Shown: positions 1 through 64,000 of the stretch, one piece after another | How positions within the stretch are numbered: position 1 is the first letter of the stretch | Layout of the letters: each line of letters starts with the position of its first letter | Origin: Syntrophomonas sp. DTU019 | GTDB lineage: Bacteria; Bacillota; Syntrophomonadia; Syntrophomonadales; Syntrophomonadaceae | DNA: 64,000 nt | Direction of reading: 5' to 3' | NCBI GenBank assembly: GCA_913757435.1 | Contig: CAJYDM010000002.1 | Span: forward strand, 124,001 to 188,000 | Notes under the pieces: generated by a model | Database searches by the model: none | What the model was told of the DNA's origin: nothing | The model's input: only the letters and a program-made list of their open reading frames with translations | Program-made: the position numbers and the translations under genes

Positions 1-363
1 GGGGAAGTTCTGCACCCCGGCAAAACCCATATCCTTTAATTGCCTCAAGAAATAGTCCATCTCCCGGAAAGGGTCTGTCCCGCATACCCCCGCCAAAACC
101 GGAGTATCTTTGACGATTGTCAATACCTCCCGGGCCATTTCTACAACTACCTGATTGGCATCACCATAAGGCATCAGACCGGCCAGAGAACCTCGACCCG
201 CCATTCTATAGCGGCCTGAATTATAGATAATAATCAAATCCACACCACCAGCCTCTGCAGACTTGGCAGATATGCCAGTGCCGGCACCGGCACCTACCAA
301 TGGCCTCCCCGCCTTGATTTGTTCCTGCAGCCTGGCCCTAACTGTTTCTATCGTCCACGCCAT
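1..363 (-). CDS. Phosphoenolpyruvate hydrolase-like TIM-barrel protein (3' end outside window)
   Basis: The minus-strand frame opens at ATG 361-363 behind AAAGGAGG and runs off the left edge after 121 codons. The translation begins [19 protein letters not shown] and contains [20 protein letters not shown] followed by [12 protein letters not shown], which is the N-terminal part of the PEP-hydrolase-like/TIM-barrel signal transduction family. Family members bind small carboxylates; the exact reaction is not settled. It starts 18 bases after the Tm-1-like gene stop, so the two form an operon, an association I recall as common for these families. Only the N-terminal portion is visible. Confidence 0.8.
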
Positions 364-381
364 AGATGACAACCTCCTTTG

Positions 382-1593
382 CTATTTTTCCAGCATGTCT
401 ACTAGTTTCTTGGCCATGGCCAGGGCAAATATTTCATCATTGATAGTGTTATCCATCTCGATCAACTCAACTTTATCCCGGTCGATGTTAGTTCTCAGGG
501 TATCAAATAGAACTTGGTTTTCTTCAGGTCCATAGAAAGGCTGTCCTTCAACGTCGATCAATGAGACGCCCTTCAACGGTAAGAACAATGCGGTCGGGCC
601 TGTGGTCATGTTGAGCTTTGCGGCGATGATTTGCCCCAGCTGCCGATTTTCGTCTACTGTGGTACGCATCAAAGTAACCGTAGCATTGTGTTTATAAAGA
701 TTGCGATCTTTAAACTGTGCCGGAACCGTATCCATGGCTCCAAAATTGACCATATCCAGAGCACCGGTGGAGACCACCTGGGGAATGCCCATCTTGCCTG
801 CCGCTTCTAGTCTGTGGGGACCGGCGCTGAATACCCCGCCCACCAGTTCATCACACCATTCGGTGGTGGTGATATCCAGTACGCCTTTGATGAAACCGGC
901 GTTCACCAGTGCCTCCATCGATCCTCCACCGGCTCCGGTAGCGTGGAAGACCAGTACTTCATAGCCTTTTGACTCTAAGTATTCTCTAGCGGTGGTAACA
1001 CAGGGAGTGGTTACCCCAAACATAGTGGCCGCTAACAAGGGTTTTTCCTCTTCCAGGGCTGGCGTGACCCCTTTGGCCATGCCTGCGATGGCGAAAGCAG
1101 CATTGGCCAGGATCCTGGAGGATATCGAATTAATCCCGGAGATATCTACCACCGAGTACATCATAGTAATGTCTTTGTTACCTACATAAGGCCGGGTGTC
1201 ACCAGAAGCAACCGTAGAAACCATCATTTTGGGAATACCCACCGATAATGCCTGCATCGCATTGGTGCCGATAGTAGTGCCGGCGGTCCCGCCTAAACTG
1301 ATGATGCCCGCTACCACATTTTCCTTTTCCAGCTCGGCTACGATCTTTGCACTGCCTCTCATCATCACATCAACCGCCTGTCCCCTGTCATTGGCGGCGA
1401 CCAGTTCGGAAAGCTCTGTACCTCCGGCCTGGGCAACGGCCGTATTAGGTATGTCTGGTTCAAAGTAGGGTTTGCCTAGCACTCCGGCATTGATAACCAG
1501 AGTTGCCACACCTTGAGATTCAATGATATCCTTGATGAACTTAAATTCCGCGCCCTTAGTATCAAGAGTCCCTAAGATAACGACTTTCTTCAA
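382..1593 (-). CDS. Tm-1-like ATP-binding domain protein (UPF0261)
   Basis: Predicted 403-residue cytosolic protein of the UPF0261/Tm-1-like family. The N-terminus KKVVILGTLDTKGAEFKFI and internal GGTAGTTIGTNAMQAL and FHATGAGGGSMEALV are typical; the plant relative Tm-1 binds ATP and confers virus resistance, but the bacterial function is unknown. I chose the TTG at 1591-1593 because a GGGGG ribosome site lies just upstream and homologues begin at this KKVVILG; an in-frame ATG at 1641 would add a tail with no ribosome site. It is co-transcribed with the TIM-barrel protein immediately downstream. Confidence 0.85.
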   Translation of the reverse strand: MKKVVILGTLDTKGAEFKFIKDIIESQGVATLVINAGVLGKPYFEPDIPNTAVAQAGGTELSELVAANDRGQAVDVMMRGSAKIVAELEKENVVAGIISLGGTAGTTIGTNAMQALSVGIPKMMVSTVASGDTRPYVGNKDITMMYSVVDISGINSISSRILANAAFAIAGMAKGVTPALEEEKPLLAATMFGVTTPCVTTAREYLESKGYEVLVFHATGAGGGSMEALVNAGFIKGVLDITTTEWCDELVGGVFSAGPHRLEAAGKMGIPQVVSTGALDMVNFGAMDTVPAQFKDRNLYKHNATVTLMRTTVDENRQLGQIIAAKLNMTTGPTALFLPLKGVSLIDVEGQPFYGPEENQVLFDTLRTNIDRDKVELIEMDNTINDEIFALAMAKKLVDMLEK

Positions 1594-1740
1594 GATAACA
1601 CGCCCCCTTTTAATATACTCTGCACTTCCGCTAGAAAACATATCCTACAAATTCAGTCTATGCCTACTACCACTATATGTAAATTACTATTTTCAAATTT
1701 CCCATCTAACCGTGATCGGGGACGCTCTTCAGCCAAGTCA

Positions 1741-1775
1741 AAAGGCCGTTCCTCGCCGGAGCGGCCTTTGTTAAT
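1741..1775 (-). terminator. Rho-independent terminator after the DUF3298-like gene
   Basis: Arms AAAGGCCG (1741-1748) and CGGCCTTT (1762-1769) form an 8-bp stem with a 13-base loop. On the minus strand it is followed by TTTTGACTT. It sits between the stop of the 1831-2502 gene and the start of the Tm-1-like gene, separating the two units. Confidence 0.65.
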
Positions 1776-1830
1776 TCCAAGCTTGCGGATTCGCTAATGA
1801 TTTTATTACCCTCATGCTATTGGCAGTCTA

Positions 1831-2502
1831 CTATGCACATTTCCTGACAGGATCTATTATGCATCTGTTGTAGGGCAGCAAAAACTCTCTTATACCACTT
1901 GAATACGGGGCAATATCGTATTGTTGAAAATATACCACCACTCCCTCTGTGGTGCTATAAAAACTATCCACCTTAAAAGTCTGTTTTACCAGTTGCTCAT
2001 AATTATCGAAATAAATATCAGGATTTTCCCTTATCTGTTCAATAATTTTATTTTTAATATATGATTGATAATCATTGCGACACCCATACAATTGCCTTAG
2101 TCTAATCATCTGCCCGGTCCTCAGGTTCCAGGTCTGAGAAGTCCTTACAGTTGAGCCATGGGCTCCGCCGGTGAACTGGTAATTATCAAAATATAAACTG
2201 ATTACACAGGCTCTATTATAAGTTACGTTAAAGGTCTGCAGGGCTTCGAATGCACGTACCGGAAATCCGTTTTCAATATCAAACAGATACTGATCAACTG
2301 CCATTTGGTAAAGCTTGGTGCGAAACTCGTTTTGAAGCGCCACGGCCCTGCCTTGGTAAAACTGGTTTATAGACTTTATGGCCTTTTTGTAATTATCTGA
2401 CTCGAATTCGGGGTACTCTATTCGATAGCTTAAAACCGTTACACCGTCATATTGCATTTCCTCAGCTATTACTCTGGTATTAAAGCGGGTCATCTTTTTC
2501 AA
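1831..2502 (-). CDS. DUF3298/DUF4163 domain protein
   Basis: A 223-residue protein with the DUF4163 (N-terminal half) and DUF3298 (C-terminal half) architecture. It contains FDNYQFTGGAHGSTVRTSQTW and ends in a region with FYSTTEGVVVYFQQYDIAPY, the signature seen in RsiV-like and other Firmicutes proteins. No signal peptide or membrane anchor is visible, which is unusual because many relatives are exported or anchored. The TTG at 2500-2502 is preferred because AGGTGA lies five bases upstream; the GTG at 2511 overlaps that ribosome site. It is monocistronic with its own terminator. Function unknown. Confidence 0.75.
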   Translation of the reverse strand: MKKMTRFNTRVIAEEMQYDGVTVLSYRIEYPEFESDNYKKAIKSINQFYQGRAVALQNEFRTKLYQMAVDQYLFDIENGFPVRAFEALQTFNVTYNRACVISLYFDNYQFTGGAHGSTVRTSQTWNLRTGQMIRLRQLYGCRNDYQSYIKNKIIEQIRENPDIYFDNYEQLVKQTFKVDSFYSTTEGVVVYFQQYDIAPYSSGIREFLLPYNRCIIDPVRKCA

Positions 2503-2702
2503 TGTAATCACCTCATGATAGCATATGGAATGATGCTATATTCAGTGACTATATATTATTGTAAAAGCCAAAAACGGTTTCACTTCTCACCACAATTGTA
2601 AGATGGAGAACGGCTTGTTTCCCAAAATCATGGAAGAAATCAGCGATTATATGGTAGAGGGACTAACAAGTTAAAAGTGACGGTCGCTGAGCATAGCTTT
2701 CA

Positions 2703-3920
2703 TTATGCAGCCCTGTCCTCAGAAGCTCTCCTGGCAGAATGGTGTTTTCTGTAATTGGCGGTTCTTCCATGTAAAAAATAATACAAAAACAAGCATGCCA
2801 GTAAAACCACAGCTACAACAGTATACATCCCCCGGTAACCAATGAAAGGAATAATAAATCCGACCAACAATGGACCGGTTCCCATTCCTATGTCAGAGAA
2901 CATTAAATAGGTCGAATTGGCTAGTCCCAGGCGATAGGACGGGGTCATTTTAACCGCGATAGCCAAAGTACTGGATTGAATAGCACCGAATCCAATACCG
3001 ACTAATACTGCAGCCAGTAAAAGTTGATAACCAACATGGCTATGGCTGAATAAGAACATTCCGGCAGCAAATATGACAAATGCCGGGTACATTACTTTAT
3101 TTTCGCCCTTAGCATCGAATAAACGTCCGATAATAGGCCTTGAAATAAAGACTACCAGGGCGTAGATAATGAAAAAGAAGCTGGCTGCTTCAACTAAATC
3201 TATTTCTTGTGCATAAACTGCCAGGAAGGAAACGATACTTGAATAACTCATGAAAACAATTAAACATATTATGGCAATCGGAATCACCGGCAACTCAATT
3301 AGGTTGCTCAGCTTCAAACCACGCATTTCCTCCATTTGTCCTGCTGTGAGTTCCTTTCTAGGCAGGGATAATAAAGGCACCAGCAAAAGGCTGATAGCTG
3401 AGGCTATCGCACAGACCGAGAACATCATACTATAACTGCCATGCTGGCTGATGAACATACCCAAAAAAGGTCCAATAGCAGTTGCCAGTATTGGACATAA
3501 CGAATAATAGGCAATACCTTCGCCCCTTCTATTTATGGGCATAATATCAGCAACAATAGTTGCTGATGCTGTAGTAGTTATACCGAATGATAGGCCATGC
3601 CAAAAGCGAACCATTAGAAGAAGATAAATATCATTTACCCCGAAATATAACAAGGTCATCGCCAAACCAGTAATAACTCCCAGGGCGAGAGTGGCTTTAT
3701 AACCTATCCGTACCAGCAATTTCCCAGCAAAGAGACGCACAAGAAGTGCGCCAATAATGAATATACTTGCCGAAAACCCCGCTTCACTTGGAGCTGACCC
3801 AAATTCTTTCATCGCATAATCAGAAATAATAACCATTAATAAATAGAAGTTCACCGCGATGAAAAAGTTTATAAGTGCGTTGACAATGAACTCTTTCGTC
3901 CACAACTTTGACTGTTCCAA
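2703..3920 (-). CDS. Major facilitator superfamily transporter
   Basis: A 405-residue membrane protein with about 12 hydrophobic segments. Recognisable MFS features are RLFAGKLLVRIGYKATL after helix 2 (motif A position) and RPIIGRLFDAKGENKVM between the two halves. It is most like the drug/metabolite exporter type (YfcJ/NarK-like permeases). Translation probably starts at TTG 3918-3920 behind AAAGAGGTAA. It is not obviously co-transcribed with a neighbour, and the substrate cannot be told. Confidence 0.85.
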   Translation of the reverse strand: MEQSKLWTKEFIVNALINFFIAVNFYLLMVIISDYAMKEFGSAPSEAGFSASIFIIGALLVRLFAGKLLVRIGYKATLALGVITGLAMTLLYFGVNDIYLLLMVRFWHGLSFGITTTASATIVADIMPINRRGEGIAYYSLCPILATAIGPFLGMFISQHGSYSMMFSVCAIASAISLLLVPLLSLPRKELTAGQMEEMRGLKLSNLIELPVIPIAIICLIVFMSYSSIVSFLAVYAQEIDLVEAASFFFIIYALVVFISRPIIGRLFDAKGENKVMYPAFVIFAAGMFLFSHSHVGYQLLLAAVLVGIGFGAIQSSTLAIAVKMTPSYRLGLANSTYLMFSDIGMGTGPLLVGFIIPFIGYRGMYTVVAVVLLACLFLYYFLHGRTANYRKHHSARRASEDRAA

Positions 3921-4439
3921 ATCTATTACCTCTTTATTATAATCATTCAGGCTTATCGGTCAGCCTATACCCTTTTGCACCTGGGGCTGGATGAAGGCGC
4001 TTCATTCATGGCACCTTTAAGGCCTGGATGATCTCTGCCTCCTTCTCCGCTATCTATCTATCTGTCAACCATTTAGGATCATTTCTTTTCTTGAATGATA
4101 ACCAAATTCTATCAGGCAGTCTACCATGGGTGCAGGTTACAGATGGGGACATCAGACTGCGGTTTCAGGATTGGGGTTTGTTCCGATGCTACTAAGCATC
4201 AATCAAAATTAAATTGACACATTAGGCAAGGCATCACCAGTTGCGGCGTACACGGGGAGTCCAACACACAAGTCTGAAAAAATAAGCAATATGGCCAATT
4301 ATGTCAAAATAACGCTATATATACATTAAACAGCCAATTTTCGTCATAACTTAACTATACTTATAAGTAATATATTGTATAATAAATTAGAATATGTCGA
4401 CGGTCAGATTTATTCCAAGTAAGAGAGGAGACTACAGAA
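3921..4439. other. 519-base intergenic region before the ABC operon
   Basis: Apart from the 37-bp repeat at 4008-4044 there is no supported gene. The right part is AT-rich (about 4310-4400) and holds a TATAAT at 4378-4383, a probable -10 for the ABC operon; no convincing -35 is visible. Confidence 0.5.
4008..4044. repeat. 37-bp direct repeat, copy 1
   Basis: These 37 bases are identical to 7518-7554 in the same orientation. In copy 2 the sequence encodes EAEIIQALKVP of the metallo-beta-lactamase protein; here, on the minus strand, the same peptide reads into a TGA and is surrounded by no coding frame. Copy 1 is therefore a fragment of that gene left on the other side of the ABC transporter operon. 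Confidence 0.9.
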
Positions 4440-5561
4440 TTGAAACGAAAAGGACTTGTGGGGATTTTAGTCATTGTTTTACTAGCATCTGTCTTTCTCA
4501 TGACAGGTTGCGGGAACCAAAAGCCGGCAACTACTGGTGACGAGGAGCTGGCTACTTTAAACGTCAGCTATATCTTTACCAATCACCAAACTCCGTTGAT
4601 AGTAGCTATGAAGCAGGGAGAGGCATTTAAAGACCAGGGAACTTATTTGAAAGAAGTTGTGCCCAAAGAAAAGTATGAGTTGTATTCCGACGGAAAAAAA
4701 GTCTGCAAGGTCAACATCATCACCGCCAAAAGCGGTTCGGAGACAGCCACCCTGTTTGCCCAGGGACATATTGATATTGGTCTGGCCTCGGTAACAGCCG
4801 TTATGAACGCTATTGACAGCGGGACCGCTGTTAAAATATTGTCGCCCATCCAAACTGAAGGCATGGCATTGGTATTCCCCAAAGGCAGCAATATCAAGGA
4901 TTGGACATCGTTTGAAAACTACGTAAAATCATCTTCCAAACCGGTTATAATGGGCTATCATTCCCCTACCAGCGCACCCAAAATCGTCTTTGAAGCCGCT
5001 TTGTTCGATGCCGGTTTGAAAGTAACCCAAGATGCCAACGACACCTCGGCGGATATCCTGCTGGTTGATCTAAAAGAAACTTCAAACTTTATCCCCGCTT
5101 TGATCAGCAAGCAAGTAGAAGGATGGGTGGGGCCCTCACCTTTTCCTGAAGTTGCCGTTGAGGAAAACGTGGGACAGATCGTTGAACAATTGCGCGATCT
5201 TCCGCCTGCGGGCAAGTGGCATGATACCCCCTGCTGTGTAGTGGCAGCCAGTGATAAGATCATATCCGAATGCCCTGAAGAAGTCGAAGCCTTCATGAGG
5301 CTGATTGGTCTGAACAGCGCATGGTGCAATCAAAATTTGACCGAAGCTGCCCATATCACCGCGGATTGGATTGGAATATCCAAAGAAGAATCGGAAAAAG
5401 CCAGCCTGAAGTATATGAGTGCCCCCTCTGACAGTTGGACAGAAGGCGTGGGGGTTTATCAGAAGACTCTGGACAATATGGGCAAATTCAGCGGGAGCTT
5501 AAAGGGAAAAGAACTGAAAGATACTGAGTCGCTTCTCTTTGATTTCCAGTTTGTAGAGTAG
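4440..5561 (+). CDS. ABC transporter substrate-binding lipoprotein (NitT/TauT type)
   Basis: A 373-residue lipoprotein that captures the substrate of the downstream ABC transporter. The signal peptide runs into the lipobox LMTGC with the lipidated cysteine near residue 24. The mature part (TPLIVAMKQGEAF, ATLFAQGHIDIGLASVTAVM, ISKQVEGWVGPSPFPEVAVEE) has the layout of SsuA/TauA/NrtA periplasmic proteins. Start is TTG 4440-4442 behind AGAGAGGAG. An unusual feature is two adjacent cysteines (TPCCVVAASD) in the ligand-binding lobe. Sulfonate, nitrate, pyrimidine precursor or another anion are all possible substrates. Confidence 0.85.
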   Translation: MKRKGLVGILVIVLLASVFLMTGCGNQKPATTGDEELATLNVSYIFTNHQTPLIVAMKQGEAFKDQGTYLKEVVPKEKYELYSDGKKVCKVNIITAKSGSETATLFAQGHIDIGLASVTAVMNAIDSGTAVKILSPIQTEGMALVFPKGSNIKDWTSFENYVKSSSKPVIMGYHSPTSAPKIVFEAALFDAGLKVTQDANDTSADILLVDLKETSNFIPALISKQVEGWVGPSPFPEVAVEENVGQIVEQLRDLPPAGKWHDTPCCVVAASDKIISECPEEVEAFMRLIGLNSAWCNQNLTEAAHITADWIGISKEESEKASLKYMSAPSDSWTEGVGVYQKTLDNMGKFSGSLKGKELKDTESLLFDFQFVE

Positions 5562-5581
5562 TTTAGACCTTTGTTTTACTT

Positions 5582-5628
5582 ACAGGTTCCCGAAAACAAT
5601 TAGTTGCGGAAGGGAACCTGTTTTTATT
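5582..5628 (+). terminator. Hairpin with T-tract between binding-protein and permease genes
   Basis: Arms ACAGGTTCCC (5582-5591) and GGGAACCTGT (5612-5621) form a 10-bp stem followed by TTTTTATTTT. This is a rho-independent terminator inside an operon, expected to give excess binding protein over the membrane components. Confidence 0.8.
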
Positions 5629-5654
5629 TTATACCCAGGGAGAGGAGGAACAGC

Positions 5655-6491
5655 TTGGCTAAGGCAAGGAATACTTTACTTATCTCTCTAATCATACCGG
5701 TGCTCTTCGTAATCCTGTGGTGGTACTGTGCTCAAAGAGTAGATAATTCTATCATACTGCCGCAGGTAAGCGAGGTTTCTAGTTTATTAATCAGACCTAT
5801 GGACAATCTTATCAGCATGGGTTCGCTGCTGAGCAACATTCTGGTGAGCCTGATCAGAGTTTTGACCGGGTATATAATAGCGGTATTGTTGGCCATACCT
5901 ATGGGAATATTAATGGGATATTATTCCACCATGTTCACTCTATTCAATAATTTTTTAGGCTTGTTTCGGCCCATACCCCCATTGGCTTGGGTTCCGCTGG
6001 TTTTGGCCTGGTTTGGGGTAGCAAGTTTTGCTACTCTGTCCGGAATTGAACAAGGCCAACTCTATACATGGCTGAGCAGTTTAAAGCTATCAATGGTTTT
6101 TATCATATTCATCGGTGCCTTTTTCCCGATACTCACCAGCACAATTTACGGGGTAAGAAGCGTCAATAAAACCCTGGTCGATTCGGCATTGGTGCTGGGA
6201 GCTGATAGTCGCAAGATATTTAGTAAAATCCTTTTGCCCGCCGCAGCGCCATCGATTGTCAATGGTATGCGCACCGGTCTGGGGGTGGCCTGGATGTGCC
6301 TGGTTTCAGCGGAGATGCTGCCGGGTAGCATCTCTGGGGTAGGGTATCTTATCACCCACGCTTATACTATCGCGCATACTGAGATTGTAATCGCAGGTAT
6401 GATCAGTATTGGCGTGGTTGGGGCCGTGTTGGATCTTATGTTCAGGATTTTTGAAAACAGGAAATTTAAGTGGCAAAGACTGGCTCGCTAA
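5655..6491 (+). CDS. ABC transporter permease (NitT/TauT type)
   Basis: A 278-residue inner-membrane permease of the SsuC/TauC type with about six helices. The EAA-like coupling loop is visible as DSALVLGADSRKIFSKILLPAAAPSIVNGMRTGLGVAW. Start is TTG 5655-5657, eight bases after GAGAGGAGG. Compared with typical SsuC it has about 20 extra residues (FATLSGIEQGQLYTWLSSLK) in the middle, just before the helix preceding the EAA loop. It follows the binding protein across a terminator and precedes the ATPase by 13 bases. Confidence 0.87.
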   Translation: MAKARNTLLISLIIPVLFVILWWYCAQRVDNSIILPQVSEVSSLLIRPMDNLISMGSLLSNILVSLIRVLTGYIIAVLLAIPMGILMGYYSTMFTLFNNFLGLFRPIPPLAWVPLVLAWFGVASFATLSGIEQGQLYTWLSSLKLSMVFIIFIGAFFPILTSTIYGVRSVNKTLVDSALVLGADSRKIFSKILLPAAAPSIVNGMRTGLGVAWMCLVSAEMLPGSISGVGYLITHAYTIAHTEIVIAGMISIGVVGAVLDLMFRIFENRKFKWQRLAR

Positions 6492-6504
6492 AAAGGAGAT
6501 AAGC

Positions 6505-7329
6505 ATGCGGGAAGATATTATTGTTATCAATCAAGTGGGCAAGACCTTTATCACGGAAAAAGGCGCTAATATACCGGCATTACAGGAGTTTTCGCTGAAA
6601 ATCAAAGAAAATGATTTCATCTGTCTGGTAGGTCCCTCCGGCTGCGGGAAATCCACCTTGCTTCGAATGATGGCCGGGTTGGAGCCGGTGGTCCTGGGCC
6701 AGATTTTATACCGGGGCTATGAGGTTTTAAAACCGGATAAAAGGATAGGCATGGTCTTTCAGGAGTATTCATTACTGCCCTGGCGCACTGTGCTGGATAA
6801 TGTGGGGCTGGGTTTGGAACTGGCAGGCACCCCGATCCGCCATTGCCGAGAAACGGCCATCAAATATTTGGAGCTGGTAGGCTTGGAGAAATTCTCCGGA
6901 GCCTATCCTTACGAATTGTCTGGAGGCATGCGCCAGAGGGTAGCGATTGCCAGGGCTTTGGCCAACGATCCCGATATCCTATTGATGGATGAACCCTTTG
7001 GTGCTCTGGACGCTCATACCCGAATCCTATTGCAAAAAGAGTTATTGAAGATTTGGGAGGCAAATCGCAAAACCATAGTATTTGTAACCCATAGCGTGGA
7101 CGAAGCAATTTATCTCGCCGATCATATTATCGTAATGACTGCGGGACCCGGGAGGATAAAAGAACGTATAGATGTGAATATGCCCCGTCCCCGTGATAGG
7201 GCAAACCCGGTTTATGGGAAACTATCATCCCGTATCTTAGACATGCTGGAAGAAGAAGTCGTTTCCAGTCAGGAAGCCGTCACACCTAAGACATACCATT
7301 TCCCAGGCCGCGTAACAGCCAGGTCGTAG
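6505..7329 (+). CDS. ABC transporter ATP-binding protein (NitT/TauT type)
   Basis: A 274-residue ATPase powering the transporter. Walker A is GPSGCGKST, the signature is LSGGMRQRVAIARALA, Walker B is ILLMDEPFGALD and the switch histidine is in VFVTHSVDEAIYLAD; VFQEYSLLPWRTVLDNV is the Q-loop region typical of the SsuB/TauB/NrtD group. The ATG at 6505 has AAAAGGAGA upstream. The C-terminus after RPRDRANP is the usual short tail of this group. It ends the three-gene operon. Confidence 0.9.
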   Translation: MREDIIVINQVGKTFITEKGANIPALQEFSLKIKENDFICLVGPSGCGKSTLLRMMAGLEPVVLGQILYRGYEVLKPDKRIGMVFQEYSLLPWRTVLDNVGLGLELAGTPIRHCRETAIKYLELVGLEKFSGAYPYELSGGMRQRVAIARALANDPDILLMDEPFGALDAHTRILLQKELLKIWEANRKTIVFVTHSVDEAIYLADHIIVMTAGPGRIKERIDVNMPRPRDRANPVYGKLSSRILDMLEEEVVSSQEAVTPKTYHFPGRVTARS

Positions 7330-7353
7330 GGATTGCAAAGCCTCCCTGTTTTG

Positions 7354-8229
7354 CTATATCAGGTAGTAGCGGCCCTCAGTCTGGGCAGCCCGGTTATGCT
7401 TCACCAACCTCTGCAGATGTTGGAGCACCGCCATCTTCTCGAACCACATATTGAATTCGTCCAGGGTATGGTTCTTGCCATAGACTATCTGTTGGGCAGC
7501 CAATTCCTCTGCCGTCGATGGCACCTTTAAGGCCTGGATGATCTCTGCCTCCTTGCGGTAGATAACCTCCTCATACGCCTTCAGCCGCCCTGGTATGTTA
7601 TCGGTGATTATGCCTTTGTGCGATGATACTACGATCTTGGGGTCAATCTCGGCACAGCAGCGGATGGATTTAATGAAATCATCGATATCGCTGCAGCGAT
7701 GCGCATACCAGGGTCCAAAACTGCTCAGGTCGATGTCGGACACAAACAGCAGTCCGCTCTTTTCCTCATAGAAAGCACAGTGTCCCGGGGTATGTCCTGG
7801 GGTATGTATGACCTGCAGCCTGGTGCGTCCAAAGTCGAGGACCTCCCTATCGACAAACTCGCGATGGACCGGGGAAGCATGCAGGTCGATGCTGGCTATG
7901 AAGGCCTGGCCGATGGCGTTCCCGCCGAATTCAGAGAATCCGTAATACTCCCGGAAACCGGGCAGCGTCCGGGCTGCCGGGGCGTCCAGGGTGTGCATCC
8001 AGACTTCGGCGTCGGGGAACCGATAGTTGCCCAGGATGTGATCCTCGTGGAAATGGGTATTGACGATGACATCGATAGGTGACTTCAAGAGTTCCCGGAG
8101 ATTTTCATCTCCACAAGAGGTATCCATGAGGGCGCGCCTCTCATCATCGATCAGCAGACAATGGCAGTACGGGAAACGGGCCTTGTTGGGAGCTTCGACA
8201 AAATAAATGTGATCGGTGATCTTGACCAT
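7354..8229 (-). CDS. Metallo-beta-lactamase fold hydrolase
   Basis: A 291-residue MBL-fold protein. The metal motif HxHxDH is present as THFHEDH, further ligands are in HTPGHTPGHCAFY and in FVSDIDLSSFGPWYAH, and SSHK follows. The N-terminal FPYCHCLLIDDE and C-terminal coil (KEAEIIQALKVPSTAEELA) match the two MBL genes at 39200 and 40168, so the three form one local paralogue family. Substrate unknown; glyoxalase II-like or quorum-lactone activity cannot be assigned. Start ATG has GGAGAGG upstream. Bases 7518-7554 are duplicated at 4008-4044. Confidence 0.85.
   Translation of the reverse strand: MVKITDHIYFVEAPNKARFPYCHCLLIDDERRALMDTSCGDENLRELLKSPIDVIVNTHFHEDHILGNYRFPDAEVWMHTLDAPAARTLPGFREYYGFSEFGGNAIGQAFIASIDLHASPVHREFVDREVLDFGRTRLQVIHTPGHTPGHCAFYEEKSGLLFVSDIDLSSFGPWYAHRCSDIDDFIKSIRCCAEIDPKIVVSSHKGIITDNIPGRLKAYEEVIYRKEAEIIQALKVPSTAEELAAQQIVYGKNHTLDEFNMWFEKMAVLQHLQRLVKHNRAAQTEGRYYLI
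7518..7554. repeat. 37-bp direct repeat, copy 2
   Basis: Identical to 4008-4044, here inside the coding region of the metallo-beta-lactamase gene. The two copies lie 3,510 bases apart and bracket the ABC transporter operon. Confidence 0.9.
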
Positions 8230-8296
8230 CTATTATCCTCTCCTCATCTTACTATCCTTCGATAATAATGATTCGGCGGCCAATAATAAAATTGAT

Positions 8297-8441
8297 TCAC
8301 TCCGCTGAGCGCAATAAGGTGTGATCCCTGGTGTCGACGCTGTTGGCCACCTGCTGCATTTCTATGATGTATCCGTATACGGAGGCAAGGGGAATCAGAT
8401 CCATATATCCGAGGTTGATTTGTCTGGGTTGTTTAAGAGCC
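8297..8441 (-). pseudogene. Possible gene fragment next to trpZ-like gene
   Basis: Directly after the ATPase stop, one minus-strand frame stays open and reads as plausible protein (GYMDLIPLASVYGYIIEMQQ and then VANSVDTRDHTLLRSAE) before TGA at 8297-8299. There is no ribosome site and no full domain. It looks like the remnant of a longer gene; I do not recognise the family. Confidence 0.25.
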
Positions 8442-9236
8442 TCAACTTAATAATAACCTATCATTGACCAGTTCTTCGCCACTATGTTTTTTGAAACTGG
8501 CGATAAGCGTTTCCACAGTCATCCCGGAGCGCTCTTTCCCCTGCAGGTCAAGAATGATGCTGCCCTCATGCATCATCAGGGTGCGAGTGCCAAAGGCTAG
8601 CGCATCAGTCATGTTATGGGTAACCATCAGGGTGGTCAAGTGCTCTGCCGCTACCAGATCCCGTGTCAGCTGCAAGACCTTCCGCGAGGTCAAAGGATCG
8701 AGGGCAGCGGTGTGTTCATCCAGCATCAGCAAACTGGGGCGAACAATGGTTGCCATCAACAGGGTCAAAGCCTGCCGCTGACCTCCGGAAAGCAAGCCCA
8801 CTTTATCAGACATCCGATTTTCCAGTCCTAATTCCAATTGGGCCAATCGATCCCGGAAATTCCGCCTATCAGACCGGCTGATACCCGGTTGCAATCCCCG
8901 ACTTTTTCCCTTAGCTAAAGCCATAGCCAGATTCTCTTCAATGGTCATGGCATAGGCCGTCCCCATTAAAGGATCTTGGAAAACACGGCCAATTAAGCGC
9001 GAACGTCGGTACTCCGGCCAATTAGTGATATCGTAATCCCCCAGCATAATACTGCCGCTATCGGAAGGGTGAACCCCGGCGATACAATTAAGCAGGGTGG
9101 ATTTACCCGCCCCATTACCGCCAATTACGGCAGCGAATTCACCCGGAGCCAGGGTGAGATTAATCTGTTTTAAGACCTGTTTTTCATTCTGACTCCCCTG
9201 GCCAAAAACCTTGCTCAGGTTATTTATCTTTAGCAT
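8442..9236 (-). CDS. trpZ: ABC transporter ATP-binding protein (TrpZ-like)
   Basis: A 264-residue ATPase. Walker A GGNGAGKST, signature LLSGGQRQALTLLMA, Walker B LLMLDEHTAALDP and switch VTHNMTDALAFG are all visible. DEHTAALDP is characteristic of the COG1101 ATPases that accompany COG2984 binding proteins. I chose ATG 9234-9236 because GGGGG lies eight bases upstream; it overlaps the permease gene by 17 bases, indicating translational coupling. It is the last gene of the T-box-controlled operon. Confidence 0.85.
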   Translation of the reverse strand: MLKINNLSKVFGQGSQNEKQVLKQINLTLAPGEFAAVIGGNGAGKSTLLNCIAGVHPSDSGSIMLGDYDITNWPEYRRSRLIGRVFQDPLMGTAYAMTIEENLAMALAKGKSRGLQPGISRSDRRNFRDRLAQLELGLENRMSDKVGLLSGGQRQALTLLMATIVRPSLLMLDEHTAALDPLTSRKVLQLTRDLVAAEHLTTLMVTHNMTDALAFGTRTLMMHEGSIILDLQGKERSGMTVETLIASFKKHSGEELVNDRLLLS

Positions 9237-10140
9237 CAGCCTGGCCCCCTTCCCCGCCATACCGGGTAACCCAGCGTTTTTTCCGTTCCAGCAGATAGTC
9301 GCGAATTACCGGCATTGAAAGCGCCACTGCTACCACTACAGCCGATATCAATTTCATATCGGTGGGAGGCATTCCGGCCTCCATCGCCAAAGCGATGACC
9401 AGGCGATAAACCATCGCTCCCAGGACTACTGCCAGTAAGCGGCGCAACAGGGAACGGATACCGAAGATAACCTCACCGATGATTACCGAGGCCAGGCCAA
9501 TAACCACCATGCCGACCCCCATGCTGATATCCGTAAATGATTGGTACTGAGCAATGATCGCCCCGGATAATGCTACCAGAGCATTAGATAAGGCCAGACC
9601 TATTGTAATCGTAAAGTCAGTGTTGCCCCCGATGGCGCGCACCATTTGGTCATTATCACCGGTAGCTCGCAAGATCAGGCCAAATCGGGTCTGCAAAAAT
9701 AGGAAAAGCAGCACCATAATTAGAATAAGAATTGTGACCGGGATAATCAGTGGTGCTAAATCGTTGCCTTCCAGCAGGCTAAATATAGTGGTTTGGTTAA
9801 TGAGGGGGATATTGGCTCTCCCCCCCATTACCCGCAAATTCACTGAGTACAAGGCCAACATGACCAAAATGCCTGCCAGGAGGGGCTGGATCTTCAATTT
9901 AGTATGCAGCCAAGCGGTTACATTGCCGGCTACAAATCCCGCTCCCATAGCTGCTATCAGCCCCAGCCAGGGATGTCCTGCTACGGCCAGCATTGCTGAA
10001 CAAGCCGCGCCCAGCGTAAAGCTGCCATCTACGGTCAGATCAGGCATGTTCAAGGTGCGGAAAGAGAGAAAGACTCCCAAAGCCATGATAGCGTAGATGA
10101 TGCCTAATTCGATTGATCCCTCTAAGGCTAATAAGGTCAT
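9220..10140 (-). CDS. trpY: ABC transporter permease (TrpY-like, COG4120)
   Basis: A 306-residue membrane protein with about eight hydrophobic segments. The start LLALEGSIELGIIYAIMALG and the stretch SFRTLNMPDLTVDGSFTLGA are characteristic of the COG4120 permeases, which resemble branched-chain amino acid permeases. It lies between the binding-protein and ATPase genes. The ribosome site is AAAGGAA before ATG 10140. Confidence 0.85.
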   Translation of the reverse strand: MTLLALEGSIELGIIYAIMALGVFLSFRTLNMPDLTVDGSFTLGAACSAMLAVAGHPWLGLIAAMGAGFVAGNVTAWLHTKLKIQPLLAGILVMLALYSVNLRVMGGRANIPLINQTTIFSLLEGNDLAPLIIPVTILILIMVLLFLFLQTRFGLILRATGDNDQMVRAIGGNTDFTITIGLALSNALVALSGAIIAQYQSFTDISMGVGMVVIGLASVIIGEVIFGIRSLLRRLLAVVLGAMVYRLVIALAMEAGMPPTDMKLISAVVVAVALSMPVIRDYLLERKKRWVTRYGGEGGQADAKDK

Positions 10141-10165
10141 AAACCAGGTTCCTTTCCCGTTTGGG

Positions 10166-11158
10166 CTACTTGCCGAAGATATGAGCTGCCTCTTTTACTA
10201 CCGCATCGGGGATGGTAACGCCAATAGCAGCCGCTGTATCTTTATTCAGATAGATCTCGACATCGCTGATGGTTTTGACCGGGATATCTCCAGGCTTAGT
10301 TCCTTTTAATATCTCTGCCACCATTTTACCGGTTTCCTGTCCTAGGGTAATATAATTGACACCGTAGGTAGCCAGCCCGCCATCATTAACCATGGAATCA
10401 GCTCCGACATATACCGGTAGTTTGGCCTTATTGGCCACCTGGGCCACTACCGGCATAGCAGAAGCTACCGTATTATCGATCGGCGAAAACACCGCATCCA
10501 CCTTACCAGCCAACGAGCTTACCGCCTGCTGGACTTCGTTGGAATTGGTCACGGTAGCATCAATTACTTTGATACCGTTCTTGGCGCCATAGGCTTTGAG
10601 ATCATTAATAACCGAAACTGAATTGGTCTCGCTGGTATTGTAAAGTGCACCCACCGTTTTAATGCCCGGGGTAATGCGCTGAGCCAGTTCCATGATCTTT
10701 TCTGCGGAAACCGCATCCGAGGTGCCAGTTACATTGGCACCTGGTTTTTCTAAGTTGGTCACCAGACCAGAACCCACGGGATCGGTGCAGGCGGAAAATA
10801 CTACCGGAATATCTTTGGTCTCACCAACCGCGGCTTGCGCTGAAGGTGTGGCTATGGCTACGATTAGATCGTACTTGTTGTTAGCAAACTTCTGAGCGAT
10901 AGTCTTCAGGTTGGTCTGATCGTTTTGAGCATTTTGATAATCAATGGTGATGTTCTCCCCATCCTTATAACCCAGGGTGGCCAGTTCAGCTACCATCGAC
11001 TCCCGGATGGTGTTCAAAGACGGGTGTTCCACAATCTGAACGATACCAATGGTTAGCTTACCATCATCCTTTTGGCCGCTCTTCCCACAGCCTACCACAG
11101 TTAAGGCCATAACCAGCATTAAACTCAGGGCCACCATCATGATCAACTTTCTCTTCAT
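10166..11158 (-). CDS. trpX: ABC transporter substrate-binding lipoprotein (TrpX-like, COG2984)
   Basis: A 330-residue lipoprotein with a signal peptide ending in LTVVGC. The mature sequence (LTIGIVQIVEHPSLNTIRES, IPVVFSACTDPVGSGLV, GANVTGTSD, VYVGADSMVNDGG) is the COG2984 family, whose characterised members bind tryptophan or phenylalanine. The preceding T-box leader places it in amino acid supply. GGAGG lies upstream of ATG 11158. The aromatic amino acid assignment rests on family knowledge and leader type, not on binding residues. Confidence 0.85.
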   Translation of the reverse strand: MKRKLIMMVALSLMLVMALTVVGCGKSGQKDDGKLTIGIVQIVEHPSLNTIRESMVAELATLGYKDGENITIDYQNAQNDQTNLKTIAQKFANNKYDLIVAIATPSAQAAVGETKDIPVVFSACTDPVGSGLVTNLEKPGANVTGTSDAVSAEKIMELAQRITPGIKTVGALYNTSETNSVSVINDLKAYGAKNGIKVIDATVTNSNEVQQAVSSLAGKVDAVFSPIDNTVASAMPVVAQVANKAKLPVYVGADSMVNDGGLATYGVNYITLGQETGKMVAEILKGTKPGDIPVKTISDVEIYLNKDTAAAIGVTIPDAVVKEAAHIFGK

Positions 11159-11223
11159 TCCTGCATTCCTCCTTTTAATTGTTCACTCAACTCTTCTCGA
11201 TGGTGGCGGATTAAGGAGGCCAA

Positions 11224-11258
11224 TAAAAAACACCCATCCTTGCCTAAGGACAGGTGTC
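11224..11258 (-). terminator. T-box terminator
   Basis: On the minus strand ACACCTGTCCTT, AGGC loop, AAGGATGGGTGT form a stem followed by TTTTTT. This is the terminator that competes with the T-box antiterminator (GGTGGTACC at about 11266-11275). Confidence 0.9.
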
Positions 11259-11490
11259 TAGCCTGCGGTACCACCTTAATTGATACATCAATAAATGTAT
11301 CCTCTCATGCAGGGTGCCATCACACCCCCCGCCCGTTAACGCTGGCGCTGCGTTGGCAGCTACTGATCTGCCTGGCAGATGTTCGCTCCACCCTCAGAGG
11401 CCCATTTGTCCACTCCATCTCCTGCCGGGCTCACACCTTCCCCGGCTCGCTTAAGGTTGGTGGTGGTTTTACTTCCTCTTCAACGGTTTA
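11224..11490 (-). promoter_or_regulatory. T-box riboswitch leader of trpXYZ-like operon
   Basis: The minus strand shows all T-box hallmarks: Stem I with GAGGAAGTA on the 5' side (11470-11478), the AGCGAGC/GTGTGAGC distal elements (about 11421-11452), the specifier loop closed by GAGG (11475-11478) with CCTC (11397-11400), the antiterminator sequence GGTGGTACCGC and the terminator. The specifier position reads ACAAATGGG before CCTC. The three bases followed by a purine directly before the helix are TGG (11402-11404), the Trp codon; a one-base shift would give ATG (Met). The bulge TGGT would prefer an A discriminator, while tRNA-Trp usually has G, so a G-U pair would be required. Confidence 0.9.
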
Positions 11491-11495
11491 AATAA

Positions 11496-11525
11496 ATGCT
11501 AACCGTTCACTCGCGAGTTTGTCAA
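11496..11525 (-). promoter_or_regulatory. Promoter of the T-box operon
   Basis: TTGACA (11520-11525) and TAGCAT (11496-11501) separated by 18 bases on the minus strand, just upstream of Stem I of the T-box leader. Confidence 0.65.
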
Positions 11526-11640
11526 TAGTATGCTTTGCAATCTCATTCTATTAATAGAACTGCCCATGAAGAAAAAGGCTGATCCATACTCCGCCTGCTC
11601 CAACTCTAGATATTCTTGACATGCCCAATTTTCCTTATTG

Positions 11641-12435
11641 TCATTTTTCCTCCTGGCAGATATTCCACATATGGTTAAGCGGTCCGTTTCCTTTGCCTAG
11701 GTCAAGCATAGCCTTTAATGCGCCTGATACATACTCCTTGGCTAATTGGATCGATGTTTCCAAATCTATCCCCCTGGCCAGGTTGGATGCAATCGCACTG
11801 GATAAAGTACATCCGGTTCCATGAGTGTTTTTATTGTAAATCCTCTCTCCGATGAACCACCTGCACTTATGATCCTTGTACAATAAATCATTGGCATCGT
11901 TTACGCTGTGTCCGCCCTTTAAGAGAACCGCACACCGGTATTGATTGCTGATAATTTCCGCCGCTTTAATCATATCCGCTTCATTTGCTATGGATACTCC
12001 CGCTAGGACAGATGCTTCGGGAATGTTAGGTGTCAATACGACAGCCAGACGAAACAAACAATTTTTCAAGGTTTCCACTGCATCATCCTGGAGCAGTTTT
12101 GAACCGCTGGCGGAAACCATTACCGGATCCACGACAACGTTTCGCGCATTATAGAATTTCAGCTTTTCTGATATGGTTTCAATCAGTCTGGCTGATGATA
12201 CCATGCCAATCTTGACTGCATCCGGATAGATATCGGTAAAAATACTGTCCAGCTGTTGGCCTAGAAATTCAGGAGTTACCTCCATTATCCCTGTAACCCC
12301 GGTCGTATTCTGGGCAGTGAGTGCAGTAATCGCACTCATGGCATATACGCCATTAGCGGTCATTGTCTTGATGTCTGCCTGGATTCCTGCGCCTCCAGAG
12401 CAATCGCTCCCTGCGATTGTTAATGCTGTTTTCAT
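11641..12435 (-). CDS. thiD: Hydroxymethylpyrimidine/phosphomethylpyrimidine kinase ThiD
   Basis: Phosphorylates HMP and HMP-P to HMP-PP, the pyrimidine half of thiamine. The 264-residue sequence begins MKTALTIAGSDCSGGAGIQA, the ribokinase-fold signature of ThiD, and holds DPVMVSASGSKLL, VLLKGGHSVNDANDLL and the catalytic NTHGTGCTLSSAIA. ATG 12433-12435 is the family start, with GGAG upstream; longer in-frame starts have no support. It is the last gene of the TPP-controlled salvage operon, 160 bases after the HAD gene. Confidence 0.95.
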   Translation of the reverse strand: MKTALTIAGSDCSGGAGIQADIKTMTANGVYAMSAITALTAQNTTGVTGIMEVTPEFLGQQLDSIFTDIYPDAVKIGMVSSARLIETISEKLKFYNARNVVVDPVMVSASGSKLLQDDAVETLKNCLFRLAVVLTPNIPEASVLAGVSIANEADMIKAAEIISNQYRCAVLLKGGHSVNDANDLLYKDHKCRWFIGERIYNKNTHGTGCTLSSAIASNLARGIDLETSIQLAKEYVSGALKAMLDLGKGNGPLNHMWNICQEEK

Positions 12436-12551
12436 TGCTTTTCTCCATTCCGCTGTAATCGAGCTTTCTATAGCATTAAATATTGTATAGCGGCAAGGTG
12501 GTGTCCCCAATCTGCCGCTTTAACTTTAAAATGTGTCATGAACTAGGTTTT

Positions 12552-12586
12552 GGCTTCAGATGGAGTCTTTACTCCCACCTGAAGCT
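12552..12586. other. Imperfect hairpin between HAD and thiD genes
   Basis: GCTTCAG...GAGT-CTTT-ACTC...CTGAAGC forms a two-part stem. There is no T-tract on either strand, so it is more likely an RNA processing or stability element than a terminator. Confidence 0.4.
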
Positions 12587-12595
12587 TAGCAATCG

Positions 12596-13324
12596 TTATC
12601 CAGGGACGCAGCTGCTTTTATCTCCCGCTGTGTTAGAATTAGGAGTCTTACGGCAAGTAGTCCTCGGATAAAGATGCTTTTTAAACCAGCCATTAATATC
12701 GTTCAGTTCCTCCAAGTAGATGTCGCTGGTTGTCTTGATCTCATCTATGTTGTCAATATTTGAAGCATCGAAAATCCCGACTGTCTTGAAGCCGACATCT
12801 CTTGCAGTTTGAATGGCATACAGGGCATCTTCAAAAACCCATGTTTCTTTGGGGCATGTTCCCAGATGTTCAGCCGCAGCAAGATAAATATCGGGCTTTT
12901 CTTTGCCGACACCTATTTCCGTACATGTAAATAGCTTGTCAAAATAATCTATGATCTCAAGTCTCACCAGTGCTTTTTCGATGACCTGTCTGTCACAGGA
13001 TGTTGCCGCCACCATTTTAATGCCGGCCTGTCGCATGCTTTTTAAGAACGGCTCCACACCTTCCTTCAGTTGGACGTGGTTAAAATAAAAATCTTCAATG
13101 GTGTGATTGATGCCAGTTACAATTGCCTCCACATCCATATCCAGACGGTATCTGTTCCTCAAAAACTCTGCCCCTTCGATCATACTCATGCAAAACATAA
13201 TTTTAGAAAGCCCGGGCTCCGCCTCTATTCCCAAATTGTATAAGAACATTTCACCGGCTTTATCCCAGATGGACATAGAATCTAATATAGTCCCGTCTAA
13301 GTCGATAATTGCCCCCTTGATCAT
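12596..13324 (-). CDS. HAD-superfamily hydrolase in thiamine operon
   Basis: A 242-residue HAD phosphatase of the beta-phosphoglucomutase/CbbY class: motif I is IDLDGTILDS, motif II is AATSCDR, motif III lysine is in GVGKEKPDIYL and motif IV is FEDALYAIQTA. The capsule between residues 15 and 80 is helical. It sits between thiE (4-base gap) and thiD under the TPP riboswitch, so a thiamine-pathway phosphoester is the likely substrate (for example thiamine monophosphate or HMP-P), but this is inference from position. The C-terminal 20 residues, rich in R, T, N and S, look like an extension. Confidence 0.85.
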   Translation of the reverse strand: MIKGAIIDLDGTILDSMSIWDKAGEMFLYNLGIEAEPGLSKIMFCMSMIEGAEFLRNRYRLDMDVEAIVTGINHTIEDFYFNHVQLKEGVEPFLKSMRQAGIKMVAATSCDRQVIEKALVRLEIIDYFDKLFTCTEIGVGKEKPDIYLAAAEHLGTCPKETWVFEDALYAIQTARDVGFKTVGIFDASNIDNIDEIKTTSDIYLEELNDINGWFKKHLYPRTTCRKTPNSNTAGDKSSCVPG

Positions 13325-13328
13325 GGTT

Positions 13329-14039
13329 TCACCATTTTCCCTTGCTTATTGAGTTCCAGGCCTCAACTAGCTCAGCCGCCGCCTGCTTTGGATTATCCGC
13401 TTCAGAAACTGCGGTCACGACGAAAAAACCATCGACTCCTGTTTGGGCCAGCGAAGGTATATCGGCAAGTTTAACCCCGCCACCGACAACTACTGGAATT
13501 GGGCTGAGTTTAGCAAGTCGAGAAATATCAGCCAGGCTTCTAGTGACCACTTTTCCATCCCCATCAAGCCCACAGTCCGGCTTGGTCGCAGTCTCATGCA
13601 GTGGTCCGACACCAAAATAATCGATCGGAGAGATATCCACGGTTTGGATATACTCAAATAATTCATGGGTTCTGGCGGATAGGCCAATGATGGCATCTTC
13701 GCCTAAGTATTTCCTGCAAACTTCCACTGGGATATCTGCTTGTCCCACGTGGATTCCATTAACCTTTATTCCTTGTGTTCTCGCCGCCAGGATAACATCC
13801 AGGCGGTCGTCCACCAGCAACGCAACTTCATCTGCCCGTCCAGCTTGCGCAATTACCACCGCGGCCTGACGGGTCAACTCGATCAATTCGCGGGCAGAGG
13901 CTACCTTGGATCGTATTTGCACACATGTAAACCCGGCCTCAACCGCATCTTTTATGATTGCCGCCACGGGCCGGCCTTTCGTATTCTCAGGGCCCACAAC
14001 CAGGTATGCTGAAATATCAAGTCTATGCCTGAGGTTCAT
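13329..14039 (-). CDS. thiE: Thiamine phosphate synthase ThiE
   Basis: Joins HMP-PP and thiazole phosphate to thiamine monophosphate. The 236-residue TIM barrel contains FTCVQIRSK, VALLVDDRLDVILA, GIHVGQADIPVEVCRKYLG, IGLSARTHEL, DYFGVGPLHETATK and VVVGGGVKLADI, matching ThiE motifs. The start ATG overlaps the thiM stop (TAATG), so the two are translationally coupled. Confidence 0.93.
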   Translation of the reverse strand: MNLRHRLDISAYLVVGPENTKGRPVAAIIKDAVEAGFTCVQIRSKVASARELIELTRQAAVVIAQAGRADEVALLVDDRLDVILAARTQGIKVNGIHVGQADIPVEVCRKYLGEDAIIGLSARTHELFEYIQTVDISPIDYFGVGPLHETATKPDCGLDGDGKVVTRSLADISRLAKLSPIPVVVGGGVKLADIPSLAQTGVDGFFVVTAVSEADNPKQAAAELVEAWNSISKGKW

Positions 14040-14881
14040 TATAATCTCCCCTCCTCAATGTCAAAGGGATTGTTAGCAATATCTACTGCGGTCGCTTTAT
14101 ACAGTTCATCGAGGAACTGAATTTGAAAGCTTCCCGGACCATCCGCCCCTTTTTCCGCGCGAAGCCCCGCTAAATTGTAAACCGCGGTAGCAGTAAGGGC
14201 TGCCACAAATGGTGAGGCGGCCGTTGCATAGACTGCGGCAACTCCGCCCAAAGAACAACCTGATCCGGTAATTATCTCCATAAAGTCCGACCCTCCATAA
14301 GAGAGGACGATGATTGCACCGTCGGTAATCAAATCCGTTTTTCCCGATACCGCAACAGCTCCACCGGTCCACCTGGCCAGGGCAACAGCTGCAGTTTTGG
14401 CGGCAGTTACCGGATCCGTGGAGTCAACCCCGCGAACCTTGGATACATCCGAACCGCCGTCCAACCCCCATAAACCCGCTAATGCGATAATTTCCGAGGC
14501 ATTCCCTCTGATCACCGCTGGCTTGTACTCTTTAAACTGCCGCAACAGCTGCGTTCTAAGAGAGCCAATACCGATTGCCACCGGATCCAGGACCCATGGT
14601 TTCCCCATCTCATGCAAAACCCTGGCTGCGTGAGGTAAGGTCTGTTCATAAACTGGCAGCAGCGTACCCACGTTAATATAGACGGCTCCGCTGACTTTAG
14701 CCAAAAATTCGCCCTCATCGGGCAGATAAACCATAGCAGCGGAGCCCCCCACAGCAAGCTGGGCATTAGCCACAAAATTGATCGTTACACTGTTGGTGAT
14801 TGACCCTGCCACAGGATTTGTCTGTTTTACTGTTTCAACCGCCTGAATTATTTGGCTTTGAATGTCCTCTTTATTGAGCAA
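14039..14881 (-). CDS. thiM: Hydroxyethylthiazole kinase ThiM
   Basis: Salvage kinase for the thiazole moiety of thiamine. The 280-residue protein has the ThiM hallmarks NSVTINFVANAQLAVGGSAA, PWVLDPVAIGIGSLRT, VIRGNASEIIALAG and the catalytic region ITGSGCSLGGVAAVYAT. Start is TTG 14879-14881. With thiE and thiD it makes a pure salvage route; no thiC, thiG or thiL is in the window. Confidence 0.93.
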   Translation of the reverse strand: MLNKEDIQSQIIQAVETVKQTNPVAGSITNSVTINFVANAQLAVGGSAAMVYLPDEGEFLAKVSGAVYINVGTLLPVYEQTLPHAARVLHEMGKPWVLDPVAIGIGSLRTQLLRQFKEYKPAVIRGNASEIIALAGLWGLDGGSDVSKVRGVDSTDPVTAAKTAAVALARWTGGAVAVSGKTDLITDGAIIVLSYGGSDFMEIITGSGCSLGGVAAVYATAASPFVAALTATAVYNLAGLRAEKGADGPGSFQIQFLDELYKATAVDIANNPFDIEEGRL

Positions 14882-14910
14882 GTTATATTTTCCCTTTCGT
14901 TGAAATTACC

Positions 14911-14953
14911 CAGGTTAAGTAACATTTCGTTAGGACTACCGAGGTTAAGTAAC
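14911..14953. repeat. Two short direct repeats AGGTTAAGTAACA
   Basis: AGGTTAAGTAACA occurs at about 14914 and 14940 in the leader between the TPP riboswitch and thiM. Significance unknown. Confidence 0.4.
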
Positions 14954-15079
14954 AAGTTGAATGGAATATTCTTATATTTTATATAGTGAGAAAGGCCCAC
15001 TATGCCGATTTAGATGCACTGAAAAATTGACGACTCTACATATTTTGTTTTCAAAAGCACCTTTCTAAAATCCTTATAC

Positions 15080-15114
15080 TAAAAAATGCCCCCCTTTGGT
15101 AAGGAGAGCATTTA
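15080..15114 (-). terminator. TPP riboswitch expression platform terminator
   Basis: On the minus strand AAATGC...CTT-ACC-AAAG...GCATTT forms a stem followed by a T-tract, directly downstream of the TPP aptamer. Confidence 0.85.
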
Positions 15115-15129
15115 GGTATTAATGATAAT

Positions 15130-15211
15130 GGCTTGCTTCCCTACGACAGTATTAACTGACAGGTTCAAAGGGTCAGGTTTTACCTTCTCAACTCCTAAGA
15201 GTCCCCCCGCA
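15130..15211 (-). promoter_or_regulatory. TPP riboswitch (THI box)
   Basis: The minus strand carries the conserved aptamer elements in order: GGGGGGACTCTT, GTTGAGAAGG, ACCCTTTGAACCTG and TCGTAGGGAAGCAA. Together with the adjacent terminator it indicates transcriptional repression of thiM-thiE-HAD-thiD by thiamine pyrophosphate. Confidence 0.96.
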
Positions 15212-15237
15212 ATATATTTAATTTATATTCTCTTTAG

Positions 15238-15266
15238 TATTTATCACTTATAGACTTTGGTGTCAA
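15238..15266 (-). promoter_or_regulatory. Promoter of the thi operon
   Basis: TTGACA (15261-15266), 17-base spacer, TAAATA (15238-15243) on the minus strand, about 30 bases before the TPP aptamer. Confidence 0.7.
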
Positions 15267-15376
15267 CTACAGTGAATTGTTACCCCATCTTTTTGTATTG
15301 TGTTAGTGCCAACCAGTTGGCAGCCCGCGGCAGTTAATAATCTTGACAAAGACGGCTTCAGATGCGAACTAACTGC

Positions 15377-16360
15377 CTATCCCTGATTCCGCCGGCGGCG
15401 GCTGGGCCGGGCTATATGGCCCTCACGGATCGGGTCGTTAATGGCCGGGAAAGCGCTGAAGTGCAGGACCTGCGCGCGATCGATGAGGCCGGCTCCAATA
15501 TAGCAATCCGTCTGTATACGGAAGTCGGTGCCCTCCCCCGGTGATTTGTAGAACTCTGGCTTGGCCTGGGAAAGGTGCTGCCATACCTGACCGGGCCGGG
15601 GTGCGTTTTTACGCGGCTTTGCGCCCCTGGACTCCAGAGCCTCCATGGCATAGCTCTTCAACAGTTTGCTCCACAGGCCGTCCAAGGCGTCGCTGTGGCC
15701 TAGAATATCAAGGCAGTTGAAGCTGTCATTGACAAGCACCATTACCCCGACTTGATTGGGCAAGACCTCCACCCCCGCGGTGTACTTTTCCATTTCGGCC
15801 TGATAATCAACAAACACGTCATGCATGGCTGCGGTGGCTGAATACGATCCCATTGCGGCTTGTTTGCGGTCAATCTCTGCCCAAACCGCACCCTGGTCTG
15901 ACGCAAAGTCGGCATGCATGCGAAGGTTGGCGGTCACGTCAGCAGTCCTCTTAGAGCGCAGGCGGCTGTAACCGAAGGCCTCCGAAATGTTGAAGGAGGC
16001 CGAGGTGTGGTGCCAGCGCCCGCGTTCCACGCAGCTGACCGGGATCACTAATTTCACCCCGGCGGCAATCAGTAGGGTGGCATTGACCAGGCGGTTCTGC
16101 TTGGCTCCCACCAGTTCTTCCCCGTCGAGGATCAACACCGGTTTTTCGCCTTTGTTTATAACTTGAATTTCATTGACACTGCCTCCCTCGCCGATCTCTC
16201 TGGCTTCCAGGCGTCCCCCTTGCACGGCCTCATCCAGCATCTCATAATACATCGGTCCCGCTTCTGTCTTGGCGATGATCGGTATCAGGGTCAGGTTCTC
16301 TCTCACCCACGGCTCCCCCAACTGCAGCTCTTGGAAGTGGCGTTTCAATACTTGTTCCAT
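15377..16360 (-). CDS. ARPP-1 (DUF6569) family protein
   Basis: A 327-residue soluble protein whose first two thirds match the ARPP-1/DUF6569 family: LQLGEPWVRENLTLIPI, YYEMLDEAVQGG, VNEIQVINKGEKPVLILDGE, LVGAKQNRLVNATLLI and PVSCVERGRW. The family has been linked by comparative genomics to ADP-ribosylation or phosphatase systems, but no reaction is proven. The C-terminus ends in a basic RPSRRRRNQG. GGAGG precedes ATG 16360. No operon partner is obvious. Confidence 0.8.
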   Translation of the reverse strand: MEQVLKRHFQELQLGEPWVRENLTLIPIIAKTEAGPMYYEMLDEAVQGGRLEAREIGEGGSVNEIQVINKGEKPVLILDGEELVGAKQNRLVNATLLIAAGVKLVIPVSCVERGRWHHTSASFNISEAFGYSRLRSKRTADVTANLRMHADFASDQGAVWAEIDRKQAAMGSYSATAAMHDVFVDYQAEMEKYTAGVEVLPNQVGVMVLVNDSFNCLDILGHSDALDGLWSKLLKSYAMEALESRGAKPRKNAPRPGQVWQHLSQAKPEFYKSPGEGTDFRIQTDCYIGAGLIDRAQVLHFSAFPAINDPIREGHIARPSRRRRNQG

Positions 16361-16512
16361 AGCATTGTCCTCCTGGTCTTTAATCTGGGTAAATTGTAAA
16401 ACCCAGGCTGGACACTAGGTTGTCACCATAAAATGGTGAACACAGATAGGCAGTTATTGTTGACATAAACCGGGGGTAGTCGGGAAAACGCAGGGGATAG
16501 TGGAGATGCAGC

Positions 16513-16575
16513 GGAAACACCGGGGACAATCCCGTGTTTCCCCAAGGGGACGGAGCAGGAACAGTCCCGATGTTA
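16513..16575. repeat. REP-like palindromes with GGGGAC/GTCCC
   Basis: GGAAACAC and GTGTTTCC (16513-16542) form a hairpin containing GGGGAC; a second GGGGAC...GTCCC pair follows at about 16546-16573. They lie between the ARPP-1 start and the HD-domain gene stop (16598). Confidence 0.55.
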
Positions 16576-16597
16576 CCTCTCGTTGAGCCGCCTGAGA

Positions 16598-17305
16598 CTA
16601 TTTTTCTAAATACACTTCGCTGCCGATGCTGCGTATATAAGGCGACCAGGCAGCCCCTTCTCCTGAGGCTTGGGCGGATTTAAACTTCCAGATCTCAGCG
16701 TCCATCATATCTGCCAAATGCAATACTTTGGCCTCCAGGAATTGCGGTTTCTTAGGGGACTGCCACTCATAATAGCCGTGATGACTGGCGATCATATGCA
16801 ACAGTTTGTTGCGGGTGATCCTGCTGACCGGTATGCCTTCCATCAGCCCTTCCAGCATTTCTATGCCCAGGATGATATGCCCCAGCAGTTTACCTTCATC
16901 GGTGTAGGTTATGCCCTCTCCCGCCTCCATCTCCCGGACCTTGCCGAGGTCGTGCAAGACTGCCCCGGTTAGAATCAGTTCGCGGTCGATATCGGGGTGC
17001 AGCTGCGCCATCTGCAGGGCAACTCTAGCCGTCCCCAGGCTGTGTTCCAACAGGCCTCCATTGTAGTTGTGGTGGTAGCGCTGGGCAGCCGGGGCCAGGC
17101 AGAAGTTGGGGTAATAGTCCGCTGCCATGAAGGCTATCCCCAGTTGTCTGAAGGGCTCGTTGTGCAGGCTGTTTAAGAGCTGCCTCAAATCTGATTCCAT
17201 GGCGATAATGTTATCGCGGGCGGCTGCATTCAGGGCCTGGAACTGCGGCATGGCCTGCAGGTGCGCGATTACACCGGGGTAGGCGGTTTTTTCACAGGTT
17301 TTCAT
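16598..17305 (-). CDS. HD-domain phosphohydrolase (YhaM-like)
   Basis: A 235-residue HD-domain protein. YNGGLLEHSLGTARVALQMA gives the first His, AVLHDLGK the HD dyad and ASHHGYYEWQSPKKP the later ligands; this arrangement matches the HD half of the 3'-5' exoribonuclease YhaM but without its N-terminal OB domain. A nuclease or nucleotide phosphohydrolase role is plausible. ATG 17303-17305 is chosen for the GAGGAGA five bases upstream. Confidence 0.8.
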   Translation of the reverse strand: MKTCEKTAYPGVIAHLQAMPQFQALNAAARDNIIAMESDLRQLLNSLHNEPFRQLGIAFMAADYYPNFCLAPAAQRYHHNYNGGLLEHSLGTARVALQMAQLHPDIDRELILTGAVLHDLGKVREMEAGEGITYTDEGKLLGHIILGIEMLEGLMEGIPVSRITRNKLLHMIASHHGYYEWQSPKKPQFLEAKVLHLADMMDAEIWKFKSAQASGEGAAWSPYIRSIGSEVYLEK

Positions 17306-17343
17306 ATGCTTCTCCTCTGCGGTTATCAATCTTTAAGCTGACA

Positions 17344-17378
17344 ATAACCCGCCGTGGTGACAGGACACAGTCACCAAA
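17344..17378. repeat. Intergenic repeat, family 2, copy 1
   Basis: ATAACCCGCCGTGGTGACA followed by GTCACCAAAA; the GGTGAC/GTCACC arms pair. A related copy lies at 30131-30165. Confidence 0.5.
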
Positions 17379-17408
17379 AGAAACAAATGTTCTATTTTTA
17401 AATATTAT

Positions 17409-18491
17409 TTAATTATTAATCTTTTCCTTTTCCTCCCGCAAATCCTTCCAATTCGTTCCCGGTTCGTGGTAGCGCCGGTAGTAGTGGGTGAGGGAGGTGT
17501 AGGTGAAAAGCTTGTTGATTATAGGGGCACGGGTGAGCCAGTTGAACAATCGGTAGACAAAGAAGAGCGACAGCAGGAAGTAGATGTAATTGATAACGGT
17601 TCCCGGCCAGTAGTTGACGATACGGTTCATTCCGGGGATGAGGGCGGTGAGCCATTTTAGCAAATAATAGCTGGCGGGAACGCTGGTAATGTAACCGAGC
17701 AAGACAGCCAGGGGTTGGCTGACTTCGATAGCCTGCTGGGGACAGAAGCCCATGCAGCGCATGCAGCTTTCGCAGGAATAACTCCAAAAGGGGAGCTTAT
17801 TTTCTTTGCCGCGCAGGGTGAGCGAGTGAGTGGGGCAGTAATCCACGCACAGACCGCAACCGTTGCACTTCTGTGAAGTGAAGAATATTTTTGCCAGGTA
17901 AAAGCGACCGTAAAGGAGGTAGCCGAAGGAAACGGGAATGAGGGCGAGGCCCAATAGCAGCGGGATGAAGCCGCTCAATTTCCGCCTGCCGGCCAGGATT
18001 TCACTGAACCAGACGATTGTCTTGGCCTGGGCACGCCCGATGATAGCCGATACATTGACTGGGTGCAAGCCCCAGTGGAGAGCCATCCAATTCGACGGCA
18101 TATCTACGGCCTGCACTCCCCGCAGCTGATACCCCTTTAGCCAGAGAATGAGCGCGATCAGATAGCCAGCGGTGCCTTCCATTCCGGGCAGGAAGCCAAT
18201 GATCTTCGTACCGGCCCGGGTAGGGGTGACAAAGGCATGCGTTCGGTAGCGGCGAGGCAGCCTTAGCGTAAAATAGATCACATGCCATGGTGCGGTAAAA
18301 CCATGGGTGGGAAAGACCAGCCCCAAGAGGTTTTCCGGTCCCTGCTCTATCTCCTTAGCTGGCCGGGCGCTGCCGATGGAGCCTATGTGAGTCTTTATTC
18401 CCTGGGCGGCCGCAGTTTCTCCCATCCAGGAGGCGACTCGATAGGAGTTACCGGTACCGGTAAAGTAGTAAATGGTCGCTTTTTTGTACAT
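17409..18491 (-). CDS. EFR1-type flavodoxin/ferredoxin membrane protein
   Basis: A 360-residue protein that combines an N-terminal flavodoxin-like fold (YYFTGTGNSYRVASWMGE, FPTHGFTAPWHVIYFTLRLP) with two 4Fe-4S motifs (CNGCGLCVDYCP and CESCMRCMGFCP, about residues 210-260). Hydrophobic segments lie before the clusters (near residues 185-205) and after them (near 275-330), so it is probably membrane-bound and carries electrons to an unknown partner. ATG 18489-18491 begins the conserved flavodoxin strand; the longer frame back to 18620 has no support. Confidence 0.8.
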   Translation of the reverse strand: MYKKATIYYFTGTGNSYRVASWMGETAAAQGIKTHIGSIGSARPAKEIEQGPENLLGLVFPTHGFTAPWHVIYFTLRLPRRYRTHAFVTPTRAGTKIIGFLPGMEGTAGYLIALILWLKGYQLRGVQAVDMPSNWMALHWGLHPVNVSAIIGRAQAKTIVWFSEILAGRRKLSGFIPLLLGLALIPVSFGYLLYGRFYLAKIFFTSQKCNGCGLCVDYCPTHSLTLRGKENKLPFWSYSCESCMRCMGFCPQQAIEVSQPLAVLLGYITSVPASYYLLKWLTALIPGMNRIVNYWPGTVINYIYFLLSLFFVYRLFNWLTRAPIINKLFTYTSLTHYYRRYHEPGTNWKDLREEKEKINN

Positions 18492-18589
18492 AAGCGCTCT
18501 TGCTTCTCCACTCTTTTTTCTCCAGCTCTTTTTAGGTGAATTTCTACTGTCATTTCCCAGTATTATGGACCGGCAAACGAGGCAAGATC

Positions 18590-18769
18590 CTGGTCCTTGT
18601 AAATGGTTGCGGCGCCACATTAATCCCCCTTGATTCGATATTGGCTGTATGCCTTTGGCTTAAGTATAAGGGGAGAAGATTCTCAGGGGAGCCACTCACC
18701 AAGTCTTCCCGATTTGCCAGCCAAGACGTCCCTGCTATGATCATCAATGGTCGCACTATGGCGCCCTGA
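18590..18769 (+). pseudogene. Fragment resembling a copper amine oxidase-like (stalk) domain
   Basis: The plus strand reads ILVLVNGCGATLIPLDSI and ends SQDVPAMIINGRTMAP followed by TGA; DVP-MIINGRTM-P is the signature of copper amine oxidase N-terminal-like domains, in which LRFVAE normally follows. A one-base shift continues as LKAVLL. There is no start or ribosome site, so this is a decayed fragment overlapping the upstream region of the flavodoxin gene. Confidence 0.35.
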
Positions 18770-18830
18770 AGGCGGTCTTGCTGTTCCCAGACCATTTTAT
18801 GCTACATTGTAACCGAACCTATCAACTTTT

Positions 18831-18851
18831 AGGGACAGCAGAGCCGTCCCT
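18831..18851. repeat. REP-like inverted repeat AGGGAC/GTCCCT
   Basis: AGGGAC (18831-18836) and GTCCCT (18846-18851) lie eight bases past the arsM stop codon and may serve as its 3' hairpin. Confidence 0.5.
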
Positions 18852-18859
18852 CCCTGAAT

Positions 18860-19651
18860 CTAGGCCTTCTTAGCTTCGATCAGAAACGAGGCTACGAACT
18901 GCTCTGTGCCGGGAGCCCAACCGCGAATCATCTCATCACTGCCCTCTTTCAGGTTGAGGTGAATGCCAACAAAACCGGCCTTCTCCAGCATAGCCCGCAC
19001 CTTATCCACCTGCTCCGCCCCGGCGATGCAGCTGGCTATCTTGGTCAGGTCATTTCGTATGTCATCGGGGATTTCCGCTGTAGCCATGATATCAGACACC
19101 GATATGCGCCCGCCGGGCTTTAAGACCCGGTGCATATCATGAAAGACCTGCTGTTTATCCAGGGCCAGATTAATGACACAATTGGATATGATCACATCGA
19201 CGCTGTTATCGGCCACTGGCAGGTGCTCGATCTCCCCCAGGCGGAACTCAACGTTATTGTAGCCGCCTTTTTCGGCGTTCTGCCGGGCTAGTTTGATCAT
19301 TTCCGGGGTCATATCCACGCCGATAACCCTTCCCGATTCTCCCACTGCTTTGGCCGCCAGGAAGCAGTCAAACCCTCCCCCGCTGCCCAGATCCAACACT
19401 GTTTCACCTTCTTTGAGGGCAGCAATAGCTAAAGGGTTGCCGCAACCCAGGCCCAGATTGGATTCAGTGGGCACGCTCTGAAAATCACTCTCCGCGTAAC
19501 CCAGATTTAAAGAAAGCTCCTTGATGTCTATTGATGTGCTGCTCCCGCAGCATCCCGTGTCCGGAGCTCAGCATCCTGTCGATGAGCCCTGCTGGGCCAC
19601 CGCGCCATAGTTTTTTCTTATGAATTCCCTGATCTCTTCTTTGTCTGTCAA
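18860..19651 (-). CDS. arsM: Arsenite S-adenosylmethionine methyltransferase, predicted selenoprotein
   Basis: Methylates arsenite with SAM. The 263-residue frame starts at TTG 19649-19651 behind GGGAGG ([20 protein letters not shown]) and contains one in-frame TGA at 19568-19570 (residue 28), read here as selenocysteine. Sequence around it is [15 protein letters not shown], where homologues have Cys-Cys pairs. Downstream are NLGLGCGNP, the SAM motif [11 protein letters not shown], and the catalytic cysteines in ISNCVINL and IASCIAGAE. The RNA around TGA can fold into TGCT-GA-GCTCC paired with GGAGC-AGCA, a SECIS-like hairpin. A frame opened only after TGA (from 19474) would lack about 60 conserved residues. 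The alternative is a nonsense mutation or base error. Confidence 0.8.
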
Positions 19652-19667
19652 ATGCCTGGCCTCCCTA

Positions 19668-19913
19668 CTATTCCTGAACTGACTTCTTGAGCAGTGTGGC
19701 AATCTCCTGGGGTTTTAACACTTTTCCATATGAGACCACCTTTTCGTCTATAACCAAACCAGGGGTGGACATGATGCCATATGCAGCTATATCCTTGAAA
19801 TCCTGGACTTTGACAACCTCGGCATCGATGCCGGTTTCTTTCAAGGCGGCCTTGGTGTTTTCACTGAGGGCGGTGCAGTTTTTGCATCCGGGGCCTAAAA
19901 CCTTAATAATCAT
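19668..19913 (-). CDS. Small thioredoxin-like thiol-disulfide protein
   Basis: An 81-residue thioredoxin-fold protein of the MTH895/TM0996 type, starting MIIKVLGPGCKNC with a CxxC active site and holding the cis-proline in STPGLVIDEKVVSYGKV. Such proteins are regularly found with ArsP-type permeases and may reduce arsenicals or the permease and ArsM cysteines. GGGAGG lies 10 bases upstream of ATG 19913; arsM follows 16 bases after the stop. Confidence 0.88.
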   Translation of the reverse strand: MIIKVLGPGCKNCTALSENTKAALKETGIDAEVVKVQDFKDIAAYGIMSTPGLVIDEKVVSYGKVLKPQEIATLLKKSVQE

Positions 19914-20000
19914 GTTAAATAATCCTCCCTTATTAAGTAATTCTGCTAGTTCTCCTTAAGGCCAGTAGCCATCCGACGGTCAGTGTATTGATGTCCCATT

Positions 20001-20150
20001 TTATCCTCTACCACGATGGCAGCTGTTCTCTCGACTGAGTTCGAAAAGTAAGGTTGAGACCTCTTTGACCTCTGAAGGGTGGCGCAATGTCCCCTTAAGA
20101 GGTGGGTTACAGTTATAGTCACAGCAGATCTGCCCTTGATTGAGACTCAT
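20001..20150 (-). CDS. Possible small cysteine-rich ORF, perhaps frameshifted
   Basis: A 49-codon frame between the permease and thioredoxin genes reads MSLNQGQICCDYNCNPPLKG and ends ENSCHRGRG. Just before its stop another frame becomes plausible (VERTAAIVVEDKMGHQY and then TDRRMATGLKEN, ending before the thioredoxin gene), so the 350-base gap may hold one small gene with a frameshift. The ribosome site is poor and I recognise no family. Confidence 0.3.
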   Translation of the reverse strand: MSLNQGQICCDYNCNPPLKGTLRHPSEVKEVSTLLFELSRENSCHRGRG

Positions 20151-20261
20151 CTCCCATAAACGAGGTTAAAAGCCCTCTGCTTAGTGTTTTGGCAATCTAT
20201 GTGGAGCAGATTTTGGCTGCAAAACACTTATGCAGTGGAATCACACCTTCAGCCTTAATAA

Positions 20262-21260
20262 CTACATGAAAAGATAGCCCAAAGCGTTGAAGGCATAACC
20301 GATAATAATGATACCTGTTACCACAACGCCCACGAAAATGCCCAGCAACTGTAGTTTCACCACATTCTTAAGCATTATCAACGAGGGCAATGACAGTGTG
20401 GTCACAGCCATCATCAAGGCCAAGACGGTTCCCAGCCCTACCCCTTTGATTACCAGGGCTTCGGCGATAGGCAAAGTGCCGAAGATGTCCGCGTATATCG
20501 GTACACCTAAAACGGTAGCCACCAAGACCGAGTACCATTTGTCCTGGCCTAAAACTGCGGCAATGAAGGGCTCGGGGATCCAGTTGTGAATAAGCGCTCC
20601 CACTCCGACGCCGATCAGAATATACATCCATACCCTTTTAACGATTTCTTTCACCTGGTCTTTAGAAAACTCGATGCGGTCTCGGGTGGTCAGCTCGTCT
20701 TGTTCCATCTCTATCATCTTATTGCTGAAAACAAACGGCTCGACATAACGCTCCAGTTTAATCAGACCGATAGCCGTCCCGGCAACAACTGCCAGGATTA
20801 ACCCCACCACAACATAAGCGATGGCAATCTTCCAGTTGAAAATGCTGGCCAGTAGTATGATCGATGCTAAATCGACCAGGGGCGAAGATATCAAGAATGA
20901 AAATGTAACCCCCAGGGGCAGGCCAGCACTGGTAAAGCCGATGAATATGGGAATGGAGGAGCACGAACAAAAAGGGGTTATTGTTCCGAACAATGCCCCC
21001 AGCATATTGCCCCAGACACCGCTGAATCGGCCCAGAATCTTCTTGGTTCGCTCCGGGGGAAAGTAGCTCTGAATATAGGAAATGCTAAAAATCAGCACTG
21101 ATAAAAGGATGAAGATTTTTATAACATCGTAGATGAAAAAGTGTATGCTGCCGCCAAGCTGAGTCTGCAGGCTCAAGCCAAAGCCGTCTTCCACCAGCCG
21201 CTTCACCAGGTTATATAGCCATTCCATTCTCAGCAGCTGGTTATTAAGCCATTGAAACAT
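20262..21260 (-). CDS. arsP: ArsP-like permease (PF03773/DUF318)
   Basis: A 332-residue membrane protein with about eight helices. The motif ITPFCSCSSIPIFIGF with clustered cysteines is the hallmark of the ArsP family, which exports trivalent methylated arsenicals; SFLISSPLVDLASIILLA and GVPIYADIFGTLPIAEAL are further conserved pieces. A cytoplasmic loop (about residues 170-205) is charged. Together with ArsM, which makes methylarsenite, export of methylarsenite is the likely role. Confidence 0.87.
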   Translation of the reverse strand: MFQWLNNQLLRMEWLYNLVKRLVEDGFGLSLQTQLGGSIHFFIYDVIKIFILLSVLIFSISYIQSYFPPERTKKILGRFSGVWGNMLGALFGTITPFCSCSSIPIFIGFTSAGLPLGVTFSFLISSPLVDLASIILLASIFNWKIAIAYVVVGLILAVVAGTAIGLIKLERYVEPFVFSNKMIEMEQDELTTRDRIEFSKDQVKEIVKRVWMYILIGVGVGALIHNWIPEPFIAAVLGQDKWYSVLVATVLGVPIYADIFGTLPIAEALVIKGVGLGTVLALMMAVTTLSLPSLIMLKNVVKLQLLGIFVGVVVTGIIIIGYAFNALGYLFM

Positions 21261-21445
21261 TTTCCATCACCCATTCTTAGGGATTACAGGTTCAACCGAT
21301 TATTCGATCAGGGATAGGATTTCTTGCAAACTGCCGCTTAATAATTACATTCTTAATGAAACCTCTTGGATCGCCATCCTAGGGGAATATCGTAGGCCTG
21401 ACCGGTTGGCGGTTCAGCCATTAAGATATCTTTAATCGCCCTTTC

Positions 21446-21766
21446 TCAGGGATTCCAGTTACAACAATTGATATCGATGACAGTGCTTTCCGGTTCGATG
21501 TGATTCAAGAACTCCTGCAGCAAAGCCAGGGTCTCGCCGTTTATGGTGTAGCGCATCCAGATGCCGTCACGCCGACCGTTCACCAGCCCGCAATCGCACA
21601 ATATTTTCATATGATAGGACAATGTGGACTGACTTATGGCAAAGTCGTCTAAAAGATGGCAGGCGCATCTTTCCCCCACTGACAGCATCTTGAATATTTT
21701 TAGTCTGGTTTCATCTCCCAGGGCTTTAAATAAGGCTGCATAAGATTTGTACTCATTGTTTTTCAA
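21446..21766 (-). CDS. arsR: ArsR-family transcriptional repressor
   Basis: A 106-residue winged-helix repressor. ALFKALGDETRLKIFKML, the metalloid site GERCACHLLDDF and the recognition helix SQSTLSYHMKILCDCGLV are typical of ArsR; DGIWMRYTIN is the wing. An additional Cys pair lies at the C-terminus (NCCNWNP), a possible extra ligand pair. Start is TTG 21764-21766 behind GAGGTGA. It heads the arsenic operon. Confidence 0.93.
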   Translation of the reverse strand: MKNNEYKSYAALFKALGDETRLKIFKMLSVGERCACHLLDDFAISQSTLSYHMKILCDCGLVNGRRDGIWMRYTINGETLALLQEFLNHIEPESTVIDINCCNWNP

Positions 21767-21959
21767 GGCATTTCACCTCATTATAGGTCAACTTTGTTCC
21801 CTTATTATCAATTGCTATCTGTCGGATGGCATATAATGGCCGCTTAATTTGAGCCACTGACTATGATTCTGCCAATTATGGCCCGCTATCTGTTCACTTA
21901 GCAGGGGCTGCTGTAGGGGCTGCTATTTCTAATTCACTAGAAGCAAACATATCTAAATA

Positions 21960-22001
21960 TATCGATATGTTAATTATGGTTTGCATATCGATAACTGTCA
22001 A
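21960..22001 (-). promoter_or_regulatory. Promoter with overlapping ArsR-type operator
   Basis: Minus-strand TTGACA (21996-22001), 17-base spacer and CATAAT (21973-21978) form a promoter. A perfect 10-bp inverted repeat, TATCGATATG (21960-21969) and CATATCGATA (21984-21993), has one half in the spacer and the other over the start point. It lies about 195 bases before arsR and would let ArsR repress its operon. Confidence 0.65.
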
Positions 22002-22249
22002 TGTGTTTAAGTGTTTTTCGGAATCATGATCATCCGGTGAATATTGTACGGCAGTGTTAATCTTCGGCCCAGAAGGGATTTCACGGTGCAGGGCATACAC
22101 GGGGGCTGTCTCTCAGTAGACGGGTGATTTGAAAGATACATAACCATTTTTGGCTAAAAAACTAGGTGAAGTAATCGCGGATTGGAATGACATGCCATCT
22201 GTGCAGGTATAGAATGGTAAGTAGGTTATAAGCGTATTGAGGTTTACAT

Positions 22250-22873
22250 ATGAACAGTCCGTCCCTAACCACTATATCAGCCGCAGTCTTGGACGTGGAG
22301 ACCACCGGGTTTTCGCCCTACTCTGATGAGATCATCGAACTGGGCCTGGTCTTGTTCACTGTCGAACTGCCCCGGGTTAAGATTACAACCATCGACCAAT
22401 ACAGCGGACTGCGCCAACCGGGGTGTATGATCCACCCCCGGGCCAGCCAGGTGAATGGCATTACCATGGCTATGGTTCGGGGCAAATCTCTTGACTTAAA
22501 GCGGGTTGAATCCATCTTGGAACAGGCCCAGTTGATAATTGCCCACAATGCTGCCTTTGATAAAGGCTTCACCGGGCGGCTCATTCCTTCAGTATTGGGC
22601 AAACCCTGGTATTGCAGCATGAAGGGCATTGATTGGTACGGCTGTGGATTCAATTCCAAAAGCCTGCCATACTTGTTACGGGAGCATAGCATCACAGTGC
22701 ATCGGGCCCACCGGGCCCAGGATGATGCCATAGCCTGTTTGGAGTTGATCAGCCAGCGCCCCTCCCCGGATAAACCTTATATTCTCGAGATGCTGAGCAA
22801 AAAGCCATTACATTTGCCCCGCAAACACCGCCAAACCGTCATGCAAATTGCTGCAGCAGTAACGCTTGATTAA
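22250..22873 (+). CDS. 3'-5' exonuclease (DnaQ/RNase T-like)
   Basis: A 207-residue DEDD exonuclease. ExoI is AAVLDVETTGFSPYSDEIIELG, ExoII is LIIAHNAAFDKGF and ExoIII is VHRAHRAQDDAIACLELI. Related to the DNA polymerase III epsilon proofreading domain but stand-alone. It precedes the convergent addBA genes and could act in DNA repair. GAGG is seven bases before ATG 22250. Confidence 0.88.
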   Translation: MNSPSLTTISAAVLDVETTGFSPYSDEIIELGLVLFTVELPRVKITTIDQYSGLRQPGCMIHPRASQVNGITMAMVRGKSLDLKRVESILEQAQLIIAHNAAFDKGFTGRLIPSVLGKPWYCSMKGIDWYGCGFNSKSLPYLLREHSITVHRAHRAQDDAIACLELISQRPSPDKPYILEMLSKKPLHLPRKHRQTVMQIAAAVTLD

Positions 22874-23044
22874 ATAGAAGCACCCATCGCTTGCAGAATA
22901 GGATACACAGCGACTGTCCCCTGTGCCCTATCTTTATCTGATTAACCACCATTGCTATGATAGTCTTGTAACATCTGGAATCCAGAAGTTGCTATTATCA
23001 TCATCAATGAAAATACCGTCTCTGTATGATTCATTTTCGACTTG

Positions 23045-23083
23045 AAAAATGACACATTGAAAGCGTCCCCCCGTATCATTTTT
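23045..23083. repeat. REP-like palindrome at the addA stop
   Basis: AAAAATGA (23045-23052) and TCATTTTT (23076-23083) bracket GACAC and a CCCC tract. On the minus strand it reads TGATACGGGGGGACG...TGTGTCATTTT, nearly the same as the copy at 35854-35899. It overlaps the addA stop codon (23082-23084) and may terminate addA. Confidence 0.65.
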
Positions 23084-26000
23084 AAACGAAAAGTATAGTT
23101 GCCTCAGCAACATTCTCGCCGGTGATATTTTGCCAGTATTGTTGGTAGGCGTCGACCTGAGGCTGGTAATAGCTCAAGAGTTCCTGGCGGTGGGCTTCGT
23201 CGATGATGGTGTCGCTTTTATAGTCTACTATCACCCAGCCGGACTCCTCCCGGAAAATCAAATCAATGACTCCGCTGATATAGGTGTCTCCCTGTCTGAT
23301 GCCGAAGGGCACCTCGGTAAGGATCGCCTCGGCATGCTGCATACGCTGCCAGATGGGCTGAGCCATAACCTGTTGCAGGGTGGCCCGGAGTTCGGCTAAT
23401 TCTTCGGCTGGGCGTTCCTCCACTTCCAGTATCGCTAAGAGCCGGTCGTCATCGTTCACTATTGCAGGCTCCAAGGCCAGACGTTCCAGGGCCCGGTGCA
23501 CTGCGCTGCCCCAGCTGGTCCCTTTTCCGGTCACCTGCCGTCTGGGGCTGTCCTGGCCGGATTTAGCCTGCTCGGTGATGGTCTGGCGCTGGTAGCTGGG
23601 TGCTAAAAGGGTTTTAAGGGGAGCCTTCAGCTCGTCTTTCAGCTGTTCAATGGAATCTGGGCAGATGCTCTCTGGCAGTTCAGCAGGTGGTACCGCTCCC
23701 GCACCAATCATGCTGGAAAACGGTGCCGACCACTCCGTCTCGGCTGCACTACCCGCACCTACAACGCTAGTAAAAGGTGCCGACAACCCCGCTCCTGTGA
23801 CGCCCGTCCCCGTTGTACCCAACCCCGTCCCCTCGACACCCATCGTGACAGTAGAAAAACCTGTCGACAACCCCGTCCCCGTGACACTCATGTATTGCTC
23901 TAAGGGATGCCAGGGGCTAGTTTCGGGTTTTTTAGGGTTGATCGATAGCAGGAGCCGACATTTGGCACGGGTGGCGGCTACGTACAACAGGCGCATGGCC
24001 TCAGCCTTTTGGTATTGGCGCTCCTCCTCACAGTGGTCCTGCCAACCTCGGGGCTGTGCCAGGACCTGAGAGGTGAATTCGCTTCTTTTCCGGCTGATCA
24101 CGAAATATCCCTGTGGGGTAGAACCGCTGCGGTTGACATGGTAGTCCGGTTTATGCTCTCGTGCTCCCAGGGGATTGGCTAATATGACCACCTGCGATTC
24201 CAGGCCTTTGGCCTTGTGCAGGTTCATGATGCGCACCCCGGGCTGGCGTCCGCCCTCTATGTCGACGGCATCCTCGGGGGGCTCGTCACGCAGGATCTCA
24301 ATAAAATCGACTACCTCGGCGAAACGGGTGATACCCTGGGCTTCCATCTGCCGGACCAGTTCCAGGAGCTGCAAAAGGGCTGCCGCCTCGCTCTGCCCCA
24401 TTTCCAGGGTCAGGGCCAGTGGGATTAAGCCAAGTTCTTCAATGATATTGTGCAAGGCGGTAGAGGGGTTGAGGCTGCGGCTGAAGCGCCAGCATTTACC
24501 GAGCAATTCCCAGGCGGCCAGCCATTTTTCACGGTCTTGCAGACGGGTATGATCAGGTACTGTGCTGAGGAAAGACCAATATCCCCCAGCCTGTTTGAAA
24601 TCATACAGTTCCTGATCGCTGAAGCCGAAAAAACAACCGCGTAGGACGTTGACCAGGGCCAGCCCATTGCCGGGATCTTTAATGGCCTCTAAGAAGTAGT
24701 ACAGTTCCTCAACCAGAGCGGATGAGGAGAGGTCGCTGCCCCCGCTTATGGTATAGGGGATGCCCAGGGCTTGTAAGGCCTGCGCGTATAAGAGCATATC
24801 TTTCTTGTATTGCATCAGCAGCAGGAAATCCTGGGGTTGTAAGGTTTGCTTTTCGGTAGTGCCGTCTGCCGCAGAGAGGGTAATACCCTTCTCCAATGAG
24901 GATTTTATCCACGCCGCCACCCTTCGGGCGTCTTCCCTGGCTGACGGTTTGGCTGCTGAACCTGTTTCAACAACCGGCAAGTTTTCTAAGGCCCCTTCAC
25001 AGGGGCATAGTTCAAGAGCGGCCTGCATAGCCTGATAATCAGCCTGATAAGGCGGCTGCGACTCTTCAAACAGAGGTTCGAAGGCGCTGTTTATCCATTC
25101 CACCAGTTCTGAATGGGAGCGGAAGTTAGTCGTCAGAGTCAGGACTTCCCCTCCCCCGGCCACCATCTGCTCACGCACCTGCTGAAAGGTGTCGATATCG
25201 GCGCGGCGGAAGCGGTAGATGGACTGTTTAGGATCTCCCACTACGAACAGCGAACCGGGACGGGGCTTAAGCCGGGTCCAATCCTTTTCTTGGCAATCCT
25301 CGCCGCTCAGGTACATCATGATTTGAGCTTGTATGGGGTCGGTATCCTGGAACTCGTCAATCAAGAGGTGGGGATAGCGGCCTTGAAAATAGGCTCTGAC
25401 CTCGCTATTGTCCCGCAACAGGGCGCTGCAGTGCATCAGCAGGTCCTGGAAGTTGAGCTTGTTCTCTGCCAGGCGAAGCTGCCGATAATATGATTCAGCA
25501 CTCTCCAAGAAGCGCATTACAAAAGGATAGCGATATTCCCGCCAGTTCTGCAGGAGTGGTCCCCAGCTGTTGTCCCACAGATGCTGATATTCTTGTTTAA
25601 GGTCTTTGGCTTGCGGGCCATTGAGCCAGCGTTTCATGGTGACATCGGCTTTGGGAGTCTCCAGCTCGGCCAGGAGACGCAAAAATATCACATCATCATC
25701 GAGGTCGAAAATCCGCTTCCAGTTCAACACCTTCCTTACCTTTTTCTGCAGGCTGTCCCACTCTGGTTTAGGTTCCTCATCAGGCATGATCTGCCTGGCC
25801 TTTTGAGCAAAGTCCAACAATTCCCTGCGCTTGCCGCCCACCACCGGGCGGGGCGCCGTGACCAGGACTTTTTCCACCTCAGGATAGAGGTTCATGGTGC
25901 GGTAGGCGTCAAATAGCTGGCGCGGGTCGATGTCTATCCCGGCTAGTTCGTCCAGCTCGGCACGATGGTAAAGGTATCGATCGAGTATGAAGCCGTCCCA

Positions 26001-26429
26001 GGCCTTCCTCTCCAGCAGGCGCTCTTCCAGGCCCTCGATGGAGATGAAATTCGGGTCCAGGCCGGCTTCCACGGGGCGCTCCCGCAGCAAAGAGGAGCAG
26101 AACGAGTGGATGGTCCCTACATAGCAGCGATCCAGGTGTTCCAACGCATTCTCCAGGCGTTTTCTAACAACTTCGTCAGCAGCCGCTCTTACCGCCTTTT
26201 CCAGTTCGATCTGCAAGCGCTCCTTCAATTCACCGGCAGCCTTGCGGGTGAAGGTGATGGCAGCCACCTCGTCCAGGCTGGCGGTGCCGCTTGCGACCAG
26301 GGCGATGATGCGCCCCACCAGGCTCTGAGTCTTGCCCGAGCCAGCCCCGGCCTCGATAAAATAGTTCTGTCGCAGGTTTGCTATGATCTTCTGGCGTTGG
26401 ACGCTGTCGGCCAGTTTCTTACTATTCAT
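23082..26429 (-). CDS. addA: ATP-dependent helicase/nuclease subunit A (AddA)
   Basis: A 1,115-residue UvrD-type helicase with C-terminal RecB-type nuclease, the motor-nuclease of AddAB for double-strand break processing. Walker A is AGAGSGKT (residues 27-34), motif II LLIDEFQDTDPIQ, motif III VVGDPKQSIYRFRRAD, motif VI LLYVAATRAK; the nuclease motif is VIDLI...WVIVDYKSDT near residue 1070. Between helicase and nuclease (about residues 846-921) lies a Gly/Thr/Ser repeat region (GTGLSTGFSTV, GTGLGTTGTGVTGAGLSAPF, EWSAPFSSMIGAG) not usual in AddA. ATG 26427-26429 overlaps the addB stop by 8 bases. Confidence 0.93.
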   Translation of the reverse strand: MNSKKLADSVQRQKIIANLRQNYFIEAGAGSGKTQSLVGRIIALVASGTASLDEVAAITFTRKAAGELKERLQIELEKAVRAAADEVVRKRLENALEHLDRCYVGTIHSFCSSLLRERPVEAGLDPNFISIEGLEERLLERKAWDGFILDRYLYHRAELDELAGIDIDPRQLFDAYRTMNLYPEVEKVLVTAPRPVVGGKRRELLDFAQKARQIMPDEEPKPEWDSLQKKVRKVLNWKRIFDLDDDVIFLRLLAELETPKADVTMKRWLNGPQAKDLKQEYQHLWDNSWGPLLQNWREYRYPFVMRFLESAESYYRQLRLAENKLNFQDLLMHCSALLRDNSEVRAYFQGRYPHLLIDEFQDTDPIQAQIMMYLSGEDCQEKDWTRLKPRPGSLFVVGDPKQSIYRFRRADIDTFQQVREQMVAGGGEVLTLTTNFRSHSELVEWINSAFEPLFEESQPPYQADYQAMQAALELCPCEGALENLPVVETGSAAKPSAREDARRVAAWIKSSLEKGITLSAADGTTEKQTLQPQDFLLLMQYKKDMLLYAQALQALGIPYTISGGSDLSSSALVEELYYFLEAIKDPGNGLALVNVLRGCFFGFSDQELYDFKQAGGYWSFLSTVPDHTRLQDREKWLAAWELLGKCWRFSRSLNPSTALHNIIEELGLIPLALTLEMGQSEAAALLQLLELVRQMEAQGITRFAEVVDFIEILRDEPPEDAVDIEGGRQPGVRIMNLHKAKGLESQVVILANPLGAREHKPDYHVNRSGSTPQGYFVISRKRSEFTSQVLAQPRGWQDHCEEERQYQKAEAMRLLYVAATRAKCRLLLSINPKKPETSPWHPLEQYMSVTGTGLSTGFSTVTMGVEGTGLGTTGTGVTGAGLSAPFTSVVGAGSAAETEWSAPFSSMIGAGAVPPAELPESICPDSIEQLKDELKAPLKTLLAPSYQRQTITEQAKSGQDSPRRQVTGKGTSWGSAVHRALERLALEPAIVNDDDRLLAILEVEERPAEELAELRATLQQVMAQPIWQRMQHAEAILTEVPFGIRQGDTYISGVIDLIFREESGWVIVDYKSDTIIDEAHRQELLSYYQPQVDAYQQYWQNITGENVAEATILFV

Positions 26430-29400
26430 ATTGCTGCAGCTCCCTCCATACGTCCAGTACATGGTTCCCGGAATCCTTATATACAGCTTTGACCTTTTCA
26501 CTGGCTGTGCTGCCCCGGCAAATCGGGCGGTAATCACAGAAACCACAGCTGCGGGCTTCATGGGTGGGGTTGAACACCGCCTGCCCCATCAAGTCAAACA
26601 CCTTCTCCAGGGCTTGCAGTCCCTCGCAGCGCCTGCTCCGGCTGCGCATCCGCACCTGCCCCTCTCCTTTGGGGGTGGGGAAAATATACCCAGCCTGATC
26701 CACCTCCACCGCCTGCCCCTTGACCTGGCTAAGCAAAATCTCCGCGGCTACACTGTAGACCACATGCTGGATCTGCTTGCCTTGCATGACGTAGCCCCGT
26801 TCCGGGTAGCTGTAGGTGCTGCCGGTCTTATAGTCCCATACCTGATAATGCCCCTGACCATCCGTGTCGATCCGGTCGATTTTACCGCGCAGGAGGAAGG
26901 CCTCTCCGGAGGGCAAGGGTATCTTTATGGCCTCAGCCTTGCCCATTCCCGCCTGAGCTGTTTCTTCCGCCCCCAGCCCAAAGGGCACCTCAAAAAAGGC
27001 CGGCCGGCTTTTCCCTTGCTGCTCCTGTTCCTCCAGCATGGCATGAAAGATCTCCAGCCCCTGCAAGAGATCCTGTTTCTCTAATTGGTAAATGATGGTG
27101 CTAGGGGGTGGGATCGCAGCCGCCACATTTTCAATCTCCTCCAGCGCATATTGAGCCAAGATAGTTTTGTCGGTTCCGTGTGTGCCTGAGCAGACAGCCT
27201 GCAGGTAGCGGCAGTAGATGGCGTGCAAAAGCGAACCCCGGTTTTTGGCATCTAACCACAGGTCTTCTTCCAATTCCAGTTCCTCAGGGGGTTTTACCCC
27301 AAGTATATATTTGAGGAAGTAGCCGAAGGGACATTTGGCCGCCGACTCCAGCGCGCTGGCCGACATCACCAGTTTAGGGTTTTCGCGGGGGTCTAAAAGC
27401 CATCCGTCTATAGTTAGCAGCCCATCATAGGCGGTGATGTCCCCTCTCTGCCGCTCAAGATGCGCGGTGAGCCCGCTGTCTAAGAGGGGATACAGCTTGA
27501 GGACTCGCTCCTCATCTACCATCGCATCATTGCGGCAGCGGATTTGATGGAGCCACCATTCGGTTTCGTTTAGAATCTGCGCTTGCTGATCTGGATAATA
27601 AGTGGCAGGTGGCGGCAGTGATTTAAAAAAAGTGCTGTAATCGGCCTGAAAGTCTCCGCTTATTAGTCTGTAGACCTGCAGCAGGAGGGCCGAAGGCAAG
27701 CAGGCCCGGCTATCCAGGACGTCGAAACAGGGGAAACTTAAAGTTACATGGCCGCGCTGCGCGGCCAGAAAGCGTGCTAGCCGGTAAATGCCCTGGCCCT
27801 GCTCATCGCGGCTTAGATCCAGATGTGTGGATATTCGCTGTCGTTCTTCATCTAAAAGCACCGGGTCTTGCAGGGAGGGCTGGTCCAAAGCCCCCGCATC
27901 CATCCCCAGAACGAAGACATAAGGCTTCCGTATCCACTCGGCATGGCCGAGTGAGGCTACATGCAGATGCCCCGGCCGGGGGCTTGCCGCTCCCACCCTG
28001 AGTCCGGCCATGCATTGCTCCAAACGCTGCCAAGCTTCTTCAGCAGGCACCTCCACCAGATGGTTAACGCCCTCTTGAGCCAGCATCTGCTGTAAAGCGG
28101 AAATCGCCTGGGAAGAAATCTCGCTGTCGGTCACTGCCCAACCTTCTATTATCGCAGCCAGTCCCTGGCAAACTATAGGGTAGGAAATCAGATTATTTTC
28201 ATCTCCGGCAGGTATGGCATACATCACCGCCTGCAAGAATTGCTGTATCTCGCCTATACTCTGACTCTCCCGAACCAGTCTTGCCAATCGGGATTGGTGA
28301 CCTTCGGCCTCGGCCCGAGCCTGGGAATTGAGGTTTTCCTCGAGCAGTCTATTTATAGCTGGCAAACAGCGCTCCCGTCCCCAGCCAATACCGGCCTGCC
28401 GCAGCAATCGGCCTGCCTCCGTGGGGTGGGACATTTTCAAGCCCCCACTGATAAAGAGGCGATACAGGCTGGTCTCTCTCCAGCCGCTCTCGATCCACTG
28501 CAGCATTCCCTGGAACAGACGCCCCGGGGCGGTATATTGCACTGGAATGCCGCTGCCTAAGGTTACTGGAAACCCTGCCTGGTGTGCCTGAGCATAAATC
28601 AGCGAAAGATAGTTGCTGCTGTGAACAGCGGTTATGAGGACCTGGTCCAAAGGCAGGCGAAGCGATTTGATAAGCCGCAGAACTTGGGCTGCTTCGTTGC
28701 TCCGTCCATAAGCCTGAAATATCGCCACCTGAGCTTTGTTGACATGAGGGGCCAATTGGGGTTGGAATATGTAGGATAGTTCAGATTGAGGTGCTATTTG
28801 CGGTCCGGGAAGCATGAACTGGTTGGGGGATATGCACAAAACCGGCTCTGCAGGCAGCACTTCCCCGCCGTTCTTTAAGACCTCCTCAACAAAGCGTCTG
28901 GCCAGGGCGGGCAGTACCAGATGTTGAGGAATGAAGACCGGCTGGCTATTCAAGCCGGTACTGCACCGGGCCAATCGGTCAGCGGCCAGTCGGTATACTT
29001 GGGCAGCATCGACCAAGTTGCGGTTTTTCAGAGCCTGTATGTAACCGATGAGGATTTTTCGGACCTCATCACCTTTCACTCCATCCACAAACTGGGTGGG
29101 GTCGATCTGTCCCGGCTCGACTCCTGCCAGGCGCAGCTCCATGATACTGTTAAACACCACCCGGGCCAGTATGCCCTTTTCCTGCAGCGGTCCGAAGTAC
29201 CGCAGCAGCCCTTGCCCCTGCAGATCGTTCAGAACATTTTCCAAAACACTCAAGAGCTGTTGATCTGAAGTCAGGGTGCAACCCTGCCGCAGCAATTCCT
29301 CTTGTGCATATTCCGCGGCCAGCCCCAGTGGAGTAGTCGGCCTCAGGTTGACCCAGGGCGTACCCGCCTGGGCCAGAGCCTCCAACAACTGATGTCCGTC

Positions 29401-29484
29401 CCGCAAATGCGGCACCAAGAGCAATTTGTTCTGCCAGGGATACCTCTTGACAGCCTCAGCCAGCCCTTGCAGCAAAACGTTCAT
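26422..29484 (-). CDS. addB: AddB-like exonuclease subunit
   Basis: A 1,020-residue partner of AddA. The C-terminal nuclease shows GKIDRIDTDGQGHYQVWDYK and the four iron-sulfur cysteines (KCPFGYFLKYILG plus CGFCDYRPIC). The middle has helicase-like LGMDAGALDQPSLQDPVLLD and AQRGHVTLSFPC. The N-terminus (MNVLLQGLAEAVKRYPWQNK) lacks the Walker A motif present in Bacillus AddB, so this is a shorter, ATP-site-less version. It precedes addA with an 8-base overlap. Confidence 0.9.
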   Translation of the reverse strand: MNVLLQGLAEAVKRYPWQNKLLLVPHLRDGHQLLEALAQAGTPWVNLRPTTPLGLAAEYAQEELLRQGCTLTSDQQLLSVLENVLNDLQGQGLLRYFGPLQEKGILARVVFNSIMELRLAGVEPGQIDPTQFVDGVKGDEVRKILIGYIQALKNRNLVDAAQVYRLAADRLARCSTGLNSQPVFIPQHLVLPALARRFVEEVLKNGGEVLPAEPVLCISPNQFMLPGPQIAPQSELSYIFQPQLAPHVNKAQVAIFQAYGRSNEAAQVLRLIKSLRLPLDQVLITAVHSSNYLSLIYAQAHQAGFPVTLGSGIPVQYTAPGRLFQGMLQWIESGWRETSLYRLFISGGLKMSHPTEAGRLLRQAGIGWGRERCLPAINRLLEENLNSQARAEAEGHQSRLARLVRESQSIGEIQQFLQAVMYAIPAGDENNLISYPIVCQGLAAIIEGWAVTDSEISSQAISALQQMLAQEGVNHLVEVPAEEAWQRLEQCMAGLRVGAASPRPGHLHVASLGHAEWIRKPYVFVLGMDAGALDQPSLQDPVLLDEERQRISTHLDLSRDEQGQGIYRLARFLAAQRGHVTLSFPCFDVLDSRACLPSALLLQVYRLISGDFQADYSTFFKSLPPPATYYPDQQAQILNETEWWLHQIRCRNDAMVDEERVLKLYPLLDSGLTAHLERQRGDITAYDGLLTIDGWLLDPRENPKLVMSASALESAAKCPFGYFLKYILGVKPPEELELEEDLWLDAKNRGSLLHAIYCRYLQAVCSGTHGTDKTILAQYALEEIENVAAAIPPPSTIIYQLEKQDLLQGLEIFHAMLEEQEQQGKSRPAFFEVPFGLGAEETAQAGMGKAEAIKIPLPSGEAFLLRGKIDRIDTDGQGHYQVWDYKTGSTYSYPERGYVMQGKQIQHVVYSVAAEILLSQVKGQAVEVDQAGYIFPTPKGEGQVRMRSRSRRCEGLQALEKVFDLMGQAVFNPTHEARSCGFCDYRPICRGSTASEKVKAVYKDSGNHVLDVWRELQQYE

Positions 29485-29513
29485 ACCCTCTCCCCCTCCC
29501 AGGTGTGAACGGC

Positions 29514-29960
29514 TTATTTTTGGAACATAGCCTTGATTTTGTCGATTACCTTGCTGCCGATCATCTCATCAGCGGAGTCTACAATTTGCTGAACCAGCCT
29601 AAGCACATCCTGGTCTCCGGCCCAATGTTTTTTGACCAGTTCCGGGTCGGTCTCATTGAGCATGTTATTGAGGATATAGGCTGCTACTACCAGGTCATCG
29701 GCAAATCCCAGGGGGCCTAACAGGGCTTCGGGGATGAGGTCGATGGGGCTGATGAAGTAAGCCAGACCCAAACCCAGCTTTGCTTTGTAACTGTCTGGAA
29801 CGTCCGGATCCAGGGTTAGCTTGACCAAGAGATGGAACACATCCGGCACCGCCAGGATATAATCGGCCCAGCGGTTGTCCTTGCCCTCCTCAGTCTGCAT
29901 CCAGGAGTGGATCTTGTTGCGTATGGATTGATAGAAATCGTAATTCTGGTCTTCTACCAT
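29514..29960 (-). CDS. DUF1232 (YkvA-like) protein
   Basis: A 148-residue protein with the DUF1232 core: YKAKLGLGLAYFISPIDLIP followed by GPLGFADDLVVAAYILN. The hydrophobic core suggests membrane association. Function unknown. It lies 29 bases upstream of addB on the same strand and may be co-transcribed. Confidence 0.85.
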   Translation of the reverse strand: MVEDQNYDFYQSIRNKIHSWMQTEEGKDNRWADYILAVPDVFHLLVKLTLDPDVPDSYKAKLGLGLAYFISPIDLIPEALLGPLGFADDLVVAAYILNNMLNETDPELVKKHWAGDQDVLRLVQQIVDSADEMIGSKVIDKIKAMFQK

Positions 29961-30434
29961 AATAGCCTCCTTAAAAATCGAATTTACTTATCGCAAGCGG
30001 CTTGGGAATCTACTGCCGCCAACTTTTCTTTCTACAGCTCAGGCTTGCGATTGCTCTGCCGCCTGCTTTTTTCTCCACAACTCGGCTTAATTGTCTCTAT
30101 CAGGTGAGCGCTTTGGTTTGATAATGAAGCATAACCCGCTATGGGGACACTAAGCTGTCACTAAATAGTCAACTCGCGCCGTGTTTAAAAGACATATCAT
30201 TAGTATTATCACACTGGAAGCGGATACTGATTCCTAAAAACAGGCAATTCCCGGCAACGCTTCCGTTCCGAAATGCTTAAATTGTATTCGATTTTAACCA
30301 GGCGGCGCCCAGGCCGCTCAGGCAGCAACACCTGAACCACCATTGGCAACCCGGCCTGTCGTCCATATCACGATAGCACCAACCAACTCACCGGCTGACC
30401 CAAGCCGAGATCTCAGCATACGCTTCTAATAATA
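29961..30434. other. 474-base intergenic region
   Basis: Contains the family-2 repeat at 30131-30165. No supported gene; one minus-strand stretch (about 30220-30350) reads as plausible protein without a start and is not called. Confidence 0.4.
30131..30165. repeat. Intergenic repeat, family 2, copy 2
   Basis: ATAACCCGCTATGGGGACA followed by GTCACTAAA, matching 17344-17378 in order and spacing. Confidence 0.5.
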
Positions 30435-31718
30435 CTAAAGTCTTCTACCGTAAAGCTCTGCAACTCTAAGCGCCTGTGCCAGGATCTTTTTCCTTAGGCC
30501 AGGGGGCTCCAAAACCTCGACCTGATTCCCCCATTGCATGATCCAGCTCTGCATCTCAATGAGGCCGCAAACCTCAAATTGCACTATCACCGAACCGTCT
30601 GGCAAATCCTCTATGATCTCCTGACTGGGGTGGTAGCACAGTTTTTTCACCCTGGAAGCTACCTGTGCAGAGAAGCGCAATCGCACCATTTGCACCGGGT
30701 CATCACAGAAAACTCCCCAGCTGGCACCGATGTGTTGGCTTAATGAGAAATCCTGGGGATAGTCGAATTTATCAGCCTCGCGGCTCACCAGATGCTGAAT
30801 CTGATCCACCCGGAAGGTCCTGATCTCTGCATTCTTGCCCTGCCGGGCGATTACGTACCACACATTGCGCTTGCACACCAGGCCCAGTGGTTGCAGAAGG
30901 CGCGAGGAGGTCTTGCCGGAGTTGTTCACATAATCTACCTTGACATGATAAGATTCGCTTACCGCCCGAACTAACTGGCCCAGGATGTGTCCGAATTGCT
31001 CAGGCTGGCTAAGGGTATCACCCAATATATAGATACGCTCTTTGAGCAATTGGGCGCGCTCTGGCATGCCTTTGAAGAAGCCCTTCTCCATGTTGACCCG
31101 AACCGAGCTGACCGCATCATCCAACAGGGTGTTGCGGTGCATCAGGGTGGAGACGTAGAGCACTGCGGCGCTCTCCAGGCTCAGCTTGGGGAGGTATTCT
31201 TGTTTGAGACGATAGGTCTTGTTATTGCTGCCGGATGAGGGGCGGTCAATGGCGATGCCGAACGATTCCAGGCGGGCCAGGTCCCTTTGCAGGGAACGCT
31301 TTATTGAGGCCTCTTTAGGAAGCTCCGAAGTGTATTGCTCCAACAACTCGCGATAGTGTTTAAACAGAGATTCAAAGCGTATGCCCCCATCGCGGCTGGC
31401 CTGCTCCAGGTCATGGTATAGGTAGATGAGCCGCTCCGCCAAAGGCGGCCGTCCCTCAGCTCCATCATCGCCATCCAGATACTCCTCGATCTCGCAGATG
31501 GTGAGATAATGCCCGTCTTTTACAACCGTGAAAGTGCCATCCTGACAGAGGTCCTTGTCTCCGGCCAGACCGAGCAGCAAACGGTACAGGCTGGCTTGGG
31601 AACGGATTTTGACCGCCGCCATCACCGCTTCTGGCGTAGACCCGGGGTGATTGCTGATGAAATCGCGTGCCTCGGTGGCCTTCTGGGCCAGGGCGGTGGT
31701 ACGGGTTGAAACCGCCAT
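30435..31718 (-). CDS. WYL-domain transcriptional regulator
   Basis: A 427-residue regulator. The N-terminal quarter has helical, HTH-like character (TPEAVMAAVKIRSQASLYRLL), the middle contains an HTH with SIKRSLQRDLARLESFGIAI, and the WYL domain spans about residues 235-320 (VKVDYVNNSGK, RLLQPLGLVCKRNVWYVIA, RTFRVDQIQHLV), followed by a WCX-type C-terminal part. WYL proteins sense ligands or nucleic acid and often control DNA repair or defence genes; the addBA neighbourhood is suggestive only. Confidence 0.88.
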   Translation of the reverse strand: MAVSTRTTALAQKATEARDFISNHPGSTPEAVMAAVKIRSQASLYRLLLGLAGDKDLCQDGTFTVVKDGHYLTICEIEEYLDGDDGAEGRPPLAERLIYLYHDLEQASRDGGIRFESLFKHYRELLEQYTSELPKEASIKRSLQRDLARLESFGIAIDRPSSGSNNKTYRLKQEYLPKLSLESAAVLYVSTLMHRNTLLDDAVSSVRVNMEKGFFKGMPERAQLLKERIYILGDTLSQPEQFGHILGQLVRAVSESYHVKVDYVNNSGKTSSRLLQPLGLVCKRNVWYVIARQGKNAEIRTFRVDQIQHLVSREADKFDYPQDFSLSQHIGASWGVFCDDPVQMVRLRFSAQVASRVKKLCYHPSQEIIEDLPDGSVIVQFEVCGLIEMQSWIMQWGNQVEVLEPPGLRKKILAQALRVAELYGRRL

Positions 31719-32154
31719 ATTTTCACACCCTTCCTGACAGATTCAGCTCCCATTGCAGGGGGTATTGCCCCGCCTTAATGCCATATTATGTATATTATAT
31801 ACAGATTTCGGATTGTGGCGATAGCAGGGCGTCAGGTGTAGATAACGAGCGGCAGGGTGGAACCGGGCTGCACAATTGGAGTGGGCGTCGTATCAGTTGC
31901 TATTAAGTTGCTGCCAGGAGGGTCGGTGCGGGATTGTTGAGAGCAGATAGGCAGGTGTTTTGCGGCGTGGTCTATCTTGCCGTTTGTTGATCCACACCCG
32001 ACTTTTGAAGGCTCATGTGCCCAAAAGCGGGAAAAAAACCGCCCATACCTGGAATGTCTGCGCTCCTGCGGGCCTGCTTGCGTACCTTTTATACTGGTAA
32101 AAATCTTATCGAGCGTATGTTACAAAAAAATGTCCGGTATAACACAAGCCCTTG
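31719..32154. other. 436-base intergenic region
   Basis: Between the WYL gene start and the histidine kinase stop. A palindromic AT stretch (TGTATATTATATACA, 31790-31804) is visible and includes a minus-strand TATAAT, possibly the -10 for the WYL gene. Nothing else is recognised. Confidence 0.4.
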
Positions 32155-33603
32155 CTAGGCGGTATCAATTTCAAACCAGAACGCTACTCCTCCGGGGCGG
32201 TTCTCCATTCCGTAGAGGTTTTGGTCGAGTTCCATAATGGCCCGGACCACCGCCAGGCCCAGGCCGGTTCCGCCGTAGGCGCGGGTACGGGCCTTATCCA
32301 CTTTATAGAAGCTGGTAAAAAGTCTGGGCAAAGCCTCTGCAGGAATTTGCGAACCGGAGTTGAAGACGGTGACGCGCAGTTTGCTTCCCCGGGGCTCTAC
32401 CTCGATAGAGAGCTGTTTGGCTTCATCGATATGGTTCAGGGCATTGTTAATATAGTTCATCAGGACCTGCTCAGTGCGGGTTATGTCTGCATTGACCGGC
32501 AGCGAGGGGCTCCACTGCAGAACCGGGTCGATGCCCTTTTCAGACAGAAGAGGCTCGAATTTGTTTATCACCAACTGCAGCAGCCCGGCCAGGTCGAATT
32601 CCTCCTTATCCAAGGTAAACCCTCCCGACTCCAGTTGCGACAGTTCCAGCAGTTCCCGCACCAGTTTATCCATTTTGCTGGATTCGTCCATTATTACATC
32701 GCAGTAGAAATTCTTACTGTTCTCATCTTCGGCCACGTTTAGCTTTAAGCCTTCGGCATAGCCCTGTATCAAGGACAAGGGGGTCTTGAGTTCATGCGAC
32801 ACATTGGAGATGAATTCACGGCGCATCTCATCGATCTGCCGTTCTCTCTCCACTTCCTCCTGAAGGCGGGCATTGGCGGCCTGCAATTCCGAGATGGAAC
32901 GGTGTAATTGCTCGGACAGGGAGTTTAGGCTATTGCTCAGCTGCCCCAGTTCATCCTGGCTGTTGACCTCCACCTTTTGACTGAAGTCCAGCCGAGTCAT
33001 ATTCTGGGCGATGCGGTTCATCTCCAGTATGGGCTGGGTGAAGCGTGCTGCAAACAGGAAGGCGACCATACCCCCTAATAGCAAAGTGATCACTCCGGTG
33101 AACAGGAAGAAGCGGTTAGCCACCGCAGCATTGGCCTGTATGGCCGCCAAAGGAGTGCTCAGGACCAGTATATCGTGGTTGTTCAACAGATAGACCAGAT
33201 TCATAAATTCGGCGTTGAGTCGCAGGTCGTGGGTGATGAGGTTAAAGCTGCCGTACCTTTGCAGTTCAACATAACGCTCGGCGATCATGGCCTGACTGAG
33301 GTCACTGCGCTGGGAGAGGTTGCGCCTGGGGAGGGAGAGGTATTTAGCCTGCAGGTGGCTGTCCAGGATGATGACGTTTAAGCTGGCGGTGCTCTCGGCG
33401 CCTTCCAGGGCCAGGAGGATGTCCTCGGGAGCGCCGCGGTATTGCTTGTCGATTATCTCGGCGGTGGAATCCAAGAGGTCCATCTTTTGATTCAAATAGT
33501 AGCTTTCCAGATAGTTGTTGTTTAAGAATATGGAGAAGGCCACGAAGAAAAGAATCACCACTGCCAGGCCGATGAATAATTTGGAACGGATGGACTTGAT
33601 CAT
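32155..33603 (-). CDS. Sensor histidine kinase
   Basis: A 482-residue membrane kinase. Helix 1 is near residues 8-28, an extracytoplasmic sensor follows to about 168, helix 2 is TGVITLLLGGMVAFLFAA, then HAMP, HisKA with the phospho-accepting His in FISNVSHELKTPLSLIQGYA, and the ATP-binding domain with NYINNALNHI and GGTGLGLAVVRAIM. Its start overlaps the response regulator stop by 4 bases, so the two are translated together. The sensed signal is unknown; context suggests envelope state. Confidence 0.93.
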   Translation of the reverse strand: MIKSIRSKLFIGLAVVILFFVAFSIFLNNNYLESYYLNQKMDLLDSTAEIIDKQYRGAPEDILLALEGAESTASLNVIILDSHLQAKYLSLPRRNLSQRSDLSQAMIAERYVELQRYGSFNLITHDLRLNAEFMNLVYLLNNHDILVLSTPLAAIQANAAVANRFFLFTGVITLLLGGMVAFLFAARFTQPILEMNRIAQNMTRLDFSQKVEVNSQDELGQLSNSLNSLSEQLHRSISELQAANARLQEEVERERQIDEMRREFISNVSHELKTPLSLIQGYAEGLKLNVAEDENSKNFYCDVIMDESSKMDKLVRELLELSQLESGGFTLDKEEFDLAGLLQLVINKFEPLLSEKGIDPVLQWSPSLPVNADITRTEQVLMNYINNALNHIDEAKQLSIEVEPRGSKLRVTVFNSGSQIPAEALPRLFTSFYKVDKARTRAYGGTGLGLAVVRAIMELDQNLYGMENRPGGVAFWFEIDTA

Positions 33604-34271
33604 GCCAAAACCTCGAAGCGGTAGCCGAGGCCGCGCACGGTTTGAATATAATCGCCTTTGTCAGCCAGTTTGAGGCGCAGTTTCTTGATGTGAGTATCCA
33701 CGGTGCGCACATCACCGAAGAAATTGTAATCCCACACCGCGTTCAGAATTTGGTCTCGGCTTAAGGCTAGGCCCTGATTATTGGCCAGATACAGCAGCAG
33801 TTCATATTCTTTAGGGCTCAAATGGACGCGTTCCCCGTCTACCCTGACCAATCTGGCACTCTCATCGATTTCCAGGCCGTTTAGGGAATGTACGCTGCGG
33901 GACAACTGCCCGCTGCGCCGCAGCAGGGCTTGCACCCGGGCCATCAACACCTGGGGGCTGAATGGCTTGGTTATGTACTCATCTGCGCCCAGCTCGAAGC
34001 CGAACAGCTCATCCGACTCCTGGCCGCGGGCGGTGAGCATTATCACCGGCAGAGAAGAATTGCGGCGGATCTCCCGGCACACCGTCCAGCCATCGCATTC
34101 CGGCATCATCACGTCCAGGATGGCCAGGGCCAGATCATGGTGTTCATTGAAAACCTCCAGGGCCTCTCTGCCGTCGGCTGCTTCAATGGGTGCGAAACCC
34201 TCGCGGCGCAAAAAATCGCCCACCAGGCGGCGGATGCGGGATTCGTCATCTGCGATGAGGATTTTTTTCAT
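33600..34271 (-). CDS. OmpR-family response regulator
   Basis: A 223-residue two-domain regulator. Receiver: DDESRIRRLV, phosphorylated Asp in LAILDVMMPECDGW, Thr in VIMLTARGQESDE and Lys in YITKPFSPQVL. C-terminal winged helix: HLSPKEYELLLYLANNQGLA and VRTVDTHIKKLRLKL, ending in VRGLGYRFE. Such regulators bind tandem direct repeats, and matching boxes lie at 34584-34601 and 34697-34714. Confidence 0.95.
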   Translation of the reverse strand: MKKILIADDESRIRRLVGDFLRREGFAPIEAADGREALEVFNEHHDLALAILDVMMPECDGWTVCREIRRNSSLPVIMLTARGQESDELFGFELGADEYITKPFSPQVLMARVQALLRRSGQLSRSVHSLNGLEIDESARLVRVDGERVHLSPKEYELLLYLANNQGLALSRDQILNAVWDYNFFGDVRTVDTHIKKLRLKLADKGDYIQTVRGLGYRFEVLA

Positions 34272-34376
34272 GTAATATTCCCTTCTGCTGTAGACAATTC
34301 TATTAAATCTTGAATACTTCTTAAAACCACTAACAATACTGAGGCCAACGGCCTGTTTGTCAGTTCTTTTTATAAT

Positions 34377-34390
34377 TAATGATAATCATT
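34377..34390. promoter_or_regulatory. Fur-box-like palindrome
   Basis: TAATGATAATCATT matches the core of the classical Fur box (GATAATGATAATCATTATC) over 14 contiguous bases. It lies in the roughly 290-base leader of the response regulator gene and overlaps a weak minus-strand promoter-like pair (TTGGCA, then ATTATA after 17 bases). Confidence 0.35.
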
Positions 34391-34567
34391 CAATGCCAAT
34401 CCAAGCCCAATTCCATTGCAAAAATTTTCCTTATGAAAATCTGCCCCCCTTAGGATGAAGATTTCCATGATTCCTGGTGTATTTCTAAAAATATCAGGAA
34501 TAATCCAATGATCATCTAGGGCCCTATGAGTTTTTGCAGTGGTATCAAACCTTAATTTATATCCAAT

Positions 34568-34601
34568 ATTCTAGTCCGGTCTTGTGAACATTCCGTGAAC
34601 A
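34568..34601 (-). promoter_or_regulatory. Response-regulator box and promoter of the two-component operon
   Basis: On the minus strand TGTTCAC (34595-34601), four bases, TGTTCAC (34584-34590), ten bases, then TAGAAT (34568-34573). Two 7-mers at 11-base spacing placed 10 bases before a -10 is the layout of PhoB/OmpR-type activated promoters. Confidence 0.7.
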
Positions 34602-34696
34602 CATATCTCTTTCCTTTTTATAGCCTATCTCCGCCCAAATATCAAAATTCCTCATGTAGTTAACGAAACTCATACCTGCCAAATAATTTCACTCGG

Positions 34697-34730
34697 TGTT
34701 CACCTTATGTTCACTTTGCTTGGCTATACT
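34697..34730 (+). promoter_or_regulatory. Response-regulator box and promoter of the LTxxQ/DUF2680-like gene
   Basis: TGTTCAC (34697-34703), four bases, TGTTCAC (34708-34714), ten bases, TATACT (34725-34730); no good -35 is present. Same architecture as the minus-strand site, in mirror image. Confidence 0.72.
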
Positions 34731-34781
34731 ACAAGTGATCAAATCACAATTTGATTAATTTATTGAGAAAGGAAGGATGGA

Positions 34782-35606
34782 ATGGCAGAAAGCAAACGGT
34801 GGAACCGCTATCTGGCAGTTGCTCTGGTCTGCGCTTTCCTGTTGGCCTGTGCTGGATTCGCCATGGCGGCTAGCAGCGACTCGGCTGCCGCCAATCCCGC
34901 TTCTGCGCCGCTAAAGGCTTTTTGCGGTAAGATGATGGGCAAGGCTGATCCGGCTGAGCGCAACGCAGAGCTGCAAACCGTGGTTGACAAACTGGTGGCC
35001 GACAACGTCCTCACTCAGGAGCAGGCCGACAGATTGGTCTCCTATCTTAAAACCCAGGCTGAACAGCGTATCGCCCAAAGGGAGGAGATGAGAAAGCTCA
35101 CCCCGGAACAGCGCCAAGCCCAGCGTGAAAAGCAACTGAGCAAGCAGGGTTTCCTGAACCAGGCGGTAGCCGACCAGGTAATTACCGAGGATCAGGCTCA
35201 GGCCATCCAGGATGCTCTGAGGTCACAGCATCAAGCCAGCCGGGACACCGCGCTGCAGAATCGGCTCTCAGAACTGGTCAGCAAAGGAACCATAAATCAA
35301 TCCCAGGCTGATGCGGTTAAGAGTGCTTTGGATGCTCAATGGCAACAGCGCCAGGCGGAGATGGATAAGTTCCGCAACCTGACACCTGCAGAGCGCCAAA
35401 CTTATATGCAGCAGAACCGCTCCCAGAGGCAGGCACCCTTAGAGGCACTGGTGAAGAACGGAACCCTGACCCAGGAACAGGCCGACCAGATCTGCCCAAG
35501 GCCAACGCAAGGCCAGGGGCAGGGCAAGAACCTTAAAGCCAAAGGAATGGGGCGGGGATGCCAAGGCTGCCCAATGAATGGGCAATCCACTGCAGCCGAC
35601 GCTTAA
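34782..35606 (+). CDS. Exported DUF2680/LTxxQ repeat protein
   Basis: A 274-residue secreted protein. A signal peptide (WNRYLAVALVCAFLLACAGF then AMA) is followed by Gln-rich helical repeats: a TQEQAD-type unit (VLTQEQADRLVSYL, VITEDQAQAIQDAL, TINQSQADAVKSAL, TLTQEQADQI) recurs four times, as in DUF2680 proteins, and LTPEQRQAQ and LTPAERQTY resemble the LTxxQ motif of CpxP/Spy chaperones. The C-terminus has CQGCPMNG. Regulation by the divergent two-component system is likely. AGGAAGG precedes ATG 34782. Confidence 0.8.
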   Translation: MAESKRWNRYLAVALVCAFLLACAGFAMAASSDSAAANPASAPLKAFCGKMMGKADPAERNAELQTVVDKLVADNVLTQEQADRLVSYLKTQAEQRIAQREEMRKLTPEQRQAQREKQLSKQGFLNQAVADQVITEDQAQAIQDALRSQHQASRDTALQNRLSELVSKGTINQSQADAVKSALDAQWQQRQAEMDKFRNLTPAERQTYMQQNRSQRQAPLEALVKNGTLTQEQADQICPRPTQGQGQGKNLKAKGMGRGCQGCPMNGQSTAADA

Positions 35607-35650
35607 TCAACTCAGACAACGTCACAAAACCTATTCTAAATGTTCTCCTC

Positions 35651-35690
35651 AAAGGACTGCGCCAGCCTCGGCTGGCGCAGTCCTTTAACA
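35651..35690 (+). terminator. Terminator of the DUF2680-like gene
   Basis: AAAGGACTGCGCCAGCC and GGCTGGCGCAGTCCTTT form a 17-bp perfect stem around a two-base loop at 35651-35686. The T-tract is short but the stem is very strong and nearly symmetrical, so it may act in both directions. Confidence 0.88.
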
Positions 35691-35715
35691 TTTCATTCAA
35701 CCCTGAATCAAGAAA

Positions 35716-35746
35716 CGACACACGGGGACGTTTTCATTGTGTCATT
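35716..35746. repeat. REP-like element (ACACGGGGACG type), forward copy
   Basis: ACACGGGGACGTTTTCATTG then TGTCATT; the same unit occurs inverted at 35854-35899 and at 23045-23083. Confidence 0.6.
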
Positions 35747-35853
35747 CAGTTTTGTATCAAGCCTTAACCGGACCGGTATCCGCCCTTAAACCCGTGCAGA
35801 TAGCCATTTAGCCACTTACCCGGCAGCCATATTCAGTAATTCGTTCATGAATC

Positions 35854-35899
35854 AAAAAATGACACAACTTAAATGTCCCCGCGTGTCCCCGTATCATTT
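35854..35899. repeat. REP-like element, inverted copy, at a stop codon
   Basis: AAAAAATGACACAACTTAAA then GTCCCCG...GTATCATT. Inverted relative to 35716-35746, forming a doublet about 110 bases apart; its right end overlaps the stop codon of the small HTH gene (35894-35896). Confidence 0.6.
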
Positions 35900-36073
35900 G
35901 CTGGGTTGGTAAAAGCAACGCTGGGGAGATTCGATTTTGCCGGTGTCTTTCAGTTTTTTGATGAGTTTGTCGACTTCCTTTTTTTCCAGCCCGGTGGCCT
36001 CCTGAACCGCTTTGGAATTCAGTGGTTTGTCGGCCTTCTCAAAGGCCTGCATGATTTTTTCCAGGTTGTCCAT
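35894..36073 (-). CDS. Small winged-helix-like protein
   Basis: A 59-residue protein, MDNLEKIMQAFEKADKPLNS then KAVQEATGLEKKEVDKLIKK, reading as a compact helix-turn-helix with a C-terminal wing. I chose ATG 36071-36073 for the AAAGGAGAG ribosome site; upstream in-frame codons lack one. Similar short proteins occur in anaerobes as stand-alone winged helices; target unknown. Confidence 0.75.
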   Translation of the reverse strand: MDNLEKIMQAFEKADKPLNSKAVQEATGLEKKEVDKLIKKLKDTGKIESPQRCFYQPSK

Positions 36074-36296
36074 ATCAATAACTCTCCTTTCAATTGTGTG
36101 CTGCATCATGAACTGTAAACCGATCCTACAGCTAAACATGTTATGGAGTAATGTGGTCTTTATTGCTACCAACTCGTACAAGGTTTCCTAAGGTTTATGA
36201 TGCATATAAGCGGCTGTTATTATCCAGTTTGGAGTGGGTGGTAGAGTCCACTCAGCTCCCCTAGCCTGCCGCAGTTTTAATGTTATCCATACCAAA

Positions 36297-36336
36297 GGGG
36301 ACGGCATCAAGGCTGCAGCGCGCCAAGACCGTCCCC
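36297..36336. repeat. REP-like inverted repeat GGGGACGG/CCGTCCCC
   Basis: GGGGACGG (36297-36304) and CCGTCCCC (36329-36336) are perfect 8-bp arms around 24 bases, 27 bases from the MORN gene stop. Confidence 0.65.
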
Positions 36337-36362
36337 GGATCAGCCATTATTTAATTACTATA

Positions 36363-36683
36363 CTAGGGCATCATCCAACTATACTTATAATTAATAGGTT
36401 TACTATGTTTCCATTCGCCTTCGTAGATTAAAAAGCCGTCATCCGTATAAGCCTTGCCCATGCCATGTCGCACTCCATTTTTCCATTCCCCGTCATAGCG
36501 GAGGTTTCCATCGGGATAATACTCCTTGCCGTACCCGCTGCGCAGGCCGTCTTGCCATTCGCCTTCATACCTGCCACCGTTGCGATAATAGGCTATCCCC
36601 TGCCCGTGTGGCTTACCGTCCTTGAGTTCTCCTTCATAGTTCGCACCCATCTCCGGTTTCAGAACGATACGTGCATTTCCCAT
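36363..36683 (-). CDS. MORN-repeat protein
   Basis: A 106-residue protein made of about four MORN repeats (YEGELKDGKPHGQGIAYY, YEGEWQDGLRSGYGKEYY, YDGEWKNGVRHGMGKAY, YEGEWKHSKP). No signal peptide. MORN repeats form a beta-sheet platform for lipid or protein binding. GGAGGG precedes ATG 36683. Neighbouring propeller gene is also repeat-built. Confidence 0.9.
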   Translation of the reverse strand: MGNARIVLKPEMGANYEGELKDGKPHGQGIAYYRNGGRYEGEWQDGLRSGYGKEYYPDGNLRYDGEWKNGVRHGMGKAYTDDGFLIYEGEWKHSKPINYKYSWMMP

Positions 36684-36756
36684 AGACTATCCCTCCTCTC
36701 TGCTTAATTCTATTATATTCCATAAACGTCTGTTATCACCACGAATATTTCGGATT

Positions 36757-38184
36757 TCAGTAAACTTGCACTTCTTCTTGTACCAGACGGAATTCTCCGT
36801 TGGGCATCAGGGTCAGGTATTGAATGTGCTGCGGGGACAAGAATTGAATACCCCGGGTCTGCGTGGTATAGAGAAGGTTGTAATCCTGGCCTTCATCGCC
36901 ATCGAAAACCACGAACTGCCGCTCCCCGGTCTGGGCGGTGTAAACCAGATGCTGCGAATCTGGGCTGAAGGCCAAACTATCACCCACCACTGCATCATAG
37001 GAAACACCCTCTACCCCGTCTCGGACCACAAAGGCCTGCCCTTCATGATGCACTGCATATGCCCAGTGAAGTCCGTCAGGGCTGAATACCAGACCTCCTT
37101 CTAGAAATGTATTAAAGGGCGGGCCGACGGCGCCATCTATGACTGCCCGCCAGTGCTTATTTTCTCTAACTATATATGCCAGTCGATTGCCTTGCGGGCT
37201 GAACAAGAGGGTGCCCCGACCGATTCCGTCAAACAGCGGCCCCTCATCACCGTTGCACACCACCATCACTTGATTGTTCTTCATGGCGGCGTAGGCCAAA
37301 AGGCTGCTATCAGGACTGTAGACCAGGCTGTCACCACCCACTGCGTCATAGTGCCTGCCCTCGATGCCATCGGCTACGACCAGCTGTTTGCTGTTCCTGG
37401 AGGTGGCAAATTTACCGTCTATGGTCACCGGTTGGCTGCCAATCAAGGCGGCGTAGGCCAGATGACGGCTGTCAGGGCTGAAAACGAGCGATTCCGCCCC
37501 TATTGCACTGTAAGGTTCACCTTCGTCCTGACCGCAAACCACCAGCCAGCGATAGTCCTTTCTGGCGGCATAGGCCAGACGCTGGCTGTCCGGGCTGTAT
37601 TTCAGGGATCCCACCGCTATACCCTGGTAAGGGGAATGCTCCTGGCCATCTTCCACTACCAACCAGGAGCCGTCTTTGCAGGCAGCATAAGCATGGTGCT
37701 GGCCATCCGGTGAAAATTGCAGGCTATCGCTCAGTATGCCTTTGTATTTCCTCCTGCTGCGGCCATCGATCACGGCCAACTGCTGACCTTCGCTCTGCAC
37801 CGCATAGGCCAGCCGCTTGCTGTCGGCAGTAAAAACCAGACTATCGGTAAGGATGCCCGCATAGCCTTTCTTGGCTTTCCCGTCCAGAACTACCATCTGC
37901 TGCCCGTTCCTGCTGCCCACGTAAGCCAGACGCTGGCTGTCCGGGCTGAAGACCAGACTGCCTTTAATGATCTCATCATACTCGGGTTGGGGGCGGCCAT
38001 CCCAGACCACCATCTGGGAGCGCTCCAGTTGGGCTATATAAGCTATATGAAGCAGATCCGGACTAATCACCAAAAAATCCTGTATCTTTTCAGCGCCCAC
38101 CGCTGACAGGGGATGATCTAGGCTGCATATTCGGGTTTCCTGAATACTTCTCACCGCGCAGGTTCTTTTAGCCAGAGCAATCAT
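36757..38184 (-). CDS. PD40/WD40-like beta-propeller protein
   Basis: A 475-residue protein built of about ten near-identical units of roughly 40 residues, each with LVFSPDSQRLAYV-type and VVxDGxxxxxYxGI-type strands (for example SLVFSPDSQRLAYVG, SLKYSPDSQRLAYAA, SLVYSPDSSLLAYAA). This is a TolB/PD40-like propeller. There is no signal peptide, so it is probably cytosolic. The close similarity of units implies recent internal duplication. Partner unknown. Start ATG 38184 behind GGAAAGGA. Confidence 0.87.
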   Translation of the reverse strand: MIALAKRTCAVRSIQETRICSLDHPLSAVGAEKIQDFLVISPDLLHIAYIAQLERSQMVVWDGRPQPEYDEIIKGSLVFSPDSQRLAYVGSRNGQQMVVLDGKAKKGYAGILTDSLVFTADSKRLAYAVQSEGQQLAVIDGRSRRKYKGILSDSLQFSPDGQHHAYAACKDGSWLVVEDGQEHSPYQGIAVGSLKYSPDSQRLAYAARKDYRWLVVCGQDEGEPYSAIGAESLVFSPDSRHLAYAALIGSQPVTIDGKFATSRNSKQLVVADGIEGRHYDAVGGDSLVYSPDSSLLAYAAMKNNQVMVVCNGDEGPLFDGIGRGTLLFSPQGNRLAYIVRENKHWRAVIDGAVGPPFNTFLEGGLVFSPDGLHWAYAVHHEGQAFVVRDGVEGVSYDAVVGDSLAFSPDSQHLVYTAQTGERQFVVFDGDEGQDYNLLYTTQTRGIQFLSPQHIQYLTLMPNGEFRLVQEEVQVY

Positions 38185-38366
38185 TCCTTTCCTGACCTGG
38201 GCAACCAGGCTGACCTGGGTAGCCGGTTGCTTTATTTTTCGCCGCCATACTGCGGAAATCCTACCCTATTCGATATTATGGCAGAATTAGATTAAAGCGC
38301 GGCGATAAATCTGTTATTCTATTTATAGTCTGGACACTGCAAAATAATGAAAGGGAGGGCTTGTTT

Positions 38367-38906
38367 ATGGAGTTGAAAGGGTCTAAAACCGAGCAAAACC
38401 TGTGGCAGGCATTTGCCGGCGAATCACAGGCACGCAACAAGTATGACTATTATGCCAGCCAGGCCAAAAAAGACGGTTATGAACAGATAGCAGAATATTT
38501 TACGGAATCGGCACTCAACGAGAAAGAGCATGCCAAACGATTCTTCAAGATACTGATGGGTGGTTCTATTCCCAAGACCGTGGAGAATTTGGTGGATGCG
38601 GCTGAAGGCGAGCATTACGAACACACCCAGATGTATCCTGAATTCGAGCGTATTGCGCGTGAAGAAGGGTTTGAGGACATCGCCGAGATCTTCAAGAGTA
38701 TTGCCGAGGTGGAAAAGCACCACGAAGCACGTTATCTTAAGCTGTACCAAAACATCAAGCAGGAGAGGGTATTCTCCCGCCCAACGGCCATCAAATGGAA
38801 ATGCCGCAACTGCGGATACATATTTGAAGGTCCGGCAGCCCCGCAGGTCTGCCCGGCCTGTGACCATCCCCAGGCTTATTACGAAGAATGGTGTGAGAAT
38901 TACTAG
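38367..38906 (+). CDS. Rubrerythrin
   Basis: A 179-residue peroxide-scavenging diiron protein. The ferritin-like part carries the Glu ligands in AFAGESQARNKY, LNEKEHAKRF and AEVEKHHEARY; the C-terminal rubredoxin domain has CRNCGYIFEG and CPACDHPQAY. Typical of anaerobes. ATG 38367 follows GGGAGGG by seven bases. Monocistronic, with its own terminator. Confidence 0.95.
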   Translation: MELKGSKTEQNLWQAFAGESQARNKYDYYASQAKKDGYEQIAEYFTESALNEKEHAKRFFKILMGGSIPKTVENLVDAAEGEHYEHTQMYPEFERIAREEGFEDIAEIFKSIAEVEKHHEARYLKLYQNIKQERVFSRPTAIKWKCRNCGYIFEGPAAPQVCPACDHPQAYYEEWCENY

Positions 38907-38917
38907 GAATAAAACCA

Positions 38918-38947
38918 CCGGCCGCCCCCTAGTGGGGCGGTTTTTTT
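38918..38947 (+). terminator. Terminator of rubrerythrin gene
   Basis: CCGCCCC (38922-38928), CTAGT loop and GGGGCGG followed by TTTTTTT. Confidence 0.9.
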
Positions 38948-39142
38948 ATGTTACAACCACCATGGTGATCATGGCTAGGTCCTTTTGGCTGCCAGGAGGC
39001 GTTTTGTAGCCGAGATTGGCACCTTCGCTATGATGGGCGGTTGATAGCTGAAGCAATTCCTATAGGCGGCCTTTTCCCTTGGGCACATTTCACCAAATTG
39101 CAGCCATGGGACCGGAAGGCTTCACAGGCATCTAAACAGCCA

Positions 39143-39171
39143 TTGAACATACATTTGTGGTAGAATATAAC
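39143..39171 (+). promoter_or_regulatory. Promoter of the MBL gene pair
   Basis: TTGAAC (39143-39148), 17 bases, TATAAC (39166-39171), about 30 bases before the start codon at 39200. Confidence 0.6.
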
Positions 39172-39199
39172 TCAAGTTTTTATTGGTGGTGTATATATT

Positions 39200-40117
39200 G
39201 TGCTGCACCAGCTGAGCAAAGACATCTGGATAGTCGCGCCTCCGGTCAAATCCCGCTATCCCTACTGCAACTGTTTGTATATAGATGGTGATGCCCCTAT
39301 ATTGATAGATACTGGGGCCGGCAGCGATGCTCTGGCAGAGATAAAGCCTGATAGTATCGGCCTGGTACTAATCACCCACAGCCACATTGATCACACCCAC
39401 AGCACGGTTTTGTTCAGCCAGGCTGATATCATGACTAGTGCTCTGGAAGAGTTTTATTATTACGACGAGCAACTCTTCCTGGTGCACAACGGCTTCAGAG
39501 CCTGGGAAAACATTCGCGATCTGGCAAATATAGTAGGTTTTAAGAGCAGCCATCAGCCGCCTTTTCAGGATGTCCCCATCATGGACCGCTTCCGGCATCA
39601 ACCCTTAAAGGGAACTTTCAAAGATTTGCAGCAGTTTCAATGCGGCCCCCACATATTGACAGCCTTGCACCTTCCCGGTCATACTGCCGGTCATTTCGGC
39701 TTCTATATCGAGAAACTGGGCCTGCTGATGAGTGGAGACATCGACCTGATGGCAAACGGACCCTGGATGGGCAGCGACAACGCCGATATAGACGAATTGA
39801 TCTGCTCTGTGGAACGCATCAAAGAAGTCGACCCCGGGGTGATCGTACCCTCACACCGACGTGTGCAGCGAGACGACCTCAGGAAGCAGCTGGATGCTTT
39901 CTTAGGTGCGGTCCTGGAGCGCCAGGACCGCCTATTGCAGGTGCTGCAAGTACCGCACTCCCTGGATCAACTACTGCCGCTGTTTCCGCTCTTTCCCGAG
40001 ATCCGTCCCGAGTACGTAAACGATTGGATACTAACTACGCTGCGCCATCATATTGAATTCGGGTTGCGCCACAGACAGCTGGCCGAGGTGAGTCCAGGGA
40101 TTTATGAAAGGGTATGA
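39200..40117 (+). CDS. Metallo-beta-lactamase fold hydrolase
   Basis: A 305-residue MBL protein. Ligands: THSHIDHTH, HLPGHTAGHFGFY and MSGDIDLMANGPWMG, then VPSHRR. The N-terminus (RYPYCNCLYIDGDAP) and C-terminal helical region match the paralogues at 40168 and 7354. Start is GTG 39200. It is followed after 50 bases by a second copy, which suggests tandem duplication. Substrate unknown. Confidence 0.85.
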   Translation: MLHQLSKDIWIVAPPVKSRYPYCNCLYIDGDAPILIDTGAGSDALAEIKPDSIGLVLITHSHIDHTHSTVLFSQADIMTSALEEFYYYDEQLFLVHNGFRAWENIRDLANIVGFKSSHQPPFQDVPIMDRFRHQPLKGTFKDLQQFQCGPHILTALHLPGHTAGHFGFYIEKLGLLMSGDIDLMANGPWMGSDNADIDELICSVERIKEVDPGVIVPSHRRVQRDDLRKQLDAFLGAVLERQDRLLQVLQVPHSLDQLLPLFPLFPEIRPEYVNDWILTTLRHHIEFGLRHRQLAEVSPGIYERV

Positions 40118-40167
40118 TCTTCTAACCCCGTCTGTTTCACTAATATAGATTAAGGTGAGCTAAGATA

Positions 40168-41079
40168 ATGTTACAGAAATTAACTTCAAACTTATTCGTG
40201 GTGCGCCCTCCTGCCCAACCGCGCTTTCCTTATGGAAACTGCCTTTATATAGACGGCGAAGAACCCCTGATCGTTGATGCCGGGGCCGGCAAACGGGCCT
40301 TTTCTGAAATAAGAATGGAAGGGGTCAGCCGGTTATTATTGTCCCATTGTCATTTTGACCATATTCATAGTGCTGGCTTATTCCCTCACGCCTCTATATT
40401 GAGTAGCAAGCAGGAAGAAAACTGCTACCCCCAGGACAACTGGCTTAAAAGCAATGGCTACTGCAACTGGGATGAGATGCTAACGGTTTTCCATTCTTCC
40501 TTTAGTCAAAATGAGACACTATTCCCGGGGGATGTTTTCCTTAGGCATTTCCCGGTCTTCAATTTGGCTGGCACCTTCGTTGATGGACAGGTTTTTGACA
40601 GCGGGGCCATTAAACTGATGACTTTACATCTGCCCGGCCACACCGCAGGTCATTATGGGTTTTTTATTGAAGCTGAAGGAGTCCTGTTCAGCGGTGATAT
40701 CGACCTAGTCAAAACCGGTCCCTGGATGGGTGCTCCCACCTCGGATATTGACCAGCTGGAATATTCGGTGCAGCGCATCAAGGAGATAAACCCTCGTATG
40801 ATCGTGCCTTCACACCGTAGTAGGGTGCAGACCGACGACCTCCACCGGCAGTTGGATGCCTTTCTGGAGGTGGTCATACAGCGCCAGGAGCGAATTCTGG
40901 ATGTGCTCAAAATCCCCCACACCATAGAGCAGTTGGCCGAATACCGTATGTTTTACTCCAATCCCCAAACCTACAAACAGAGGTACTGGGAGCGTATGAT
41001 CATGCAAACCCACATCACCTATTCTCTTCGCCATCACCTAATCAAAGAGGTCTCCCCCGGAATATACCAGCGCATCTGA
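40168..41079 (+). CDS. Metallo-beta-lactamase fold hydrolase, tandem paralogue
   Basis: A 303-residue MBL protein. Ligands: SHCHFDHIH, HLPGHTAGHYGFF, FSGDIDLVKTGPWMG and VPSHRSR. It shares the frame FPYGNCLYIDGEEPLIVDAG with its upstream neighbour. Translation start ATG 40168 lies behind AAGGTGAG. Likely transcribed with the preceding gene. Confidence 0.85.
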   Translation: MLQKLTSNLFVVRPPAQPRFPYGNCLYIDGEEPLIVDAGAGKRAFSEIRMEGVSRLLLSHCHFDHIHSAGLFPHASILSSKQEENCYPQDNWLKSNGYCNWDEMLTVFHSSFSQNETLFPGDVFLRHFPVFNLAGTFVDGQVFDSGAIKLMTLHLPGHTAGHYGFFIEAEGVLFSGDIDLVKTGPWMGAPTSDIDQLEYSVQRIKEINPRMIVPSHRSRVQTDDLHRQLDAFLEVVIQRQERILDVLKIPHTIEQLAEYRMFYSNPQTYKQRYWERMIMQTHITYSLRHHLIKEVSPGIYQRI

Positions 41080-41428
41080 CGCTGGCCAGATAGGCTAACA
41101 GCACCACTCAGGGTACCTATTGGGTATGGTAAACAACGAAAACTGAAAAAAAAGACAGAGAATAATTTCCCTGCCGAAATATGGAGTTAACTTGTAAGTA
41201 GCAACTTTAGATGATTATACCTATGTAGGGTGCCTTGGTGAAGAGGCTTGACACGAACGACCGCTTTTGGGGCATGAAAAACCGCTGGAAAGGCATGAAT
41301 GGCGATAGGATCAAACGGACGGGTTGGTAGAACGTTTACTTATAAACCAGAATACAGAACGATATGTGCATCTGACTTAAGCCTTTAGGCTGCGGCCGAG
41401 GACCAGAGGTTGCACGCCGACTGAGTCT
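41080..41428. other. 349-base intergenic region
   Basis: Between the second MBL gene and the convergent small membrane-protein gene. No gene, repeat or RNA element recognised. Confidence 0.4.
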
Positions 41429-41773
41429 TCAAAGCCAGTGATCAGTCAGTCTGAGAATTGCGGCAGCGATGATCAGCCAGGCGGCTATGCCGCTTAAAAG
41501 CGTCCAGCCGATGCTGATCCGTCCCAAGAGACAATAACAGGTGAGAAGAAATGCGGCCACCGCAAACAGTGCCAGGAGACTTAAGGTGACCGTCTGCCGC
41601 AGGACTGCGGCCGGCAGGGTTTGCGACAGGAAATAATACCCGACTACCGTCACCACTGGAAATAGAACGGCCAACCCGGCCAGATGTGGATTCTTGCCCT
41701 TGCCTATCCAGCTCACCGCCAGGACTAAAATTCCCCCACAAACGAATCGTAACAGGCCCTCCTGCCAGCTCAT
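41429..41773 (-). CDS. Small membrane protein (GlpM/DUF3147-like)
   Basis: A 114-residue protein with about four hydrophobic segments (FVCGGILVLAVSWIG, LAGLAVLFPVVTVVGYYFLS, TLSLLALFAVAAFLLTCYC, GIAAWLIIAAAIL), resembling the GlpM/DUF3147 group. Its ATG overlaps the stop of the upstream hydrolase gene by 4 bases (ATGA), so the two are coupled. Function unknown. Confidence 0.7.
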   Translation of the reverse strand: MSWQEGLLRFVCGGILVLAVSWIGKGKNPHLAGLAVLFPVVTVVGYYFLSQTLPAAVLRQTVTLSLLALFAVAAFLLTCYCLLGRISIGWTLLSGIAAWLIIAAAILRLTDHWL

Positions 41774-42564
41774 CGCGGTTCCCCCCGGACAGGTCCTGCT
41801 AGACTCCCAAAGTGGGTGTCCAGCCACTCCAGGGTTATGATTTCACGCTGCTTGACCCGGTCGGTGAAGCGATGGTCGGCCCCCTCCACCAGGTGCAGGG
41901 TGGTATCCGGACGGAGGGCTGCGATCTGCTGGGCATTATGCCAGGGCACGGTTTCATCCTCTTTGCCGTGCACCACCAGAAGTGGTTTTCCAGACATAGC
42001 GGCCAGATTGCGCACCATATCCTGGGCATGCAGGTCAATAAGCAGCTCAGGCTTCAGCTGGAAACTGCCCTCCGCGTCGCTTATACTGACTATTTCACCG
42101 GCCAAGAGGCGCTGATAGTCGTCTTTCAGCAAATCCCTGAAGCAGCCGGAAAGGTCAAATGGCGCCGACCACAGGATATAGCCGGCAACTCCCGCTATAT
42201 GAGGAGCTGCTGCTATCACCGTGCTGCCCCCGAAGCTGCGCCCCAGAAGAATCAGGGGGAGTTCAAAACGGCGCTCCATATAGGCACAGACCATCTTGAG
42301 GTCCGTTGCCTGCCGAGTAAGAGTCATATCGCAGAACTGCCCTGAACTCTCCCCGCTGCCGCGGAAATCGAAGGCTAAGACCATTAAACCCCGAGCGGTC
42401 AGCTCAGCCGCAAAAGAACCAACATGTCCGCTGTTTTCCTTGGCTCCGCGAAAGCCGTGGCACACCACCAAGCCGCCCCGGGGCGGGGACTCCGGGGCGA
42501 ACAATAGAGCGCTTACAGTTTGTTGCTCATCAATCGTAATTGAGATTTTTTCCACCGCTATCAC
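41770..42564 (-). CDS. Alpha/beta hydrolase
   Basis: A 264-residue serine hydrolase. Oxyanion region VVCHGFRGAKEN, nucleophile GRSFGGS, the acid in VHGKEDETVPW and the histidine in GADHRFTD are visible; AFDFRGSGESSGQF is the usual strand after the first turn. It resembles the COG1073/dienelactone-type esterase group. Start is GTG 42564. Downstream gene overlaps by 4 bases. Confidence 0.87.
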   Translation of the reverse strand: MIAVEKISITIDEQQTVSALLFAPESPPRGGLVVCHGFRGAKENSGHVGSFAAELTARGLMVLAFDFRGSGESSGQFCDMTLTRQATDLKMVCAYMERRFELPLILLGRSFGGSTVIAAAPHIAGVAGYILWSAPFDLSGCFRDLLKDDYQRLLAGEIVSISDAEGSFQLKPELLIDLHAQDMVRNLAAMSGKPLLVVHGKEDETVPWHNAQQIAALRPDTTLHLVEGADHRFTDRVKQREIITLEWLDTHFGSLAGPVRGEPR

Positions 42565-42568
42565 TCAC

Positions 42569-42751
42569 TTAAATAGGTTTCTTAGGCTTGTTCTTTTCCT
42601 CGGATTCATGCTGCACACGGTAATTGCATAGGTCGCAGATAAAAGTGGCCACCGGCTTCTCCTGTGCGGCCAGCTTTTTGAAGTCCTTGTGGGATTCATC
42701 CACTGTGTAGGTTTTGCTGCACAACAGACAACGAGCCGATACGGTATCCAT
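42569..42751 (-). CDS. YlaI-like zinc-ribbon protein (DUF2197)
   Basis: A 60-residue protein with two CxxC pairs (ARCLLCSKTY and FICDLCNYRV), the DUF2197/YlaI pattern, and a charged tail. Zinc binding is likely, role unknown. GGGGAGG precedes ATG 42751; the alpha/beta hydrolase start follows 5 bases after the stop, suggesting an operon. Confidence 0.8.
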   Translation of the reverse strand: MDTVSARCLLCSKTYTVDESHKDFKKLAAQEKPVATFICDLCNYRVQHESEEKNKPKKPI

Positions 42752-43035
42752 GCTTTGTCCTCCCCAAGCTAATTATTACTCTAATAGTAGCATCTTACGC
42801 CACAAATCGAAAGATAGTACCCGAGCCAGTCTGAGCTCTGCACAACTGTTTTTGCTGCTAAAACAGCGCATCGCAGCCATCTCTGATAACTGCCTGAGGC
42901 TGGAAAAGGCGCCCATTCGTCCCTGTAACCTGGCGGTTCTCAGTATGTGGGAGTACAGGATGAGTCCCCAATCACAAGAGGCTATCCCGTGAAAGGAGAG
43001 CCTCTTTGGCAGTATGCAACTATGCTTATAATGGT

Positions 43036-44745
43036 CTAGATTTTGAAATAGGCTATAGCGTTCTGCAGATCGGCCACCATCCGGTTTAAGGCATTGACCG
43101 ACTGGTTGAACTGGTTAATCTCCTCCATCTGTTTGCCGGCCAAATCAGACATCACCTCTACGATCTGGGCGTTGTTCTGTGCCGCTTCGGCGGTGTTGTC
43201 CACCGATTTGATGGCTATTTCGGCCCCGGCGGCCATCTGCTGCCCCGCGCTGGACACTTCTTCGATCTGTGCACGGACCTGGTTGACGGCGGCGATGATG
43301 TAGTGGAAGGCATCCCCGGCTTGGGTTATGACCTCGGTGCCTTTGGCCACCTCTTTGGTGCCTTCCTGCATGGCCCCTACCGCTTTGTCGGATTCGTTCT
43401 GAATCTCGCGAATCAACTGGGCGATACGCTGGGCGGCCTCACCCGATTCCTCAGCCAGTTTACGCACTTCATCGGCTACTACCGCAAATCCCCGCCCCAT
43501 CTCTCCGGCCCGGGCTGCTTCGATAGCGGCATTCAAGGCTAGAAGATTGGTCTGGCTGGCAATATTGGTGATCAGGTCCACAATCTGCCCGATTTCCAAT
43601 GATTTGTCACCCAAAGCTTCCACAATGGATGCGGTATAATCGGTGTTGTTGCTGATGATTTGAATCTGCTTGACCGCCTGTTCGATCTGACGTTCCCCTT
43701 CTTCGGCCTTCTTGGCGGCCGCAGATACCGAGCTGGCCACTTCCTGTGCGCTGGCCGCTACCTGCTGGATGCCAACTGCCATTTCTCCAATAGTATCGCG
43801 GGAAGCGTGCGACAACTGGGCTTGTTCAGAAGCGGAGCTCATAAGGCGCTCGGCCTGAGCGCTCATATTGCTCATTAGGGCGGCGCTGTTTTCAGACAAG
43901 GCTCCCACCTGGGCGCCGGATTTGCTTACATTGGCGGCCAGGCGGCTGGTCTTGCTAATCAAATCGGAGATCTTCTCCAGCATGTCATTGAACATAGCCG
44001 CTAAAACTCCGGGCTCGTCCTTGGCATCAGCCGGGATGCGTTCGGTCAAATCGCCCTGGGCGGCCATTTCCACGGATGCGCTGATGCGCCTTAGGGGCGC
44101 GTAAACCGTATAGGCCACCAGGAACGCGGCCAAAAAGCCCAAGAATATACCGATGCCTGAATAGGTGATCATAGCCAGTTGGAAGTTTTTGATGGCCTCC
44201 TCATACGGTGTGGCCGGGACCCCCACATACCAGATGCCTATGGTTTTGCCGGCAGCGTCTTTGATGGGTTCGTAAGCAGCCTCATTCCATACCCCTACCA
44301 CTTCAGCCCGGCCCACAAAAGGCTGGCCCTGGGTCAGAACCACCTGGCCCACCTCTTCGGAAATCTTGGTGTTAATGGCCCGTTGGCCGTTATTCATTAC
44401 ATTGGTCGACACTCTGGTGTCGCCTCTAAAGATGGTGCAGGTGTCACCGGTCAGTTTGCCGATGCGGTCCACGACTTCGTAATTGCCTTCCATTAGAACC
44501 GGGCCTTTATACAATTGCCCGTCAATCAGCTGCCATGGCCCCGGGTATCTCTCTTCCAAGATCTGATTCCCCATGGCCAGGTCAGACTGTAGTTTTTGCT
44601 GCGCCGCCATTAGTATCTTCTCAGACATGACCCCGGTGGCATAATAACCCATTATGCCGGTTACTGCGGCTAAAACCAGGGTAAAGGCCACCACCAGGCG
44701 AACCCGTACGCTGATTTTGCGCAAGCCTCGTTCAACAAACTCCAT
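43036..44745 (-). CDS. Methyl-accepting chemotaxis protein
   Basis: A 569-residue receptor. Helix 1 (LVVAFTLVLAAVTGIMGYY) is followed by a single-Cache extracytoplasmic domain with CTIFRGDTRVSTNV and AAYEPIKDAAGKTIGIWYVG, helix 2 (GIGIFLGFLAAFLVAYTV), HAMP, and the signalling hairpin with NLLALNAAIEAARAGEMG and GFAVVADEVRKLAEES. I chose ATG 44743-44745, with GGGAGA upstream; a 91-residue longer frame has no domain support. Ligand unknown. Confidence 0.93.
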   Translation of the reverse strand: MEFVERGLRKISVRVRLVVAFTLVLAAVTGIMGYYATGVMSEKILMAAQQKLQSDLAMGNQILEERYPGPWQLIDGQLYKGPVLMEGNYEVVDRIGKLTGDTCTIFRGDTRVSTNVMNNGQRAINTKISEEVGQVVLTQGQPFVGRAEVVGVWNEAAYEPIKDAAGKTIGIWYVGVPATPYEEAIKNFQLAMITYSGIGIFLGFLAAFLVAYTVYAPLRRISASVEMAAQGDLTERIPADAKDEPGVLAAMFNDMLEKISDLISKTSRLAANVSKSGAQVGALSENSAALMSNMSAQAERLMSSASEQAQLSHASRDTIGEMAVGIQQVAASAQEVASSVSAAAKKAEEGERQIEQAVKQIQIISNNTDYTASIVEALGDKSLEIGQIVDLITNIASQTNLLALNAAIEAARAGEMGRGFAVVADEVRKLAEESGEAAQRIAQLIREIQNESDKAVGAMQEGTKEVAKGTEVITQAGDAFHYIIAAVNQVRAQIEEVSSAGQQMAAGAEIAIKSVDNTAEAAQNNAQIVEVMSDLAGKQMEEINQFNQSVNALNRMVADLQNAIAYFKI

Positions 44746-44824
44746 TCTCCCAAATCCCCTTTCTGGTGAGATGAATACACCCCATACAATTACTCTCTGC
44801 TGATACTTATCGACGATTAGGCGG

Positions 44825-45160
44825 TTATAATTTAGCGGTGTCCTCATCCCCGGGAGGAATGATCTCCATGTAAGTGACGCGCTGATAATTGATGCTCCCC
44901 ACCACATTGCCCTGGGCATCGTACAGATAGGACAAGGATGAGCCTCCGGCGTATAGCCTGCCGCTTTTCTCCAAACCCAGTTCATATACGTAGCCATCCA
45001 CGGTGTCACCACGATCAAAGTGTATGCGCACTTTGATCAAGGCAGACTCAGGGCTGACATCCTTTTTAAGCAATTGCTTAATGTCCAGGTTCTGGCATCC
45101 GCTCAAGAGCAGGGCGACGAAGACTATACTCAGCAATAGAGCCAGGCGGCTTTTTTTCAT
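44825..45160 (-). CDS. Small lipoprotein
   Basis: A 111-residue protein with a lipoprotein signal ending LLLSGC (Cys about residue 22). The mature part reads IKVRIHFDRGDTVDGYVYEL and LYDAQGNVVGSINY, probably a beta-rich fold. No family recognised. Its ATG overlaps the lonB-like stop (TGATG), so it is coupled to the protease gene. Confidence 0.75.
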   Translation of the reverse strand: MKKSRLALLLSIVFVALLLSGCQNLDIKQLLKKDVSPESALIKVRIHFDRGDTVDGYVYELGLEKSGRLYAGGSSLSYLYDAQGNVVGSINYQRVTYMEIIPPGDEDTAKL

Positions 45161-47604
45161 CAGTAGTCTCTCCTTCTCCGTTGCGGCCTCGGCAATGCGG
45201 GGGATGGCCTATCCCAAACCGCCTGCCTGCGGCGCTCCATCCATTTATGCAGTTTCTGGTTGACCAGATAATGGATTGACTCGGGGGTGAAATGCCCGTT
45301 TTGGTCGCGTTCCCCGGCCTTTTGTCCGGTCAGGATCTCCAGCCCCTGATTGATATGATTGACTGCCCAGATATTGAAGCGGCGGCGTCTAACCGCTTCC
45401 ACTACGGCTTCATCCAGCATCAGGGACTTTACATTCTGTTGAGGAATAATGACCCCCTGCTTGCCGTTAAGACCTTTTTCCTGACAGGTCTTGAAAAAGC
45501 CTTCGATTTTCTCGTTCACGCCGCCCACCGGCTGCACCTCGCCGTTCTGATTTACTGAACCGGTCACCGCTATGCCCTGGTAAATGGGCACTTCGGCCAG
45601 GCTGGACAACAGGGCGTAAAGTTCGGCACTGGAGGCACTGTCCCCTTCCACCCCGGAATAGCTCTGTTCGAAGGTGAGACTGGCCGATAAGGCCAAGGGT
45701 TTATCCTGGGCATATTGCGCCCCCATATAGCCGCTCAGGGTCAACACCCCTTTGCTGTGTATGGTGCCGCTCATGCGGATCTCGCGCTCAATGTTGACCA
45801 CGCCTTTTTCTCCCATGAAGGTTTTGGCGGTGATGCGCACCGGTTTGCCGAAATAATATTCCCCGGTCTGATAAACTGCCAGGCCATTAATCTCCCCCAC
45901 CCGGTAGTGGTCCACATTGATCATTAAGGTGTTACGGTTGATCATCTCCTGCAGGTGCTCTTCCGCCATAGCGCTGCGCTGCTTTTTGCTTTTGACCGCC
46001 TGATTGACATGCTGGACGGTGACTAGCGGAGCCTTGTCTTTGGTGGCCCAGTGATGTGCCTCATAGACCACCTCAACCAACTTGTTGAAGTGGGTGGTCA
46101 TTTTTTCCTGGTCCTCGGCCATGCGGGTGCTGTAGTCCACCACCCCGGCCACTGCATCAGGTGTGAAGTGCAGCAGTTGTTCGCGCTGGCACACCGATGC
46201 TATGAGCTGGGCATACTGTTTGATGTGGGTCCGGCTCTTGGCCATCTCCACATCGAAATCGGCCCTTATCTTAAATAATTTGCGGAATTCGTCGTCAAAA
46301 GCGTATAGGGCGTGATAATACCAGGGGTCGCCGATTAAAACCACCTTGAGATCTACCGGGATGGGCTGGGGCTGCAGGGTCTCGGTGTTGGTAAACCCTA
46401 ACACGCGTCCGATGTTCTCCACTTTGATCTCGCAGTTCTTCAATACCTTCTTGAGGCAGTCCCACACATAATAGTTTTTCAACACGTCGCTGATATGCAG
46501 CACCAGGAAGCCTCCATTGGCTTTGTGGATGCTGCCCGGTTTGATTTTAGTGAAGTCAGTGGCCAAAATGCCGAATTCACCCTCATATTCGATCTGCCCG
46601 AACAGATTAGCATAGGTTGGGTTGGATTCGAATACCACCGGGGCATGGGTGAGGGCCTCGTTGTCAACTAAAAGGTTGACCTGGTATTTTCGCAGTGAAG
46701 AGCGCCGGTCCATATGGCGGAAAAACATCAAAGGGCTGGCATCCTCAGTTTTGATAAAACTTTCGGTATTATCGATCAAGTCCTGGCGCATATCCTGTAG
46801 ATAGGTGCCAATATCTGGATAGTCGCGATATTTCTTCAAGAGCATGGTGAAGCAAGGCTCGGTAACCATGCGGGTGGTCTCGAATTCCAGGTTCTTGATC
46901 TTCTCGCGGATGATTTTTTCCGCTTCTTTGTATTTGCGCACCGCTTCATTGAGCCGCTCCTGAATGATGGCACCGGTGCGCATGATCTCCACCCGCTGTT
47001 GCTCGCTCATGGCCAGATATTCTTCCTGAGTTACCGCTTCGCCGTTTTCATTGATGGGGGTGGTATTGATGCCGGTCTGCGTGCGTGAAATGGTGAAGCC
47101 GTGGCGGCGGGCCTCTTCGTCCAGTTCCAGATACATTTTGTTGGTCTCTTCTAGGAAGGCGTTTAAGATGCTGTTCTTTTTGCTCTCGTAATCCTCACCT
47201 TCGAAGGCCTTGACGATACTTTTCACGATGGAGTCTATGCTGGAGTTGATGTCCTGTTTGAATACCTTGCCCTGCCCGGCGGGAAGCCTCAGAGCTAAGG
47301 GACTGTCGGCTTCGCGGAAATTATGGACATAGCACCAGTCGTCTGGAATAGCCCTGGTACGAGCTCTTTCCTCGAGCAACTCCCGGGCTAAACTGCTCTT
47401 GCCGGTGCCAAAAGGCCCGGCCAAATAGATATTGTAGCCCTGATTATTCATGTCCAAACCGAGATTTAAGGCTTGCACCGCCCGGTCTTGCCCGATGATG
47501 CCCCTTAAGGGTTGCAGTTCTGCGGTGCTGTTGAAACGGAACAATGCGGGATTGCATGCTTTGCGGAGCTGTTTGACTTTTAACCTGTACTGGTTGCTGT
47601 TCAA
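45160..47604 (-). CDS. LonB-like ATP-dependent protease
   Basis: An 814-residue AAA protease of the Lon (S16) family without the classical Lon N-domain. N-terminal LRGIIGQDRAVQALNLGL and Walker A LAGPFGTGKSSLAREL, an inserted helical region, Walker B-like HKANGGFLVLHI, and a protease domain with the catalytic Ser in VEGDSASSAELYAL and Lys in VGGVNEKIEGFF. TTG 47602-47604 behind GGAGGG is chosen over an upstream ATG. Coupled to the lipoprotein downstream. Confidence 0.9.
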   Translation of the reverse strand: MNSNQYRLKVKQLRKACNPALFRFNSTAELQPLRGIIGQDRAVQALNLGLDMNNQGYNIYLAGPFGTGKSSLARELLEERARTRAIPDDWCYVHNFREADSPLALRLPAGQGKVFKQDINSSIDSIVKSIVKAFEGEDYESKKNSILNAFLEETNKMYLELDEEARRHGFTISRTQTGINTTPINENGEAVTQEEYLAMSEQQRVEIMRTGAIIQERLNEAVRKYKEAEKIIREKIKNLEFETTRMVTEPCFTMLLKKYRDYPDIGTYLQDMRQDLIDNTESFIKTEDASPLMFFRHMDRRSSLRKYQVNLLVDNEALTHAPVVFESNPTYANLFGQIEYEGEFGILATDFTKIKPGSIHKANGGFLVLHISDVLKNYYVWDCLKKVLKNCEIKVENIGRVLGFTNTETLQPQPIPVDLKVVLIGDPWYYHALYAFDDEFRKLFKIRADFDVEMAKSRTHIKQYAQLIASVCQREQLLHFTPDAVAGVVDYSTRMAEDQEKMTTHFNKLVEVVYEAHHWATKDKAPLVTVQHVNQAVKSKKQRSAMAEEHLQEMINRNTLMINVDHYRVGEINGLAVYQTGEYYFGKPVRITAKTFMGEKGVVNIEREIRMSGTIHSKGVLTLSGYMGAQYAQDKPLALSASLTFEQSYSGVEGDSASSAELYALLSSLAEVPIYQGIAVTGSVNQNGEVQPVGGVNEKIEGFFKTCQEKGLNGKQGVIIPQQNVKSLMLDEAVVEAVRRRRFNIWAVNHINQGLEILTGQKAGERDQNGHFTPESIHYLVNQKLHKWMERRRQAVWDRPSPALPRPQRRRRDY

Positions 47605-47629
47605 TGATTTCCCTCCAATGATTCCATTA

Positions 47630-48463
47630 CTATATGAAGTTGAAGTGACTGCCGGCATCTATCTTGACTACGTTCTGGCCCAGTTCGTTGTAGAGCCTGG
47701 CAGCGGCGTAGAATCCGGTGCAATGGCCGATCATGATGCGGTCGGGCAGGTTTCGGCCTAAGTATGAAATCGTAGCCTCCAGGCGCTGAGGGGAGGCATT
47801 TACCAGGTGGGCGCCACCAATATAGGCCTGGATATGTGTCTTGCCGGTTATCTCCCGGGCGTAATTTAAAGTGTTGACTATACCCGCATGAGCGCAGCCG
47901 CTCATCACGATAAGCCCCTGGGGATGGTCTACAACCAGGCCCATATCGTCCTCCAAAGAGTCTTCGATCAAACCCTGTTCGGTTTCCACCCAAAAGCGCC
48001 CTCCTACATCCTCAAATGCAGTCTGGCGAGGTATGGCACCAGTAACAAATATCCCCGGGCGGATCTCCTTAGGTGCGGCGGTGTACCTAAACTCTGCCCC
48101 GGCGGCAATGGCTGTCGCCTCTGAAAAGGGCACCCCCACCTCCAACTGTTGCCCTCCGGCACCCTGGGAATAACGCTTCACGAATAGGCCGGGATGGGCT
48201 GTGACCGGGCGGGGGCCGATCTTGTCCAGCAGGGTCGGCAGAGCCCCGGTGTGGTCATAGTGACCGTGGCTCAAGACGATTTCTTGGATGCTATTTAAAG
48301 GTACTCTGAGCTGGTGGCTATTGACAAACAAGGCCTCGCGATGACCGGTATCGAACAACAGCGGATAGCCATCAACCGTCAACAGGGCTGAAAAGCCCCA
48401 TTCACCCATCAAGGCCATGCCCGAACTGGTATTTTCAACCAGTATGGTCATTTCTACCTTCAT
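47630..48463 (-). CDS. MBL-fold protein of the dihydropterin phosphate synthase-like group
   Basis: A 277-residue MBL protein distinct from the other three. FDTGHREALF, LSHGHYDHTGAL and MSGCAHAGIVNTLNYA match the COG1237 proteins related to methanopterin-pathway enzymes; GHCTGFYAAARLYNELG is the C-terminal metal site. The exact reaction in bacteria is unknown. It is 25 bases upstream of the lonB-like gene, GAGGC precedes ATG 48463. Confidence 0.85.
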   Translation of the reverse strand: MKVEMTILVENTSSGMALMGEWGFSALLTVDGYPLLFDTGHREALFVNSHQLRVPLNSIQEIVLSHGHYDHTGALPTLLDKIGPRPVTAHPGLFVKRYSQGAGGQQLEVGVPFSEATAIAAGAEFRYTAAPKEIRPGIFVTGAIPRQTAFEDVGGRFWVETEQGLIEDSLEDDMGLVVDHPQGLIVMSGCAHAGIVNTLNYAREITGKTHIQAYIGGAHLVNASPQRLEATISYLGRNLPDRIMIGHCTGFYAAARLYNELGQNVVKIDAGSHFNFI

Positions 48464-48647
48464 TACCTAGCCTCACATCCTTTAGTATTAATAATGGTAT
48501 TTATTTATTATAAGGTTAATTCCTGCCCCTGTGACGAAGAAAAAATGTTATAGAGAGTAATAGCCGCTTCGGCAACCCTTGCCAGTGCCACTGAGCACAG
48601 GCAGCCCGGATGGGAGCTAACCCCCTTAGTCGGTGCCCAAGCAATGG

Positions 48648-50738
48648 CTATTCAACACCAAACCAGGCCAGCGCATCGATATGGGATTCGCTGTCTGGCT
48701 GCAAAGCGGGAGGCTGGGACGGCATTTGATCGCCGGGCTTTTCAGGCTGTTCTTCTCCATCCAGCCGGCCCGGCATGAGCCATTCGGGCAGGTCGGTCAT
48801 ATCAGGGATGTCAGGGAGGCCAGGCCAATCAGGTAAATCAGGCATGGAAAACTGATGCCAATAGCAGATCAGATGAGGTTCGCTATTGCCGACAAAGGCC
48901 ATAGACACCGGACGCGGGCAGGCTTCCACCGCCACCAGGCCGCTGTCCATACATATATTGAGCCTTTTTATGCCCGCAGGCATGGGAAAATCAGTAGGCT
49001 GGAAGGCGGCTGAGGCGCTTCTCATGAAGCTGGCCCAGATGGGGCCGGCTGCCACCCCTCCGGCCTGATTAACTCGGCGATTGTCATCATATCCTACCCA
49101 TACTGCACAGCACAAGTAAGGGGTATAGCCCACAAACCAGGCGTCCTTGTAGTCATCGGTGGTTCCGGTTTTACCAGCACAGGGTCGGCCTACGGTAGCT
49201 TTAAGATGGGCTCCGGTGCCCCCACTCTGCATCACCCCGGTGAGCATATCAGTGATAATATACGCATTCTCCACCGACACCGCCCGCTTCTGCTGGGCAC
49301 GGTGCTCCTCTAACACCCTGCCGTTGGAGTTCAGTACTTTTATTATGGAGTAGGGGGCGCTATAGATACCTTTATTGGCAAAGGCACTGTAAGCAGCCGC
49401 CATCTGCACCGGGGAGACCTCGGTGGAACCCAGCGGCAAGGATAATACCGGCTTAATATTGGTAAACCCGAAATTCTGCGTATGACGGGCTACCCGAGCC
49501 GGTCCCAAGCGCTCGTTAACAGTCACTGCCACCACATTGTCCGATTTCATCACAGCTTCTTTGAGAGTAAAATCGCGCCAGTGGTAGGGTTCATTGCCGT
49601 AATCAGTGGGCTTATAGGGCGGACTTCCCGGAACCTCGAACTCCACTTCCTCACAGGGGATCATGTCAGCCTCAGTCCAGCCCGAGGAAATAGCCAGGGA
49701 GTACATGAACGGCTTAAAGGTGGAGCCCGGCTGCCGGGTAGCAAACGCCCGGTTGTAGCCGGAGGAAGCAAAATCACGGCCTCCCACCATAGCACGGATC
49801 TGCCCATTGCTGACGTCTACTGCCACCAGGGCCCCCTGCATCCCAGCCGGCCGTCCTTTCATGCCCTCACTCATAGCCCGCTCGGCGGCATTCTGCATGG
49901 TCAGATCCAGGGTGGTATATACTTTCATGCCACCCTGAAAAACTCTTTCCTCGCCGTATTGCTCGATCAGATATTGCCGGATCATGGCCACGAAATAAGG
50001 GGCGTCCCCACTGCTGGAGGCGGCCCGGCTGTAGCGCAGGGGGGTTCTGGCGATGGTTTCCCTCTGGGCTGCAGTAATATAACCTTCGGTCTCCATACGA
50101 TCTAAGACAACTGCCTGGCGCTCCTTGGCCCGTTCGGGATGCACGTAAGGATCGTAACCGCCGGGGTAGTTAGGAAGCCCGGCTAGCAGGGCGGCTTCTG
50201 CCACAGTCAGGTTCTGGGCGCTTTTGCCGAAAAAAGTGCGTGAGGCTACCTCAATGCCGGTGGCACCATGTCCGAAGTAAATGGAATTACAGTACAAGGC
50301 CAGGATCTCGTCTTTGCTGTATCTGCGTTCCAGTATGGCGGTATACCACAGTTCCTTTATCTTGCGAGTAAAGGTGCGCTCATTGGTCAGGTAAAGAATT
50401 TTAGCAGTCTGCTGGGTTATGGTGCTGCCTCCGGCCACTATCTTTCTGGCTTTGAGGTCGGCGATAAGAGCCCTTAGAATGCCTGACAAATCCACGCCGT
50501 GATGGCGATAGAAGTTTTTGTCCTCAACCGCTATGATAGCCTGCTTAAAGGAATCAGGTATATCCTCAAAAGGGATAACAATCTGATTCTGCTCGCTTAA
50601 ACCTCTGATAACTTTACCGTTTATATCGTAGATGATGCTCGGTTGGGGCACCTGAAAAGATGGCAGTTGCAGGCTGAACCCGCTGCTCACAATAATGAAA
50701 ATGAGGATATATACACCGAGCAAGCGCTTGCGTGTCAT
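48648..50738 (-). CDS. Class A penicillin-binding protein
   Basis: A 696-residue bifunctional cell-wall synthase with an N-terminal membrane anchor (YILIFIIVSSGFSL). Glycosyltransferase: AIIAVEDKNFYRHHGVD, GGSTITQQTAK and RKIKELWYTAILERRYSKDE. Transpeptidase: catalytic Ser in RQPGSTFKPFMYS, SDN motif in VMKSDNVVAV and KTG in AGKTGTTDDYKDAWFVGY. The C-terminal tail (about residues 625-696) is Pro, Asp and Glu-rich. GGGGTGG precedes ATG 50738. Confidence 0.93.
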   Translation of the reverse strand: MTRKRLLGVYILIFIIVSSGFSLQLPSFQVPQPSIIYDINGKVIRGLSEQNQIVIPFEDIPDSFKQAIIAVEDKNFYRHHGVDLSGILRALIADLKARKIVAGGSTITQQTAKILYLTNERTFTRKIKELWYTAILERRYSKDEILALYCNSIYFGHGATGIEVASRTFFGKSAQNLTVAEAALLAGLPNYPGGYDPYVHPERAKERQAVVLDRMETEGYITAAQRETIARTPLRYSRAASSSGDAPYFVAMIRQYLIEQYGEERVFQGGMKVYTTLDLTMQNAAERAMSEGMKGRPAGMQGALVAVDVSNGQIRAMVGGRDFASSGYNRAFATRQPGSTFKPFMYSLAISSGWTEADMIPCEEVEFEVPGSPPYKPTDYGNEPYHWRDFTLKEAVMKSDNVVAVTVNERLGPARVARHTQNFGFTNIKPVLSLPLGSTEVSPVQMAAAYSAFANKGIYSAPYSIIKVLNSNGRVLEEHRAQQKRAVSVENAYIITDMLTGVMQSGGTGAHLKATVGRPCAGKTGTTDDYKDAWFVGYTPYLCCAVWVGYDDNRRVNQAGGVAAGPIWASFMRSASAAFQPTDFPMPAGIKRLNICMDSGLVAVEACPRPVSMAFVGNSEPHLICYWHQFSMPDLPDWPGLPDIPDMTDLPEWLMPGRLDGEEQPEKPGDQMPSQPPALQPDSESHIDALAWFGVE

Positions 50739-50827
50739 GAAACCACCCCTTCATAGCTAAAAATACCCATTTTTGGATGGTTTCATTCCCTCCCGGGCAG
50801 CCAATCCCGCCTGAGGCCTGCAGGCTA

Positions 50828-50856
50828 TTGACAAGCCCTCCTAAGAGGGTTATAAA
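50828..50856 (+). promoter_or_regulatory. Promoter of corA
   Basis: TTGACA (50828-50833), 17-base spacer, TATAAA (50851-50856). It implies a roughly 150-base 5' leader before corA. Confidence 0.8.
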
Positions 50857-50894
50857 TTAAAGGAATCTAAATTGGGAAAGGCGGTGGTGGAAAC

Positions 50895-50990
50895 ATGGAA
50901 CCCATACCATTACGAAAGTCCTTTTTGCTATTTGGTCAATATAATAGTGCATGGGGGATTATGAACCACTACTGCTCTTTGGTCATGTAA
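50895..50990 (+). CDS. Candidate corA leader peptide (MgtL-like)
   Basis: A 31-codon frame between the corA promoter and corA, beginning ATG 50895 with GGTGG five bases upstream, reads MEPIPLRKSFLL and ends SLVM. Its MEPIP start is close to MEPDP of the enterobacterial MgtL leader, which makes ribosomes fall off at low magnesium. Its TAA stop (50988-50990) lies inside the 3' arm of a hairpin. Small size makes the call tentative. Confidence 0.5.
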   Translation: MEPIPLRKSFLLFGQYNSAWGIMNHYCSLVM

Positions 50991-51008
50991 TCCTCCACCA
51001 GAAGGAGG
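50953..51008 (+). promoter_or_regulatory. Mutually exclusive hairpins over the corA ribosome site
   Basis: Hairpin A pairs GGGGGATTA (50953-50961) with TAATCCTCC (50988-50996), nine pairs with one G-U. Hairpin B pairs CCTCC (50992-50996) with GGAGG (51004-51008), the corA Shine-Dalgarno, around a 7-base loop. Both use CCTCC, so A frees and B hides the ribosome site. Confidence 0.55.
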
Positions 51009-51015
51009 GTTGAAC

Positions 51016-51996
51016 ATGATCAAAACCTATTATTTCAGCCACGAACAACAAACCGTCTTGCACGATATCGATCTTTCCCAGCTCGACAGCCTCTTAGCCT
51101 CGAAGCAGAGCCTTTTGTGGATCGACCTCTATGACTGCGCCGCCAGTGAACTCCACTACATCGGAGATTTATTTCAATTCCATCCCCTTGCTTTGGAAGA
51201 CTGTCTGCAGAAGAGCCCCAGGGCTAAACTGGACCGTTATGATGATTATTATTTCTTCGTATTCCATGGGCTGCGCTACCATGAGGAAGCTGAGGAAGAA
51301 GACGAGATCACCAGCATCGAGTTGGATGTATTCATGGGGCCCAATTATATTGTAACCATTCACCCGGTGGCTTTGACGGCGGTGGGCAAAGTAGCCCGGG
51401 TGTGCCTCAAGGAAGGCAGATACATGGATATGGGTGCAGAGCACCTGTTGTATCGGATCGTGGATAATATGGTTGACGAATGTTTTCCGATCATTGAGCG
51501 CTTAGGGGAGCGGATTGACGATTTGGAAGACAATATCTTCATCCATCGCGGACAGGAGATCACTGAAGAGATCCTGGCTTTAAAAACCACCATCATTCTG
51601 CTGCGCAAGGTGATGATCCCGCAGCGGCGCATTTTCGGCAGCATCAACGGGTATTATTCATTTCTGGTCAATGAAGAGAACCGACCTTATTATCTGGACC
51701 TGGTGGACCATATGGACAATATCCTGGACTCGGCCAGCACTTATCGAGATTTGATCAACAGCTCTACTGAGACTTATTACTCCATAATTAACGGGCGGAC
51801 CAGCGAGATCATCACTGTTTTGACCATAATCTCCATTGTGATGATGCCCTTGACGGTGATAACCAGTTTCTACGGCATGAACCTCAACTACTTGCCCGGA
51901 GTGGACAGCGATTATTTTGTATGGGTGCTTACTTTGGGAATGATTACTCTGGTAGGCGGTATGTTGGCATTCTTCCGCTATCGCCGCTGGATCTGA
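51016..51996 (+). CDS. corA: CorA-type magnesium transporter
   Basis: A 326-residue pentameric channel-type transporter. The large N-terminal cytosolic domain ends in long helices (HRGQEITEEILALKTTIILL), and two C-terminal helices flank the selectivity motif YGMNLNYLPG; the last residues are FFRYRRWI. ATG 51016 follows AAGGAGGG. It has a long structured leader with a candidate magnesium-sensing peptide. Confidence 0.93.
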   Translation: MIKTYYFSHEQQTVLHDIDLSQLDSLLASKQSLLWIDLYDCAASELHYIGDLFQFHPLALEDCLQKSPRAKLDRYDDYYFFVFHGLRYHEEAEEEDEITSIELDVFMGPNYIVTIHPVALTAVGKVARVCLKEGRYMDMGAEHLLYRIVDNMVDECFPIIERLGERIDDLEDNIFIHRGQEITEEILALKTTIILLRKVMIPQRRIFGSINGYYSFLVNEENRPYYLDLVDHMDNILDSASTYRDLINSSTETYYSIINGRTSEIITVLTIISIVMMPLTVITSFYGMNLNYLPGVDSDYFVWVLTLGMITLVGGMLAFFRYRRWI

Positions 51997-52020
51997 AAGC
52001 AAACCTGGAGAAATGAGCGA

Positions 52021-52094
52021 GAGGTACGGGGACGGTTCTTTTGCCTTTGCCTTGGTTAACCAAGGCAAAGGCAAAAGAACCGTCCCCGTGCCTC
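52021..52094. repeat. 74-bp perfect-type palindrome; bidirectional terminator
   Basis: Two 37-base arms (52021-52057 and 52058-52094) are reverse complements with one mismatch and no loop. The outer part carries ACGGGGACGG, the same core as the other REP-like elements. It lies between the convergent corA and DUF47 genes and its right end overlaps the DUF47 stop codon (52094-52096). It should act as terminator for both. Confidence 0.9.
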
Positions 52095-52723
52095 TATGAA
52101 TATTTAACGCATATATTGCTCAAGAGTTCGGCCACATCCTGAGTGTAGTCCTGGGCCATCTCTATATGCTCGTATACTTCCCGCCATTTTATTATGGATA
52201 TGGGATCGTCTTCATGATTCTCAAACAGCGATGCCACCCCGGTGCGATACAGTGAGTCCTGCTTCCTCTCCAGGTTGAAGATCTCCGTGCAGATGTTTAA
52301 AATCTCTTTCTTATTGCGCTCCACTTTGTCCAGCATCCCAAAGGCCTCCTGCTGCAGGCGCAGAGATTCGGTCAGGACCCTGACCATTTCCTTAACGCGC
52401 TCATTAGGCTCTCCAGCTTTATAGAGTATCATGCGATCTATAATCCCGGTAATATAGTCCATGGTAGTAGCCAGCTTCTGTGAGAGCTGAAAAGCATCCT
52501 CTTTATCAAAGGGCAAAATAAAGCTAGTGTTTAAATGCCTCACCAGGTCCTCGTTGATGCGGTCACCCTCGTGTTCCAGGGCTGTCAATTTGGCCATCTT
52601 GATGTCCAAATCGGTATAGTTGCTGACAACTTCCTCCAAGATGGCGCTGCCCCTAACCACCACCCGGGCACTCTCATTGAACAACATGAACAGTTCTTCA
52701 TCTTTTCTGCCAAATAGACGCAT
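52094..52723 (-). CDS. DUF47/PhoU-like protein
   Basis: A 209-residue all-helical protein of the DUF47 (TIGR00153) family, distantly like PhoU: LFNESARVVVRGSAILEEVV, EHEGDRINEDLVRHLNTSF, PFDKEDAFQLSQKLATTMDY. Members usually regulate a Pit phosphate transporter, which is not present here. ATG 52721-52723 follows GGAGGTGA. Convergent with corA across the palindrome. Confidence 0.88.
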   Translation of the reverse strand: MRLFGRKDEELFMLFNESARVVVRGSAILEEVVSNYTDLDIKMAKLTALEHEGDRINEDLVRHLNTSFILPFDKEDAFQLSQKLATTMDYITGIIDRMILYKAGEPNERVKEMVRVLTESLRLQQEAFGMLDKVERNKKEILNICTEIFNLERKQDSLYRTGVASLFENHEDDPISIIKWREVYEHIEMAQDYTQDVAELLSNICVKYS

Positions 52724-52822
52724 AAAATTCACCTCCGCCCGGATTAAGCAACGCTGTATAATCAAGAATTATAACATAGAATGTGACTTTTATATCAAGT
52801 ATACATAATTTGGACCATTATT

Positions 52823-53701
52823 TTACAGCCGGCGCATATATTCCGGGCGTAAATAATCCGCATTATTGCGTTTGATTACCTCATCGATGAGGCGCAAGAT
52901 TTTCTCCTTATCCTCTGGCAGACGCCCCTTTATGGCCAGGTAGTTGGAGGCATGATTGCTGCGAAATTCACAGCCCGTGACCTCCAGGTTCTGAATGATA
53001 AGACGCAATTCATGAAGGATTTCAAATGGCCCCGGCACCTCGAATTTGCCCTGTTGGATCTGTTTATACAAAACCGTTCCTGGCACCGGCATAATGGTCA
53101 AGGCAGCGCAATAGTCGGGGTCGATCTCATTGCAGATCTGAGCGCTCTTGATGGCGTGGTCCACTGCTTTGGGGGTGCGCCCCGCCAAACCCAAAACCAG
53201 GGTCACCGACAAGAGGATTCCGGCTTCGCGAATCTTTCTCCCCGCGGCCACCATCTCCTCATAAGTGACCCCTTTGCGAATTTCCTTTAAGAGTTCCTCA
53301 TCCCCGGTCTCCACCCCCAGGTAAGCCATGGTGAGGCCGTGTTCCCCCAGAGTCTTGAGTTCCTCCGGGGTCTTGTTGAGTATGCTGTCCGGACTGGTGT
53401 AAATGCCCACATGCCTCAGCTCCGGAAACTGCCGATGCAGTTCATCGAGGATGGTGACCAGATCGGTGCATTCCATAGCCAGGGCGTCACCGTCGGCTAG
53501 AAATACCTTTTCCACATGTCGGTAATATAGTTTTGCCATGCGGATATCGCTTAAAATTTCCTCAATATCCCTTACCCGGTATTTCTTGTTCTTGTACATG
53601 CCGCAAAAGGTACATCTATTGTGGCTGCAGCCCACGGTGCACTGCAGGATGTAGCTGTAAGCCTCACTGGGCGGCCTGTATATATCGCCTTCATATCTCA
53701 T
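52823..53701 (-). CDS. Radical SAM protein
   Basis: A 292-residue radical SAM enzyme. Cysteines CTVGCSHNRCTFC near residue 21-33 hold the 4Fe-4S cluster (the last three in Cx4CxxC), followed by VFLADGDALAM (SAM-binding GGE-like region), LGVETGDEELLKEIRKG and VLGLAGRTPKAVDHAI. It resembles the coproporphyrinogen/Elp3-like COG1032 group without a B12 domain. Substrate unknown. GGAGGG precedes ATG 53701. Confidence 0.88.
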   Translation of the reverse strand: MRYEGDIYRPPSEAYSYILQCTVGCSHNRCTFCGMYKNKKYRVRDIEEILSDIRMAKLYYRHVEKVFLADGDALAMECTDLVTILDELHRQFPELRHVGIYTSPDSILNKTPEELKTLGEHGLTMAYLGVETGDEELLKEIRKGVTYEEMVAAGRKIREAGILLSVTLVLGLAGRTPKAVDHAIKSAQICNEIDPDYCAALTIMPVPGTVLYKQIQQGKFEVPGPFEILHELRLIIQNLEVTGCEFRSNHASNYLAIKGRLPEDKEKILRLIDEVIKRNNADYLRPEYMRRL

Positions 53702-53850
53702 CTTATTAAACCCTCCGTCGTGATGTTTAAACCGTCTAAATCATGAATCGAGCTGTTTACTACTTACATTTTACCGTATTTATACCGGCTATATTTTGCA
53801 CCGATTTTCAAAAAATAAAATGGATGCGAGCGAGAAAAGGAGGTTAAGTT

Positions 53851-54033
53851 GTGAGCCGAAAAAGAAGCATGATGTCGGATCGCCTTAAATACGAAATTGC
53901 CCGGGAACTTGGTGTAGCCGACGTTGTCTCCAGAGATGGCTGGGGAGCGGTAAGCTCCCGTGACTGTGGGAATATCGTAGCCAAAGCCATTGAAATAGCC
54001 GAGCGCAATATTGCCAGCCAGCACAGCTACTAA
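53851..54033 (+). CDS. Alpha/beta-type small acid-soluble spore protein
   Basis: A 60-residue DNA-binding spore protein. SDRLKYEIARELGVADVV is the first conserved helix with the GPR protease region, and GWGAVSSRDCGNIVAKAIE is the second conserved block (canonical GxxxSRxxGxxGxxMVKRLIE-like). GTG 53851 follows AAGGAGG. This shows the organism can sporulate. Expected under sigma-G. Confidence 0.93.
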   Translation: MSRKRSMMSDRLKYEIARELGVADVVSRDGWGAVSSRDCGNIVAKAIEIAERNIASQHSY

Positions 54034-54055
54034 CGCCGTTGCGGACTCGCATCCT

Positions 54056-54081
54056 GCGGGGGGAAACCCCCGCTTTTATTT
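54056..54081 (+). terminator. Terminator of the SASP gene
   Basis: GCGGGGG (54056-54062), GAAA loop, CCCCCGC (54067-54073) followed by TTTTATTT. Confidence 0.9.
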
Positions 54082-54177
54082 TGAGCTGCTTGATTTCAGT
54101 CTCGTCCTGGGCAACCGGCTGTTCCAAAACCATCAACCACCCATCAGATAACAAACCTCCTGCTGTTACCTAAGGAA

Positions 54178-54638
54178 TTACTTATCCTCTGATTCTTTTA
54201 CATAGATGTTCTCGGTTTTAGGACCCAAAAGCTTGTCGAAATTGATGAAATTGCCCAGCAACAGCACCAGGGCGGTAAAGAATGCTGCGCCTGCAGTGAC
54301 CGTGGTCATCCCAGCTCCTACCAGCATCCCTAGAATGGCGGTAAGCCACAAGGTAGCCGCTGTTCCAGTGCCACGCACCTGTTTATTGTCCCCCAGCCAG
54401 ATCAGGCCGCTGCCAATGAAGCCCAGGGCAGAAATCACCTGAGCAGCCAGACGACCTGGATCAACACTGCCGGGAAGGATGAAGAGCTGAAAGAACTCGG
54501 TGGAGACTATTGAAACCAGAGCGCTTCCCATGGCCACCAGTGCAAAAAGCCGGGCTCCCGGATTAGATTTGGTCGCTTTACCTATGACTGCACCCAGCAG
54601 ACCGGCAGCGCCGATACGAGCTGCCGCCATGAGTAACA

Positions 54639-54639
<1 letters not shown>
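54178..54639 (-). CDS. MgtC/SapB family membrane protein
   Basis: A 153-residue inner-membrane protein. AARIGAAGLLGAVIGKATKS then NPGARLFALVAMGSALVSIV and RLAAQVISALGFIGSGLIWL match the MgtC N-terminal domain (ARLxxHxLV and GIGFLGAG-type regions). In pathogens MgtC supports low-magnesium growth by acting on the ATP synthase; here the role is unknown. ATG overlaps the guaB stop (TAATG), so it is coupled to guaB. Confidence 0.87.
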
Positions 54640-56111
<1,472 letters not shown>

Positions 56112-56127
56112 TTATAAAATTTAAAAT

Positions 56128-56156
56128 ATAGTATCTTATTCTCGGCTATTTTTCAA
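56128..56156 (-). promoter_or_regulatory. Promoter of guaB
   Basis: TTGAAA (56151-56156), 17 bases, TACTAT (56128-56133) on the minus strand. Confidence 0.7.
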
Positions 56157-56189
56157 GGCATGCACTGTTAAGGGAGCGAAAAAGTTAAG

Positions 56190-56213
56190 AGCCGGGCAGT
56201 ATCCCGCCCGGCC
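56190..56213 (-). terminator. Terminator of the ymxH-side operon
   Basis: GCCGGGC (56191-56197) and GCCCGGC (56206-56212) pair; on the minus strand TCTTAACTTTTTC follows. It ends the unit containing the 56228-56461 gene. Confidence 0.65.
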
Positions 56214-56227
56214 TCGATATGCTAAAT

Positions 56228-56461
56228 CTAATCCCCGCCCTGTACTGAACTGATCCCATAGCGATAGAAATGCTCATACAAGGCGTCCATGGTTGCGGTC
56301 GTAACCTGCATTTTCCGGGCGGCTTCTTCCGTACTCAATCCCTCGGCAATAGCCTCTATCAACTGATCGTGGCCTATACCGATTTCGCGGCACATATCCT
56401 GCAGTGAGGGTATACGCGACCAGGGCGGGTAGGAGCCCGGTTCATTATTAAATTCTTTCAT
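56228..56461 (-). CDS. Small helix-turn-helix protein of unknown function
   Basis: A 77-residue protein, MKEFNNEPGSYPPWSRIPSL then EGLSTEEAARKMQVTTATMD; the segment EEAARKMQVTTATMDALYEH reads as a helix-turn-helix. ATG 56459-56461 follows GAGGTGG. Family not named by me; it lies 98 bases downstream of ymxH, before a terminator. Confidence 0.7.
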   Translation of the reverse strand: MKEFNNEPGSYPPWSRIPSLQDMCREIGIGHDQLIEAIAEGLSTEEAARKMQVTTATMDALYEHFYRYGISSVQGGD

Positions 56462-56559
56462 TATGCCACCTCTTTTTTGAATAGCTTGCCCTAAAGATAG
56501 AGTGCCGATAAATACAAAAATGAGGACGCATTTGCGTCCCCAGGTTTGATGAAAGACGA

Positions 56560-56829
56560 TCACATGGAACTGTTCTTAAGCCGCATATGGGTATGGTCCA
56601 GGTCAACCACGATAACCTCACGGCCTATTTTCTTTATAGCCTCCCAGGGTATCACTAGCTTTTGCCGATCGGCCCAGAAGGTAAAGGCATTGCCGCGGTT
56701 AGGGAGTATGATCGATATGATGCGGCCGTTCTCCTCATCGATGAGCATGTCCGAATCTCCCACGGTGCCCATTCTCATCCCATCATAGATGTTGACCATC
56801 TCTTTGCCCACCAGTTCGTTCAAACGCAT
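56560..56829 (-). CDS. ymxH: YlmC/YmxH family PRC-barrel sporulation protein
   Basis: An 89-residue PRC-barrel protein. MRLNELVGKEMVNIYDGMRM then GDSDMLIDEENGRIISIILP match the YlmC/YmxH family of endospore formers. In Bacillus ymxH lies near pnpA, ylxY and mlpA, exactly the genes upstream here. Precise function unknown. It follows dut by 11 bases. Confidence 0.9.
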   Translation of the reverse strand: MRLNELVGKEMVNIYDGMRMGTVGDSDMLIDEENGRIISIILPNRGNAFTFWADRQKLVIPWEAIKKIGREVIVVDLDHTHMRLKNSSM

Positions 56830-56840
56830 ATTAATCCCTC

Positions 56841-57278
56841 CTAAAGGCCGGTATGCCCAAACCCTCCGCTGCCCCGGACAGTGTCATCCAACTCCCGGCT
56901 TACCACCAGCCGCGGCTTTTCCACCCGGGCGAAGATCATTTGGGCGATCCGATCGCCTCTTTCCACAATATACTCTTTGTCCCCCAGGTTTATGACGATG
57001 AGCATGATTTCTCCGCGGTAATCAGCATCAATGGTACCCGGGGTGTTGAGTAGGGTGAGGCCGTGCTTTAAAGCCAGCCCGCTTCTAGGCCGGATCTGGG
57101 CTTCGTAGCCTTCAGGGATTCCCACCGCCAGGCCGGTAGGAATCAGTTTGAACTTCCCCGGGGGGATCGCTACTGCTGCTTCATTGGCAGCATAAAGATC
57201 AACCCCGGAAGCACCCGGGGTCATGTATTGGGGCCAGGGCAGGTCCGGGGAATGCAGTCGTTTTATCAGTACCTCCAC
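56841..57278 (-). CDS. dut: dUTP diphosphatase
   Basis: Hydrolyses dUTP to dUMP, keeping uracil out of DNA. The 145-residue trimeric enzyme shows the five motifs: [40 protein letters not shown] and the C-terminal [13 protein letters not shown] 57276-57278 behind GAGGAG gives the usual family length; an upstream ATG would add nine residues. Confidence 0.95.
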
Positions 57279-57362
57279 AGATTCATACTCCTCTCTACAA
57301 CGCATTAGCTGCCTAATCAGCTATGTCCAGCCAGCAGCTTAGAATAAAGCCCACCTACTGCC

Positions 57363-58637
57363 TTAAGGCACTGTCCAGTAGTGGTTAAAAGCCCGCTCTA
57401 CCTCGTTTAATGTCTGTTGCGGGGCAATGGCGGCCAGTGAAAAGGGTTCTTTACCCAACAGGCTCAAAGCCAGTTCATGCACTTGCTGAGCATCCACTGC
57501 CAGTATGCGGTCCATGATCTCTTCCGGGGCATGGACCTCACCGTACATAAGCATGGATTTGCCCAAGCGGCTCATTCGGTTCATGACATTCTCCAACCCC
57601 AGGTACAGACTGGATTTGATCAGCTGCTGTGTCCTCTCCAGCTCCAGGGGAGTGATGCCGGTTTCCAGAAAGCTCCTGATTTCCTTGAACAGGGCTTCGA
57701 AACAGGTGTCAATACGGCCCGGGTTAGTGCCGATGTAAAGCGAGTAAGCCCCGCTGTCGGAATAGGCGGCGGGGTAAGAGTAGACCGAATAGGCCAAGCC
57801 CAGTTCCTCCCGCAGGGACTGGAACAACCTGGAACTCATGCCTCCTCCGAAGACATTGTTCATGATATTCAGGGCGTGGCGGCGCTCATCAAAGTAGTTG
57901 ATGCCTGGCACCCCGATACAGATCTGCACCTGTTCGGTGGGCTTTTCCACCAGATTGGAGAAGCAGCGATAGTTACGCTGCACTTCCTGGCCTACCTTCA
58001 GGTCGCCTCCGCTATGCCCCTCAAGGTGGGCGCTGATCGCATCTTTCACCTTTACGCTGTCGATGTTGCCTGCCACCGCTATTACCATATTGGAGGGCTG
58101 GTAATGGTCTCGGTAGAAGTCGCAGATGGGCCCCCGTTCAAAGCTCGATACCGAATCCCTGGTTCCCAGTATGGGAGATCCCAGCGGGTGTTGTGACCAC
58201 ATTTGTCGCGCGAACACGTCATGAATAAGATCGTCGGGGGTGTCTTCATACATATTGATCTCTTCTATGATAACCTTCTTTTCATTATCGAAGTCTTTGG
58301 GAGCAAATTTGGCGGCAAACAGCATATCAAAAAGTATATCCATGGCCAGGCTCAGATGCTCGTCCAAGGTGCGGGCGTACACACAGGTATATTCTTTGGC
58401 GGTGTATGCGTTGAGCTGGCCTCCGATGCTCTCAAAACTCTCGGCGATGTCACGAGCAGAACGACTTTCTGTGCCTTTGAATAGCATGTGCTCAATAAAA
58501 TGAGCCGCGCCTTTGATGTATTCCGCTTCATGCCTGGAGCCGACCCGGATGTAGATACCAATGGCTGCCGAACGCACATAAGGGATCTCCTCTGTAACCA
58601 ATCGGCAGCCATTTAAAAGCTTGTAATCGTTGATCAA
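57363..58637 (-). CDS. mlpA: M16-family zinc peptidase (MlpA/YmxG-like)
   Basis: A 424-residue insulinase-type protease. HFIEHMLFKGT supplies the inverted zinc motif HxxEH and VIIEEINMYEDTPDD the distal Glu; the C-terminal half has VFGGGMSSRLFQSLREELGL, the second M16 signature. TTG 58635-58637 behind GGAGG is chosen. In Bacillus mlpA follows ylxY and pnpA, as here, although vanW-like, dacF-like and dut genes are interspersed. Confidence 0.92.
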   Translation of the reverse strand: MINDYKLLNGCRLVTEEIPYVRSAAIGIYIRVGSRHEAEYIKGAAHFIEHMLFKGTESRSARDIAESFESIGGQLNAYTAKEYTCVYARTLDEHLSLAMDILFDMLFAAKFAPKDFDNEKKVIIEEINMYEDTPDDLIHDVFARQMWSQHPLGSPILGTRDSVSSFERGPICDFYRDHYQPSNMVIAVAGNIDSVKVKDAISAHLEGHSGGDLKVGQEVQRNYRCFSNLVEKPTEQVQICIGVPGINYFDERRHALNIMNNVFGGGMSSRLFQSLREELGLAYSVYSYPAAYSDSGAYSLYIGTNPGRIDTCFEALFKEIRSFLETGITPLELERTQQLIKSSLYLGLENVMNRMSRLGKSMLMYGEVHAPEEIMDRILAVDAQQVHELALSLLGKEPFSLAAIAPQQTLNEVERAFNHYWTVP

Positions 58638-58657
58638 AACCAATACCTCCAGCAAGT

Positions 58658-59827
58658 TTATGGGACATCGACGGGATCTGAAAAAAGTCCCCAGCGCCGG
58701 GCTAAGCCATTTAACATGCGTATCGCCCAAGGCGGTTGCCGCTTGTATTCAGTCCCGCTTATCAGGCTGACTTCAGCCACGGGTTTTCCCTCCACATATA
58801 CTCTTATGGTTCCCAAATTTTCATCAATTGCCACTGGTGCTTTTATATCATAGTCTAATGATACCCTTTTTTCAACATTAAGCTGGGCATCCCCCATCCA
58901 TAGATATATGTCCTGATCAGGGTACAGTGACAATATGTCAGTCTCTCCCTCTCTGAGGAATATCTCCTTGAAGGGTTCGGCTTTATTCACCACCAGTACT
59001 GGACTGGTGGTGTTGAAACCATAGTCTAAGAGGCGCTTGCAGTCCCCATTGCGGTCATAGGAATTTAAAGCCACTGCAATTAGCTGGCGTCCCTGTCTAG
59101 TGGCTGAGGCCACCAAGCACTTGCCGGCCGCGTTGGTAGTCCCGGTCTTGATTCCATCGGCGCCGGGATAACTGGTGAGCAAGCTGTTGGTGTTATTGAG
59201 CAAGAGGGCTTCTCGGTATTGGGGGTGTTTAAAATATGCCTGTTTGCTGCCTACCAGGGGTTTCAACACCGGGTTGGTCATCAAGTAGCGCCCAATGACG
59301 GCCTGGTCGTAAGCAGTGCTGTATTGACGGCTGCCGGGCAGCCCGGAAGCGTTTTCATAGCGGGTACTGACTGCACCGATGGCAAAGGCTTTCACCGACA
59401 TCAAATGGGCAAACAACATCTCATCCCCGGCTACATGTTCAGCAAGTACTACCGCAGCGTCATTGGCCGATTTTAATAGAGCCGCCTTAAGCAGTTCTTC
59501 CACGGTCAGTTCGCTGCCTGCCTTGATGCCCAGGGTATATTCTGCGGTCTGATCGGCATGTTTGCTCACTACGGCGATCTGATCCAGTGCGGCATACTCA
59601 ACCGCCAGAATGGCGGTCATCATCTTGGTGGTGCTGGCCACCTGGCGCTTTTCGTCGATGTTTTTGCCGTACACTACCTGTCCGGTGGCAGAATCCATCA
59701 AACAGACATATTTTGAGCTGGTGCTAGGGGCTGCTAGAGTTGGCGGCAGGTTGCAGAAGCTGATCATGCCGAAGATGAGCAGTGCCACTACAGTCCAAAT
59801 AGCTTTCTTCACCATGTTGCTACCCAT
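58658..59827 (-). CDS. D-alanyl-D-alanine carboxypeptidase (DacF/DacB-like)
   Basis: A 389-residue exported serine DD-peptidase. Signal anchor VVALLIFGMISFCNL, catalytic Ser in ASTTKMMTAILA (SxxK), SAN in LLKSANDAAVVLAEH and KTG in DGIKTGTTNAAGKC; a C-terminal beta domain follows from about residue 290. Two cysteines near SKYVCLMD and KCLVASAT. ATG 59827 overlaps the deacetylase stop by 8 bases. Confidence 0.92.
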   Translation of the reverse strand: MGSNMVKKAIWTVVALLIFGMISFCNLPPTLAAPSTSSKYVCLMDSATGQVVYGKNIDEKRQVASTTKMMTAILAVEYAALDQIAVVSKHADQTAEYTLGIKAGSELTVEELLKAALLKSANDAAVVLAEHVAGDEMLFAHLMSVKAFAIGAVSTRYENASGLPGSRQYSTAYDQAVIGRYLMTNPVLKPLVGSKQAYFKHPQYREALLLNNTNSLLTSYPGADGIKTGTTNAAGKCLVASATRQGRQLIAVALNSYDRNGDCKRLLDYGFNTTSPVLVVNKAEPFKEIFLREGETDILSLYPDQDIYLWMGDAQLNVEKRVSLDYDIKAPVAIDENLGTIRVYVEGKPVAEVSLISGTEYKRQPPWAIRMLNGLARRWGLFSDPVDVP

Positions 59828-60554
59828 TTAATTGCCCTTCTGCGGGAGGGGTCAGCAGTTCTTCAATAGTCACCATCTTATAGCCCTGCTCTTTCAGGCT
59901 GGCCAGGATGGCGGGGAGAGCTACCACGGTCGGTTCAGTCGGGTGCATGAGGATAATGGCGTCATTATGCACCTTCTTCATCACCCGCTCTACAATGACC
60001 TGCGGGGCTGGCTTCTGCCAGTCGATGGTGTCTATGCTCCACATTATATACTGGTAGCCCATGTCATCCACTGCTGCTACCAGGGGTCCGTTCTGCTCCC
60101 CGTAAGGGGGTGCGAAAAACTGGGTCTTGCGGCCGGTAGCCGCAAAGATCACATCTTCGGCCTGTTTGATTTGGGACTGCACCTGGGCGGCCTTCAAACT
60201 GTTGAAATGAACGTGTTTATAGCCGTGGTTCTGTATGCTGTGATTGGCGGCGGCCATGTTTTTCATTAATTCAGGATTGTTCTCGGCCCATGTCCCGGTC
60301 ACAAAGAAGGTGGCCTGGGCATCGTACTTCTTAAAGGCCTCCAGCATCTGCGGGATGTATTCTCCGCCCCAATCCACATTGACGGTAACAGCAACTGCTT
60401 TGCCGCCGCTGCTGCCCTGATAGACAGCCCCATTCGCATTGGCCTGTACGTCCTGGCCTTGCTGGAAGTGGGTGATGAGCAGACTCAAACCGATTATGAG
60501 TACCAGTCCAGCTGTCACGCCTAAATTCTTCCAGGAAAAATAAATTGTTTTCAT
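59820..60554 (-). CDS. ylxY: Polysaccharide deacetylase (YlxY/PdaB-like)
   Basis: A 244-residue NodB-fold protein with N-terminal helix (LGVTAGLVLIIGLSLLIT). Motifs: TVNVDWGGEYIPQML replaces the canonical DDG (Asp-Trp-Gly), motif 2 is HSIQNHGYKHVHF and later FAPPYGEQN and IILMHPTEP. In Bacillus YlxY follows pnpA. The altered first motif suggests the catalytic state should be checked. ATG 60552-60554 follows GGGGAGG. Confidence 0.88.
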   Translation of the reverse strand: MKTIYFSWKNLGVTAGLVLIIGLSLLITHFQQGQDVQANANGAVYQGSSGGKAVAVTVNVDWGGEYIPQMLEAFKKYDAQATFFVTGTWAENNPELMKNMAAANHSIQNHGYKHVHFNSLKAAQVQSQIKQAEDVIFAATGRKTQFFAPPYGEQNGPLVAAVDDMGYQYIMWSIDTIDWQKPAPQVIVERVMKKVHNDAIILMHPTEPTVVALPAILASLKEQGYKMVTIEELLTPPAEGQLNG

Positions 60555-61444
60555 TTTGACCTCCCCATAATTTTGACCCATAGACTGCTTCCGCTCACAC
60601 CTGCCCTGATGATCACCGGCCCCTCCTTATTATTGGTGAAGCGCAAGTCCACACCGGGATAGGCTACTGTGGCATCACGCCCTTCAGGTACATAATGGAC
60701 CGGCTTGCTATGCGGGTGACGCTCGTCGATATGCAGACCGGCCATCAGTGCGGCATTGTATAAGGTGCTGGCCACCTGGCACACCCCACCCCCGAAATCT
60801 ATGCCATGGCCCCCCATGAGGAAAACAGGGGCCGGTAAATAGCCCCGTTCCGGGGAACGCGGCCCCACTATATCGTTAAAAGAAAATCGTTCCCCGGGCC
60901 ATAACAAAACATTGCTGACTCCCTGGGCAGCCAGCGCTATGTTGTGGTGGCGGTCGGCACTGCCGCTGATCCAGGTCTGATATTGGCCCACCACCTGTTT
61001 AGCGGCTTCCAGTTCAGCGCTGCTGTGCCGCGCTTTAACCGGAATCAATGGCACTTCCAGCTGTGCTCCGGGAGGGGCATTGATGATCATCTTCTGACAC
61101 TCGATTACATCGAGCAGGTTGCCGTCTTTTTCCTTGATGATGCTGCCGCTTGCCTTGTCTATCCTGGGTTCTAGCGGATAATGGTGATACTGCAGGGCCA
61201 TCTCTAATACCACCTGCTGCACCTCACCGGGGAGCAGCCTTTCAACCTCCCGCCCGGCTATAGTCACACCCGGCTTGACCCCGTTGACTTCCCGTTCCAG
61301 GTCGTCAAACCACATTGCCAGGGAGGAGAAGCTGATGAAAAAGGTGATTAACAGCAACGCCCTGGCATTGATTTTAAAGAAATAGAAATATGTCTTAACT
61401 TTGCTGGCCACCTTCCTGTTTCTCCTCTTACCATACATATTCAT
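60551..61444 (-). CDS. VanW-family exported protein
   Basis: A 297-residue protein with an N-terminal helix (ARALLLITFFISFSSLAMWF) and the C-terminal VanW domain: VLLWPGERFSFNDIVGPRSP, GIDFGGGVCQVASTLYNAAL and HSKPVHYVPEGRDATVAYPG, then DLRFTNNKEGPVIIRA. VanW domains occur in cell-wall or sporulation proteins of unknown activity. ATG 61444 has a weak ribosome site; GTG 61409-61411 with AGAGGAG is an alternative. Overlaps the deacetylase start by 4 bases. Confidence 0.85.
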   Translation of the reverse strand: MNMYGKRRNRKVASKVKTYFYFFKINARALLLITFFISFSSLAMWFDDLEREVNGVKPGVTIAGREVERLLPGEVQQVVLEMALQYHHYPLEPRIDKASGSIIKEKDGNLLDVIECQKMIINAPPGAQLEVPLIPVKARHSSAELEAAKQVVGQYQTWISGSADRHHNIALAAQGVSNVLLWPGERFSFNDIVGPRSPERGYLPAPVFLMGGHGIDFGGGVCQVASTLYNAALMAGLHIDERHPHSKPVHYVPEGRDATVAYPGVDLRFTNNKEGPVIIRAGVSGSSLWVKIMGRSK

Positions 61445-61815
61445 GGCTTAAGAGCGGTATGACCAACCGGCTGACTCTTCAGTGACTGACAATTTTACAA
61501 CGGTTTTCAAGCGTGCTGGCAAGGGGCAAATAAAAATCAACTAATTTTCTAATACGGTCAGACAGATATCAGTTATTGAAAACTAAAAAATGCAGCGGGT
61601 CCACATATTCATGGCCTCTAGTTTAAAAATTTCTCAACCATATCGTCCCCAGCAGTTGAAAGCGGCAGTCCGTTAACATACTCTGCCATTGGTGAAACCA
61701 GACCAAAAAGACAACTAGTATGGGAGACCGTCACTGACGTGGCTCACACTCAGAAAATGCAAATAAACCGAGAAGCTCTCGGTTTACTTGGATGTGAGCA
61801 ATTTATGGTGCTGGT
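61445..61815. other. 371-base region between pnp and vanW-like gene
   Basis: Contains the pnp terminator (61764-61786) and a nested outer inverted repeat (GCTCACA at 61742 and TGTGAGC at 61793). A weak minus-strand promoter-like pair lies near 61495-61525. Nothing else recognised. Confidence 0.4.
61764..61786 (-). terminator. Terminator of pnp
   Basis: TAAACCGAGA, AGC loop, TCTCGGTTTA, followed on the minus strand by TTTGCATTTT; an outer stem GCTCACA/TGTGAGC encloses it. Confidence 0.7.
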
Positions 61816-63927
61816 CTAGTTCTTGGCGGCGGCCTTTAGAACCGCTTTACGGGAAAGGTTGACCCGGCCTTGTTTATCGATCTCGGTAACTTTGACCAGT
61901 ATCTGATCGCCGATATCGACCACGTCTTTGACCTTGTTGACCCGTTCTTCAGCCAGTTGAGAGATGTGAACCAGCCCCTCTTTACCCTGACTGCCTAACA
62001 CACCGGGGATGATCTCCACGAAGGCACCGAAATCCATGATGCGTTTAACTGTTCCCATATAGGTCTTGCCCACTTCAACTTCAGCGATGATGGACTCAAT
62101 CAAGGTCTTGGCCTTTTGTGCAGCCTCACCGTCAGTGGCCATGATGTATAGGGTACCGTCGTCTTCAATGTCGATCTTGCATCCGGTCTCATCTACGATT
62201 TTGTGTATTACTTTGCCCCCTGGGCCGATCACCTCACGGATTTTGTCAGTGGGGATCATCATCTTGGTCAGGCGCGGAGCATAGGGAGAAAGCTCCTTGT
62301 TGGGCTCAGAGATCGCTTCCATCATCTTGCCCATAATAAACATACGGCCTTCTCTGGCCTGTGCCATGGCTGCCTCCACGATCTCCCGGCTCACCCCGCT
62401 GATCTTGATATCCATTTGCAGGGCGGTCACACCGACTTCGGTGCCGGCCAGTTTGAAGTCCATGTCGCCTAAAGCGTCCTCAATGCCTTGAATATCACTT
62501 AATATGGCGAATTTATCCTCGACTTTGACCAAACCCATAGCGATTCCGGAAACCGGGCGCTTGATGGGCACCCCGGCATGCATCAGGGAAATGGTGCTGC
62601 CACACACACTGCCCATGGAACTGGAGCCATTGGATTCCAAGACCTCGGACACTACGCGAATGGTATAGGGAAATTCGCTCTCCGGGGGGATGACTGCCAA
62701 CAACGCGCGTTCCGCTAGGGCACCATGCCCAATCTCTCTGCGGCCCGGGCCGCGCATCGGTCTTACTTCACCGACGCTGAACGGCGGGAAGTTGTAGTGA
62801 TGGATGTAGCGCTTGGTATCTTCGATGCCCAGCCCGTCCAGGCGCTGTTCCTCGCTCATGCCGCCCAGGGTGGTCACTGACAGCACCTGGGTCTGACCGC
62901 GGGTAAATAAACCGGAGCCATGCGGTCTGGGCAGGAAGCCCACTTCACAGCTGACCGGCCTGATCTCATTCAAGGTGCGCCCGTCTACCCGTTCTCCATC
63001 CTCCAGGGCCATTTTGCGCACGATTTCTTTCATCATGGCATCGACTATTGAGCCCACCTGTTTGATTTGTTCCGGGTAGATCTCAGCGAAATGTTCGATA
63101 ATACTGTCGTTAGCCTTGTCCATATCGACTTCGCGGGCCTTCTTGTCCGGGTTCCGCACCGCCTGATTGAGCAACTCGTAGGAGTAGGCTCGTACTGCTG
63201 CTTCCAGTTCTTCGTCCACCTTGGGGGCGATGACCTCCATTTTGGGCTGAGCCAGGGCGGCAATAATAGGCTCCTGAAAGGCTACGATTTTCTTAATCTC
63301 CTCATGGGCGAAGAAAATAGCATCGATCATGGTCTGTTCAGGCACCTCATTGGCGCTGCCCTCTACCATCATAATGGCCTCTTTGGTTCCCGCCACCGCC
63401 ATATGCAGATCTGATTGGCGGGACTGTTCCACCGTGGGATTGATAACCAGTTGCCCGTCGACCAGGCCTACAATTACCGCAGCCAGAGGGCCATTAAAGG
63501 GGATGTTGGAGATGCTCACGGCGAGTGAGGCTCCAATTATAGCAGTAACATCTGGGGTGTTGTCCTTGTCTACCGACATCACCGTGGCTACTATATGAAT
63601 GTCGTTTTTGAACCCTTTGGGGAACAAGGGGCGTATAGGCCGGTCGATCTGGCGAGCCGATAAGGTGGCCAGTTCAGTGGCACGGCCTTCGCGCTTGATG
63701 AACCCGCCCGGGATCTTGCCGGCGGCGTATTGCTTTTCTTCATAGTCTACTGTGAGGGGGAAGAAATCAATGCCTTCGCGGGGCTCTTTTGAGGCTGTGG
63801 CCGTAACCAATACAACGGTGTCACCGTACCTTACTAAAGCTGCGCCATTAGCCTGTTTGGCTACCTGCCCGATCTCCACGATCAGGGGCCGGCCTGCAAT
63901 TTCGGTTGTATATCTGTTGACGATAAT
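61816..63927 (-). CDS. pnp: Polyribonucleotide nucleotidyltransferase (PNPase)
   Basis: Phosphorolytic 3'-5' exoribonuclease of mRNA decay, 703 residues. First RNase PH domain [20 protein letters not shown], second RNase PH domain with [15 protein letters not shown] and [22 protein letters not shown] motif [18 protein letters not shown] and S1 domain ([20 protein letters not shown]). The GGAGG ribosome site is followed five bases later by ATT (63925-63927) and ATC, then [19 protein letters not shown], which homologues contain. The only canonical codon near is GTG 63879, 51 bases after the ribosome site. An ATT/ATC start is therefore inferred. Confidence 0.93.
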
Positions 63928-63964
63928 CTTTTCCTCCTTCCTAATATGCTAAGCATATATAGTG

Positions 63965-63986
63965 AAAGAGCGGCATGCCGCTCTTT
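63965..63986 (-). other. Hairpin upstream of pnp
   Basis: AAAGAGCGGCA and TGCCGCTCTTT are an 11-bp perfect palindrome. In most bacteria rpsO lies upstream; this could be its terminator or a processing hairpin, as in rpsO-pnp operons. The rest of the gene lies outside the window. Confidence 0.6.
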
Positions 63987-64000
63987 ATCTGCGTAAACCC

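Follow-up and report, generated by a model that had tools for sequence, protein, structure and literature searches.

A predicted autoregulated envelope-stress two-component system with 11-bp operator arrays in Syntrophomonas

In the 64,000-nucleotide stretch of Syntrophomonas DNA analysed here (the window), an operon encoding a sensor histidine kinase and a response regulator lies divergent to a gene for an exported protein (Table 1). The regulator comprises a receiver and a winged helix. Its best NCBIfam score is to PhoB (208 against an equivalog cut-off of 296.2), it reaches 146.4 bits against the CpxR cut-off of 341, staying below every equivalog cut-off shown, and its best match in the PDB is RegX3. 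Among solved and modelled structures, the closest relative of the predicted fold of the kinase's extracytoplasmic PAS-like domain is WalK. A signal peptide was recognized by inspection in the exported protein, which also has helical repeats; its structural model is all-helical, with a pLDDT of 72 (mostly 75–96 over residues 61–240). A fold search gave no clear PDB match and no match to Spy or CpxP, and a profile search of the PDB gave weak, unrelated matches only. A preliminary interpretation made from the letters alone (the sequence-only reading) had called this gene DUF2680/LTxxQ. The DUF2680 assignment (PF10925) stands as a weak match of 34.9 bits against a cut-off of 25, which is a sum of partial repeats with no stretch reaching 0.001 alone, and the three LTxxQ motifs are real, a number reached in 3 of 2,000 shuffles; but the LTXXQ (CpxP/Spy) Pfam family was not among the families listed for the protein, nor among those listed for nine homologs at E 0.1. 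No Rfam family was found in the 30–40-kb part of the window. Nearby, a gene for a WYL/WCX-domain regulator (30435–31718) adjoins the kinase gene and has a similar-looking counterpart in G007 (L231, 10373–11659), and a 475-residue protein of repeated β-propeller-like units (36757–38184) has a very similar gene near the operon in G007.

Table 1. Genes and promoter elements of the locus, in window coordinates.
Feature	Position	Strand	Description
Sensor histidine kinase, 482 aa	32155..33603	minus	TM, extracytoplasmic PAS-like domain, TM, HAMP, HisKA, HATPase (Pfam)
Response regulator, PhoB/OmpR family, 223 aa	33600..34271	minus	Pfam Response_reg and Trans_reg_C; predicted activator
-10 element TAGAAT	34573-34568	minus	10 bp past the last box; no -35; from sequence
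Two 7-bp boxes, TGTTCAC-N4-TGTTCAC	34584..34601 (34601-34595, 34590-34584)	minus	Predicted operator for the regulator, ahead of the two-component operon
Upstream third box ATTTCAC	34686..34692	plus	Weaker, in shared 11-bp phase; 34686-34703 pair has 2 mismatches
Two boxes, TGTTCAC-N4-TGTTCAC	34697..34714 (34697-34703, 34708-34714)	plus	Upstream of the exported-protein gene; from sequence, conserved
-10 element TATACT	34725-34730	plus	10 bp past the last box; no -35
All-helical exported protein with repeats, 274 aa	34782..35606	plus	Weak DUF2680, three LTxxQ motifs; predicted target, CpxP/Spy analogue

The two genes are preceded by mirror-image promoters, which the sequence-only reading had described and which are present letter for letter on both strands: TGTTCAC-ggaa-TGTTCAC-aagaccggac-TAGAAT on the minus strand (34601–34568) and TGTTCAC-ctta-TGTTCAC-tttgcttggc-TATACT on the plus strand (34697–34730). 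As that reading had also stated, neither -10 has a recognizable sigma-70 -35 element at normal spacing. PHO-type operators consist of two 11-nt units that are bound head to tail, each unit having seven conserved bases and four loose ones (PMC4415409), and the Pho-type operator overlaps the -35 (PMC3348028); the 7+4 direct repeats found here over the -35 position share this geometry. Allowing up to two mismatches, the box pair matches three times in the window against 0.34 expected, a count that no shuffle reached. The 3.2-Mb genome contains just three exact pairs (0.024 expected), and with the -10 element added and up to three mismatches allowed, the two window promoters are the only matches in the genome (control, 1). 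Across 54 genomes of the family, the exact pair was found 11 times and the reversed control pattern once. Some matches were set aside: the one-mismatch pairs L004 and L005 lie in genes or at gene starts and not in promoter position, and an exact pair in G004 (L059) is intragenic and was put down to chance.

The leader of the regulator operon has features of its own. About 296 nt separate the -10 from the regulator ATG at 34271 (leader, 34272–34567), whereas the leader is 54–66 nt long in two close relatives (L135 and L013); roughly 240 nt thus appear to have been inserted here or lost in L135 and L013. This extra stretch contains an imperfect hairpin (34467–34504). Between the regulator -10 and the ATG there is also a perfect Fur-box-like core, AATGATAATCATT (34378–34390), with no other exact copy in the window and none in the loci analysed from other genomes.

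The sequence-only reading had proposed a genome search with TGTTCAC-N4-TGTTCAC, and this search returned a third site, missed earlier. The pair lies on the minus strand at G000:C4:268832-268849, about 100 bp upstream of a gene for a DegP/HtrA-type protease of 369 residues with the trypsin–PDZ composition of the Do/HtrA type. The promoter reads TGTTCAC-catt-TGTTCAC-aaaa-CCCTCAA-aact-TGTTCAA-N10-TATCAT; that is, four units in 11-bp phase and, again, ten bases before the -10. Four genes in the genome encode trypsin-type proteins. The one-mismatch pair L005 overlaps the start of another of these genes, but on the opposite strand. When in-register pairs were defined as those at a distance of 10, 21 or 32 from the -10, the best HtrA copy per genome carried one in 14 of 22 cases and second copies in 0 of 9, against 0.11 in shuffles and at most 5 at other offsets; the other 8 of the 22 best copies are without an array under the thresholds used.

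We then looked at orthologous loci, at which the sequence-only reading had placed its refuting test, a lack of the boxes; its proposal withstood this in-silico check. Searches with the kinase against bacterial and archaeal genomes and within the family retrieved relatives at 33–83% identity, and the same register recurs at the regulator and DUF2680-type promoters of many of them. Among 58 regions upstream of regulator orthologs, 17 carry a TTCAC/T pair with a gap of 6 (11-bp phase) and TAnnnT at 10, against 6 in the next best cell of gap and distance and 0.07 in shuffles; with one more mismatch, the count rises to 31 of 58 against 0.71 in shuffled sequences, with the next best cells at 18 and 17. 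Because the genomes are related, these counts are not independent. About half of the 58 promoters lack an array under the thresholds used, in some cases because the regulator gene is internal to an operon. Regulator-promoter arrays were found in Syntrophomonadaceae-like, Thermincola-like and Lachnospiraceae genomes, with TTTTCAC boxes at the Lachnospiraceae orthologs of the pair. Examples of ortholog promoters are TGTTCACcgaaTGTTCAC-N10-TATAAT in Syntrophomonas sp. DTU019, TGTTCACaaaaTGTTCAC-N10-TAAAAT in L016 and TTTTCACagctTTTTCAT-N10-TATAAT in L038. Clostridium orthologs (L015–L018) have another box, TTGTGAC-N4-TTGTAAC or similar, in unchanged register, and the diverged TTGTGAC/TTGTAAC operators of L015, L017 and L018 could show how specificity changed.

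DUF2680-type genes are preceded by three-box arrays and N10 in the same genus (L013, G006 and G007) and also in G022 (L136), in which the gene is divergent as in the window, G053 (L063) and G024; arrays of similar boxes precede such a gene in L009, L010, L012 and L027. Arrays consist of two, three or four 11-bp units, with the unit nearest the promoter 10 bp from the -10. The small canonical DUF2680 proteins of the order (L154–L166) showed no strict array in the stretch covered, so the link to the regulon does not extend to the entire DUF2680 family.

The genes that surround the pair in relatives have a common theme. In L232, HtrA, regulator, kinase and a DUF2680-like gene follow one another on the same strand. 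The order in L009 is DUF2680, regulator, kinase, a PpiC/SurA-type (PpiC/PrsA-type) foldase, an HlyD-type adaptor (MacA) and an ABC ATPase (MacB); in L016 it is regulator, kinase, an HlyD-type adaptor (MacA) with its own box pair, an ABC ATPase and a permease (MacB). Each of these neighbours works on the envelope or on exported proteins. Arrays also occur elsewhere. A three-box array with N10 to TACAAT precedes a VTC-domain gene (L231, 17693–17704; G007:C12:47661-47703), near which a 631-residue protein without a named family is encoded, and a three-box array with N10 lies upstream of a gene for a DUF4405 membrane protein (L062; G048:C98:21748-21792).

The three exact pairs in the genome all lie upstream of genes that share one functional theme, and the HtrA-type protease at the third site suggests what the regulon is for. 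We therefore propose that the pair at 32155–34271 is probably an autoregulated secretion- or envelope-stress system that targets itself, the DUF2680-like exported helical protein and HtrA. The PAS-like extracytoplasmic domain of the kinase would sense misfolded or mislocalized exported protein. The phosphorylated regulator would then occupy the boxes in a head-to-tail arrangement like that of PhoB; each target has two to four 7-bp boxes with the core TTCAC, which recur at 11-bp intervals and so lie on the same side of the helix. The bound regulator would take the place of the -35 and recruit RNA polymerase through sigma. The predicted targets in this genome are the system's own operon, the divergent gene for the exported helical protein and the HtrA-type membrane-anchored protease (G000:C4:268 kb). 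HtrA would clear misfolded or mislocalized exported protein, and the exported protein may act as a chaperone, a feedback damper or both, as CpxP does for CpxA. The earlier proposal, in which the regulator switches on both its own operon and the divergent gene, is supported by the conserved promoter sequences, with binding and activation as its predicted steps.

Other explanations fit parts of these data. The system could serve the envelope and respond mainly to a different signal, such as a metal, an antibiotic or redox state, with HtrA a secondary target. The MacAB neighbours in relatives, the arrays before the VTC and DUF4405 genes and the sensor, whose generic PAS-like fold is nearest to WalK, would accord with this; however, the recurrent targets are HtrA and the exported helical protein, and a PpiC foldase also adjoins the pair, and we consider this reading unlikely. 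A second possibility is that the boxes are operators of another OmpR-family regulator and the adjacent pair merely one of its targets. The genome does encode another regulator of that family, and binding by the adjacent one is our prediction from its position, but the arrays travel with its orthologs across genera and families and stand at its own promoter in differing gene arrangements, the usual mark of autoregulation, which makes a foreign regulator improbable.

A role in phosphate control (PhoBR/PnpRS, with the boxes as PHO boxes) is suggested by the 7+4 direct-repeat geometry, by the Streptomyces coelicolor PHO core GTTCACC, which is nearly identical to the box (PMC4415409), by the PhoB and RegX3 matches of the regulator and by the array before a gene of the VTC (polyphosphate polymerase) type in one relative. 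Yet the genome has a separate response regulator–histidine kinase–pstS–pstC–pstA–pstB–phoU cluster (C1:8220-14984), the kinase of which passes the PnpS cut-off (411.9 against 400) and around which 20 kb contain no such box pair. The window regulator falls under the PhoB cut-off (208 against 296), and the targets are HtrA and the exported protein, not phosphate genes. With a separate pst–phoU system that has its own pair and is without arrays, phosphate as the main function is largely rejected and seems very improbable. Chance repetition in AT-rich intergenic DNA, for which one could cite the shortness of the motifs and the two-mismatch matches in the genome (L072–L077), mostly intragenic and near control level (9 against 3), can be dismissed on the excess of exact pairs and the register conserved across families, and the early judgement that chance was very unlikely holds.

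An envelope-stress role for the pair would have wider consequences. It offers a testable regulon and an operator code in which arrays of variable length keep a fixed distance to the -10, and the array would allow the regulon to be read in any genome with the pair. The two-component system recurs in Syntrophomonadaceae, Thermincola-like bacteria, Lachnospiraceae and other Clostridia, and DUF2680, an almost unstudied exported family, would become linked to the quality control of proteins beyond the membrane. More tentatively, DUF2680-type exported proteins might be the counterpart of CpxP/Spy in Clostridia-related bacteria, that is, stress-induced chaperones that also restrain the adjacent kinase and that arose from another protein family within a conserved HtrA regulon; we regard this as possible but rather doubtful. 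A search of the available literature collection for Syntrophomonas with HtrA and two-component systems found nothing.

Several characterized systems invite comparison. HtrA is a known target of CssRS (PMC12826053) and of Cpx (PMC6737893), and in Streptomyces the CutRS two-component system controls HtrA proteases (PMC12802291). CutRS thus shares HtrA control with the system described here but has a different box (CutR, TAWATAAA). The PhoB/PhoP Pho-box promoters have the same 7+4 direct repeats, an operator over the -35 and a winged-helix regulator; unlike them, the present system coexists in its genome with a separate phosphate system and has targets that are not phosphate genes. The resemblance to CpxRA/CpxP of Escherichia coli is one of layout, with a divergent exported-protein gene beside the regulator–kinase operon (PMC6737893), and extends to DegP/HtrA in the regulon and to the LTxxQ motifs, two in CpxP (PMC5063474) and three here. 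However, the box is not of the CpxR GTAAA type (PMC5063474), the CpxR cut-off is far from reached, and the exported protein falls outside the LTXXQ Pfam family and is built of helical repeats. CssRS of Bacillus subtilis likewise pairs an OmpR-family regulator with a membrane histidine kinase, and in silico our pair, too, has predicted operators at htrA-type protease promoters and would be autoregulated, with conserved boxes at its own promoter. The CssR box, TTTTCACA (PMC6749698), is one base from TGTTCAC, and some relatives have TTTTCAC; unlike in CssRS, an exported DUF2680-type gene, often adjacent, is in the predicted regulon. By analogy, the system would work like CssRS (HtrA target, similar box and autoregulation) and be laid out like cpxP–cpxRA. 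On the sequence evidence, we place it as a probable variant of the two-component secretion- and envelope-stress systems.

Follow-up and report, generated by a model that had tools for sequence, protein, structure and literature searches.

The window, i.e. the whole stretch of 64,000 nucleotides that was analysed, carries a corA gene preceded by a leader of about 150 nt, which lies between corA and a divergent penicillin-binding-protein-like gene. The features of this leader are given below by position in the window.

50828-50856, plus strand: sigma-A type promoter TTGACA-17-TATAAA (TTGACA 50828-50833, TATAAA 50851-50856), read directly
50880-50890, plus strand: Shine-Dalgarno (SD) sequence of the leader ORF, GGCGGTGGTGG, of GGTGG type, also the 5' arm of helix P1 (fold, covariation)
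50895-50990, plus strand: leader ORF of 31 codons, MEPIPLRKSFLLFGQYNSAWGIMNHYCSLVM followed by a stop codon
50895-50909, plus strand: leader codons 1-5, MEPIP, the conserved acidic-Pro motif (codon statistics)
50913-50915, plus strand: leader codon 7, CGA (Arg), part of a conserved CGA at codons 6-9
50953-50961, plus strand: 5' arm of hairpin A (A5), SD-like GGGGGATTA, an anti-anti-SD
50966-50976, plus strand: 3' arm of helix P1, CCACTACTGCT, within the loop of hairpin A
50988-50996, plus strand: 3' arm of hairpin A (A3), TAATCCTCC, anti-SD together with the leader stop codon
50978-51024, plus strand: hairpin B, 50978-50996 with 51004-51024, masking the corA SD and start codon (MFE fold, pairing, covariation)
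51004-51008, plus strand: corA SD, GGAGG
51016-51996, plus strand: corA, Mg2+ transporter of 326 aa with a YGMN motif (Pfam PF01544, E 4e-66)

The promoter, the 31-codon MEPIP reading frame and the placement of its stop codon in hairpin A had been proposed in the initial annotation and are all present in the sequence; a promoter scan requiring T at the last -10 position did not list this promoter. The ORF runs from ATG at 50895 to TAA at 50988-50990, leaving 25 nt between its stop and the corA start. Hairpin A has nine pairs including one G-U, with the leader stop codon in its 3' arm. Hairpin B, also described earlier, was found with a core of CCTCC (50992-50996) paired to GGAGG (51004-51008), and the MFE fold extends it to the full arms listed above. 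Helices A and B have arm A3 in common and are mutually exclusive. Besides these, the leader fold contains helix P1, absent from the earlier description, which masks the SD of the leader ORF itself by pairing it with 50966-50976. The leader of the window folded better than 200/200 dinucleotide shuffles (z -3.4). A long near-perfect inverted repeat (GGGGACGGTTCTTTTGCC...), present as a single copy in the window, lies directly 3' of corA at 52020-52096 and could serve as a terminator or be of REP-like type. The only Rfam match in the window was a TPP riboswitch at 15120-15218 on the minus strand (62.6 bits).

The initial annotation had made its reading depend on conservation of the leader ORF and of the pairing arms in close relatives, and both were kept across the order. 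Across 28/28 Syntrophomonadales corA loci (CorA 59-100% identical) the leader ORF, hairpin A, hairpin B and P1 were all retained, and the ORF and arms recur before other Mg2+ transporters. The leader ORFs of these corA loci begin M/V-[ED]-P-[IVLW]-P and are 22 to 37 codons long. Taking elements before all gene types together, codon 2 encoded Asp or Glu in 64/64, codon 3 Pro in 53/64 (A, S, G or D in the other 11) and codon 5 Pro in 59/64. At codon 5 of the corA leaders 401/401 differing codon pairs were synonymous, against 5% at codons 11-16, and thus the start of the peptide is under amino-acid selection and the remainder is not; codons 6-16 vary freely in sequence and in length. A MEPIP-type DNA motif is by itself unremarkable, the window holding 2 where 1.5 are expected, and the evidence lies in its conservation. 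Three observations fit the earlier likening of this start to the enterobacterial leader peptide MgtL: codon 2 exchanges D and E, the Pro codons drift synonymously, and some leaders elsewhere read MDPDP. MEPIP, with one acidic residue and two prolines, is a weaker motif than the MEPDP of MgtL, which counts against the mechanism proposed below, and that such motifs would destabilise ribosomes in Bacillota is argued by analogy with E. coli MgtL.

As most leaders hold two Pro codons, and work cited in PMC11282234 implicates proline codons in the case of mgtL, the leader might be thought to attenuate in response to the supply of proline, tRNA-Pro or EF-P and not to Mg2+. The codon statistics point the other way, with the acidic codon 2 kept without exception and the first proline the replaceable one, and the Mg2+ transporter genes and M-box tandems described below point to Mg2+; we consider attenuation of this kind scarcely probable.

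Apart from the motif, a particular codon choice follows it. Arginine at codons 6-9, which occurs in about half of the elements, was encoded by CGA in 23/30 cases of the non-redundant set. The downstream genes use CGA for 7.5% of their Arg residues (Fisher p 3e-19, a value inflated by the shared descent of the loci), and the later parts of the leaders use it for 9/85 (p 3e-11). CGA is decoded by an inosine anticodon and is a slow codon. A programmed pause directly after the motif is a plausible reading of this enrichment. Three elements of two other families (L103, L105 and L138) start with AUA or AUC (IDPIP) and keep the frame intact to the stop, which suggests deliberately weak initiation.

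The three helices were evaluated by an alignment-free permutation, in which the energy of the duplex that each arm forms with its own partner was set against that with partners from other species; this test was adopted because MAFFT places P1 out of register in the genus of the window. Within families, the pairings A5 with A3 (z -7.3), A3 with the transporter SD (z -4.3) and the leader SD with the 3' arm of P1 (z -4.6) were all stronger than with foreign partners, and four control pairings were not significant in the same permutation. Column counts in the alignment labelled A3 agreed for both A and P1: there were pairs in which each side had changed, and paired cells made up 86.6%, compared with 42-59% when the arms were slid. 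The core of hairpin B was paired in 100% of cells, with G-U wobble; B alone had no compensatory changes in the alignment columns because the SD is constant. With stricter windows, placed solely by distance to both start sites, helix A (coding part with anti-SD) gave z -6.6 in 29 non-redundant corA loci and z -9.1 in 26 mgtE and other loci, and helix B (anti-SD with SD) was weaker at z -1.7 and -2.6, respectively. As helix A was absent from the search model, its covariation outside corA is independent evidence. P1 gave z -3.1 for corA and -7.6 for other genes, the non-corA signal being somewhat favoured by the inclusion of P1 in the search model. The A duplex was stronger than B in 63/64 elements, and in most relatives P1 crosses A in a pseudoknot topology rather than replacing it.

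Three conserved helices, a pseudoknot topology and a position nearly always at Mg2+ transporters are also what might be expected of a metal-binding riboswitch, in which the RNA itself would bind Mg2+ and the ORF would be incidental. A conserved unpaired core is nevertheless lacking, the stretch of codons 6-16 being free to vary, and the motif drifts synonymously and exchanges D for E as a coding sequence does. No family of Rfam 15 matched at gathering score over 50860-51020. We therefore regard a riboswitch of this type as very improbable. Comparison across species establishes the ORF, the selection on its motif, the three helices, the exclusivity of A and B and the association with transporter genes.

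The distribution of the element was followed with a covariance model (R1) built without hairpin A and with a refined model (R2) for the phylum. R1 located the element in 32/63 genomes of the window's order (in this search the class comprises the same 63 genomes), and those inspected were at corA with the exception of L100. R2 matched 44 of 398 phylum genomes at E 0.01. The matches below 1e-4 in the 398 genomes were at Mg2+-transport genes in 31/31 cases (corA, mgtE or PRC-MgtE_N-CBS, nrmT-type operons), and of the remaining 13, eight were at such genes, two preceded a citramalate-synthase-like gene and three were chance-like. The weak matches L073, L135, L146, L147 and L148 were not at Mg2+ genes and were taken as chance. 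In other Bacillota classes the element occurs before mgtE, a second corA subfamily and nrmT (Nramp) operons, so that it is common to Mg2+ transporter types of unrelated fold. One such class had it in 22/26 genomes, before mgtE in the loci read, with leaders such as MDPDPSRY, MDPDPGSS, MDADPSNK and VDPLPRLC. A PRC-MgtE_N-CBS gene was followed by an Nramp gene in 2/2 loci checked, the order of the NrmT Mg2+ transporter operon (PMC4072509). The CorA orthologues of Brevibacillus, Tumebacillus and Ammoniphilus (51-55% identical) had no element in the 220 nt read, and hence the element is not merely carried along with corA. In Carboxydocella a short MDGGP ORF was seen that the covariance model did not score.

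At 23 loci the element is preceded, on the same strand, by an M-box Mg2+ riboswitch, and these tandems stand before mgtE, the second corA subfamily and an nrmT-type operon. At L104 the M-box aptamer is followed by a terminator-like hairpin with a T run and then by the leader ORF. The M-box covariance model (RF00380) had no match in the 64-kb window and none in 63/63 genomes of the window's order, the control search being positive in Bacillus subtilis and Lactococcus lactis. Taken together, the association with transporters and the transcripts shared with a validated Mg2+ sensor are indirect but strong indications from genome context that Mg2+ would be the signal.

A5 starts a median of 39.5 nt downstream of codon 5, beyond the footprint of a ribosome paused on the motif, and was reached by 63/63 leaders having their stop inside the element. 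Folding of the 28 leaders with a masked ribosome gave a mean openness of the transporter SD of 0.08 without a ribosome; a ribosome on codons 1-6 raised this mean to 0.18, and 25/28 leaders showed a rise. With the ribosome further into the leader the openness fell to a minimum below 0.01, and it rose again with the ribosome at the leader stop codon. The profile fits a switch that is ON upon an early pause or abort and OFF when ribosomes run through A5, and the opening at the stop codon in this folding model would suit the opposite sign of regulation.

That opposite sign corresponds to translational coupling, in which a ribosome finishing the leader would sit on A3 and melt B, and the same or another ribosome would start the transporter, full translation being the ON state. 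Besides the folding result, coupling is favoured by the position of the leader stop in most of the corA group, at A3 and some 13-18 nt before the SD. Coupling, however, has no need of helix A, which in two independent sets covaries better than the other helices, and coupling would increase uptake under ample Mg2+. The leader ORF of L024 ends inside A5 (VDPWPDRWHEQYLHRCHIYLGG), 53 nt before corA, with all arms kept, and in other leaders the position of the stop ranges from 11 nt before the start of A3 to 36 nt after it. We consider coupling unlikely, and L024 may serve as a natural test of whether coverage of A5 suffices.

The initial annotation had further supposed that early fall-off leaves hairpin A intact and frees corA, a reading that the comparisons support. 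In the window sequence itself, equilibrium folding runs against it. B (-54.2 kcal/mol) is far more stable there than A (-37.9 kcal/mol, pseudoknot ignored) whether or not a ribosome is on the early codons, and once the leader is complete, masking those codons leaves the SD closed. A ribosome placed at codon 5 gives A the advantage only until about nt 51008 has been transcribed. As B beats A at equilibrium in the window, A must act kinetically, during transcription, or as a P1-A pseudoknot.

We favour, as likely, a mechanism in which Mg2+ is sensed through the translated leader ORF and the three-arm RNA does the switching, ON at low Mg2+; these bacteria probably sense Mg2+ by whether ribosomes can finish the leader ORF. 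At low Mg2+, ribosomes would pause or fall off at codons 2-5 or just after through intrinsic destabilisation, helped by the slow CGA codon. A5 would then be free once A3 has been transcribed, so that A could form, the SD would stay open and the transporter would be made. At adequate Mg2+, ribosomes would traverse A5, A3 would pair with the SD and translation of the transporter would fall. P1 may lower leader initiation once the leader is complete, and the upstream M-box of many relatives may subject the same signal to a further check, at transcription. From these comparisons we infer that Mg2+ is the signal and drop-off the event, and likewise the sign of the regulation.

By analogy the element may work like the enterobacterial MgtL and MgtQ, with a peptide start of the former type and an output of the latter. 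At low Mg2+, E. coli MgtL sheds ribosomes at EPDP, an established drop-off (PMC11282234), and the leader of enterobacterial mgtA resembles ours in having a short ORF with an acidic-Pro start before a Mg2+ importer and alternative RNA folds (PMC11282234, PMC11552253). It belongs to another phylum and has a Rho-dependent transcriptional output, whereas here an anti-SD pairs with the SD, and the likeness of the peptides is limited to the start motif. The enterobacterial corA leader has an upstream ORF (CorL), two exclusive folds, the ORF's SD in a stem and a reported Rho output (PMC11552253); unlike the present leaders, CorL is reported to have a single conserved proline, and the likeness in gene order need not extend to a common descent of the RNAs. 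What is shared with leaders of the MgtL and CorL type is a short ORF with its own SD before a Mg2+ transporter, a selected acidic/Pro start and exclusive structures linked to the ORF. Salmonella mgtQ, upstream of mgtB, has an acidic ORF and alternative stem-loops that mask or free the RBS of the transporter, and acts at translation (PMC8092293). An MgtQ-type switch demands an RBS-masking stem and a competing freeing stem, and both are present here as B and A. MgtQ has 8 codons, lies between genes and covers region 1, the competitor of the freeing stem; in the Bacillota element A5 itself is inside the ORF.

As the enterobacterial leaders are reported to open a Rho site by leader translation (PMC11552253), the switch at corA could likewise act on transcription. 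The conserved pairing of anti-SD and SD points to translation, and an intrinsic terminator, looked for in 50500-51300, was not found; we give a transcriptional switch very little credence.

The M-box has the same target genes and the Mg2+ signal in common with the element, and differs in being an aptamer of its own, which the window's order lacks. The nearest case of an M-box with upstream ORFs is M. tuberculosis pe20, which has the M-box followed by the ORFs and a platform of SD, anti-SD and anti-anti-SD; its peptide and logic differ, uORF2 being the regulated product, with a conserved Pro at position 7 and no acidic-Pro start reported (PMC12810186). The corA motif and mgtE motif of the Breaker group are likewise candidate RNA leaders before corA and mgtE, the former restricted to gammaproteobacteria (PMC6429828) and the latter to Thioalkalivibrio (PMC11109978). 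Our literature search, with subscription papers largely outside its scope, found no description of the Bacillota element, whose novelty is not certain.

On balance, we lean towards a widespread, as yet undescribed nascent-peptide Mg2+ sensor of Bacillota, in which an acidic-Pro leader ORF, a programmed slow CGA, in some families an AUA or AUC start, and an anti-SD switch would precede CorA, MgtE and NrmT genes, standing behind an M-box in some lineages, replacing it in others, and convergent with MgtL. Enterobacteria are known to sense Mg2+ at translation by means of destabilising nascent peptides; in Bacillota the same logic appears to be at work, backed by covariation, before four transporter types and coupled on one mRNA to a proven Mg2+ riboswitch. 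If true, the stability of the ribosome would be a general gauge of Mg2+ in bacteria, and the element suggests how lineages without the M-box control Mg2+ uptake. The dozens of natural variants (MEPIP, MDPDP, MDADP, MDDPDAD, the CGA codon, AUA/AUC starts) make the sequence rules of ribosome destabilisation testable.

Some loci depart from this arrangement. At L100 the element has no corA after it, and at L111 the mgtE that follows is broken or shortened; both are cases of either decay or assembly error. In two unrelated genomes (L140 and L150) a short ORF (MEPDLGDL and MEPDLSDL) with a GGTGGTG SD follows a T-box leader (RF00230) and precedes a citramalate/isopropylmalate-synthase-like gene, an acidic leader ORF that belongs to a different circuit.
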